Below are positions 1 through 38,176 of a DNA stretch of 38,176 nucleotides, piece by piece. Position 1 is the stretch's first letter. Each line of letters begins with the position of its first letter. Position numbers and translations under genes: made by a program. The DNA comes from a virus, in IMG/VR virus record IMGVR_UViG_3300044641_001867, positions 1 to 38,176 of that record; one strand, given 5' to 3'. The notes below the pieces were generated by a model, which saw nothing but the letters and a program-made list of their open reading frames with translations, searched no databases and was not told the DNA's origin.

Positions 1-3000
1 AGGGCTAAACTCAATGTAGTTTGCGCGTTCACGAAGTGCTTGCGCATAATCGCGACGCTCAGTGTCCGTTAAAGAGATCCAAGGGCTATTTGCAGTTTGG
101 TCTACTGGGTTGCTTAAACCATTTGCCAAGAAACGCAAGTCATCAGGGTTTAATTCTGGATCATTCAGTGAATTTTCAAGTTGAATCATAGCGTCATTGC
201 GCTGATTGTCAAGATCTGCGCCACGAATCTGGCGTGCAGGCGCAATTTCTAAATTTGCAAGGTTGTCACGAATTGCAAGGCTCATATCCAACAATGCGGC
301 AGCAACAGCCTCGCCTTCAAAACCTTCTCTACGAAGTGGCTCAAGCTGCTCGCGAATATCGGTGCGTAGCCCATCTAACATACGACCAAGTTCTGGAAGA
401 CTATCCATGGTTACAGCGTCTAAACCGCGCTCACTCAACAACCGCCCAAATGTACGTGAGAATGAGCGAACTGCACCGTCTGTTACGTTATCACGCAAAG
501 CTTCTACTTGCATGGTAAACTCTGCGTCAATCCCACCCATGATAGCTTCGGCCTCAGGCTGCGAAGGCTCGCGATATGCCATACGTGCAGGTTCTGCGTC
601 ATTAGTTCTTTCTTCGATTAGATCTGCAATGCCTCGCAATGCACTAGCAACTGCAACGTGCTCGTTTGCTGCGCCATAGCCGCGCAAAGCATTTGCGTAA
701 GCTACGGGATCTGTTCGTGCGTCAACTGCTTGCGCAATGCGGTATGCAATAGTGCCAACGCGGTTGCCAACACCCGGAGTTGTATTTTCCCCAACTGCGT
801 TTGAAATAGTATCTATGATGTCTGCAATGGCAGTTGTCATCATAGGCTCACGTGCAGCAGGTGGTGGCGCTGCAGGCCCTACTTCAGGCTCCCAATCGCG
901 TATGTACGCGGTATACATATCGTCAGCCAACTCGTTTAATGCAGTCTCAACAGACCCTCGTGCAGCAACTTCAGCAGCGCCTCGTAATGCTGTAATAAAT
1001 GCGTCAGTATCGCGCGCAGGATCAAGACCACTGCCTTCAGTAATCACGCGGAAAACTGAGCGCAGTTCATCGCCTGCATCAACACCCATTTGTCGATCAA
1101 GTTGCAATGCTGCGTCATGCGTCATTCGTAAGTAATCAGGCGCTTGCTCAGGCGCTAAACGGTTAGCATTTCTCCAACGCTCATACTCATCAACCAACCC
1201 TTGTTGGCCTGCATCAGTGTTGCCTTCTTGCCCATTCCAGCGATCATCAAAATTTTCAAGCCATTGTACTTGCGCAGGTGACAAACGATCACGGTAGTCT
1301 AGCAATAACTCAGTGGTGTCCATGTCAGGTATTGGATCACCTTGCATTGCAATAGCACGAGGTCGAGGTTGCGCAGCTTCTGCAGCTTGGCGATTGCGCG
1401 CGTAATCAGTGTACCCACTTATGTCATCCATTAGATCTGCAATACCTTCTGCGATGATATTGGAAACTATACGTGGGCTATTGGCATATTCTGATTCCAA
1501 GTCATATAAGCGCTGACGGGTAAGTTCTAATGCGCGAACAGGACCTTGCGCAGTTTGGTACGCATTAAAGTAATCTCGAGTGTCTTCAAAGAAAGCTACT
1601 GCAGTAGAAGTTTGATGATCTTCGCCTGCTTCTTCAAGATCACGTCTTACTGTGTCAAGCACATTATCAATCGACGATGACACAGCGCCTGCAACATACG
1701 CATCTAAGCTTTCACTAGGGCGTTGCGACATAACGGCAGGCACAGGCACTTGCGGCTCATTGGCTTGAAGGGCTTCAATGTAATTGCGCAAGTCAGTACG
1801 TGTAATAAACCTTGGCAGATTTGATACGTCGTATTTTTTAAACTCAGACACAGGCATATTAATGACATCAGCCAGCGCGCTATTTGACATGCGCTTGCTA
1901 TCATAAATATCTAAGTTGTCATTTAAGTTATGACTAACTCCGCGAATCGAGTCTTCACGGCTGTTAAGGTAAGACTTAATGCCTTCAACATACGCAGGCT
2001 TAACCTCTTTATTCTTACGACCTGACGCAAAGTTAATATCAAACTTACCAGATGCGCTAGGGTTAAAGTCAAAAATGGCAACAGGCTCACCAGTAACAGT
2101 ATCCCTGAAGCTAACCATTTGTGAGCCTTGCGCAACCGCGTTAATGTATGATCCCCTTGGGCTGGTTGCGTCAGGGTTGCGCTGTCCTGTGACAATGTCG
2201 TAAATAGGAATGTACTGACGATCGCCTGTGCCGGGATGCCAAGGGTTAGGCTTGCCTCGCACATTACCGCCTTCACCAATACAAACGTCCAATGCCAAAG
2301 TGTCTTCACTAACCAGCTTAGCAACTTCTTCAGGCGTAAAGCGATTGGTAATCTCCAACGCGCCAACGTTGCCAAAAATCTTGTCATTAGGAATATGCGT
2401 ATCTGCTGACAACTTAAATTGCGTGTCAGCAGCAGTCTTGAATTGCTTTTCTTTAGCTTGCGCAAGCTTTTCAGCAGCAATCCTACCTTCCGCAGTATCG
2501 CGTATGTACTTCTCAACAGTCATCTTTGGAACTTTGTCCAAATGTATTTTACGCGACATCACATCGCTGTAAAAGCTTTTTGCAAGATCCTCAAAGCCAA
2601 GATTGCGTAATTGAACTGGATTTGCTACATATGCGCGCTCAGTATCAGGCGTTTGCATCAATGCGGGGTAAAACTGCTGCTCACTGTATTCAATGTTTTC
2701 TTTTAAGTCTTTGGCAGTAGGCGCGTTAATTGCCTTGTCAGTTGCGTTCTCATACGCAACGCCTAAACGCAAATTGTCAACCACCTTTTGCTGTTTCTTA
2801 TACGCCACGTTTGCTTTGTCAGACTCGCGCGATGCCTGTGCAAAAGGTTCATACCTCCCAAGGTTCATACCTTCGACAACAACGCCTGTAGTAGGATCAA
2901 TTGCCCCGTAGCCTAATTGCTTGGCAATAGTCTCTTGTTCGCGTTTACGAGTTGCGGCGTCGCCTGATTGTTGTACCAAGTCAGCTAATTTCTGATCTGC

Positions 3001-4422
3001 TGCAGCCAACGCCTCATCAGTTGGCGTTTTGGCAGGCATGCCTGCGGCGGTACGTTTGGCGCCAATCTTGCTGCCTGACATGTCTGCGCTGTCAAATACT
3101 TCTGACGGCGGGTAAAACGTTAAGCCTTGACTTGCCAGCTTGGCTGCAGGCTCATTAGGCGTACCCACCTTTTCAATGATGTAATTGGTAAACTGAGAGT
3201 TAAGCCAATTGGCTGCAGCTTCATGCATTGCAGGCAACTCTTCTGCAGACGGCAAGTCAAGCGCAGCTCTGTACTGTATGCCATTAGGCGTTTGCAAAAA
3301 CTGGTCATACATCTCTAATGAGTGCGCAGCCGAAGCTTCTCTATCACCGAATCTGGCTTTATACGCCGACAACGCCGCGCCTTCTGATGGGGCGTCAGGG
3401 TACATCTCATTAGCTTTTTGCTTAAGAAAGGACTCAAACGCTCTGCGTGCAGACGCAGCTTCAGGCTTACGCAGGATGTTGTTTTGTATCTCATCCAATG
3501 CTTGCGCCGGCGTCATTGTTGTGCTGTCAATAACGTTGTTAATGATCTCTTGCGCAGGGGCGTAAGTCGCGGCGTCTGCCTTTGCAGTTGCAGGCAACGT
3601 AGCAGATGTAACCCTTGACCCTTCAGGTCGCATGGCGTACAGCTTAGGGTTTGTTGGCTGCATGGAAGCAGGGAGCCCAGGGATAGGCGGCAACCCTTGC
3701 ATTTCCCTTTGCGCCATGATGTCGCCAATGCTATCAGCAACGCCTTGAAGCTTGGCGCCGTACGTTGGCTGACCTGTGATTGGGTCTAACCTTTGCATGC
3801 CAGATTGCGCGTTGTAGAAGTCTGTAGGTATATCCTTGACTTGCCTGCCTACTCTTGTGGCCTCAGCGCCCATAACCCGCAGATCATTAGGGGTAAATGC
3901 TGGGCGGCCGGTCGATAGCTGCCCAAGGTACGCAGGCAGATCAGCCATGTACGGCGCAATCGCGCTTGTGAATTCCTGCGCCATTGGCGTTTGCGGCGCG
4001 TTCTGTTGCATGAACTGCGTGGCAACTTTCTCGGCGTATGCAGGCGCTTTGCCTGATGTGAATGTGCCAGCAGGTGATGTGGTTAAGCTTTCACCTACGC
4101 CTTTGACCGCAGCCACAGCTGGCACGGTGATGATGCCTGCAGCTTCACGCATGGACTTCGCCATCATCAGCGGATTGAACTTGGTGGCCAACGCGGTGAA
4201 GTTACCTGCAGCTGCGCCTAACGGGTCAGGCGGCGTTTGCGATGGTGGGACTGGTTTGCCGTACCCGGGGATCTGTGATGCCAAGGACTGTGGAGCTACG
4301 AACTTCTCCATCTGCTGCGGCGTAAGTCTGTTCTGCTTTGACAGCTCTAGATTCATTTGATCTAGTGTAGGACCACCGTCATCGCCTATGATGTTACCTT
4401 GCGGATCGTAGATTGCTGCCAT
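1..4422 (-). CDS. Giant polyvalent-type protein, 3' end outside window
   Basis: One uninterrupted minus-strand reading frame of 1474 codons starts at the ATG at 4422, 15 bases after the TerL stop, and leaves the window at base 1 without a stop. I checked the frame at its start, at internal points and at the left edge. The first ~350 residues are rich in Pro, Ala, Gln and Met and look flexible. Residues ~620-830 resemble the PcfJ-like domain of phage and plasmid large polyvalent proteins: a helical lead-in, then ALDVCIGEGG (Cys714), MVSFRDTVTGEP, and a basic SGRKNKEVKP segment. The rest is acidic and helical. Polyvalent proteins are often carried in the virion and injected with DNA to counter host defences. 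Its place directly after TerL, where a portal gene is usual, is odd. The family call is inference; a very long internal virion protein is the alternative. Confidence 0.7.
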   Translation of the reverse strand, partial: MAAIYDPQGNIIGDDGGPTLDQMNLELSKQNRLTPQQMEKFVAPQSLASQIPGYGKPVPPSQTPPDPLGAAAGNFTALATKFNPLMMAKSMREAAGIITVPAVAAVKGVGESLTTSPAGTFTSGKAPAYAEKVATQFMQQNAPQTPMAQEFTSAIAPYMADLPAYLGQLSTGRPAFTPNDLRVMGAEATRVGRQVKDIPTDFYNAQSGMQRLDPITGQPTYGAKLQGVADSIGDIMAQREMQGLPPIPGLPASMQPTNPKLYAMRPEGSRVTSATLPATAKADAATYAPAQEIINNVIDSTTMTPAQALDEIQNNILRKPEAASARRAFESFLKQKANEMYPDAPSEGAALSAYKARFGDREASAAHSLEMYDQFLQTPNGIQYRAALDLPSAEELPAMHEAAANWLNSQFTNYIIEKVGTPNEPAAKLASQGLTFYPPSEVFDSADMSGSKIGAKRTAAGMPAKTPTDEALAAADQKLADLVQQSGDAATRKREQETIAKQLGYGAIDPTTGVVVEGMNLGRYEPFAQASRESDKANVAYKKQQKVVDNLRLGVAYENATDKAINAPTAKDLKENIEYSEQQFYPALMQTPDTERAYVANPVQLRNLGFEDLAKSFYSDVMSRKIHLDKVPKMTVEKYIRDTAEGRIAAEKLAQAKEKQFKTAADTQFKLSADTHIPNDKIFGNVGALEITNRFTPEEVAKLVSEDTLALDVCIGEGGNVRGKPNPWHPGTGDRQYIPIYDIVTGQRNPDATSPRGSYINAVAQGSQMVSFRDTVTGEPVAIFDFNPSASGKFDINFASGRKNKEVKPAYVEGIKSYLNSREDSIRGVSHNLNDNLDIYDSKRMSNSALADVINMPVSEFKKYDVSNLPRFITRTDLRNYIEALQANEPQVPVPAVMSQRPSESLDAYVAGAVSSSIDNVLDTVRRDLEEAGEDHQTSTAVAFFEDTRDYFNAYQTAQGPVRALELTRQRLYDLESEYANSPRIVSNIIAEGIADLMDDISGYTDYARNRQAAEAAQPRPRAIAMQGDPIPDMDTTELLLDYRDRLSPAQVQWLENFDDRWNGQEGNTDAGQQGLVDEYERWRNANRLAPEQAPDYLRMTHDAALQLDRQMGVDAGDELRSVFRVITEGSGLDPARDTDAFITALRGAAEVAARGSVETALNELADDMYTAYIRDWEPEVGPAAPPPAAREPMMTTAIADIIDTISNAVGENTTPGVGNRVGTIAYRIAQAVDARTDPVAYANALRGYGAANEHVAVASALRGIADLIEERTNDAEPARMAYREPSQPEAEAIMGGIDAEFTMQVEALRDNVTDGAVRSFSRTFGRLLSERGLDAVTMDSLPELGRMLDGLRTDIREQLEPLRREGFEGEAVAAALLDMSLAIRDNLANLEIAPARQIRGADLDNQRNDAMIQLENSLNDPELNPDDLRFLANGLSNPVDQTANSPWISLTDTERRDYAQALRERANYIEFSP

Positions 4423-4436
4423 GTGCGCACCTTAAG

Positions 4437-5864
4437 TTAGACGGCGTAGGGGTTTACCCGCTTAGGACGATCTTCTTCGTAGTCGTCATCCGGATTGTAT
4501 ACCGGGTCGATGGAAATTAACCCTAAGTCTCGCAAAAGCCTTAACGCCTGAGATGTGGAGTCCACCAAGTCGTCGTGCCGGACTTCGGGGAAGGAGCATA
4601 GCTGGCTGATCAAAGGCTCGGCCCAATCACGAGCCATGCCCGCATTGACCGAGGACTCGGGAATGTAGACTCTGCCCTTGGCAATGATGGGGGCCACGAT
4701 ATTAAGGCGTGTAGTCTTGTCAGCGTTCCCGGGATTGTAGCTTCTCACAGGCAGACCGGCGCGTTGCAGATCTTGGATAAGCTGCGTGCCAGCTGACTTG
4801 TCCTCGATCAGGATCATGTCCACCTTTTTCCCGTGACCAAACTCGTTCCCATCACCGTAAATGGCGGTGGACTCCTCGATCACCTTGGGTCGCAACTCGG
4901 GATACTGCATGTACTCCTCCCAGCAGTCAATGAGCATGACACTCATAGCTTTGTCGGGACTTGGCCTAAAGATACCCCACACAGTGCAGGCAGTCGGGTC
5001 GTTCTTGGTCTTGTCACTGGTCGCGCAGTCATAAGACTGAAGCACGTATTCAAATCTAGGCAGCGGCTTCTCGTTGTCCCACAGCTTGAACCAATCACGC
5101 TTAATGATGCCGGCCTCTTCAGGATCTAGAATCTCGGCGTAGATCTCTTGGCGCCCGAGCTTCGTGCCTTCGTACTGCAGAATCTGCGCTTTGAACGATG
5201 GGGCGAGGTTGTGGATGTTGTCGTACGTGCTGGCCTTGGTACATATCACATCCTCGCCATCTCTGTTCACCAGATCCACGATCAATGGCTTGGGCTTAGG
5301 CGTTGTGGTGCATAGCATCTTAGGCTTCTGTCCTAAGCGCATGCCGAATTGGATCATGTCCCAGGATTCGTCAAGGTAATCCCATGCAGCAAGCTCGTCG
5401 AACCAGCCTCCGTGGAACTGCGGACCTCGGAATCGTGAGGGCTCAGACGCCGGAATCCCTTTGATCAGCGACCCGTTGATGAGGACTATCTCATGCAAAG
5501 ATCGCGTGTAGTGGTGGATCAACTGCTCTGGGATCACCGTTGTCAGACCTGAGTCGCCTTCAAAGCAAACATCGCGTACATCGGATGATGTGGGCGCGGA
5601 GACAAGCCATCGAGTCTTAGGATGCGTCCAAGCTTCGTACCACAGCCACTCGGCAGCTGCGCGAGTCTTGCCTGCGCCTCGGCCTGCGAGCAAAAGCCAT
5701 ACAGTCCACCAGTCGCCGGGTGGAGGGATCTGATGGTCGTTGGCTATTGTGAGCCAAGCTTGCCGCGCCTTGTGCACAGCTTTGCGCTCATCGGCCATGC
5801 GGTTAAGATCAGGACCCTTGCGGATCCGATCCGCGAACTCACTTGCTCTTGCTTGGCTTAGCAT
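4437..5864 (-). CDS. terL: Terminase large subunit (TerL)
   Basis: This is the DNA-packaging motor: an ATPase that pumps DNA into the prohead and a nuclease that cuts the concatemer. The 475-residue length is usual for the family. Walker A is GRGAGKT at residues 61-67 and the Walker B region is WFDE at 154-157. A TTTPKPKP segment near 187 fits the coupling motif. RNase H-type nuclease acidic residues are visible as SYDC (Asp279), IEDKSAG (Glu354, Asp355) and HDDLVD (Asp431, Asp432). The start overlaps the end of TerS by 26 bases, so the two are translated together. ATG 5864 gives a normal N-terminus; Met23 is a possible alternative start. Confidence 0.96.
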   Translation of the reverse strand: MLSQARASEFADRIRKGPDLNRMADERKAVHKARQAWLTIANDHQIPPPGDWWTVWLLLAGRGAGKTRAAAEWLWYEAWTHPKTRWLVSAPTSSDVRDVCFEGDSGLTTVIPEQLIHHYTRSLHEIVLINGSLIKGIPASEPSRFRGPQFHGGWFDELAAWDYLDESWDMIQFGMRLGQKPKMLCTTTPKPKPLIVDLVNRDGEDVICTKASTYDNIHNLAPSFKAQILQYEGTKLGRQEIYAEILDPEEAGIIKRDWFKLWDNEKPLPRFEYVLQSYDCATSDKTKNDPTACTVWGIFRPSPDKAMSVMLIDCWEEYMQYPELRPKVIEESTAIYGDGNEFGHGKKVDMILIEDKSAGTQLIQDLQRAGLPVRSYNPGNADKTTRLNIVAPIIAKGRVYIPESSVNAGMARDWAEPLISQLCSFPEVRHDDLVDSTSQALRLLRDLGLISIDPVYNPDDDYEEDRPKRVNPYAV

Positions 5865-6309
5865 CGGCTTGGCGCGTAGCTAGGAGATCATCCAACAAAG
5901 CTTGTGAGAAGTCATGCACCACATCAACTTGCACAGGCCCATCATTCTTGCCTGTGACCTCGAGCTTGGAGTTCTCACGGTATTGCTCGGGGAAGCGTGC
6001 TGCCATGCTTCGGCTCCACAACCCAGTGTTGAGTCTCACGCCGCCAGGAGCTTCGCGTATGTGATCATGCGCCAAGTCTTCCCAGTATGAGAGCGCATCA
6101 AGTCGTGCTTGATCCAAGGCACTACGAAAATCCTCGTGTGCTCCTTCCCAAGCATTCATGTTGTGGATGCCAATGTTCAAGCGCGAGCAGATTTGCCAAC
6201 GCGATAAGCCCTCTTTGCCGAGCTCCATGATGGCATCGCAGTATGCGGGATCGTACTTTGAAGGACGTCCCAAGAACTTTCCGTTCTTAGATGGTGTCTT
6301 TGTAGTCAT
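5839..6309 (-). CDS. terS: Terminase small subunit (TerS)
   Basis: This 156-residue protein lies immediately upstream of TerL and overlaps it. The N-terminal third (GRPSKYDP, then EGLSRWQICSRLNIG at about residues 34-48) forms a helix-turn-helix typical of small terminases that recognise pac or cos DNA. The C-terminal tail is acidic, then Lys/Ser-rich, and probably contacts TerL. The upstream DNA has no obvious Shine-Dalgarno sequence. A TATGAT hexamer lies 12 bases before the ATG, so a very short or leaderless transcript is possible. The GGTAAC repeat cluster starts about 50 bases upstream and could regulate this promoter. The assignment rests on context, HTH and length. Confidence 0.88.
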   Translation of the reverse strand: MTTKTPSKNGKFLGRPSKYDPAYCDAIMELGKEGLSRWQICSRLNIGIHNMNAWEGAHEDFRSALDQARLDALSYWEDLAHDHIREAPGGVRLNTGLWSRSMAARFPEQYRENSKLEVTGKNDGPVQVDVVHDFSQALLDDLLATRQADAKPSKSK

Positions 6310-6357
6310 GTGCGGATTGTAATCATAAAGTTGGAAGTGTGTACATTTTATTCAGCA

Positions 6358-6515
6358 GGTAACGGTAACAAGGTAACATATGGTCCAGAAAACTATATAG
6401 CTATACACTATTACTATATATACTATACTTTATAAAATAATAGTTACCTACTGTTACCTTGTTACTATTCAATCCAGATAAGGCTTTCAGAAGTAACAGT
6501 TTGGTAACAGGTAAC
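6358..6515. repeat. GGTAAC repeat cluster
   Basis: GGTAAC occurs at 6358, 6364, 6372, 6503 and 6510, and its complement GTTACC at 6443 and 6453. That makes seven exact copies in 158 bases, with near-copies at 6461 (GTTACT) and 6491 (AGTAAC). Another GTTACC sits at 8866 in the divergent control region upstream of the primase. Spacing is irregular (6 to 8 bases within groups), and groups lie on both sides of a TA-rich core. This pattern is iteron-like or operator-like; the binding protein is unknown. Confidence 0.75.
6365..6465. repeat. 14-bp inverted repeat around TA-rich core
   Basis: The left arm, 6365-6378, reads GTAACAAGGTAACA. The right arm, 6452-6465, is its exact reverse complement. 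Between them lie 73 bases that are mostly A and T, with several TATA steps. The arms themselves contain GGTAAC units. Such a layout is typical of protein-bound origins or of a cruciform-forming operator. It lacks the T-run of an intrinsic terminator. Confidence 0.75.
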
Positions 6516-6541
6516 AAGTGCTTGACATCAGAAACTACCAT
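6401..6541 (-). CDS. Possible small protein after primase, 46 aa
   Basis: A 46-codon frame starts at ATG 6541, overlapping the last 14 bases of the primase gene. A GGAG sequence stands a few bases before the ATG, encoded inside the primase end. The product is basic and hydrophobic (LLLLKALSGL near residues 16-25, then KVTVGNYYF), with no recognised domain. The frame crosses the right half of the GGTAAC repeat region, so it may be only the by-product of a regulatory sequence. Reality as a gene is uncertain. Confidence 0.28.
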   Translation of the reverse strand: MVVSDVKHLLPVTKLLLLKALSGLNSNKVTVGNYYFIKYSIYSNSV

Positions 6542-8615
6542 TTTGCTCCAATTCACGTTGCAGTGCGTCCTCTGTTCTCGTGACAACCTGTGACCAAGTC
6601 GGCTCGACCCTTCGAGCTAATGTTACCTCAGACGTGATAAACGTAGTGTAGCGTGAAGGTTTACCATGCACTTTTATAAGCTTACTTGGATCAATTGTCC
6701 CTTGGGGCTGCAAAGCTTTACGTATATATTGTGTTTTTGCACGGCTATCATGCCCCCAACGCTCACATAAAACTTGCAGCTGAGGCGCTGTAAACGCCGC
6801 CATTCCATCAAGATGATCATTGACCCAAGCTTTAAGTTCTAATGCAAAAGCTTCAAGTGGAGTCTTGGAAAGCTGGATCGCAGTCTCACGATACTGAGTC
6901 TTTGGCGCAGCCTGCTTGCAATCAAAGCCTGAGATATCACGATTCATGTACCAGTTAAGCATGATGCCAAAGCCCTGCTGCGCCTTGGCCCACTTCATCA
7001 AAGCCACGACCTTGGGATGCGTTTCTTGGTTGGATAGACTGGCTGGACTGTAAATAGCTTCACGCCTTGCGGTATCACCCATGTGCGTGACATAGCTCTT
7101 ATTTGTCGTGAATACGAAGTTGATGTAATTAGTGATGGCGTATTGCGCGCCGTATTTATTGTTGATAGTAAGCTCATTGCTGGTGATGTAGTTCTTAAGC
7201 TTCGCCGAGTGGTCATCACGATCAGACGATGGCTCATTCACGACTATGAAGATCTTACCCTTCAACATGCCGTTGAAGTTGCCAAACAGCTCATCAGGCC
7301 CGATGATGGCAGCAGGGCCGCCGTCCCCAATGCCTAGCATCTCGGCTATAAACTCGGCGATGGCTGATTTGCCGATGCCCTCGATGGAAGATGCAAACTG
7401 CGGTGTGGTGTAGTTCCTTCTCCATGGGAATTGGACAACATTGGCCACCCAGTTATGCCAGTAGTCGGCAAAAGCAGGCTCATCACGAAAGAAGTACTCA
7501 CAAAACTCAAGGTAAGGTGTAGGATCACCCACAACGGGCTCATTGGACCAGTCCTTGAACAGGTTGTAATGCCTTGTCGGCGTGATAGTGAGGCCTTGAT
7601 ACTCGGGATACATGCCTACGCCATCCAGATCACACCGTTTTGCCCAGTCCTTATAGGCATCCAAGATGTAGATGGTCTTGCTGCTGGTGCCACCATTTGG
7701 TCGTTGCGTGACTTGCACAAAGTATTCTTGCGCGGCGTCAATGCGTGCCTTGTTCCAGCCAAGAATTAAGCCGTCTTTAAGCCTGATCACATCGCCGTTG
7801 ATGAGGGCGTATTGCGTTTTGAACTCATACAACTTGGTCTCAAGCGTGTCGATGCCGTTCATCACCGTGCTGGTGCTTGTGAGAACTTGGCCTAGGTTGC
7901 CGCCGGCTTGTAGGTGGTCATCAATAGCATACTTGCTACCCTTACCAGCTCCGAACCTGCCAACGCGGCAAAGGTGTACCTCAGCCCCAAGACCGCGAAG
8001 CGTGACAGCAAGCTTGGTTTCGGCCATGCCAACCTGTTCATTGGGCTCACCATCCTCGCCTGCCCCATCATAATCAAAGACAATGTAAACCTTGCGGTGC
8101 TTTTCAGCAAAGCTGGTTTTGCGCTGCCATATGATCTTCATCAGGTCTTTGTGGAGGTGTAAACCAGATTTGTCAGTCCAACTTGTAACACCGGCTAAAC
8201 CTAGTGTGGCGTAGTTAAGGGTGTCCTTGCTGATCTGCTTGGTGATGGCCCATGTCTTGAACTCACCTTCGGTGATGATGATGGGAACATCTACATCCTG
8301 CGCTACTTGCTTCCAACCGATAGTTGGTGGAAAGTAGACGTGGCTTCCGCTGGCTCGAGCCTGAGAATACTTCATTTTGCCTTTCGGTGTCAGTATTCTG
8401 ACCCGATTAAAGCCGGTTTCTTGGCCCTGCATATCAAAATACGGGATTTTGATGCTCCACTCACGAGTGTGGCCTAGTAATTGGTAACATTCCTCGGGGT
8501 CAAGCAAAGATAGGCCCAGCGCCTGTATATCTTTGTCCTCAAATGCCCTTGCCGCTAGGAAGTTAGTGTATAATTCTGTCGGCTGTGTTGTTAGTGCTGC
8601 AAAACCTGATGACAT
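6528..8615 (-). CDS. Primase-helicase (TOPRIM plus D5-like SF3 helicase)
   Basis: This 695-residue protein should unwind the fork and lay primers for phage replication. An N-terminal TOPRIM-like part (DUF3854 type) shows IIITEGE at residues 112-118 and VFDYDG at 179-184, the acidic metal sites of TOPRIM primases. The C-terminal part resembles phage DUF5906/D5-like helicases: Walker A EGIGKS at 412-417, Walker B IFIVVNE at 455-461, a sensor-like NFVFTTN segment near 505, and an Arg pair (ARRE) near 525. It is the only replication gene on the minus strand and is divergent from the polymerase operon. No zinc-binding N-terminal domain is seen, so it relies on the TOPRIM-helicase form common in podoviruses. 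The catalytic split into primase and helicase is inferred from family knowledge. Confidence 0.88.
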   Translation of the reverse strand: MSSGFAALTTQPTELYTNFLAARAFEDKDIQALGLSLLDPEECYQLLGHTREWSIKIPYFDMQGQETGFNRVRILTPKGKMKYSQARASGSHVYFPPTIGWKQVAQDVDVPIIITEGEFKTWAITKQISKDTLNYATLGLAGVTSWTDKSGLHLHKDLMKIIWQRKTSFAEKHRKVYIVFDYDGAGEDGEPNEQVGMAETKLAVTLRGLGAEVHLCRVGRFGAGKGSKYAIDDHLQAGGNLGQVLTSTSTVMNGIDTLETKLYEFKTQYALINGDVIRLKDGLILGWNKARIDAAQEYFVQVTQRPNGGTSSKTIYILDAYKDWAKRCDLDGVGMYPEYQGLTITPTRHYNLFKDWSNEPVVGDPTPYLEFCEYFFRDEPAFADYWHNWVANVVQFPWRRNYTTPQFASSIEGIGKSAIAEFIAEMLGIGDGGPAAIIGPDELFGNFNGMLKGKIFIVVNEPSSDRDDHSAKLKNYITSNELTINNKYGAQYAITNYINFVFTTNKSYVTHMGDTARREAIYSPASLSNQETHPKVVALMKWAKAQQGFGIMLNWYMNRDISGFDCKQAAPKTQYRETAIQLSKTPLEAFALELKAWVNDHLDGMAAFTAPQLQVLCERWGHDSRAKTQYIRKALQPQGTIDPSKLIKVHGKPSRYTTFITSEVTLARRVEPTWSQVVTRTEDALQRELEQNGSF

Positions 8616-8752
8616 AGTGCTTTTCTTTGCAAGTTGCCTACTTTATAAGGATCTAGACTTACCTCTAGGTCCTTTTCTTTTGCCTGTGTGCAGGCTATAT
8701 CAGGTGCGAATATGCTCGGCCAATGGTGGCCATGCGTAATGTCAATAGTCAT
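8591..8752 (-). CDS. Possible small leader protein upstream of primase
   Basis: A 53-codon frame begins at ATG 8752 and ends 25 bases inside the primase gene in another frame. A TGGA sequence lies 7-8 bases before the ATG and could be a weak ribosome-binding site. The product is His-rich at the N-terminus (THGHHW at residues 6-11), then charged (AKEKDLE near 24-30), and has two Cys. I recognise no family. The overlap would couple it to primase translation, whose own ribosome site (AGAAAAG) is weak. It may be a genuine small gene or a chance frame in the leader. Confidence 0.33.
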   Translation of the reverse strand: MTIDITHGHHWPSIFAPDIACTQAKEKDLEVSLDPYKVGNLQRKALCHQVLQH

Positions 8753-8914
8753 AATGTTCCAATTTATCAATAAAAATCTACCCTGTACGGCAGACGGTGG
8801 GGTAAGTAATATACATCAGCTGCGGTGGCGGTAAAAAGTATTTCTTTTCGGTCTTTTGAGTAACTGTTACCTCGAGAAACAAAAGTATACAGAAGCACTA
8901 ACCGCTGCAGTTTT

Positions 8915-8980
8915 TGAAAACACAGGTATTCAAAAATAAATGCAAAAAAGTTGAAAATAATTGCAAAAACCTGTTTTCAA
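8915..8980. repeat. Imperfect inverted repeat in AT-rich region
   Basis: TTGAAAACACAGGT at 8915-8928 faces ACCTGTTTTCAA at 8969-8980. The arms are complementary except for a two-base CA insertion in the left arm. The 40 bases between are mostly A, with short direct repeats (TGCAAAAA). It ends 15 bases before the -10 element of the early promoter, so it could serve as a regulator site or part of an origin. Confidence 0.55.
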
Positions 8981-9001
8981 TCACGAGAATGGCTATATAA
9001 T
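8974..9001 (+). promoter_or_regulatory. Early promoter for DUF932 gene
   Basis: A perfect TATAAT -10 hexamer lies at 8996-9001. A weak TTTTCA -35 candidate stands at 8974-8979 with a 16-base spacer. The predicted transcription start, near 9008, falls at the foot of a 9-bp hairpin. Sigma-70-type host polymerase would use this site. Confidence 0.55.
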
Positions 9002-9005
9002 TCAC

Positions 9006-9034
9006 TTACAGCAACAAACTTCAGATTGCTGTAA
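9006..9034 (+). promoter_or_regulatory. 5'-end mRNA hairpin
   Basis: TTACAGCAA at 9006-9014 pairs perfectly with TTGCTGTAA at 9026-9034 around an 11-base loop. It would form the extreme 5' end of the early mRNA, a position where phage transcripts often carry stabilising hairpins. The ribosome-binding segment TTGAAAGGTATT follows at 9047-9058. Confidence 0.55.
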
Positions 9035-9062
9035 CTTAACTGACTTTTGAAAGGTATTTATC

Positions 9063-10025
9063 ATGGCACACTTAATCGCAAACACAATCACCGGCAAGGC
9101 TGCAATCGCTTACGTTGGTGAAACTCCTTGGCACGGTCTTGGCCAGCAGTTAACTGCTGACTCAACCATTGAAACATGGGCCGAGGAATCTGGCCTTGAC
9201 TTCCAATTGGCTACCGCCGATGTCCAGTTCACTCCTCCAGCCAGCGTGTGGAACGGCTTCAAAGCGCAGTCCTTGCCTTATGACGGCAAGAAAGTAATGT
9301 ATCGCACAGACAGCAACTTGCCTTTAGGCTTGGTGTCTAGCCAATACAAGATTGTTCAGCCGATCGAGGTCCTCGAATTCTTCCGCGACATGGTTGGCAA
9401 TATTGCTCACCTTGAAACAGCAGGCGTCCTGCGCAATGGCGCGCATTACTGGGCCCTCGCCAAAATGGATGGCGAGTTCAACATTGCCGGCGATAAGGTT
9501 AACCAATATCTCTTATTGGCTAGCTCCGCTGATGGCTCTCTGGCCACTCAGGCACGCCTTACCAGCGTTCGTGTTGTATGTAATAACACCCTGCAGCTTG
9601 CACAGCAAAAAGGCAAGGCCAACGTCAGCGTTCGTCATAACTCCATCTTCCGCCCCGAGGCCATCAAGGCCGAGTTGGCCAACAGCAACGAAACATTCCG
9701 TGTGTTCGAGCAAACGGCCAAGTTCTTGGCTTCAATCAAGGTTGGCTCTACACAGGCACAGGCCATCTTCACCAAGATCCTTGGCGGCGATGAAAAGAAT
9801 CCCTCACGCGCAGCAGCCAGAGCATTGGCTCTCTTCGAAGGTGCAGGCATTGGCGCTGAGTTGGAATCAGCCAAAGGCACAGCATGGGGCGCTTTGAATG
9901 CCGTCACACAGCTGATGGATTGGGAAACAGCCCGCACCGGCGATGCTCGGTTGGCCAACGCATGGTTTGGCGGCGGTGTTAATGTTAAGCAACAAACAGT
10001 TGATGCCCTCTTGGCCTTGTCATAA
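9063..10025 (+). CDS. DUF932 phage/plasmid-like protein
   Basis: This 320-residue protein matches the DUF932 (TIGR03299) family of phage and plasmid proteins. The typical N-terminal PWHGLG appears at residues 22-27. Later come a YKIVQP segment near 97, TSVRVVCNNTL near 167, and a C-terminal helical part. Function is unknown; family members often sit first in early phage operons near replication genes. It has its own strong-looking leader (promoter, 5' hairpin, TTGAAAGGTATT ribosome site) and is followed by a terminator-like hairpin. It is therefore probably a separate, highly expressed early transcript. ATG 9063 sits at the correct distance from the ribosome site. Confidence 0.9.
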   Translation: MAHLIANTITGKAAIAYVGETPWHGLGQQLTADSTIETWAEESGLDFQLATADVQFTPPASVWNGFKAQSLPYDGKKVMYRTDSNLPLGLVSSQYKIVQPIEVLEFFRDMVGNIAHLETAGVLRNGAHYWALAKMDGEFNIAGDKVNQYLLLASSADGSLATQARLTSVRVVCNNTLQLAQQKGKANVSVRHNSIFRPEAIKAELANSNETFRVFEQTAKFLASIKVGSTQAQAIFTKILGGDEKNPSRAAARALALFEGAGIGAELESAKGTAWGALNAVTQLMDWETARTGDARLANAWFGGGVNVKQQTVDALLALS

Positions 10026-10029
10026 TATT

Positions 10030-10060
10030 TTTAGGGGTACCTCATACGGCCCCTAAATTT
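10030..10060 (+). terminator. Terminator-like hairpin after DUF932 gene
   Basis: TTTAGGGG at 10030-10037 pairs with CCCCTAAA at 10050-10057, leaving a 12-base loop, and is followed by TTTGTTGT. The stem starts five bases after the stop codon. The T-run is short, so termination may be partial. A new promoter-like element follows at once. Confidence 0.6.
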
Positions 10061-10064
10061 GTTG

Positions 10065-10070
10065 TACAAT
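10065..10070 (+). promoter_or_regulatory. Promoter -10 element for middle operon
   Basis: TACAAT at 10065-10070 follows the terminator-like hairpin. Downstream come CACGTTAT, a T-run and ATTGAAAGGTATT just before the ATG at 10123. The same order of elements is seen upstream of 20383. No good -35 is visible. Confidence 0.42.
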
Positions 10071-10122
10071 TTAATCTCACGTTATTAGTCCACTTGTTTT
10101 TTTGATTATTGAAAGGTATTGT

Positions 10123-10635
10123 ATGAACATCTTCTATCTACATCATTTGCCCAGCATTGCTGCAGTTATGCATTGCGACAAGCATGTCGGCAAAATGCTT
10201 ATCGAATCCTGCCAGCTGCTTGCAACTGCGCATCACCACTACGGCAACGGCGACAAAGTATCCTATCGCCCCACGCATGCCAATCATCCCTCAGCCGTCT
10301 GGGTTCGTCAGTCACGGTTGCATTACAACTGGACCAGCGACCTTGCACGCTTCCTCGGCCGCGAATTCAAGTACCGCTATGGCCACGGCCACAAAAGCAA
10401 TGATGTACTACATGCCGAATTACTAGTGTGCCCTCCGGCCATGCTTGCATTGCCTACCAAATGGTCTCCACCTACACTTGCAATGCCTGACGAATACAAA
10501 AGCGACGACCACATCGAATCCTATCGTCGTTATTATGCCAGCAAAGCTGCCACCATGCCGCTTGTGTACAACAAAGGCAAAGACCAACAGCCGCTGTGGC
10601 TCCGCGACTTGCTTGCAACAGTGGAGGCCGTATGA
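10123..10635 (+). CDS. Conserved phage protein, His/Trp-rich
   Basis: This 170-residue protein starts at ATG 10123, ten bases after GAAAGG. I recognise a pattern common in hypothetical proteins of aquatic phages: MHCDKHVGKM at residues ~17-26, a Gln-Leu-Leu segment, NHPSAVWVR near 58-66, then RYGHGHKS and a C-terminal MPDEYKSDD. The conserved His, Cys, Asp and Trp residues suggest an enzyme. A remote resemblance to pyrimidine-dimer glycosylases is conceivable but not supported by clear catalytic motifs. It is the first gene of the long middle operon and overlaps the next gene by four bases (ATGA), implying translational coupling. Confidence 0.75.
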   Translation: MNIFYLHHLPSIAAVMHCDKHVGKMLIESCQLLATAHHHYGNGDKVSYRPTHANHPSAVWVRQSRLHYNWTSDLARFLGREFKYRYGHGHKSNDVLHAELLVCPPAMLALPTKWSPPTLAMPDEYKSDDHIESYRRYYASKAATMPLVYNKGKDQQPLWLRDLLATVEAV

Positions 10636-10838
10636 CTAAAACTGTAAGCATCCCTCTCACCGAGCTGCAGGAAATTTATCAAGGCATTGAGGCTTTTGTT
10701 CTTAATGCACCTGCTGATGCTACTGCATTGGCATCATGGAAAGAGCAATTGGAATTGCGTATGTCAGCAGCACGCGCCCTTGGCCACCTTAGTGCATACG
10801 TCATCTACACAACATCAGGAGCTACAAATGCAAATTGA
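10632..10838 (+). CDS. Hypothetical protein, 68 aa
   Basis: The ATG at 10632 overlaps the previous stop as ATGA. The product is mostly helical and rich in Ala and Leu, with a mildly acidic centre. No domain is recognised. The overlap on both sides, with the next gene starting 11 bases before its stop, supports it as a real member of the operon. Confidence 0.65.
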   Translation: MTKTVSIPLTELQEIYQGIEAFVLNAPADATALASWKEQLELRMSAARALGHLSAYVIYTTSGATNAN

Positions 10839-11082
10839 ATTTGAATATGAATTGGATCACTATGGCCTTGACAACTGGCAGGCCGAGTGGGGCAATGGCG
10901 ACATTGAACGCAACATTGTGGTTATGTACAACACACTGTTGCCTGATACACGCTACGAGCAGGTAGATTTTGACTACCAAGTTTTGATGGATGGTGTTGA
11001 CATCACGGCATCATTGAACAAAGCTAACAAGCAGGCCTTTGAGTCCTTGATGCACAAAGAACACTACGACCGCAAGTACTAA
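10828..11082 (+). CDS. Hypothetical acidic protein, 84 aa
   Basis: ATG 10828 lies 8 bases after a CAGGAG ribosome site inside the previous gene. The product is acidic and aromatic (IEFEYELDHYG at residues 3-13, then EQVDFDYQVLMDG near 45-57). Patterns like this occur in small phage proteins of unknown role. Longer upstream frames exist but lack a ribosome site. No family is recognised. Confidence 0.7.
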   Translation: MQIEFEYELDHYGLDNWQAEWGNGDIERNIVVMYNTLLPDTRYEQVDFDYQVLMDGVDITASLNKANKQAFESLMHKEHYDRKY

Positions 11083-11084
11083 GT

Positions 11085-11498
11085 ATGCACATGTCAAACT
11101 CAGAAAAAGTACTGGCCTTCCGTCGCAAGATGGGTCTGCCAGTCTCCACCACACCTACCTTGCTTACACCTGAGCAAGCCAGTTACTTTGCTCGCTTCAT
11201 CATGGAAGAGCTCAGTGAATACCTTCGTGCTTGCGAGGAGAATAGCCTTGTCGACGCCGCTGATGCTTTGGTTGATCTTACCTACGTTACCATGGGCTGT
11301 GCCCATGCTATGGGGTTACCTTTTGACCAGCTTTTTAATGTGGTGCACGAAGCCAACATGAACAAAGAACCAGCCAATGACTACATCAGATCGTTGCGCG
11401 GCTCACAATACGACGTTATCAAACCTATGGGTTGGCAAGCCCCCGAGGCCATGATGTTGGCCATCATACAAACAGAACAGCAAAAGGCAAAGTCATGA
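11085..11498 (+). CDS. MazG-like nucleotide pyrophosphohydrolase
   Basis: The 137-residue product fits the all-alpha NTP pyrophosphohydrolase superfamily (MazG, PRA-PH, dUTPase-like). Metal-binding acidic residues are visible as MEELSE (Glu41, Glu42, Glu45) and VDAADALVDL (Asp57, Asp60, Asp64). A C-terminal NMNKEP segment is also seen in phage members of this group. These enzymes hydrolyse NTPs or dNTPs to monophosphates; in phages they are thought to clean the nucleotide pool or lower alarmone levels. The exact substrate cannot be read from sequence. Two ATGs (11085 and 11091) are possible. The stop overlaps the next ATG as ATGA. Confidence 0.82.
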   Translation: MHMSNSEKVLAFRRKMGLPVSTTPTLLTPEQASYFARFIMEELSEYLRACEENSLVDAADALVDLTYVTMGCAHAMGLPFDQLFNVVHEANMNKEPANDYIRSLRGSQYDVIKPMGWQAPEAMMLAIIQTEQQKAKS

Positions 11499-11860
11499 AC
11501 ATCAAAGAATTGATCGACGAATACGTCGCAACCAAAAACGAGCGTGAAGAGCTCTCATCTAAAATCAAAGACATGTCGGCCAAGCTCGGTCGCCTTGAAG
11601 GTGACATCATGGCCCTTATGTCTGATGCCGGCATTAGCCAAGCGGCGTCTGATAAAGCATCATGCTCTATGAAAATGACCAAGCACCCTGCCATCAAAGA
11701 TTGGCAAGCTTTTTACGGCTATGTCGCACAGACAAGCCAATTCGAATTGCTGCATAAGCGGCTTTCCTCAACAGCCTTCCGTGAGCGGTGGGAAGCTGGT
11801 GAGGCCATCCCCGGGACCGAAGCATCTGAGGTCTGGGAACTTACCGTTCGTCGTAAATAA
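11495..11860 (+). CDS. Coiled-coil phage protein, 121 aa
   Basis: ATG 11495 overlaps the previous stop. Residues 8-45 form a charged coiled coil with heptad-like Leu and Ile spacing (KNEREELSSKIKDMSAKLG). The second half (HPAIKDWQAFYGYV, then LHKRLSSTAFRERWE) is a conserved-looking domain of phage proteins that often lie beside ssDNA-binding proteins. Function is unknown. An accessory factor for replication or recombination is a reasonable guess from its place between a nucleotide hydrolase and the putative SSB. Confidence 0.75.
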   Translation: MNIKELIDEYVATKNEREELSSKIKDMSAKLGRLEGDIMALMSDAGISQAASDKASCSMKMTKHPAIKDWQAFYGYVAQTSQFELLHKRLSSTAFRERWEAGEAIPGTEASEVWELTVRRK

Positions 11861-11884
11861 CTTCTTGTTTAACTAAGGATCCTT

Positions 11885-12628
11885 ATGTCTAAAAATCAAA
11901 TCGCGTTGTTTGAAGATCAACTTGCCGCCTTGGCCATTGAATCGGTTAAGGCCGAGCAAAGCAGCCTCGCCACGGCATTTCTTTCCACCAAGGGGGGTAA
12001 CCTCACATACCGTGGTGATGTAATCACTGGCAACAAGCTGGCCTGCGTCGTATTGGCAGCTCCCATTGAGCGTCTGTACTACAGCAGCCGTTATGATCCT
12101 ACCAAGGTCACAGGCCCTGATTGCTTTGCCATCAGCGCAACGGCAACAGGCATGGCTCCCTCATCCGCGTCGCCTGCAGTTCAGCACACAACCTGCGAAG
12201 GCTGTCCTAAAAATGAGTGGGGCTCCGCGCCGAATGGCGGTAAAGGTAAAGCTTGCCGTGAAACACGACGCCTGTTGCTAATCCCTGCTGATAGCATTGG
12301 CAGTGTTGATGCTGTCAAGGCTGCTGAGGTTGCTGCATTGCGTCCACCTGTTACCAGCTTAAAGAACTATGCAACATACGCGCAAACACTTGCTGCTACG
12401 TTGAAGCGTCCTCCACTGGGTGTGATTAGTGAAGTTGCTGTTGCACCTGATGCTAAGACACAGTTCAAGGTAGTCTTCAACATGGTCAAGGCTATTGAAG
12501 ATAACGCTGTCATTGGCGCATTGATTGAGCGTGCTAAGACCGAAGTGCAGAAGGCCATTGACTCGGCCGGCGCTATCAACGAAGACTCTGAAGCAGCACC
12601 TGCTGTGGATGGCAATCCAAAGTACTAA
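11885..12628 (+). CDS. Putative ssDNA-binding protein with Cys cluster
   Basis: A 247-residue protein with a good ribosome site (AAGGA before ATG 11885). It has a Cys cluster, Cys80, Cys104-x2-Cys107 and Cys124, within the pattern CEGCPKNEWGS...GKGKAC, which looks zinc-binding. The C-terminal tail is acidic (EDSEAAP), as in ssDNA-binding proteins that recruit replication partners. Proteins with this Cys pattern are common in phages next to polymerase or recombinase genes and are often predicted to be gp2.5-like SSBs. The SSB role is inferred from context and the acidic tail, not proven. The gene stands just upstream of DNA polymerase. Confidence 0.62.
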   Translation: MSKNQIALFEDQLAALAIESVKAEQSSLATAFLSTKGGNLTYRGDVITGNKLACVVLAAPIERLYYSSRYDPTKVTGPDCFAISATATGMAPSSASPAVQHTTCEGCPKNEWGSAPNGGKGKACRETRRLLLIPADSIGSVDAVKAAEVAALRPPVTSLKNYATYAQTLAATLKRPPLGVISEVAVAPDAKTQFKVVFNMVKAIEDNAVIGALIERAKTEVQKAIDSAGAINEDSEAAPAVDGNPKY

Positions 12629-12641
12629 GGATTACGGGGGG

Positions 12642-12672
12642 AAAGCCGTGCAAAGGCTTTTTGAAAGCTTGC
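12642..12672 (+). promoter_or_regulatory. Alternative hairpins in DNA polymerase leader
   Basis: Two mutually exclusive stems are possible. Stem 1 pairs AAAGCC (12642-12647) with GGCTTT (12655-12660) and is followed by two more Ts. Stem 2 pairs GCAA plus GCTTT (12650-12653, 12656-12660) with AAAGC plus TTGC (12664-12672), with a two-base bulge. Flanking G and C runs (12636-12641 and about 12689-12693) could close an outer stem. This looks like an attenuator or translational switch ahead of the polymerase. Confidence 0.42.
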
Positions 12673-12702
12673 AGACGAGCGGTTAGTACCCCCACCTTTA
12701 TT

Positions 12703-14523
12703 ATGAAACCTGTCTATCTTGATTTTGAAACAATGGCCATTGGCCCACGGCCGGAGTATCCTCCAGTGCCAGTTGGCTTGGCCGTCTACGACCCTGAAGG
12801 TGAATACCCAGACGGCTACCACGCCTTTGGCCACCTCACAGGCAATAACACAACGCAAGCAGCTGTTAAAGCAATGATGGAGATGATCTATGATAGCGGA
12901 CGCGACATCTGTTTTCATAACGCTATGTTTGACCTTGATGTTGCTGAAACTCATTTGGATGTACCCATCCCACAGAACACCACAGTCATACACGATACTC
13001 TTATTCTTGCTTTTCTCCACGATCCTCACGTGCAGTCTTTATCTTTAAAAGACTTGGTTGTCACTTGGAGCTTGGACACGCCTAATGAAAGGGATGAGCT
13101 GAAGGAGTGGATCCTTGCTAATGTTGATGAGGCACGTCGTAAAAAGTCTACATGGGGTGCATACATCTCCCGCGGCCCCGTGGAATTGGTAGGCAAATAC
13201 GCCGCAGCTGATGTACGGCTTACAAGCAAGCTTTACGAATATCTTATCGAGCAGGTTTTACCCGCGCAGCAGGAGGCTTACCACCGTGAGGTGGCTTTGA
13301 TTCCAATGTTACTTGAAAACTCCCGGTTAGGTGTAAGGGTTGATCGAGTCGGTTTGCAAAAAGCAAAAGAGCAAGCAGTAGTAGATATTGAAAAGTGTAA
13401 TGTTTGGGTTCGCGCATTGTTAGGTTCTCCTGAGTTGAATCTTGACAGCGATAAAGAGCTGGTCAATAGTATTTATCCCACAGAATACTGGTTGAAAGAT
13501 AATGGGTGGCCTACCACGGATAAAGGCCAGCCTAGAGCCGATAAAGAAACCTTTGAAGAACTAATCACACACCCGGAGTTAAAAGATGTCCTTAGATATA
13601 GAGCCAACCTATCAACATGTTTGTCAACTTTCATTGAGCCCTGGTTACAAGCTTCTGCATCTACAGGTCGAATCTACACAAACTGGAACAGTGTACGAGG
13701 TGAACGTGGGGGTACACGAACCGGCAGACTCTCCTCAACACCCAACTTTCAAAATGCGCCTGTCCGTTATCCGAAAGTTACCCTCCCCCCTGCTTTGGAA
13801 GTTGCACCCCTCCCGCTCATCCGCAGCTTCATCCTAGCCGATGAAGGGCATAAGCTAATTGCATGTGACTTCAACGCTCAAGAGTTGCGTATCTTTGCGC
13901 ACTTTGAAGGTGGTGATTTGATGAAGCAATACCAAGCCGATGCTCGTGCTGACTTGCATACCTATGCAGCCAAGATGATGACCGAGGCCAGCGGCCGTGA
14001 GGTGTCAAGGACTTACTCCAAAGGCGTATCATTTGCTATTCTCTACGGCGCAGGCCCTAAGAAAATCAGTGAAATGCTTGAGGTAGACTATGAAATGGCA
14101 AAGACATTGATGGATGCATATACCACCGCGGTGGCTCCGGGCCTCAAGACGATGCAGACCACCATGCGGACAAGGTATAAATTAAACCAACCATTGAAAA
14201 CCATTGGCGGGCGTCTTATCAAGATGGAACCGCCTAAGATTATCAATGGCAGGTTAAGGGAGTTTGACTACAAAGGGGTTAACCTTTTGATTCAAGGCTC
14301 AGCGGCTGATCAGGCCAAGGCTGCCATGTTGCTGTACCAAAGCAAACGTCAAGGCAGCAGGCTTCTGCTTAGTGTGCATGATGAGTTGGTTATCTCAGCT
14401 CCGGAAGAGCATGTTGAACGGGAGGCTGAATGCTTAACATGGTCCATGTGCAATGCAATAACGATGGATGTGCCTATGGTCAGTGATTACAAAATCGGCA
14501 ATACGTATCAGGAGGTCAAATGA
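12703..14523 (+). CDS. polA: DNA polymerase, family A, with 3'-5' exonuclease
   Basis: The phage replicative polymerase, 606 residues from ATG 12703. The 3'-5' proofreading domain shows Exo I YLDFET (Asp7, Glu9), Exo II HNAMFDLD near 80, and Exo III YAAADVRLT near 166-174. The polymerase domain shows motif A CDFNAQELR (Asp389), motif B as Arg436, Lys440, Phe444 and YG, and motif C VHDE at 558-561. Phe444 corresponds to E. coli Pol I Phe762. There is no 5'-3' exonuclease domain and no DnaJ-like insert that I can see. The ATG has no clear ribosome site. An upstream TTG at 12661 would add 14 residues, but the DFET motif spacing favours 12703. The product should extend primers made by the TOPRIM-helicase protein. 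Confidence 0.96.
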   Translation: MKPVYLDFETMAIGPRPEYPPVPVGLAVYDPEGEYPDGYHAFGHLTGNNTTQAAVKAMMEMIYDSGRDICFHNAMFDLDVAETHLDVPIPQNTTVIHDTLILAFLHDPHVQSLSLKDLVVTWSLDTPNERDELKEWILANVDEARRKKSTWGAYISRGPVELVGKYAAADVRLTSKLYEYLIEQVLPAQQEAYHREVALIPMLLENSRLGVRVDRVGLQKAKEQAVVDIEKCNVWVRALLGSPELNLDSDKELVNSIYPTEYWLKDNGWPTTDKGQPRADKETFEELITHPELKDVLRYRANLSTCLSTFIEPWLQASASTGRIYTNWNSVRGERGGTRTGRLSSTPNFQNAPVRYPKVTLPPALEVAPLPLIRSFILADEGHKLIACDFNAQELRIFAHFEGGDLMKQYQADARADLHTYAAKMMTEASGREVSRTYSKGVSFAILYGAGPKKISEMLEVDYEMAKTLMDAYTTAVAPGLKTMQTTMRTRYKLNQPLKTIGGRLIKMEPPKIINGRLREFDYKGVNLLIQGSAADQAKAAMLLYQSKRQGSRLLLSVHDELVISAPEEHVEREAECLTWSMCNAITMDVPMVSDYKIGNTYQEVK

Positions 14524-14609
14524 TGACACGCATAGAAAAGTTTGAAAGGATTGTATTTCTTGTAGGCATTATTATTGTGCTGCTTGATTTGTACGTTTGG
14601 AGGCCGTAA
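14523..14609 (+). CDS. Small single-span membrane peptide, 28 aa
   Basis: A 28-codon frame starts at ATG 14523, seven bases after a perfect AGGAGG, the strongest ribosome site in the block. Its stop abuts the next ATG. The product has a charged N-terminus (TRIEKFER) and one hydrophobic span, residues ~10-23, rich in Val, Ile and Leu, ending in WRP. Small membrane peptides in a replication operon may act on host membranes or anchor replication, but no family is recognisable at this length. Confidence 0.62.
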   Translation: MTRIEKFERIVFLVGIIIVLLDLYVWRP

Positions 14610-14798
14610 ATGCCTAGACCAAAACCTCCTGAAAAACTATTAGGCAGACAAGTACGAATGTCTGATAGACAGTGGCATATTCTTAATCATCTTGGCGGCG
14701 CTGAGTGGTTAAGACAATTGCTAGATAAAAAAGACCCGTTCCCTAAACAATACTACGAGAAACTAAAAGATGCAAATAATGGAACTGATAAAATATGA
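14610..14798 (+). CDS. Small DNA-binding-like protein, 62 aa
   Basis: ATG 14610 directly follows the previous stop. The basic, Pro-rich N-terminus is followed by VRMSDRQWHIL and GGAEWLRQLLDK, a pattern seen in short phage proteins with a ribbon-helix-helix-like fold (a strand, then helix A and helix B). Such proteins may act as transcription regulators of the operon. The family call is tentative. The 3' end overlaps the next frame by 29 bases. Confidence 0.62.
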   Translation: MPRPKPPEKLLGRQVRMSDRQWHILNHLGGAEWLRQLLDKKDPFPKQYYEKLKDANNGTDKI

Positions 14799-15000
14799 TC
14801 ACGAAAGAGGTTGCTTTGTTGCAAAAGGCAATAAACCTACTCCTTCACTAAGCCCGTTTGAATGGCAAAGCGATCCACGCCCTAGCATCTTCTTGCAAGA
14901 CCCCAGATTTAGAAGCCGCAATGGCATGCAGCAAGTAAAGCTTGTTGTTGCAAACCCAAAGCCGTTCTTCCCTTACACTGATACTTTGAAAGATAAGTGA
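14770..15000 (+). CDS. Hypothetical protein, 76 aa
   Basis: The frame begins inside the preceding gene at ATG 14770; ATG 14779 is equally possible. It ends with a TGA that overlaps the nuclease ATG. The product is Pro-rich (NKPTPSLSPF near residues 21-30, PRPSIFLQDPRF near 36-47), without Cys clusters or transmembrane spans. It is unrecognised. The coupling to the nuclease start supports translation. Confidence 0.58.
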   Translation: MQIMELIKYDHERGCFVAKGNKPTPSLSPFEWQSDPRPSIFLQDPRFRSRNGMQQVKLVVANPKPFFPYTDTLKDK

Positions 15001-15635
15001 TGGCATATTCAAACTCATCAATCAAAACATACGAAGATTGCCCTTACAAGTACAAGCTGACTCGCATCGAGCATCGCCATGAGCCAGCAGGCGACGCCGC
15101 GGAACGTGGCAAGATGATTCACGCCGAGTTTGAAGATGCTTTGATCAATCTCAATCTAATTCCGGATGAACGCAAGTTTTGGCTGCCTTACCTTGAAGAG
15201 CTTGTTGCAAAGAAAACTCGCAGTGAGGTAGAGTTTGCTGTAACCAAGGATTGGCAACCATGTGACTTCAAGGCCCCCGAGGCTTGGGTAAGGGGTATCT
15301 ATGACGCTGTGTACTTTGATGGCGCCAGAGCCCACGTCCTTGACTGGAAGACCGGCAAAGAGCGTGAGTATGGTGAGCAATTAAAGTTATATGCAACAAT
15401 CATCTTGGCCAGCCACCCTGAGATAGAGACTGTAACCACCGAGATTTGCTACATTGACTTAAACAAGCAATCACCTTACCCAGAATACACACGCAAAGAG
15501 TTTTCAGACTTACAAGCTTGGCTTTCAGCACGTGTAGGCAAACTTGAGAATGATGACATATTTGCGCCTAAGCCGTCTTATGGTTGCAGGTGGTGCCACT
15601 TCCGCAAATCCAATGGCGGGCCCTGCCAATGGTAA
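15000..15635 (+). CDS. Cas4/RecB-like PD-(D/E)XK exonuclease
   Basis: This 211-residue nuclease has the PD-(D/E)XK core: GKMIHAEFE (His41), GIYDAV (Asp102), DWKTGK (Asp115, Lys117) and EQLKLYA (Gln127). Cys14 near the N-terminus and Cys196, Cys199 and Cys209 at the C-terminus match the 4Fe-4S clasp of Cas4 and AddB-type nucleases. It likely degrades or resects DNA ends in phage recombination or host DNA breakdown. It overlaps the next gene, another nuclease, by seven bases. ATG 15000 is preferred over the GTG just before it. No CRISPR is nearby, so a Cas4 role in adaptation is unlikely. Confidence 0.9.
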   Translation: MAYSNSSIKTYEDCPYKYKLTRIEHRHEPAGDAAERGKMIHAEFEDALINLNLIPDERKFWLPYLEELVAKKTRSEVEFAVTKDWQPCDFKAPEAWVRGIYDAVYFDGARAHVLDWKTGKEREYGEQLKLYATIILASHPEIETVTTEICYIDLNKQSPYPEYTRKEFSDLQAWLSARVGKLENDDIFAPKPSYGCRWCHFRKSNGGPCQW

Positions 15636-15916
15636 CCAAGGTTTTGCTTGAGCGGCATTTAGAGACTTACTTCTCTGCCGCTTGCAAGAAACGTGGCTTG
15701 CTTACGTTGAAGTTGAATGTACGGTATGCCCGTGGTTGGCCCGATCGTATTGTGCCGTTGAAAGGCGGCGGGGTTTTGTGGGTAGAACTAAAGCGGCCCG
15801 GGGGTAAAACCTCAGCGCTGCAGGACAAGGTGCATAAAGACTTGGAAAAGTTTGGCCACCACGTCCACATCATTGACTCTAAGGAAGGTATTGACAATGT
15901 TTTGGGAACCGCATGA
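15629..15916 (+). CDS. VRR-NUC domain nuclease
   Basis: This compact 95-residue nuclease starts at ATG 15629, inside the end of the previous nuclease gene. The VRR-NUC signature is clear: RGWPDR (Asp39), a Gly-rich turn, WVELKRPGG (Glu53, Lys55) and Gln65 with DKVHKDLEKFGHHV. Stand-alone phage VRR-NUC proteins are thought to act on branched DNA, as Holliday-junction-type resolvases. Its overlap with the SNF2-type helicase gene downstream suggests the two work together on recombination or packaging intermediates. Confidence 0.92.
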   Translation: MVTKVLLERHLETYFSAACKKRGLLTLKLNVRYARGWPDRIVPLKGGGVLWVELKRPGGKTSALQDKVHKDLEKFGHHVHIIDSKEGIDNVLGTA

Positions 15917-17294
15917 GTACCAGAAAGAAGCTGTAAAGTTTCTGGTGGAAAAAGGCTCGGCAGCTTTATGGCTGGATCCCGGGCTTGGTAAAACAGCTGT
16001 CGTGCTATCAGCTTTCAGAATCTTGAAGCTTAAAGGTTTGGCCAAGAAGATGTTGGTCATTGCCCCGCTCAGGCCTGTGCATGGCGTGTGGCCGCCTGAA
16101 GCCAAAAAGTGGGAGCAGTTTGCTGATTACTCAGTTGGCGTGCTGCATGGTGGTACCAAGGCTAAGGTCTTAAAGCAACAGCATGACATATACGTTATCA
16201 ACTTTGAAGGCCTTGGCTGGCTGTCTTCGCAACTTAATGGCAAAGATTGGCCCTTCCAGATCCTGACGGTGGATGAGATATCTTATATGAAAAACACGCA
16301 AACTCAAAGGTTTAAGACAATAAAGCCTTTGTTGGATAAGTTTGACCGCAGGTGGGGCTTAACTGGCTCACCAGCCCCAAACAGCTTGCTTGACATCTTT
16401 GGCCCGCAGCTGATCCTTGACCAAGGGGCTACCTTTGGCCCTTACATTTCACGATTCAGAACAGAATACTTCTTCCCTTCCGGTTATGGCGGGTACGAGT
16501 GGAAGCTGCAATCTGATGGCGAGGCTAGGATCCATGCAGCCTTGGCTGGCAAAGTGCTTCGTATGGCAGCGCTGGACCATCTAGATTTGCCCGAGTTAAC
16601 TTATAACGACATTATGGTAGATCTACCCCCAAAGGCTAGAAAACTGTACGACGCCTTTGAAAACGATCTGACCGTGGAATTGAATAGCGGGAATGTAACT
16701 GCAGTCAACGCCGCCGTTGCAGTTATGAAAGGCCAGCAAATTGCCAATGGCGGTTCTTATTTAGATGATGATGGAAGCGGCGATGCTAGAACAAGTATAC
16801 ACCTTCATGATGCGAAGACGGAAGCGGTTCTCGATCTGGTCGAGGAGCTATCAGGCCAACCTTGCATCATCGGTTATCATTTTGCGCATGACCTCGAGAG
16901 GCTTAAAGGTGCCTTTCCGGATGCGCCTATCATTGGCAGTGGGGTCATTGGCCATAAACTTGATTCTATTATTAATGATTGGAACGCCGGTAAGATACCT
17001 GTTCTTTTGGCTCACCCTATGTCGGCGGGTCACGGTCTTAACTTACAAGGTACTGGACATGCAGTCATCTGGTATTCGCTGACTTGGAGCCTTGAGGTCT
17101 ACGAGCAGTTTATTCGCAGACTCTGGAGGCAGGGGCAAAAGAATCATATTGTCGTGCATCACATCATGGCCAAAGACACCATTGATGAAGCCATCATGAT
17201 GGCCATCAGGCGAAAAGATAAAACGCAGCAAACTTTGTTAACCGCAGTGCGTGACTACGTTAATCGTGATACAATCAATCCCGTTGACCATTGA
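15897..17294 (+). CDS. SNF2-type DEAD-like helicase
   Basis: A 465-residue superfamily 2 ATPase from ATG 15897, with AAGGAAGG as ribosome site. Walker A is DPGLGKT (residues 27-33), motif II VDEIS (Asp126, Glu127), motif III LTGSPAPN (155-162). Motifs V and VI near the C-terminus read QGTGHAVIW and YEQFIRRLWRQGQ. This is the lean SNF2-like translocase found in many podoviruses. It may remodel DNA-protein complexes or help replication fork restart; the substrate is unknown. It lies just after two nuclease genes with overlapping ends, suggesting a DNA repair or recombination set. A promoter-like element is embedded near its 3' end. Confidence 0.94.
   Translation: MFWEPHEYQKEAVKFLVEKGSAALWLDPGLGKTAVVLSAFRILKLKGLAKKMLVIAPLRPVHGVWPPEAKKWEQFADYSVGVLHGGTKAKVLKQQHDIYVINFEGLGWLSSQLNGKDWPFQILTVDEISYMKNTQTQRFKTIKPLLDKFDRRWGLTGSPAPNSLLDIFGPQLILDQGATFGPYISRFRTEYFFPSGYGGYEWKLQSDGEARIHAALAGKVLRMAALDHLDLPELTYNDIMVDLPPKARKLYDAFENDLTVELNSGNVTAVNAAVAVMKGQQIANGGSYLDDDGSGDARTSIHLHDAKTEAVLDLVEELSGQPCIIGYHFAHDLERLKGAFPDAPIIGSGVIGHKLDSIINDWNAGKIPVLLAHPMSAGHGLNLQGTGHAVIWYSLTWSLEVYEQFIRRLWRQGQKNHIVVHHIMAKDTIDEAIMMAIRRKDKTQQTLLTAVRDYVNRDTINPVDH
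17267..17275 (+). promoter_or_regulatory. Extended -10 promoter element inside helicase end
   Basis: TGATACAAT at 17267-17275 is an extended -10 element within the last codons of the helicase gene. It is followed by CCCGTTGACC and the shared ribosome segment ATTGAAAGGAATTT before ATG 17306. It probably adds transcription of the nucleotide-metabolism genes downstream. The -35 is weak. Confidence 0.4.
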
Positions 17295-17305
17295 AAGGAA
17301 TTTAT

Positions 17306-17578
17306 ATGCAATTTACGCCTATTGTCGAAAGACCTAACCCCATCCAACAGGAAGATACTGACATGTCAGAAGCAAAGCTACGCGCCCGTGCAAACAAAAA
17401 AGCAATCATTACTTTGGTTGCAGAAACCAACCCAAAGCGTAACAACACATTGTCGCGTGAACGTTTTGCTTTGTACCGCACTGGCATGACAGTTGCTGAA
17501 TACATCCAAGCAGGTGGCAGATCAGGTGACGTGAATCACGATGCTGCTGAGGGCTACATCACGCTTGCATTGCCATGA
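17306..17578 (+). CDS. Hypothetical basic protein, 90 aa
   Basis: ATG 17306 lies at a good distance from AAAGGAA. The second half (NTLSRERFALYRTGMTVAEY, then a Gly/Ala turn and GYITL) resembles short regulatory or structural phage proteins, but I recognise no family. The product is basic in the middle (LRARANKKA). Its stop overlaps the next start by four bases, so it is translationally coupled to the GT-like gene. Confidence 0.68.
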   Translation: MQFTPIVERPNPIQQEDTDMSEAKLRARANKKAIITLVAETNPKRNNTLSRERFALYRTGMTVAEYIQAGGRSGDVNHDAAEGYITLALP

Positions 17579-18486
17579 ATATCTTAATTACCGGCGTTAC
17601 AGAGACGCATACCAACCATCCGCAGCGTGCCAGCTCCACCAAGTTTGTTTCCATCCCTGAATTGATGGCATCAGCTTTTGGTCGCATGGGGCATCATGTT
17701 GATCATCGTGCCGTTACATCAGGTGAAGACCTCACCCGTTACGACAAAGTGTTTGTGTACCTATACCCCTTGGATCACAATGCTTTGGATCCCGAGGGTG
17801 CCTTGTGGGCCTTAGAAAGCCGCTTTGATGCTTATGTTTGCCTTGATGATTGGGCTTTCCAAAAGATCCTACCATCATGGGAAAGTAAGATTGCACCCGA
17901 GTCGTTGTGTGAGCATACATGGATTGCGCCATTATTTCCATGGGGCAGCACCAAGGCCATGGGCTTGCCAGTAGAAGACATTATTGCATGGGATCCAAGC
18001 CCGCTGTATGAAATGCCTGCTGTGCATCAAATGTCTTGGGATCGTCGTAAAACCGAGTGGTACAACGCATCACTTTCAAAAGAGGCGCATGATTGGGCTA
18101 CGGCTCAGCACCTTGCATGGCCTATTCACAGTGTAGGTGGCAAGGCATTAGGTCAGCCAAGAATCCTTGAGTCAGATGTTGTTTGGCAGTATGGTAGTTA
18201 CAAAGGCGTGCTGTGCCCTACGTATAAGCATGCAGGCTGCGGCTGGTGGCGTGTTCGTTACTTGCACGCTGCGCATGCCGGCTGTGTTCTTGGTGGCGAC
18301 CCCAAAGAGCTTGGCATCATTGATGCATCATATGATTACACACTCCATGAATTAGAAAGCATGGATGATTACCAACTTCAACTGACTGCAGCGCAGCAGG
18401 CAACTTACTTGCGCACCGCGTCGCTTGAAGACACACTATCAAAACTTGAGGGTATCTTAAATGATCGTAATTCTAGAAGGGGCTGA
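17575..18486 (+). CDS. Putative GT-B-like glycosyltransferase-fold protein
   Basis: A 303-residue protein opening with a Rossmann-type start (MNILITGVTET), then PELMASAFGRMGHHVDHR and a YDKVFVYLYPL strand, as in the N-terminal half of GT-B glycosyltransferases and related phage proteins. The C-terminal half (GVLCPTYKHAGCGWWRVRYLHAA... split by Cys and Trp residues) ends in helices near LEDTLSKLEG. No catalytic pair can be assigned with confidence. It overlaps the kinase-UDG fusion by 26 bases, and a TS/hydroxymethylase homologue follows, so sugar transfer to a modified base is an attractive but unproven idea. A non-enzymatic Rossmann protein is the alternative. Confidence 0.5.
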   Translation: MNILITGVTETHTNHPQRASSTKFVSIPELMASAFGRMGHHVDHRAVTSGEDLTRYDKVFVYLYPLDHNALDPEGALWALESRFDAYVCLDDWAFQKILPSWESKIAPESLCEHTWIAPLFPWGSTKAMGLPVEDIIAWDPSPLYEMPAVHQMSWDRRKTEWYNASLSKEAHDWATAQHLAWPIHSVGGKALGQPRILESDVVWQYGSYKGVLCPTYKHAGCGWWRVRYLHAAHAGCVLGGDPKELGIIDASYDYTLHELESMDDYQLQLTAAQQATYLRTASLEDTLSKLEGILNDRNSRRG

Positions 18487-19402
18487 TGGCGGGGGAAAGA
18501 CTACCCTGTCAGAGACCTTGCGACAACGATTGCAGAAGGACAAGATGACCCATGTCGTAAAGCATGGCCCATATAAAGGTATGAATACCGAGGACCTTTG
18601 CCGTACGTATTTTCGCGGCATGACAGCGGCGTTGACCTACGATGACCATGTCATCATGGATAGATCATGGCTTTCTGAGCCAATCTATGGCAGTGTGTAT
18701 CGTAAAGGGGATAACCGCATTGATATGCCGCGTCGTAGAATGTTAGAGCGTGCAGCCTTAGCACGAGGCGTTGTGGTTATTCATTGCCAACCTGATTTTG
18801 AAGTGTGCATGCAAACATTCAAAGATCGCATTGAGGATGAGTACTTAGACAATATCAAACAGTTGGAGCAAGTGTATGAAGGCTATTCCTCGCTGCCTAT
18901 GGATACCTCACTGCCAGTCATTACCTACGACTATACCAAAGATGATATAGAAGAGTTGTTCATTAAGCTTGCAACCAAGACAATGACTAACAAATCATCC
19001 GGTGGCGGCGCCTTTGTTGAAGGCAATACACTAATGCTTTGCGACAAGGGGCCTCGTACAAATGTTAAGTCCACCGCAGCCGTGGTGCCTTTCATTAACT
19101 TCTTGGATAATGATGGCCCTAGCAGAATGCTGGCTGAAACCTTGGAGCGTGAGAATGTACCTGAAACTGGTCTGTACTGGGTTAACACTCAAACTTACCA
19201 AGGCACACCTATGGATTCAAGCTTCATCAAACAGTTGAAGCCAAAACGTATCTACGCCCTTGGCAACAATGCCTACACATGGGCATTAAACAATGAAGTG
19301 CCTGTAATTAAATTACCACCACCTTTGTATCACATGCAACACTATCCCGACCAACCCTATTTAATTACGGAAGCTGATTATGGAAATGCTGATTCGCAAT
19401 GA
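18461..19402 (+). CDS. dNMP kinase fused to UDG-like domain
   Basis: This 313-residue fusion has two parts. Residues 1-~172 are a thymidylate-kinase-like P-loop domain: LEGADGGGKTT (Walker A, 5-15), MDRSW at 66-70 (the DR motif of dNMP kinases) and an Arg-rich lid near 90-93. After a Ser/Gly linker (178-184), residues ~188-295 follow the uracil-DNA glycosylase family 4/5 fold order: LMLCDKGPRTN in place of the usual GEAPG, PSRMLAETLE, YWVNTQ, then PKRIYALGNNAY and an HMQHYPD end. The catalytic acidic site of active UDGs is changed, so the domain may bind or sense a base rather than excise uracil. The kinase would phosphorylate dTMP or a modified dNMP. The start at 18461 has GAGG upstream. Confidence 0.78.
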   Translation: MIVILEGADGGGKTTLSETLRQRLQKDKMTHVVKHGPYKGMNTEDLCRTYFRGMTAALTYDDHVIMDRSWLSEPIYGSVYRKGDNRIDMPRRRMLERAALARGVVVIHCQPDFEVCMQTFKDRIEDEYLDNIKQLEQVYEGYSSLPMDTSLPVITYDYTKDDIEELFIKLATKTMTNKSSGGGAFVEGNTLMLCDKGPRTNVKSTAAVVPFINFLDNDGPSRMLAETLERENVPETGLYWVNTQTYQGTPMDSSFIKQLKPKRIYALGNNAYTWALNNEVPVIKLPPPLYHMQHYPDQPYLITEADYGNADSQ

Positions 19403-20162
19403 GCCTGAGCTCATCAATCTTTACAACGTGCTGCAAAAGCATGGCACTTGGACAAGTCCACGCGGCGAAAAATGCCTTGAGATTGAAAACTTTACTTACA
19501 CTGTCAACCCCTTTGTAAGGTTTAATTCATTCAAAGGTCGTAACTTCAATGTGAAGTACCTTAAGCGCGAAATGGCTTGGTACATCAACGCTGACCCGTA
19601 TGATCTTAGCATTGCAGAGCACGCTGCGCAGTGGGGCAAGATCGTAGCCAACGGCAAGTTGAATAGCAACTACGGCAGTTATTGGTTTGGCAAACACGGC
19701 GCTCTGCATATTGCAAAGCTGCTTACGCAGGATCCAATGTCCCGCCGTGCTGTGATTCCAATGTACGGCACTGACATAGACCATATGGATATAGAGGCAA
19801 AGGATGTTCCATGCACGCTGGCCATTGAGTTCAGAATCAGGAATGGTAGGTTGAACGCCAGAGCTATCATGCGTAGCCAAGATATTCTTTGGGGCATGGC
19901 AAATGACTTGCCAACTTTCAGCTTCCTGCAGGAAATTGTGGCTAACTTGGTTGGCGCTGAGATGGGAACCTTAACAATATCTGCAGGTTCTTTCCACGTC
20001 TATGAGTCTCGATTGACCATGTTCAATGACATCATTAACGCCAATTTGCACTTGCCAGTTGAAGACAAGCCTCCACGTATCAACCGGTACGAGGCCAACC
20101 TTTTGGCAGGCAAATCCATCAACCCTACTTTTGAGTTTGCAAAATGGCTATCGAACGTGTAG
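19380..20162 (+). CDS. Thymidylate synthase / dCMP hydroxymethylase homologue
   Basis: A 260-residue member of the ThyA family, which transfers a one-carbon unit from methylenetetrahydrofolate to a pyrimidine nucleotide. Visible motifs: MSRRAV (Arg122, Arg123), catalytic VPCT (Cys145, where ThyA has PCH), MRSQD (Arg165, Asp168), GMANDL and GSFHVY (His206, Tyr208). Aligned without gaps, Asp176 takes the place of E. coli TS Asn177. That residue is Asp in T4 dCMP hydroxymethylase and is known to shift specificity from dUMP to dCMP. The product may therefore make 5-methyl- or 5-hydroxymethyl-dCMP rather than dTMP. It overlaps the kinase-UDG fusion by 23 bases. A one-residue alignment shift (Asn175) would leave ordinary TS specificity possible. 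Confidence 0.85.
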   Translation: MEMLIRNEPELINLYNVLQKHGTWTSPRGEKCLEIENFTYTVNPFVRFNSFKGRNFNVKYLKREMAWYINADPYDLSIAEHAAQWGKIVANGKLNSNYGSYWFGKHGALHIAKLLTQDPMSRRAVIPMYGTDIDHMDIEAKDVPCTLAIEFRIRNGRLNARAIMRSQDILWGMANDLPTFSFLQEIVANLVGAEMGTLTISAGSFHVYESRLTMFNDIINANLHLPVEDKPPRINRYEANLLAGKSINPTFEFAKWLSNV

Positions 20163-20326
20163 ATTTATCATTCGCTGTTCAAAAAGAACTTAGAATATTT
20201 GTTTTTGAACTTATTCGTGACGGTTATCAAATGGAGGATATACTGACGGCATTGGCCGCTCTAAAAGTGGAAATGGCTTCGGCCATGGTTTGGCAAGATG
20301 TAATAAGTACAAAAGACGTGATATAA
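20144..20326 (+). CDS. Hypothetical helical protein, 60 aa
   Basis: ATG 20144 lies inside the last codons of the TS homologue, and the frame ends in TAA at 20324-20326. The product is a short acidic helical protein (VQKELRIFVFELIRDGY, then EDILTALAALKVEM). No family is recognised. Its stop codon overlaps the TATAAT of the next promoter, an economical arrangement. Confidence 0.6.
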   Translation: MAIERVDLSFAVQKELRIFVFELIRDGYQMEDILTALAALKVEMASAMVWQDVISTKDVI

Positions 20327-20327
20327 T
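20319..20327 (+). promoter_or_regulatory. Extended -10 promoter
   Basis: TGATATAAT at 20319-20327 is a perfect extended -10 element that overlaps the preceding stop codon. The predicted transcription start is near 20334, where a hairpin begins. The downstream order TTCACGTTAT, hairpin, CTTTTG and ATTGAAAGGAATTG matches the leader at 10065-10122 and partly that at 8996-9062. Confidence 0.55.
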
Positions 20328-20333
20328 TCACGT

Positions 20334-20350
20334 TATGGGATACCCCCATA
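20334..20350 (+). promoter_or_regulatory. 5'-end hairpin with short T-run
   Basis: TATGGG (20334-20339) pairs with CCCATA (20345-20350) around a five-base loop, followed by CTTTTG. Placed at the predicted 5' end of the mRNA it would be a stabilising hairpin. Read from the upstream operon it could act as a weak intrinsic terminator. Both roles may apply. Confidence 0.52.
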
Positions 20351-20382
20351 CTTTTGTAAATTGACTATTGAAAGGAATTGAA

Positions 20383-21093
20383 ATGTTACCTAAAATTCGT
20401 TGGACCGCGCATGAGCGTGATACTGTTATTGCAAATGCCATAAGGTATTACAACTCAGGTGATTACACGGCTTTGGCCGCGCTTAGACAAGCACAGCAAC
20501 TTACATTGCCTGCGCATCGTCGTCGTACTATGCAAAGCCACTCTGCAGTGCCTGACTTAATCAAAACACTTAAGGTGCAGGCCATGCGAGATGTGCCAAA
20601 GCAAAACGTTGTGGAAACTACCACACCTGTGGAAATAATGCCTCCAGCGCCACTGGTGATGCCTAGAACCGATGCACCAGTTGATCTCGTTGAGCAGTTG
20701 GTGAATACTATTACACAACGATTCATTCTGGGGCTTCGTGAAAGCCTGCAAGTTGCTGTTAAAGAGCTTGAGCATGAGTTTAAGATTGAAAAGCACAATC
20801 CAACGTATGGCGCATCTGGCAAGACATTGCCTAAGATAGTCATCATTGGGTTGCTGGGTGATCAGGTCCACGCCATCACCAAAGAATTCTCTGATCGGTA
20901 CGAGGTAAAATGTATTGACACCGATAGAGCCATGGGTATGTCACCGCCACAAGCTAATGCGTACCTTTTGATGAAGAACTTCATCAACCACCCGCTGTAC
21001 CACAAGTACCAAGCATTCCCTAATCATGTTTTAATAGATGGAGGCATGTCAACCCTCCGCATGTGGCTACAAACTAAAGGACAAGACTTATGA
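20383..21093 (+). CDS. Unknown protein with HTH-like N-terminus, 236 aa
   Basis: ATG 20383 follows AAAGGAATTG. The N-terminus (IRWTAHERDTVIANAIRYYNSG) looks like a helix-turn-helix or SANT-like start. A Pro-rich linker (MPPAPLVMPRTD near 86-97) leads to a helical part. The C-terminal segment (TLPKIVIIGLLGDQVHAI, then KCIDTDRA) resembles a small Rossmann-type domain. Layout recalls unknown phage proteins with a DNA-binding head and a nucleotide-binding-like tail. No enzyme call is justified. It has its own promoter and may be a regulator of late expression, which is a guess from position. Confidence 0.66.
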   Translation: MLPKIRWTAHERDTVIANAIRYYNSGDYTALAALRQAQQLTLPAHRRRTMQSHSAVPDLIKTLKVQAMRDVPKQNVVETTTPVEIMPPAPLVMPRTDAPVDLVEQLVNTITQRFILGLRESLQVAVKELEHEFKIEKHNPTYGASGKTLPKIVIIGLLGDQVHAITKEFSDRYEVKCIDTDRAMGMSPPQANAYLLMKNFINHPLYHKYQAFPNHVLIDGGMSTLRMWLQTKGQDL

Positions 21094-21302
21094 CAACCGA
21101 AGATTTTGTGTATACACCTTCATCAACTTGCGTCACCGAAAGATGGCGCCGTGTTTATAACTGGGTTCCTCCATCCGAGGATCCTGCCTACGTCAAAAAA
21201 TGGTATGACTTTAGATCGCGGTCTGCCAGAGGTATTGAGGCACTTGACCAACCTATCGAGGTGCCTCAGTTCATCTCCATTAAGAAGTGGAAGAAGCAAT
21301 GA
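21090..21302 (+). CDS. Hypothetical protein, 70 aa
   Basis: The start overlaps the previous stop (ATGA). The product is aromatic and basic (TERWRRVYNWVPPSEDPAY near residues 16-34) and ends with KKWKKQ. No family is recognised. Its stop overlaps the next start, so it belongs to a coupled chain of three genes. Confidence 0.63.
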   Translation: MTTEDFVYTPSSTCVTERWRRVYNWVPPSEDPAYVKKWYDFRSRSARGIEALDQPIEVPQFISIKKWKKQ

Positions 21303-21634
21303 AGCAACCAATAGATATGGTTAAACTGTCGTATGACGACTGGGTGGATCTACTCACGCAAACTAATCATTTGGAATTGCTAAGCAACCCCTACGACGTG
21401 TGGATTGAGGCTTTCCACGTGGGTAGTATCTTGGAACGTAGGAACTGCGCGTATCAAATACGCACAAGCATGGGGCTGGTTTCTTCAGAAGACTTTGATG
21501 ATGACACGACTATGTCGGTCACCGATGTTAAGCAAATGCAAATTGGTTTGCTTAAGAAAGTCTTGGAGATTCTAGAGCAACCTACCGCGCAGACCCAGGC
21601 GTTACCGATGGTGGAGGCGGCGCCATTGGGTTGA
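21299..21634 (+). CDS. Hypothetical acidic protein, 111 aa; last early gene
   Basis: From ATG 21299, coupled to the previous stop. It begins with PIDMVKLSYDDWVDLLTQ, has SSEDFDDDTTMSV near residues 68-80, and a helical QMQIGLLKKVLEILEQ end. No domain is recognised. The last 53 bases lie under the end of the opposite-strand late gene, so both coding ends share DNA and leave no space for a separate bidirectional terminator. Confidence 0.66.
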   Translation: MKQPIDMVKLSYDDWVDLLTQTNHLELLSNPYDVWIEAFHVGSILERRNCAYQIRTSMGLVSSEDFDDDTTMSVTDVKQMQIGLLKKVLEILEQPTAQTQALPMVEAAPLG

Positions 21635-22595
21635 CAGTAGGCGCTGCAGGCTCATTATACTTATCCAAAGCATACTGAGCTCCTGTGGCGCCTAAGCCTA
21701 AGGCAAGCCCTGGAATTTGAAGCCCTGGGACCATAGACATTAAACCGCCAGCGCCGGCCAAAGCTGATAGCACCATGCCAGAGCGGTCGCCATTCATGTA
21801 CCGCTGATAAGCTTCATAAAAGCTCATACCAGCTCCTGCACCGCCTAAGGCGCCGCCAACAAGAGGCGCTTTGGCAACATTTGCCAACTTAGACATTGGC
21901 CCTGGAGTTGCATCAGCTAACCGTTTAGCAGCAGCGGCTTCGGCAGCTGGTGTAGCAGCAGCTCTTGCAGAAGTGGCAGCCTCGGCTTCCTTGCCTTGTC
22001 TAATAAGTCTATCCACCAAAGATTCTTTAGGTTGCCCAGGCTCACCGCTGAAGAGGTCAGGCCCAAACTTCTTGGTTAACTTTTTAGTAACTTCGCCTTG
22101 GCCTTTGCTGCGCTGATAAGTTGCTGCAGCTTCTGGCACACCACCGGCAATCTCTTTACTTCCACCGGCCCAGTTTTGATACCACTTGGTGCCAGAGGTT
22201 GTAGCCCTAGATGGTGCTGCCTCAGGCTGAATGCCAGCTTTAAGTAGCTCTTCATCACGCAGCTTTTGCAGCATGTCTTTAATACGCTGCTCTTCTTGAA
22301 GCTTCTTAACGCCTTCGGCTGTTCGCATTTCCTGTGTTGGAAATAGCTTGGCCATTCCTTTTTGCACAAGCGGGCCAGATGCTGCGCCTACACCCGTGGC
22401 AACAGCCTTCTCTTCATCCGGTGATAAACCTAGCATAGGCGCCAAAGTCTTTGGCTTTTTAGTTGTACTTGGCGCAGTCTTTGCAGGCCCAATTGGCATG
22501 GTAAAGATGTCGTCGAGTTCCCCTAAACTGTCAGTCTGTGATGTACCCTGTGGATCACCAAAAATAAGTGCATCCAGCTTATCGTCTTTTGCCAT
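21582..22595 (-). CDS. Putative internal virion protein, 337 aa
   Basis: The last gene of the late minus-strand block. The N-terminal half is charged and Pro-rich. Residues ~200-300 are rich in Ala and Gly, with hydrophobic stretches (VGGALGGAGAGMSF, then VLSALAGAGGLMSMVPG) suited to membrane insertion, as in ejection proteins that form a conduit for DNA. It ends with a Pro-rich tail (NPMAPPPPSVTPG). I recognise no named family; the role is inferred from composition and from three large neighbours of the same kind. The 3' end overlaps the plus-strand gene by 53 bases. Confidence 0.6.
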   Translation of the reverse strand: MAKDDKLDALIFGDPQGTSQTDSLGELDDIFTMPIGPAKTAPSTTKKPKTLAPMLGLSPDEEKAVATGVGAASGPLVQKGMAKLFPTQEMRTAEGVKKLQEEQRIKDMLQKLRDEELLKAGIQPEAAPSRATTSGTKWYQNWAGGSKEIAGGVPEAAATYQRSKGQGEVTKKLTKKFGPDLFSGEPGQPKESLVDRLIRQGKEAEAATSARAAATPAAEAAAAKRLADATPGPMSKLANVAKAPLVGGALGGAGAGMSFYEAYQRYMNGDRSGMVLSALAGAGGLMSMVPGLQIPGLALGLGATGAQYALDKYNEPAAPTVNPMAPPPPSVTPGSAR

Positions 22596-22603
22596 ATGTC
22601 AAC

Positions 22604-24160
22604 TCACTGTGGGTTAAACTGTCTGAACAACTGCATCCGGTATTCGGCGTAGTCTTTATTGATCTTCTCATACACGCTGCCGGGGCTAAAGAACTGTCTT
22701 GGTGAAGCGGCGGGGCCAACTTTACTGGTGTACCCATCATAGGCGCCGTACAAAGCTTCACGTTGCTTGTTCAACAATAACTGCTGGCGTGCCCACAACT
22801 GAACAGCCTTTGATGAGTCATCAATACTTGCCATTGGCGCCTGCAAGAGCCTTGCATCGTTATCCGTGGGGTTAACACCTAATAAGCCCTTATTAGCTTT
22901 TACGTTGGCTAAGAACTCAGTTCCTAAAATGCGGCTTACATCGCGAACTGCTTGCTGATCTTCAGGCTCAAGCCTAACACGTTGCAAGAAGTCTTTAACT
23001 GGCAACCCAAGTCGCGCAGTATAAGTGCCGGCTTGTGCTTGTGCACCTTCTTGCGCTGCAGTCAGCAAACCAGAAAGCAAACCTTTTTCTTGCATTATCG
23101 CAAAGATTTGCGGTCTACGCGTTGCAATCTCATTCAACTGCTTCAAGTTAGTATTGGATGATTCCAATAACTGCGGTGTGTAGTTAAGGATCTCATCACG
23201 CTTAAGATTGAATGACTTATCAGCCTCTTCAACACGACGCTTTTCAATTTCAGCCCGTGATTGCAAAGGCATACCTTGCAAATCACTTGCCCTAGGCGCT
23301 TGCCCAGGCGTAGGCATTGGCGGCTGAGCAGTAACTGCGGGTGCTGGCGGTTGGCCTGCTTGTTGCTGCGCAACCAATGGCATAACAACAGGCGGCGGAA
23401 CTGGAGCACCGGGTACAGGACCTGGAGCAGCTCCGGGCATTGCCGCTGGAGCACCGGGCATTGCTGTAGTTGGCGCAGGGGCAGGCTTAGGTATATCGCC
23501 AAGACGTTTGCCACCGGGCATAAGTGGGACAATGTCAGCGCCGTACTTAGCAATGAGATCAGCCTCATTCATACCAAGCTCGCGGTCTTTAACTGCATTG
23601 GTAACTTGACGCTGAGTTTGCTCAGCAACAAATCTTTCACGGTCGAGATTAAGCTTGCCTATCTCATTTTGCATGGTGAATGTGCCTTTAACAATCTCGC
23701 CAACCTTAGGCGATAATTGCGCAACCATGGGGTAGATCTTAGCAAGCTTTGCAGCAACATCCGGAGTCACGTTGCCACTTGACAATACGCCTTCAACCTG
23801 CGCTGGTGCAACACCTAATGTTGCTGAAAGCAATTGCAAAGCCTTGCCTTGGTTCTCTACTTCATATTTTTGGCCGGCCAACTGAGCTCGCATTTGCGCA
23901 ATAGGCAATTCAGCTTCACGTTGCTTTTCTTGTTGCGCAGCAACTACGCCAGATGCGCGACCAAGTGCCTCACCAAAGTTGCCTGTGCGCCCTGGGTCTA
24001 AAAATGCTGCGCCTACTTGAAATAAGTTAGGACCTTGCTGTGTTCTTGCTTCCAAGGCTGCAAGAGTCTTTTGAATTGCGTCAAAATATTCTGACTTAGC
24101 CTTATCATCACCGCCAATCATGAATGGCGTTGATGAAGGTAATGCGCCTGTTTGTGCCAT
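22604..24160 (-). CDS. Putative ejection/internal virion protein, 518 aa
   Basis: From ATG 24160, with TTGAGG just upstream and the previous stop only three bases before it. The N-terminal part (SEYFDAIQKTLAALEA, then PNLFQVGAAFLDPGRTG and FGEALGRASG) resembles helical internal proteins of podoviruses. A Pro/Ala-rich linker fills residues ~235-300. The C-terminal part is a long helical domain (AEIEKRRVEEADKSF, then REALYGAYDGY). A link to P22 gp16/gp20-type injection proteins is plausible by size and position, but no catalytic lysozyme or protease motif is seen. Confidence 0.62.
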   Translation of the reverse strand: MAQTGALPSSTPFMIGGDDKAKSEYFDAIQKTLAALEARTQQGPNLFQVGAAFLDPGRTGNFGEALGRASGVVAAQQEKQREAELPIAQMRAQLAGQKYEVENQGKALQLLSATLGVAPAQVEGVLSSGNVTPDVAAKLAKIYPMVAQLSPKVGEIVKGTFTMQNEIGKLNLDRERFVAEQTQRQVTNAVKDRELGMNEADLIAKYGADIVPLMPGGKRLGDIPKPAPAPTTAMPGAPAAMPGAAPGPVPGAPVPPPVVMPLVAQQQAGQPPAPAVTAQPPMPTPGQAPRASDLQGMPLQSRAEIEKRRVEEADKSFNLKRDEILNYTPQLLESSNTNLKQLNEIATRRPQIFAIMQEKGLLSGLLTAAQEGAQAQAGTYTARLGLPVKDFLQRVRLEPEDQQAVRDVSRILGTEFLANVKANKGLLGVNPTDNDARLLQAPMASIDDSSKAVQLWARQQLLLNKQREALYGAYDGYTSKVGPAASPRQFFSPGSVYEKINKDYAEYRMQLFRQFNPQ

Positions 24161-24162
24161 AA

Positions 24163-25212
24163 TCAATCCTCAACATTGCTAGGTGGGGTGTAGATATCTG
24201 ACACTGATCTTGGCCCGTAAATATCATCAATTTGCGATTGCAAATCTGGATACATAAATGGATTTCCTTGCAATGCAGTACCTTCAGCCAAGTTAGGGCC
24301 GCCAAAAAACTTACTTAATGCGTTGCCTGCTGCTGTGCCAAACGGCGTTTGACTTACGCCGCCAATGATTGAGCCTAAGCCTGCAATCTGCGCCAATGGA
24401 GAAGCAGAGTAAGCTCCAGGGATTGGGCCTGTGTAGGTATTAGCAACAGTTGTTGGTACGTTGTAACCGCGCAATGCTTGTGCGCCTAAGTTGGCAGCTG
24501 TCAATGGAAACAGTTGCTGATTCTGATTGATAGTCTGTTGTTGGCTGCCCATTGTAGCCAACGCATTAATGTCTGCCAAGTTAGCGGCTTGGCCTGCAGT
24601 TGCAAGACTGCCGTATTGCTGAGCTGCGCCTAGTTTTTGTGCCTGATCAGCTTGTGCAGCACGCAACGCTTCAGTATAACCAGATTGCAATGCCTGTGAC
24701 TGCGCAGCTTGTGTATTCATTAAGCCGGTGTTAATGGCTTGCCCAAGAACCTCGGCGCCACGCTTAGACCCGAATTGACCAGTACCAACTGCTGATGCCG
24801 TGGCCTGCGGTGCTAAGAATTGCTGAATATTACGCTGCCCTAATGAACCTAATGCATCCACAACCTGCGTTGTGTATGGATTCATAAACTGTTCAATTCT
24901 GCTTTGCCCGTCAGGAATTAACTGACCTGTCTTTGGATCTACAGGCTTTGCAGTAATATCTGCTTTTCCAATATCACTCGTTGATTGCAATGCTTGAGTA
25001 AAGTACCCAGGGTACGTATTGGTTGTTGTTGCAGCTTTTTCAAAAGCCGCAGTTTGCAGTGGCTGCGCATTTGCGTATTGGGCGTTTGAAACCCCTGCAG
25101 TAACGCCTTTTGCCAAGTCACTTAAATAATCAGTGTACCAAGATGGTGCGGACGTTACCTGATTCTGCGTCGTGGTGATATTCGGCAGTGGGCTGCCTTG
25201 CATTAAACTCAT
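24163..25212 (-). CDS. Putative DNA ejection protein, 349 aa
   Basis: ATG 25212 overlaps the stop of the preceding 1517-residue gene (ATGA). The sequence is rich in Gln, Ala and Thr with helical repeats (TAAFEKAATTT, then QSGYTEALRAAQADQAQKLG) and contains PNPYTTQ-like and GQFGSKRG segments common in internal virion proteins of aquatic podoviruses. The C-terminal Gly-rich hydrophobic stretch (QIAGLGSIIGGVS) could cross a membrane. It is probably part of the set injected ahead of the DNA; no enzymatic site is visible. Confidence 0.63.
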   Translation of the reverse strand: MSLMQGSPLPNITTTQNQVTSAPSWYTDYLSDLAKGVTAGVSNAQYANAQPLQTAAFEKAATTTNTYPGYFTQALQSTSDIGKADITAKPVDPKTGQLIPDGQSRIEQFMNPYTTQVVDALGSLGQRNIQQFLAPQATASAVGTGQFGSKRGAEVLGQAINTGLMNTQAAQSQALQSGYTEALRAAQADQAQKLGAAQQYGSLATAGQAANLADINALATMGSQQQTINQNQQLFPLTAANLGAQALRGYNVPTTVANTYTGPIPGAYSASPLAQIAGLGSIIGGVSQTPFGTAAGNALSKFFGGPNLAEGTALQGNPFMYPDLQSQIDDIYGPRSVSDIYTPPSNVED

Positions 25213-28200
25213 TTCATGCCTTTCAAATACGACAGGGGTGACTTAGCTTTAGGTGGTATTTTACCCACTGGAGCTGATCTTTTGTGTTTTCTAATACTTT
25301 CACGCATTTTATCCAAAACTAAGGCCCCAGCCTTATTTGAGCCATTACCCAATGCTGCAACCGTATCCGCATCAAACACGTACTCGCCATCCGCCAACAT
25401 AGCCGGTATGCTATCTGATTGACCATCGCCTGCGCCTTGCACGTAATTGCCAGTCTTTCCTGTGATGAACTCGGGAATATGCTCTACTTGGCCGCCTCTA
25501 GCGTAACCTGCTAACGGGCTTCCGCCAAGGTATTTTAATCCTGCTGCTGTCATATTGCCTGTGTCGTACCCAGGAATTACAGTGCTATTATCGTTGCCGC
25601 TTACAGGATTCCCGGGAGATGGGGCACCTGCAAGCTTAGCGCCAACAAAGCTTGTGCCTTCTTCAGTTTCAGCGGCCGTAGCCATATTAGGTTTAATGCG
25701 GCCTGTCAAGACTTGTAACAGTGCAGGGTCCACATTAGCCAGTTGCGGGTAAAGTTGCGTGAGTTGCGCCATTCCAGAGTTGTCCTTAATAGATGCGCCA
25801 GCCAGCATTGTAGGGGTCAAAGTCCCGGGCAACGCGCCAGTGCTTGTTGGCATTGTAACCGCGCCAAGAGCCCCTGACTGCTGTTCCTTTTTAGGCGGCG
25901 TCTTCGTAGTTGGCGTCTTTGTAGTTGTTGTCTTTGTAGGGTCTGTTGTCGTAACATCATCAACAGGTGGTACAACTTCAGGTGGTACTACAGGCGGCTC
26001 AGGTGGTACAACAGGCGGCACTACTGGAGGCTCAGATGGTACTACAGACAAAGCACCAGGTGGTACTACAGGTGGTGGTGTTCTATCAATCCAGTCAACG
26101 CCAACCAAAGGCGTAGTTGTTGGAGTTACAGCTGGCGTTACAGCAGGAGTCACAGCTGGCGTTACAGCAGGAGTCACAGCAGGAGTCACAGCTGGCGTTA
26201 CAGCAGGAGTTACAGCAGGAGTAACTGCCGGAGTTACAGCAGGAGTCACCGCTGGCGTTACAGCTGGAGTAACCGCTGGGGTCACAGCTGGGGTCACAGC
26301 TGGCGTTACAGCTGGCGTCACAGCTGGCGTTACAGCAGGAGTCACAGCAGGAGTTACAGCTGGAGTAACCGTTGACAAAGGATTTGTTATTACTGCGCCA
26401 TTAGGCGTAGTCGTAACAGCAGGTGTTGTAGTAAGCGCGCCTGTAGTTGCAGGTGTTGTACTTACTGGTGTTGTACTTACTGGTGTTGTACTTACTGGTG
26501 TTGTAGAAAGTGCGCCTGTAGTTGCAGGTGTCGTACTTACTGGTGTTGTACTTGCGGGTGTTGTAGAAAGCGCGCCTGTGGTTGTAGGTGTTGTACTTAC
26601 TGGTGTCGTACTTGAAGGTGTTGTGCTTACTGGTGTTGTACTTGCAGGTGTTGTAGAAAGTGCGCCAGTTGTTGTAGGCGTTGTACTTACTGGCGTTGTT
26701 GTAAGCGCACCAGTTGGTGTAGTACCTATAAGCGATCCTGTACCAAAAGTAGGCTCAATTTTTGCAGGACCTAAAACACTATTGACATAGTTTGTTAAGT
26801 TTGTATCTTGCTCACTAGTAGTTTCGCCTGAGAATACTTGTTCAAATGTAAGATCAGTGCCATCTGCGCTTGTTGCTACAACATTGCCTGTACCAGTTAA
26901 GTTGTTAGGCAAAATGCTGCCTGTAACATCACTACCTAAGCCTACAGAATCGCCATACAGCATGGAGGCGCCAACCGTGACGCTATCGCCATTACTTGAT
27001 GTTGCAATAGGCGTGCTAGAATCTACTGTGGACAGATCAATATTGCTATTGCCATCTAAAACTTGCTGAACAGTAACAGGGTTGCCTGAATAATCTCTAC
27101 CAATTACTGCGCCGGTATCAATGACAGTTCCAGGTGTGGACATTGCTGTTTGTACTGTGCCGCCAATAAAGCTTTCAAACACGCCATTAGATAAAGCCGT
27201 ACTCCAGCTTGCAGTATTGGGGTTTACCGTGTAAGCAGTAATGTAGTTTTGCGCTGCACCTGCAACAAAGTTAGACAATATACCTGCTGCAGTATTAGTT
27301 GCATAACCTGCGCCAACGGATGTAAGCGTCTTATCAACCAAGCTCTTCATTAAAGGCGCGACAAGTGCTTTATCAGCAATAAAGTCAGGCCCCATTTCCG
27401 CCAATGCATTTAAGCCGGCGCTAATGTATGACTTATCTTGCGCAACTTGTTTACTGTCGCCTTGCGCAATTGACTTTTGATACGTTTCTTTGCCTGATGA
27501 GCCAAAGACTTCCATGAAGGAGCCAACAACGCTTGCAGTACCTTGGATTAGTCTTGCGCTACTAAGAGCTAAAGAACCACCACCTGTCATTAATGCGGCG
27601 CCAATTTGAATTGCAGTTTCAGGAAGTTCTTCAACAGCTTCTGTGCCTGCAATATCAAAGAAGCCAATAGGGTTCTTAATAATTGCTGCGCCAATAATCT
27701 TAGGCTTATCCCAAAAGTCAGCAGACTCTGATTGCGCCACGGCTTGCATAATCCGATTTTTTTGCACATCAATGCCATAACCATCTTTGCTTTGTGCAAG
27801 CTCGGCAAGCTCTTGTCCGATTTTTGTGGCAGTATTACTATAATCAAAATCACCAGTTAGTTGCGCGTATGTATTACCAATGTTGGTAATTAAACTGCCT
27901 GCGCCTCTAATGGTAGTGCCTAGTGCTTGTGCACCCATGGCGCTTAAATTGTCTGCTGCCGATCGCTGACCGGACTCCATTAGCCTTTGTGTTTCAGCAT
28001 TCGACTCATTTGGCGCATTGCCTAAGACTAAAGTGTTATTTAGTGCAGTAAGTCTTCTAGTTTCTGCATTGCTTTGATTGCTTGTACCTGCATCTCTTGC
28101 AGCGGTATCATTCTGCGCAGCAACTGTTTGCGATGCGTTTGTTACTGTAGACAAGTTAGTCTTGTTTAACGCGTTAATCTTAGCATCAGCTGCCGCAGCG

Positions 28201-29762
28201 GCCTCAGCTGCAGTGCCTGTGTTGTATGTTTTACCATTCCACTCAAATGTAGCATTAGGGCCGAACGCTAAACGGTTAGCAGCAAATGCTTCATTAAAGG
28301 ATAATGGTTTAGTTGTGGTTGCGGCATTTCGATCTATTGCGCCTTGCAAATCACCAAACTCAGTATCAACGTATGTATTAGTATCAACAACAGGGGTAGT
28401 AACTGTGCCAAGGGCGCCTGTGCCTGATGTATCTGCAACTGTTGTACCTGTGCCTGACGTATCTGCAACTGTTGTGCCAGTGCCTACTGTGCTGAGAGCG
28501 CCAGTGCCTGTGCCAATGTTATTAACATTCTGAATAGCGTCAAGAGTTGCTTGTGTATTAGCATCAACACCGGTTAGTGTTACGCCGTTTCCGGCATCAG
28601 ATACTACGTTATTGTTGACACTTGCTAAGACGCTAGGCGTACCTGTGCCTGTAGTAGTTGTTGCTGTGGTATCTGCAACTGTAGTGCCTGTGGTCGAATC
28701 GCCGGTAAGATTAAAGTCATCAAACGATCCGCCGGTACCAGTACCTACAGTACTAAGCGCGCCTGTGCCACTTGTGTCTGTAGTTGTTGTTCCTGTTGTA
28801 TCTGTTGTAGCAAGAGTATTATTAAGGTTGTTTACTGCAGTAGAGCCCGCAGTAACTACGCCAGAATTTTGTAGTGCAGTAACTGCTGCATTTGCGGCTG
28901 CAGTAGTTGCGCCTGTAGCGCCTGCAAACGTTGCCGCCGCAGCTGCAACACTGCCTGTTGTAGCTAACGTAGCAGCTGTAGCGCCTAACGCAGCATCGCC
29001 TGTCTGTGCAGTAACTGTTGTGCTTACAACAGAGCCAAGAAGCGCGGTGCCTAGATTGTCAGTATTGCCTGTTACTACAGCATTAGTTACAGCCGTTGCC
29101 GCGTTATTAACAACTTTTTGCAAGAATGGGTCATCTACAACGCCTGTTAATGCACTAACCACAGTGTTGTTTGCCACTGACGACAAATTACCCATCACTT
29201 GAGACTTAATCGTATTTTCTACAATTTGATCTAATGGTACGCCTTGCGCTGTTTGAAATGCAGCATTGGCAATTGCAGTGCCTGTTGTTGTAGACACGCC
29301 AAGTGTTGACGCAATCTCAGCGCCAATAACAGGAAGAAAATACGCAGCGGCTAACCCAATAATTTGATTGGTATAGTCTTTTACTTCTTGAGTTTGCGTT
29401 GTTTGTTGATACTCACCAGTAGGGGTGTAGTGTTTAACATCAGTACCCGTTGCTACTGCGTCATTAATGCCGCCTGTTGTTTTATACGAAGATACGCTTT
29501 CAACAGGCCCCAATTGTTGATCTTCGCCAGAACCTATAATTTGATAATTGGGTTGCACCCATGTGTCGCCAAGCAACACAGCTTGACCTGGGGGTACAGT
29601 TGCTGCAACACGCGCAATAATGTCATTTTCAGATGTTCCAGTGGCAGCCGCCATTTGCGCTGGCGAAACACCGTATGTAGCCATGTTTGATGCAATGTCA
29701 GCATCGCTCATGCCGGGGTTGGCATTTAAAAAATCTAAAATTTGTTGACTAGAAACTGCCAT
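25209..29762 (-). CDS. Giant internal/ejection-type virion protein, 1517 aa
   Basis: This is the largest complete gene here. The N-terminus (SSQQILDFLNANPGMSDADI) is a small helical domain used for recruitment in similar phage proteins. Then follow Ala/Thr/Val-rich hydrophobic stretches (120-320), a Thr/Gly low-complexity part, and a helical middle domain (~600-900) with EELPETAIQIGAALMTGG and EMGPDFIADKAL. A Thr/Ser/Pro repeat region comes next, with 20 tandem TPAV units near residues 1131-1213, then a PPVV-rich piece. The C-terminal ~110 residues (GGQVEHIPEF, DGQSDSIPAMLADGEYVFDA, GNGSNKAG) form a conserved domain I recognise from phage structural proteins. Likely packed in the virion and delivered with DNA; no protease or lysozyme motif is evident. 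It abuts the small gene upstream. Confidence 0.72.
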   Translation of the reverse strand: MAVSSQQILDFLNANPGMSDADIASNMATYGVSPAQMAAATGTSENDIIARVAATVPPGQAVLLGDTWVQPNYQIIGSGEDQQLGPVESVSSYKTTGGINDAVATGTDVKHYTPTGEYQQTTQTQEVKDYTNQIIGLAAAYFLPVIGAEIASTLGVSTTTGTAIANAAFQTAQGVPLDQIVENTIKSQVMGNLSSVANNTVVSALTGVVDDPFLQKVVNNAATAVTNAVVTGNTDNLGTALLGSVVSTTVTAQTGDAALGATAATLATTGSVAAAAATFAGATGATTAAANAAVTALQNSGVVTAGSTAVNNLNNTLATTDTTGTTTTDTSGTGALSTVGTGTGGSFDDFNLTGDSTTGTTVADTTATTTTGTGTPSVLASVNNNVVSDAGNGVTLTGVDANTQATLDAIQNVNNIGTGTGALSTVGTGTTVADTSGTGTTVADTSGTGALGTVTTPVVDTNTYVDTEFGDLQGAIDRNAATTTKPLSFNEAFAANRLAFGPNATFEWNGKTYNTGTAAEAAAAADAKINALNKTNLSTVTNASQTVAAQNDTAARDAGTSNQSNAETRRLTALNNTLVLGNAPNESNAETQRLMESGQRSAADNLSAMGAQALGTTIRGAGSLITNIGNTYAQLTGDFDYSNTATKIGQELAELAQSKDGYGIDVQKNRIMQAVAQSESADFWDKPKIIGAAIIKNPIGFFDIAGTEAVEELPETAIQIGAALMTGGGSLALSSARLIQGTASVVGSFMEVFGSSGKETYQKSIAQGDSKQVAQDKSYISAGLNALAEMGPDFIADKALVAPLMKSLVDKTLTSVGAGYATNTAAGILSNFVAGAAQNYITAYTVNPNTASWSTALSNGVFESFIGGTVQTAMSTPGTVIDTGAVIGRDYSGNPVTVQQVLDGNSNIDLSTVDSSTPIATSSNGDSVTVGASMLYGDSVGLGSDVTGSILPNNLTGTGNVVATSADGTDLTFEQVFSGETTSEQDTNLTNYVNSVLGPAKIEPTFGTGSLIGTTPTGALTTTPVSTTPTTTGALSTTPASTTPVSTTPSSTTPVSTTPTTTGALSTTPASTTPVSTTPATTGALSTTPVSTTPVSTTPVSTTPATTGALTTTPAVTTTPNGAVITNPLSTVTPAVTPAVTPAVTPAVTPAVTPAVTPAVTPAVTPAVTPAVTPAVTPAVTPAVTPAVTPAVTPAVTPAVTPAVTPAVTPAVTPTTTPLVGVDWIDRTPPPVVPPGALSVVPSEPPVVPPVVPPEPPVVPPEVVPPVDDVTTTDPTKTTTTKTPTTKTPPKKEQQSGALGAVTMPTSTGALPGTLTPTMLAGASIKDNSGMAQLTQLYPQLANVDPALLQVLTGRIKPNMATAAETEEGTSFVGAKLAGAPSPGNPVSGNDNSTVIPGYDTGNMTAAGLKYLGGSPLAGYARGGQVEHIPEFITGKTGNYVQGAGDGQSDSIPAMLADGEYVFDADTVAALGNGSNKAGALVLDKMRESIRKHKRSAPVGKIPPKAKSPLSYLKGMK
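26122..26373. repeat. 12-bp tandem repeat encoding TPAV
   Basis: About 21 in-frame 12-base units (plus strand GGNGTNACNGCN pattern) run without interruption through the 1517-residue gene. Third codon positions vary freely (GTT, GTC, GTA; GCT, GCA, GCC) while the encoded TPAV is constant. This points to selection on the protein repeat rather than very recent slippage. Copy number may vary among relatives. Confidence 0.88.
26410..26712. repeat. Degenerate STTP-coding repeat tract
   Basis: Adjacent to the TPAV array, the plus strand repeats GGTGTTGTACTTACT and GTAGAAAGYGCGCCTGT units. They encode TTPVSTTP and TTGALSTTP on the minus strand. Units are 15 to 45 bases with point changes. Together with the TPAV array they form a ~200-residue Thr/Pro-rich stalk or linker. 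Confidence 0.75.
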
Positions 29763-29764
29763 GT

Positions 29765-30025
29765 TTAGCTCGTTGCTGGGTTAACTGCGTTGACAAGCTG
29801 CTCGGCCCACTCTTGCCAATCATCATATTGATACGGTCCAGGAATACCTTCATTGCTAAACACATCGATAGCTTTCAAGCCTGCACCCCACTCTTTCCAG
29901 TCGGTATTAGCATCTGGAATTGATAGCTGTTGTGCTGAGTATAACTCAACCATAAGGCAAGCCCATGACTCAAAGGTGTGATACCTAGGGTCATAAACCT
30001 GTGCAACGTTAAGTAGATTAGCCAT
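29765..30025 (-). CDS. Small virion-associated protein, 86 aa
   Basis: ATG 30025 is preferred because GGAG stands 11 bases upstream and the overlap with the gp10-like gene is only 8 bases; an ATG at 30046 is possible. The product is acidic and Trp/Tyr-rich (DPRYHTFESWACLMVELY near residues 12-29, then YDDWQEWAEQL). It lacks membrane spans. Its place between the stabilisation protein and the largest ejection-type protein suggests a chaperone or minor structural role. No family is recognised. Confidence 0.68.
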   Translation of the reverse strand: MANLLNVAQVYDPRYHTFESWACLMVELYSAQQLSIPDANTDWKEWGAGLKAIDVFSNEGIPGPYQYDDWQEWAEQLVNAVNPATS

Positions 30026-32006
30026 AAGGTCTTGAATCTCCAACATCAGCGTCTAATAAGACCTTGCCTACTTGGTAGTTACCACCTGCCACATTTGAAA
30101 CAAACTTTAATCGCAACTCACGACGTTGCTCACGCATGTCAATCTTACCTGTGCTAGGTCCAAAAGTATAGGGGCCTGTTGTCTCATCAGCAATCTGCGC
30201 AAATGGTCGACCCGTAATATACAGATCCATGTTACCAGATTGAATAAAGTCAGGCTCTACACGCTCTAGTCTTAACCATCTATTCTCACCAACAGGGCTA
30301 GGCTGTGATGGCCCGCCTGCAACCAACCCTAGATCACTAGTTTCAAAGTATGACTCAATGGCTGTGGAAAGCGCCCCACTAACTTTATCAGTGCCAATCT
30401 CATTTTGGTACAACGACACAAAGCTCATTAGTGTGTTAACTGTCAAAACAAAGCCTGCACCACCTGCAATCACTGCTGATAAAGTATTACCAACCGCGTA
30501 GTTAATTCCATGCCCGTTAATCACAACTGATGTAACAACGTTGCCAGCCACAGTAATATTAGCCGTAGCACCAGTACCGGCGCCACCTGTTAGTGGCGTG
30601 TTGTTATACGTACCATTGGTATAACCAGATCCTGCATTGGTAATAGTGGCAGTTAAGATACCGCCGGTTGCATTGACGTTCCAGTCAGATGAAACTGGAA
30701 ACTGGAAGATTTGAGAGAAGAAGCCTGCAGATCGCTGTGCCCCTACAGCAAAACCTGCGTCATACCATACGTTTTCACGTGTGTTGTAGATAACAGCGTT
30801 ATTGCATTCGGTGGCATTGCCTGATGGGTAAAACCACCAGATCTCACCAAAACGTGGAACCTTAGTTACCCAAACTTTTTCGCGTTGAGCGTAGTTTAGA
30901 TTGTCAAAAAAGTAATTTTGATTAAAGCTATTAGGAATCTCTTTTACAACACCGTTATAAAGCAAGAACCTATCAACGCCGCACCAGTAATACACGCCAT
31001 CGTACTCAATCACCGACTGGCTTGAAAGAATAGATGACTGGCTAGAGATTAAGTCATACCGCCAAAACTGTGGAGGCGTGCCTGCGCCGCCAATATAGGA
31101 CACTCGAATTAAAGAATCCAAGCTCCAAAAGAGGCCCGATGGTGCATTTGATCCACCACGTACAGGTAATCCTTGGACAATCTTGCCGGTGGCCACTGAG
31201 ACCTCGTTGGCATCAGCAGACACCCAATCATTCACATTTCCAGCTGAGCAATTCTTAATTAGACCATCGTTGCCATAGACAAACACGTAAGGGTGCAAAG
31301 TAACTACACCACCTGAGACAGAAACCTGATTGTCAAATGTTAGCGTAATGCTAGAGCCGTTGGCTGTTGCAGGTGCTGAAATAATCAACGTGGTGGATGC
31401 AATCGATACTACAGTAGCGCCAGCCGGTATGCCTGTGCCTGTTACCAACTGACCTGCTCCAATTTGCGTATTGACAGCAGACATTGTAATAGAGGCTGAT
31501 CCACTAGTAATAGTGGCAGCAACTGCTGTAAATACACCAATAGGCGACAAACTTGTGCCTGTAATTGACCCGCCAAGAACAGGTGTATTAGTGTTATTGT
31601 CAATCAGCGTAAGGTTCTGCCCTGGGTGTGCAAGTAATAAGTTATTGCCTGATCCCGTGCCATCAAAAAATGCATCAAATTGCCAAAGGTTATTGTCGTT
31701 GGCCGTAAACCCTGTCAAAGTCATATCAGTAATGCCTGAGCCAATACCACTATTGCTAATTGGCAGCACTTGCAAACCGCCTGAATAGCCATTAAAAACG
31801 TTGTTAAAGCTTTGTTGCGGGTTCAAATAAATGCCACGACTTGGACCTGCCAAGTCATTTACAATCTCTCTGTAACCACCCATCTTACGTGGGCGGCCGC
31901 GCTGAAACCTTACCCAGCGGCCGTCAGTATAAGCGTCAGCATCAAAGGTGGTGCCATCACGCTGTATTCCGGGCTTTGTATCTAAGGCAAAAACCTTTTT
32001 GGTCAT
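30018..32006 (-). CDS. P22 gp10-like head-tail stabilisation protein
   Basis: This 662-residue protein starts like the phage stabilisation family: GIQRDGTTFDADAY, then DGRWVRFQRGRPRKMGGY (residues ~14-45). The body is a beta-propeller-like series of strands with YDGVYYWCG and WWFYPSG segments. It should form the ring that seals the portal and joins the tail needle or nozzle. Two inserted beta modules stand out: one near 165-225 (GAGQLVTGTGIPAGATVVS) and one near 450-525 (GSGYTNGTY, then GTGATANITV). Both types recur in unrelated phage virion proteins and probably project outward. ATG 32006 overlaps the previous stop by four bases. Confidence 0.82.
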   Translation of the reverse strand: MTKKVFALDTKPGIQRDGTTFDADAYTDGRWVRFQRGRPRKMGGYREIVNDLAGPSRGIYLNPQQSFNNVFNGYSGGLQVLPISNSGIGSGITDMTLTGFTANDNNLWQFDAFFDGTGSGNNLLLAHPGQNLTLIDNNTNTPVLGGSITGTSLSPIGVFTAVAATITSGSASITMSAVNTQIGAGQLVTGTGIPAGATVVSIASTTLIISAPATANGSSITLTFDNQVSVSGGVVTLHPYVFVYGNDGLIKNCSAGNVNDWVSADANEVSVATGKIVQGLPVRGGSNAPSGLFWSLDSLIRVSYIGGAGTPPQFWRYDLISSQSSILSSQSVIEYDGVYYWCGVDRFLLYNGVVKEIPNSFNQNYFFDNLNYAQREKVWVTKVPRFGEIWWFYPSGNATECNNAVIYNTRENVWYDAGFAVGAQRSAGFFSQIFQFPVSSDWNVNATGGILTATITNAGSGYTNGTYNNTPLTGGAGTGATANITVAGNVVTSVVINGHGINYAVGNTLSAVIAGGAGFVLTVNTLMSFVSLYQNEIGTDKVSGALSTAIESYFETSDLGLVAGGPSQPSPVGENRWLRLERVEPDFIQSGNMDLYITGRPFAQIADETTGPYTFGPSTGKIDMREQRRELRLKFVSNVAGGNYQVGKVLLDADVGDSRPYG

Positions 32007-33238
32007 GTAAACGTGCCTCCAGCAATGCCGGTGGTAAACGTACCAGAGCCTGTAACCGTTATGCCTGTAGCAGTTGCCTTAAGCCTTTGTGTGCCAAGCA
32101 CTGACACTCCAAATTCACCTGCTGCAGGACGATACACGCCAGTACTTGTTTCTGCAGCAAAGTTAAGAGATGGCGTGCCTACGCTACCATCCAAAAGACT
32201 TACTGTTGACGCGCCTGCCTGCGTTGTGTTAGCATTTAAAAAGTTAACACCATCGCAAATTAGTGTAGCCTGCTGCCCCGGTGGGATTGTGGCAGTAAAA
32301 CCTAATCCTGTAGTTACCGTAAGACTAAAGCCATTGTCAGTTGTTTGGTTTGAAATAACGTACAAGTTAACAATTGGCGGAAAAGTTACCGTTACGTTGC
32401 TTGTTAGATTGCCAACATACTCTTGAATGTTATTTGCAGCTTCATTGTTGGTCAGTAAAACAGCGCCGCCTGTGACACTTTTTGTTAACGCGGTAAATAC
32501 AAACGAAGTACTTACGCCGTAGCCAATGGTCACGTAGGCTGTACCTGTGCAAACAATAAACGCAGACTCAGTTGGGTTGAAAGTCTTGGTGCTATTGCCG
32601 TCAATCAACTCTGCGCCAGTGCATGAGACAGTAAATGAACCTGTGCCGTTATTCTTAAACAACGTAAACCAGTTATTGCCTAACGTAGCAGCGGCTGAAA
32701 GTGTTGCAGTTCCTGCACCGCCACTCCACACTCTGGTTTGTGCTCTATCTGTAGCTGCAAATGTAGTGCCTGTTGTAATTGCCGCTGACGGATGACTTTG
32801 GTTAAGTGTTGCCCCACTTGCAACTAAGCCATAACCTGCCAAAGTAGCCGCATCTGCGCCAGATGTGCCTACCCCAAAGGCAATAACACCCCAAGTGCCT
32901 TGACTGGTTGAATTAGTTGTTATATAGATATACTTGGATTCTCCAGCAGCCACTGAGACGATGGTATTTGTGCCTGCATAATCCTTAACAGTGAAGGTAT
33001 TGGCCCCAATATTACGAATTAACGCGTCGTTGCCAACAGATGTCTGATCCGCAGGCGGCATGTACATGCTTAAGCCGGCAGTGCTGGCAGTCACCTGCAT
33101 AATACGAGCAGCGTAGTCAGCGTTGGTCGTGCTGTTGGAAGGCCAGTTTAGTTGCGTGTTGGCAGTTAGCGTAACGGCGCGAAAGCTAACATCCGTTGGC
33201 TGGATAACATCACCGGTGAATGGGCTTACATAGCTCAT
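32003..33238 (-). CDS. Tail appendage or fibre-like structural protein
   Basis: A 411-residue protein rich in Thr, Ala, Gly and Asn with regular beta-strand patterns and few Lys or Glu, typical of fibres and decoration proteins. N-terminal residues (SYVSPFTGDVIQPTDVSFRA) look like an attachment motif. The C-terminal end (NFAAETSTGVYRPAAGEFG, then LKATATGITVTGSG) matches repeats seen in phage fibre proteins, such as the STGvyRp motif. It sits between the adaptor and the gp10-like gene, overlapping both by four bases, so it may attach at the neck. Exact role is inferred. Confidence 0.68.
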   Translation of the reverse strand: MSYVSPFTGDVIQPTDVSFRAVTLTANTQLNWPSNSTTNADYAARIMQVTASTAGLSMYMPPADQTSVGNDALIRNIGANTFTVKDYAGTNTIVSVAAGESKYIYITTNSTSQGTWGVIAFGVGTSGADAATLAGYGLVASGATLNQSHPSAAITTGTTFAATDRAQTRVWSGGAGTATLSAAATLGNNWFTLFKNNGTGSFTVSCTGAELIDGNSTKTFNPTESAFIVCTGTAYVTIGYGVSTSFVFTALTKSVTGGAVLLTNNEAANNIQEYVGNLTSNVTVTFPPIVNLYVISNQTTDNGFSLTVTTGLGFTATIPPGQQATLICDGVNFLNANTTQAGASTVSLLDGSVGTPSLNFAAETSTGVYRPAAGEFGVSVLGTQRLKATATGITVTGSGTFTTGIAGGTFT

Positions 33239-33870
33239 GAATCCACCGCAATGGCTTGACGATCTGCAATGCGAAGCTTATCTTCGGCCATCAATGTTTG
33301 CATGATCAAATCGTAATTTTGCTGCCACATTGGCATACGCTCATCGTTCTTAAGGAACGGCATGGCCTGCATGAGGGACCCGTAGAGCAAAGCTTGTGGC
33401 GCGTAAATAGTAAACCAATTGGTTTGGTTTGATGAATCCAGAGGCTGTACTCGTTCATAGTAGAGTACCTCAAACGCGTAGTTTGCGTTTGGCGTTGGGG
33501 CTATCAACCAGTTGGAGTAGTCATAGTCGCAGTAATACAAAGGCACATCAGTGGCTGTTGAATCTGGCCAATAATTGCGAAGGTACTCGTACTTACGAAG
33601 CAAAACAGGTTGACGCTGGCCACTTACCGTTACGTTCATGGAAACAGTCTTATGCCAACGTGCAGGCTTGGCAATGACGCCATTGCCTAATACCATTGTG
33701 CTTGTGTTAACTGTTAAGTTGCCAAGGAACTTAATCTGGCTAGCAATGATCTGCTCCGCCAACATAATAAAGAGCGGAATCTTCGCAATGGTGGCGGCGT
33801 CAGTACGCTCCAGATAAGACTGGATGTTCTCCACCAAGGAGTCATAGGTCATTACTGCGGCAGTTGCCAT
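33235..33870 (-). CDS. SU10-type head-tail adaptor protein
   Basis: This 211-residue protein resembles the adaptor that sits under the portal in SU10 and many podoviruses. The N-terminal helices (YDSLVENIQSYLERTD, then KIPLFIMLAEQII) match the family pattern, followed by a beta part (KPARWHKTVSMNV, PLYYCDYDYSNWLIAP, then FEVLYYERVQPL) and a helical end. It forms a ring linking portal and nozzle. The next gene is coupled by an ATGA overlap. It starts two bases after the stop of the small basic gene. Confidence 0.75.
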   Translation of the reverse strand: MATAAVMTYDSLVENIQSYLERTDAATIAKIPLFIMLAEQIIASQIKFLGNLTVNTSTMVLGNGVIAKPARWHKTVSMNVTVSGQRQPVLLRKYEYLRNYWPDSTATDVPLYYCDYDYSNWLIAPTPNANYAFEVLYYERVQPLDSSNQTNWFTIYAPQALLYGSLMQAMPFLKNDERMPMWQQNYDLIMQTLMAEDKLRIADRQAIAVDS

Positions 33871-33872
33871 GC

Positions 33873-34043
33873 TTACTTGCTCCGCTTCCTAGCCATAGCC
33901 ATATTGTCAACCAAATTAGGATAGGGTCGGCCTGCTGCTTTGGCTCTTGCTTTTGCTGCCGACTTTTTCTGCGGCGTAAGAGGCTTAGGCTTACCTAAGG
34001 ATTTTGGCCGTTGTTTTTCCCAAACAGGCTTACTTGATGCCAT
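33873..34043 (-). CDS. Small basic virion-cluster protein, 56 aa
   Basis: ATG 34043 follows AGAGGTGATT, a strong ribosome site. The product is very basic and has Pro-Lys runs (KPVWEKQRPKSLGKPKPL), then AAKARAKAAGRPYPNLVDN and an RKRSK end. Short proteins of this make-up occur near adaptor genes in aquatic podoviruses and may bind DNA or act in assembly. The stop lies two bases before the adaptor ATG. The role is unknown. Confidence 0.72.
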   Translation of the reverse strand: MASSKPVWEKQRPKSLGKPKPLTPQKKSAAKARAKAAGRPYPNLVDNMAMARKRSK

Positions 34044-34078
34044 TTTAATCACCTCTTAAAAATAAAGATATAAAATTT

Positions 34079-34555
34079 TCATGATAAAAACAAAGCTCTT
34101 TCGTCAATTCGGCGCTTTTGCAAGCCCTTCAAAACTTTCCCGCCAGCCATGCAATACTTTAAGAGCTCTTCGGCAGCGCCTTCTTTATCGCCTCTAAGCA
34201 GTTTTTGGCGAAGCGTAGAACGCTGTAGTGTCCCAAGACCCACGTTAAAAGCAAAGCTAACAAGGCCATCAAACATGCCTTGTGTAAGAGGGACAGGACA
34301 GTAAGTATGCACCCCACGCTCGAATCGTTGCAAATCATCTCGTAAAATAGCATCTACTTCTTCTTTGGAAAACTGTCGATTATCTTCTTGGTGAAGTTGA
34401 TAACTGCCTCTTTGATCAATTGGCATCTTGCCTTGAACAGGGTAAAGTACATGTCCGACTCCTATAGTCCATAGTTTTGCTGGGCACTGATACGGTTTGT
34501 ATCTTACACCTTCGTGGTGCTTGATCATATCAATGGTCTTGGCAGAGACGTTCAT
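34079..34555 (-). CDS. Endolysin, GH24 T4-type lysozyme
   Basis: This 158-residue muramidase cleaves peptidoglycan at the end of infection. The GH24 catalytic triad pattern E-x8-[DC]-x5-T is present as Glu15, Cys24 and Thr30 within HHEGVRYKPYQCPAKLWTIGVGH. Later motifs (QGMFDGLVSFAFNVGLG, then a short LLRGDKEGAAEEL) fit the family. ATG 34555 overlaps the holin stop (ATGA). A longer upstream frame exists but lies inside the holin gene and is not preferred. There is no signal-anchor sequence, so it depends on a holin for release. Confidence 0.93.
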   Translation of the reverse strand: MNVSAKTIDMIKHHEGVRYKPYQCPAKLWTIGVGHVLYPVQGKMPIDQRGSYQLHQEDNRQFSKEEVDAILRDDLQRFERGVHTYCPVPLTQGMFDGLVSFAFNVGLGTLQRSTLRQKLLRGDKEGAAEELLKYCMAGGKVLKGLQKRRIDERALFLS

Positions 34556-35067
34556 TTCCCGAAAGCCCTGCCGCCAAAGTGGAATGCAATAATGCTTGCA
34601 AACAAAGCTTGCGTATCCGAGTCCCAAAGCATCTGCGCCAACTCAACAAATGTAACACCGTTATGCCAGCCATAGACAAACAAGCCAACATCAACAAAGA
34701 CTAACAGAAAAAAGAAACCATAAGTAATAACTGGCCGCACCGAAGCACGTAAATTCTTCATCCACCGGCTTGTGCCTTCATTCAATGATGCATCATGCTC
34801 GTAGATTGCTTGCATCTCAGCTTGCTGCGCGCCAATCAAAACTTGCTGCGTATTGGCAGCGCTTTCAGTTGCCAACTGCTCTGACCTAATATGCTCTATG
34901 CGCTCCATAGCCTCAAAGCCTGCCTTACGCAGCTCAAGTTCACGTTCAATTTGCAGTCTAGCCAGTGCCAGTTCATGAAGCTTATCAGACTTGTCTTGGA
35001 AGAAGTCCAACAGTTTGGGCAGTCCGCCCATAAGAAACGAGATCAGTGTTGATAATAAAGTTAACAT
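34552..35067 (-). CDS. 3TM-type holin-like protein with coiled coil
   Basis: 171 residues. A hydrophobic N-terminus (LSTLISFLMGGLPKLLDFF), then a charged coiled coil (residues ~25-95, many Glu, Arg, Gln), then a strong membrane segment after LRASVRPVITY (SVRP motif near 109-112) and a last hydrophobic stretch ending FHFGGRAFGK. This order matches the 'holin of 3TMs' family of phages and gene transfer agents. It lies directly upstream of the lysozyme and overlaps it. It may form the lethal membrane hole, possibly with the 90-residue membrane protein upstream. Confidence 0.74.
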   Translation of the reverse strand: MLTLLSTLISFLMGGLPKLLDFFQDKSDKLHELALARLQIERELELRKAGFEAMERIEHIRSEQLATESAANTQQVLIGAQQAEMQAIYEHDASLNEGTSRWMKNLRASVRPVITYGFFFLLVFVDVGLFVYGWHNGVTFVELAQMLWDSDTQALFASIIAFHFGGRAFGK

Positions 35068-35333
35068 TTGCCATCCTTTTTAGATTCGTCATTTTGCATG
35101 AGTTTGATACCAGACAGGAACCCAATCATGCCGCCGATAAGAGTAGAAAAAGCGGGTGAAATCATTTTGAAAATCTCTGCATTGTCCACTTCCTTGGCCC
35201 ACAGACCCAACATAAAGCTGACCACCATAGCCAATACAGAGATGCACAGGGTTGTGCTTACCATGAGCGTGACGTACAGCGTCAGCTTGTCCCTCGTGTT
35301 TGGCGCAGGTTTGGGTATGGGCTTTCTGGTCAT
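35061..35333 (-). CDS. Two-span membrane protein, possible second holin
   Basis: A 90-residue protein with a Pro/Lys-rich start and two hydrophobic spans at residues ~18-46 (LYVTLMVSTTLCISVLAMVV) and ~57-77 (ISPAFSTLIGGMIGFLSGI), ending in a charged tail. Its stop overlaps the start of the 3TM holin gene by seven bases. Size and topology fit a class II holin or antiholin. Which of the two is the holin cannot be told from sequence. Confidence 0.65.
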   Translation of the reverse strand: MTRKPIPKPAPNTRDKLTLYVTLMVSTTLCISVLAMVVSFMLGLWAKEVDNAEIFKMISPAFSTLIGGMIGFLSGIKLMQNDESKKDGKC

Positions 35334-35569
35334 ACAAGTTTGTCAATCTCGCGTTTAAGGTTTGTGATGTCAATGTTCAGCGTTATCTGCCTCATTCTGT
35401 ATTCATAAATCTCATACTCATATTGGTGAAACTTCTTCACCTGCTTATCAATCTGCACCTGCAAAGCGTATTCAGCGTTTTGCTTTTCCACTTTCTTTAT
35501 AAACAGTTCCTGTTGCACCATTGCTTGAGGCTGGACGACTGGATACCACTTGTCGTAGCTGATCTTCAT
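35330..35569 (-). CDS. Coiled-coil protein in lysis cluster, 79 aa
   Basis: Residues ~20-77 form an almost continuous charged coiled coil (FIKKVEKQNAEYALQVQIDK, later ITNLKREIDKL). No membrane span or lipobox is evident. Overlaps on both sides (ATGA with the 95-residue gene upstream and four bases with the 90-residue gene downstream) show it belongs to the operon. A periplasmic spanin would need a signal, which is missing here; a cytoplasmic or virion role is possible. Confidence 0.64.
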   Translation of the reverse strand: MKISYDKWYPVVQPQAMVQQELFIKKVEKQNAEYALQVQIDKQVKKFHQYEYEIYEYRMRQITLNIDITNLKREIDKLV

Positions 35570-35853
35570 TTCTTCTCTCGCTCAAGTGCATCTTTGTATC
35601 CATGAATGACTTTAGTTCTGAGTTCTGCTGAATCCGCCGCGCCAGCCCACTCTGACAAGTTGTTCCACATCACCACATAATCTTGTGATCGACAGTGCTG
35701 TGCATTGTTTGTTAGCCACATTGACATTTGCTGATGTCGCTCGGACGGATTGTGAATTGTCCAAGCAATCGACCAAAACTCTCGTACGTGACAGCCATTT
35801 TTGGCCACGGCCCCAACTAGCCCTAACAGCATTAGTAGAATGAGCCAACGCAT
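35566..35853 (-). CDS. Exported or membrane-anchored protein, 95 aa
   Basis: The N-terminus (MRWLILLMLLGLVGAVA) is a signal peptide or membrane anchor. The rest is soluble, with Cys21 and Cys54 and many Trp and His residues, so it may form a disulphide in the periplasm. No lipobox is seen. In the lysis cluster, an inner-membrane spanin-like or inhibitor role is conceivable, but no family is recognised. Its ATG abuts the stop of the 31-residue peptide. Confidence 0.6.
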   Translation of the reverse strand: MRWLILLMLLGLVGAVAKNGCHVREFWSIAWTIHNPSERHQQMSMWLTNNAQHCRSQDYVVMWNNLSEWAGAADSAELRTKVIHGYKDALEREKK

Positions 35854-35949
35854 TTACCACGCCCAGCTCCATGCAATTATGTAAGTGCCATAGATAACAA
35901 AGGCCACTATACAGGCTGCGGCAACAAATGCTTCAGCCCAGTCCCACAT
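35854..35949 (-). CDS. Small membrane peptide, 31 aa
   Basis: The frame from ATG 35949 to TAA 35854 encodes a Trp-rich single-span peptide (WDWAEAFVAA, then CIVAFVIYGTYII). The stop abuts the next ATG and the start is next to the preceding stop, leaving no other explanation for this DNA. Such peptides often act in lysis timing. No family can be assigned at this length. Confidence 0.6.
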   Translation of the reverse strand: MWDWAEAFVAAACIVAFVIYGTYIIAWSWAW

Positions 35950-35950
35950 G

Positions 35951-36100
35951 CTAGTCTTCAGTTACAGTGGGCTCAGGCACTGCAGGTGGTTTAGCCGCTT
36001 CTTGGATCGCTTGGATCAATGCATACACCTCTTGGTAGGGACGTGTTCCAAGGTAACCAAGAATTTGGTTGATGGTTTCAATGTCGATGTTCAGTTTCAT
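35951..36100 (-). CDS. Small protein, 49 aa
   Basis: From ATG 36100, with GAGTAAAAA upstream, to TAG 35951-35953. The product (KLNIDIETINQILGYLGTRP, later LIQAIQEAAKPP and an acidic end) resembles very short phage proteins that have two amphipathic helices around a Gly-Tyr turn. These are common in lysis and tail clusters, of unknown role. It fills the gap between the tail chaperone and the membrane peptide. Confidence 0.66.
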   Translation of the reverse strand: MKLNIDIETINQILGYLGTRPYQEVYALIQAIQEAAKPPAVPEPTVTED

Positions 36101-36103
36101 TTT

Positions 36104-36397
36104 TTACTCTGGTTTTGTGGGCCACTGAAAACTTTCAGGGAAGCCTGTTTGTTGTGGCACATCTCTTAATGCTTGACGATAAGGCGCATAGTTGTCTTTG
36201 ACAGATTGAGGCACATCAGCGGCTTGTGTCCAATCTGATGCGGCTAATCTTGTATTGCGTTCTTCGCGAATGACAACGGCTTTGCGAGTATCTGCATTAG
36301 CTTCATGAGCAATTCTTGCATTTTCAAATTCTAAAATTTCTTCTGGAGTCAAATCTACTCTAACCCCGTTAATAATGTGGTGTGTGTGAATGGTCAT
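36104..36397 (-). CDS. Tail fibre assembly chaperone-like protein
   Basis: 97 residues with the C-terminal pattern of phage tail-assembly chaperones: a charged helix (IREERNTRLAASDWTQAADV), PYRQALRDVP, and a final FPESFQWPTKPE. These proteins aid folding of the adjacent fibre. It overlaps the fibre gene by four bases, as expected for a fibre-chaperone pair. Confidence 0.82.
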   Translation of the reverse strand: MTIHTHHIINGVRVDLTPEEILEFENARIAHEANADTRKAVVIREERNTRLAASDWTQAADVPQSVKDNYAPYRQALRDVPQQTGFPESFQWPTKPE

Positions 36398-37275
36398 GAT
36401 ACGATTCCATAAAGAGATGCTTTACCAGAAGCGATAGTTTGGCTTGTATAAATAAGTCTGACTGCCGTTATTGCCGATGGTGTTGACGGCCACCATCCAT
36501 TACCAATAGAATTTTCTGGCACAGAAGCATTACCATCTATTGAATAACTAACCATATATGAATAAGCTACATCTTTTGAAGAAACTAAAGTATTAAATAA
36601 GTTAATAGTTCCTTTTGCGCCTGTAAGAGAATCTGATCCTTGACTATTAGCAAATCCAGCAAGATATATGCGGTCACCTGTGCCTCTAGAATAAACTACA
36701 TTAGAACTACCATAAAACTTTAATTGAGATGTTACAAAACTACTAGCACTATATGTTGGCGTTGCACCATATCCAAGTCTTAGTTCTAAAGAGTCTGCAA
36801 CAGTAGGAACAAGACTATCAAGAATTACAATGTAGTTATTATAAGTTGTTAGTCCTGTCCATGTTAATGATGAACTTGCGCTTGCTGTAAGCGTAGAAAT
36901 AAGCACCAAAGCACCAGAACTTGGCGTTACCCAACTAGGCGCTCCAGCGCCATTTGTTTGAAGCAGTTGACCAGCAGTTCCGACTGCCAACATCTGCGTT
37001 GTGCCCGCAGCAGACTGATAAGGAATAGTGCCGTTTGAACCACCAGCAAGGTTAGTAGCTGTAGTTGCTGATGTAGCTGTGCCAACAGTAATACCACTTA
37101 AGCTAGTTGCACCTGTACCACCTGAACCAACAGGCAATGGGTTGGCAAGCACCACACCAGAACCGTTGATCGTTACTTGCGTAGAACCAGCCGCCTGAAG
37201 TCCTAGAACACCAGATGCATCACCTGTAACTATTGCACCACCAGTAGAGGTGTCTGCATTGATTGTTGTTGCCAT
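36394..37275 (-). CDS. Tail fibre protein, 293 aa
   Basis: The N-terminus (TTINADTSTGGAIVTGDASG) and the following VGSGGTGATSLSGITVG are typical of phage fibre proteins. A hinge at TNGAGAPSWVTPSSGA (near 108-123) leads to a C-terminal beta-rich domain with aromatic residues that may bind the host receptor. The chaperone-like gene follows at once. It is one of at least two fibre-type proteins in this part of the late block. Confidence 0.82.
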   Translation of the reverse strand: MATTINADTSTGGAIVTGDASGVLGLQAAGSTQVTINGSGVVLANPLPVGSGGTGATSLSGITVGTATSATTATNLAGGSNGTIPYQSAAGTTQMLAVGTAGQLLQTNGAGAPSWVTPSSGALVLISTLTASASSSLTWTGLTTYNNYIVILDSLVPTVADSLELRLGYGATPTYSASSFVTSQLKFYGSSNVVYSRGTGDRIYLAGFANSQGSDSLTGAKGTINLFNTLVSSKDVAYSYMVSYSIDGNASVPENSIGNGWWPSTPSAITAVRLIYTSQTIASGKASLYGIVS

Positions 37276-37284
37276 GTTCTTTCC

Positions 37285-37764
37285 TTATGCAAGGATTTTT
37301 GTCATCGATGCTTGTGAGATGTCACCAGAGTCTACGAGGAACTGCAAAATCTCGGTCGTATCGGCTTCGTTTCTTAGCACTTGCATCTCTGTGATAGCCG
37401 TCACCACTGTCGGTGTTGAACGGTTGATAAACTTAGTCTTCTCTGACAACGTCAATTTAGAAACAATGTCATCAATAGAGAACTTCCTTTCAACAGCAGG
37501 CGCAACATAAGATGCGTTGTTCTTCAACTTGCCTGTTGCTGTGTCGTATGCGTGGATGTGGGGCGTCAATGCATTGATTGAAACGCCATCAGCAATTGCT
37601 GGCAGTTCAGCAAAAGAGTAGGTCTCTAGCGCGTCTACAGCGATACTACGGCTTGAACTGACCGCAGACTTTAGGGTGTCTGTTGCCCAATACTGCGGTA
37701 CTGAGTTATCAATGCGGTAATCAACGATTTCGCCGTTGGATTTTAAAGTTGTGATGAAGTGCAT
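37285..37764 (-). CDS. Fibre-cluster protein, 159 aa
   Basis: A mixed alpha/beta protein with an N-terminal beta part (MHFITTLKSNGEIVDYRID) and a helical C-terminal half (FSIDDIVSKLTLSEKTKFIN, then MQVLRNEADTTEILQFL). It lies between two fibre genes with short gaps on both sides, so it is probably a fibre assembly or attachment factor. No family is recognised with confidence. Confidence 0.66.
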   Translation of the reverse strand: MHFITTLKSNGEIVDYRIDNSVPQYWATDTLKSAVSSSRSIAVDALETYSFAELPAIADGVSINALTPHIHAYDTATGKLKNNASYVAPAVERKFSIDDIVSKLTLSEKTKFINRSTPTVVTAITEMQVLRNEADTTEILQFLVDSGDISQASMTKILA

Positions 37765-37774
37765 GATTTTTCCT

Positions 37775-38176
37775 TTATTCGGTTACAAGAACAAAACAGT
37801 ATTGAACAATTGCCGACCTATTACCGCCGCCGTTGTCTTGCCAAGCGCAATACACAGCATCGCTAGGGCCAAGCATCACATCAGTGTTGTAGTAGGCGTT
37901 GTAAGGGCCAGAAGTTGTTGAGCCAAAAGGCGTTGCCTGAACCAGTCCAGCGGAATCATTGCCCATCAATGGAGAGTATTCAGTGGCGCTAACTCCTTGC
38001 CCGTGCCATCCAGTTCGTGTGTTGCTTGGAGAAAAACTAATCATCCTTTTTGGAACAGGACCAGACGTTGCCGCAAATGCCGAAAAATTAGGGCTAGATT
38101 CACCGCTTCTTAAAACACCAAAAGCGCATTGTCCGTAAACTGTAGAAAAGTCAGAAGTCCAACTTAAATACCCAAC
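37775..38176 (-). CDS. Tail fibre C-terminus, 5' part outside window
   Basis: The frame is open from the right edge to TAA at 37775-37777, 133 residues. There is an internal Met at 38044, but the codons upstream of it to the edge are open and of the same composition, so the real start lies beyond 38176. The sequence is rich in Ser, Gly, Thr, Tyr and Trp (GYLSWTSDFSTVYGQ, later WHGQGVSATEYSPLMGNDSA), as in a receptor-binding fibre tip. No conserved family is named. Confidence 0.72.
   Translation of the reverse strand, partial: VGYLSWTSDFSTVYGQCAFGVLRSGESSPNFSAFAATSGPVPKRMISFSPSNTRTGWHGQGVSATEYSPLMGNDSAGLVQATPFGSTTSGPYNAYYNTDVMLGPSDAVYCAWQDNGGGNRSAIVQYCFVLVTE

What the first reader, a model, noticed from the sequence alone, without database searches (positions are those of the whole stretch)
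1..4422. Giant polyvalent-type protein encoded directly after TerL
An open frame of more than 1474 codons stands where a portal gene is expected. A central segment around Cys714 resembles the PcfJ-like domain of large polyvalent proteins, known from plasmids and phages as injected anti-defence effectors. Such a protein in a small podovirus, next to the packaging motor, suggests packaging with the DNA and possible counter-defence domains further on.
Basis: partly seen in the sequence, partly recalled or inferred. Interest (0 to 1): 0.62.

Follow-up and report, generated by a model that had tools for sequence, protein, structure and literature searches.

The report
Tagged giant effector between terminase and portal
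An uncultured tailed phage encodes, between its DNA-packaging motor and its portal, a giant modular protein of the kind thought to be packed into the virus particle and injected into the bacterium, and this protein and unrelated effectors in the same slot of related phages carry the same short tag, which looks like an address label for packaging.

Summary
The reading frame is real: window 1-4422, minus strand, 1474 codons, cut off by the contig end and under purifying selection (dN/dS about 0.09-0.17 in its first 900 residues). Full-length relatives have 1228-2404 aa; the nearest (87% identical) has 1806 aa. It does not replace the portal: in relatives the order is TerS-TerL-giant-portal, in genomes of about 54-57 kb. 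The PcfJ reading holds at fold level: an AlphaFold model of residues 160-890 (pLDDT 85) finds phage PcfJ-like proteins in Foldseek (E 4e-11, 3e-8, 2e-6), although Pfam PcfJ gives no hit. The missing 3' part, read from relatives, holds helical modules and an exchangeable C-terminal domain (DUF6973 in 21 of 41).

The main new point is a short motif, about P-[ST]-[ILV]-[DE]-x-M-[RK]-x-[AE]-L. It stands at both ends of 28 of 41 complete members and never inside them. It recurs 44 times in other, unrelated proteins of the same TerL-portal slot in related phages, several with ART-PolyVal, GNAT, GDSL or ASCH domains, and 0 times in portals, TerLs or other genes. I read the slot as a polyvalent-effector cargo locus and the tag as a probable packaging (or processing) signal. 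Virion presence and function are untested.

The parts
1..4422 (-). Giant polyvalent-type protein gene, 5' 1474 codons (about 330 more codons lie beyond the contig end)
4333..4371 (-). N-terminal copy of the short tag, residues 18-30 (PTLDQMNLELSKQ)
2392..3945 (-). Conserved, mostly helical part of the core (residues 160-677), with a long helical hairpin at about residues 464-556
1903..2391 (-). PcfJ-like alpha/beta domain (residues 678-840), beta-alpha...alpha-beta-beta-beta-alpha-beta order, with an insertion after the CIG motif
2281..2283 (-). Codon of invariant Cys714 (LDVCIGEGG; LDHCVG in most distant relatives)
1..1725 (-). Variable tail of helical modules (residues 900-1474); in relatives it continues to an exchangeable C-terminal domain (DUF6973 etc.) and a second copy of the tag, both outside the window
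4437..5864 (-). Terminase large subunit, directly upstream
5839..6309 (-). Terminase small subunit

Best explanation
The gene encodes a phage polyvalent protein that is packed into the head during assembly and enters the bacterium with the DNA, where its domains act on host or defence targets. The conserved core ends in a PcfJ-like domain with an invariant Cys. A chain of helical modules and an exchangeable C-terminal domain (DUF6973 in the nearest relatives) follow. The short helical tag at both ends, also found at domain boundaries in unrelated proteins of the same TerL-portal slot, is a sorting signal that brings the protein to the prohead (portal or scaffold), working like the capsid-targeting sequences of T4 internal proteins and P1 DarB. 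Shown by computation: the frame, domains, location, and the tag with its confinement to this slot. Inferred: packaging, injection, enzymatic action and the role of the tag.
For: Location between TerL and portal in the head-gene block. In the L092 clade the gene instead follows three virion-type genes, one a PHROG 'DNA ejection protein'. PcfJ-like fold: Foldseek hits to PcfJ-like phage proteins at E 4e-11 to 2e-6 and to a DUF6973 protein at 3e-5. DUF6973 in 14 of 16 relatives by Pfam and in 21 of 41 by profile; another C-terminal domain ('EIQSD') in 6 of 41 across distant core clades. Tag at both ends in 28 of 41 distinct complete members, 0 interior copies in 68 kaa, shuffle expectation 0.02. 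In 33 related TerL-portal loci: 44 tags in 46 kaa of slot proteins (27 loci), 0 in 22.8 kaa of portals, 15.4 kaa of TerL and 44.8 kaa of other ORFs; with tags masked, none of those slot proteins matches the core family at E 1e-5. Slot proteins carry ART-PolyVal, GNAT, GDSL and ASCH domains, several with a tag between domains. The slot is filled by non-homologous proteins, as expected of cargo. Precedents: a 30-residue N-terminal signal packages P1 DarB (PMC9024508); T4 internal proteins are diverse defence proteins sharing only a capsid-targeting sequence (PMC3012670).
Against: No proteomics: virion presence is not shown. No catalytic residue is established for the PcfJ-like domain or DUF6973. 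The core is conserved in every relative found, which also suits an assembly function. The L092 clade lacks the canonical tag at both ends, and 6 of 33 TerL-portal slots gave no match to the strict tag pattern. No relative in cultured phages or in bacterial genomes.
Confidence: 0.62

Rival explanations
1. The tag is a processing or cleavage site rather than an address: a phage protease cuts the polyprotein at tags during head maturation or after injection, releasing separate effectors.
For: Several tags lie between recognised domains (L161: ART 31-152, tag 169, GP88 702-814; L182: ASCH, tag, GDSL, tag, GP88). The polyvalent-protein paper proposes processing by metallopeptidases (PMC5512222).
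Against: The window family has tags only at the extreme ends, where cutting would release almost nothing. The motif is about 14 residues with a helix-like pattern, long for a protease site. No prohead protease was clearly identified.
Confidence: 0.15
2. The protein is a structural part of the virion (internal core, ejection channel or portal-linked protein) with no effector role.
For: Long helical modules, position between TerL and portal, adjacency to ejection-type genes in the L092 clade, strong conservation of the core.
Against: In phages with closely related TerL (about 60% identity) and the same gene order, the slot holds unrelated proteins; enzymatic effector domains occur in the slot; C-terminal domains are exchanged between members.
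Confidence: 0.15
3. It is a late protein acting in the producing cell (assembly factor or host-takeover protein) and is not packaged.
For: No direct evidence of packaging; a co-chaperonin GroES gene lies in the same block.
Against: The tag is confined to slot proteins and has the character of a sorting signal; location and domains match injected polyvalent proteins.
Confidence: 0.08

Closest known systems
Phage polyvalent proteins (Iyer et al. 2017, PMC5512222)
   Same: Large multi-domain protein encoded among virion genes; other proteins in the same slot carry the ART-PolyVal domain, GNATs etc.; domain swapping.
   Different: PcfJ is not mentioned in that paper's main text; no shared short tag confined to one genomic slot was found in the parts read.
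P1 DarB (Dar system, PMC9024508)
   Same: Giant (250 kDa) head-packaged protein, believed to be translocated, encoded next to the portal gene, with an N-terminal packaging signal of at most 30 residues.
   Different: No homology was tested. P1 Dar proteins show no BLAST consensus among their N termini, whereas here one motif recurs in unrelated proteins, also at C termini and between domains.
T4 internal proteins (IPI etc., PMC3012670)
   Same: Diverse injected defence proteins that share only a capsid-targeting sequence.
   Different: T4 internal proteins are small and many per head; these are giant proteins, some with repeated tags.
PcfJ proteins (Pfam PF14284; pCF10 PcfJ, phage PcfJ-like)
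   Same: Fold-level match and in-register C-[VI]-G ... S-x-R-D ... P-x-A-T ... G-x-x-N motifs.
   Different: No Pfam hit; a roughly 40-residue insertion after CIG; the His of HCV is Val in the window clade; part of a much larger protein and not beside a PcfK/AcrIIA9 gene.

Membership tests
Phage polyvalent protein | Two or more functionally disparate domains in one polypeptide | tested here: met
   PcfJ-like core plus DUF6973, 'EIQSD' or JAMM-like C-terminal domains in relatives; the activities of these domains are unknown
Phage polyvalent protein | Encoded near late virion genes in a portal-terminase phage | tested here: met
   TerL, portal, MCP neighbours
Phage polyvalent protein | Packaged in the virion and injected with DNA | not testable with these tools
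   No proteomics; tag and context only suggest it
PcfJ family (PF14284) | Sequence match to the Pfam model | tested here: not met
   No hit at E up to 10 in the window, nor in Pfam scans of 16 full-length relatives and 4 more distant ones
PcfJ family (PF14284) | Same fold and conserved-motif order | tested here: met
   Foldseek E 4e-11 to 2e-6 to PcfJ-like phage proteins; hhalign aligns CVG with CIG and G..N with G..N, single-comparison P 7e-5 (global) to 8e-3 (local), probability only 5-35%
GNAT-like fold of the PcfJ-like domain | Structural match to solved GNATs | tested here: inconclusive
   Foldseek PDB lists many GNATs but only at E 0.2-0.8; VIA-align Hat1 Z 7.3 over 135 residues, rmsd 4.4; strand-helix order is compatible
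DUF6973 (PF22322) | Pfam score over the cutoff | tested here: met
   14 of 16 relatives matched; nearest one 34.2 bits against a cutoff of 27; this domain lies beyond the window end
Capsid-targeting sequence (T4/P1-like) | Short segment sufficient to send a reporter into the head | not testable with these tools
   Only distribution and position of the tag were tested

The most novel reading that the evidence does not exclude
A large group of uncultured phages has a dedicated effector slot between TerL and portal, whose unrelated giant polyvalent proteins are addressed to the particle by one recurring peptide tag at termini and domain boundaries: a general, transferable cargo-loading code for phage effectors.
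Probability: 0.45. Interest if true: 0.82.

Novelty: new variant of a known kind. Interest (0 to 1): 0.63.

Why it matters
How giant polyvalent proteins are selected for packaging is largely unknown; for P1 no shared signal was found among Dar proteins (PMC9024508). A short motif that marks effectors of different content in one genomic slot is a ready, testable candidate, could be used to find further injected effectors by scanning for the tag, and predicts that the PcfJ-like and DUF6973 domains act in early infection.

Tried and rejected
A frameshift or two-gene reading: rejected, relatives keep one frame. A circular join of the window ends: rejected. Homologues in cultured phages and bacterial genomes: none. 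Tag in cultured phages by tblastn: only E 7 matches (a 27-residue query has little power). A DNA scan for the tag in viral contigs gave family members, one unrelated ORF in L137, and a look-alike in a portal-like protein, RVKDYMNYELMERM, taken as chance. A JAMM-like domain 'in all members' was profile drift; it is only in L026/L027. The AF2 model of the tail (pTM 0.31) gave no Foldseek match at E<=0.001. PDB sequence search of the core: nothing. VIA-align top hits are coiled-coil hairpins, not informative.

Full report
OBSERVATION. The frame at window 1-4422(-) has 1474 codons, starts with ATG 14 bases after TerL and runs off the contig. Tblastn-confirmed relatives were found in uncultured viral contigs (34 loci, 57, 80), none in cultured phage records and none in one-per-species bacterial and archaeal genomes. 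Complete relatives have 1228-2404 aa; the nearest (L002, 87% identical) has 1806 aa. dN/dS against three relatives is 0.09-0.17 over residues 1-900 and 0.23-0.49 beyond, so the frame is a real, constrained gene.

CONTEXT. Relatives on longer contigs (54-57 kb) show TerS, TerL, giant, portal (846 aa, PHROG portal E 9e-22), GroES-like co-chaperonin, a scaffold-like acidic protein and the major head protein. The giant is therefore inserted between TerL and portal and does not stand in for the portal. In a sister clade (L092-L099, L104) the gene lies elsewhere, directly after three large virion-type genes of which one matches a PHROG 'DNA ejection protein'.

CORE DOMAIN. An AlphaFold2 model of window residues 160-890 from 41 sequences has pLDDT 85 and pTM 0.67. 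Against predicted viral structures the best hits after one family member (28% identity) are PcfJ-like proteins (E 3.9e-11, 2.6e-8, 1.7e-6), one unnamed protein (1.2e-8) and a DUF6973 protein (3.0e-5). These names are database annotations. Pfam PcfJ gives no hit. Profile-profile comparison with 15 PcfJ proteins fetched from phages and plasmids aligns the CVG and G..N motifs in register, but with low probability (5-35%; single-comparison P 7e-5 global, 9e-4 to 8e-3 local), while most other slices of the protein score near zero. I conclude PcfJ-like at fold level, not a Pfam member. Cys714 is invariant in the 41 aligned sequences; the preceding His of PcfJ is Val in the window clade. Solved-structure searches repeatedly list GNAT acetyltransferases but below significance, so a GNAT-like fold is a lead only. 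In the PcfJ loci fetched for comparison, several PcfJ genes sit beside a gene annotated 'Cas9 inhibitor AcrIIA9 family', a weak link to counter-defence that is absent from this window.

TAIL AND C-TERMINAL DOMAINS. Beyond residue 900 the protein is a chain of helical modules that vary in number and order between members. The C-terminal domain is exchanged: DUF6973 in 21 of 41 distinct complete members, a domain marked by 'EIQSDAQK' in 6 of 41 spread over distant core clades, both in two of them, and a domain with an HxHP...PSxxD motif, JAMM-like by eye only, in two. Fourteen members show none of these. None of this part is in the window; it is read from relatives.

THE TAG. The N terminus (window residues 18-30, PTLDQMNLELSKQ) and the extreme C terminus of relatives (PTTDQMRYALMMRRK) share one motif. 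Of 41 distinct complete members 30 have it near the N terminus, 28 near the C terminus and 28 at both ends; there are no interior copies in 68,146 aa, and shuffled sequences give 0.02 expected terminal hits. The same motif stood three times in the otherwise unrelated GP88-domain protein that fills the TerL-portal slot of MW202545.1. This predicted that other phages with related TerL would carry tagged slot proteins. A TerL profile scan found more than 591 loci (slot contents). In 33 loci with both TerL and portal, slot proteins hold 44 strict tags in 46,104 aa (32 of 49 proteins, 27 of 33 loci), against none in portals (22,823 aa), TerLs (15,386 aa) and all other ORFs (44,846 aa); shuffles give about zero. 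With tags masked, the slot proteins and the core family do not match each other at E 1e-5. The counts are not independent, because many slot proteins share modules with each other, and the tag pattern was refined on the data; the zero counts in the control genes of the same loci are the stronger part. Sixteen slot proteins scanned with Pfam hold ART-PolyVal (six, above cutoff), GNAT (two), GDSL lipase (one), ASCH (two) and GP88 domains, several with tags between domains.

MECHANISM. The simplest account is an effector cargo slot: giant proteins made with the head genes, brought to the prohead by the tag, loaded before or with DNA and delivered with it. P1 DarB offers a precedent: a 250-kDa head protein encoded beside the portal gene, believed to be translocated, whose first 30 residues suffice to package a reporter, with no consensus among Dar N termini (PMC9024508). 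T4 internal proteins are diverse anti-defence proteins with only a capsid-targeting sequence in common (PMC3012670). Phage polyvalent proteins are described as encoded among virion genes and probably packaged (PMC5512222). The chief rivals are that the tag is a processing site, or that the protein is structural.

VERDICT. The tag and the effector slot go beyond the finding. New variant of a known kind.

Noticed in passing
window 25209-29762 (-): Second giant protein (1517 aa here, up to 1899 aa in relatives), Ala-rich centre, variable length, C terminus with 'SDSIPAMLADGEYVF' in a relative, which recalls tape-measure or internal virion proteins; no PHROG hit was obtained.
   Followed up: partly
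L039:8302-8724(-) (relative; this stretch is absent from the window fragment): Co-chaperonin GroES gene between portal and capsid genes (PHROG E 2e-8); also annotated in MW202545.1.
   Followed up: partly
L036:13597-14628(-), also G002 41518-42561 and G004 31924-33234: Extra 343-436-aa gene between TerL and the giant gene in some relatives, starting with a tag-like 'ELARMRAQMLAK'; absent in the window.
   Followed up: no
L030:1736-6805(+): Giant gene is a mosaic: residues 1-200 are 95-96% identical to L002, the middle about 22-56%, the end 89-95%, suggesting recombination.
   Followed up: partly
L036:204-656(-): 150-aa protein rich in KGG/TGG repeats (KTGGVIEKYATGGVIQKYKTGGKMKKAY) near the capsid genes; the GG-x-V element also precedes many tags.
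   Followed up: no
L076:5874-7984(-), L078, L087: PcfJ genes lie next to genes annotated as Cas9 inhibitor AcrIIA9 family in pCF10, Listeria phage B054 and a Streptococcus salivarius plasmid.
   Followed up: no
L065, L100, L104, L106, L117, L123 C termini: Uncharacterised 'EIQSDAQK' domain shared by distant clades, without Pfam or cultured-phage relatives where tested.
   Followed up: partly
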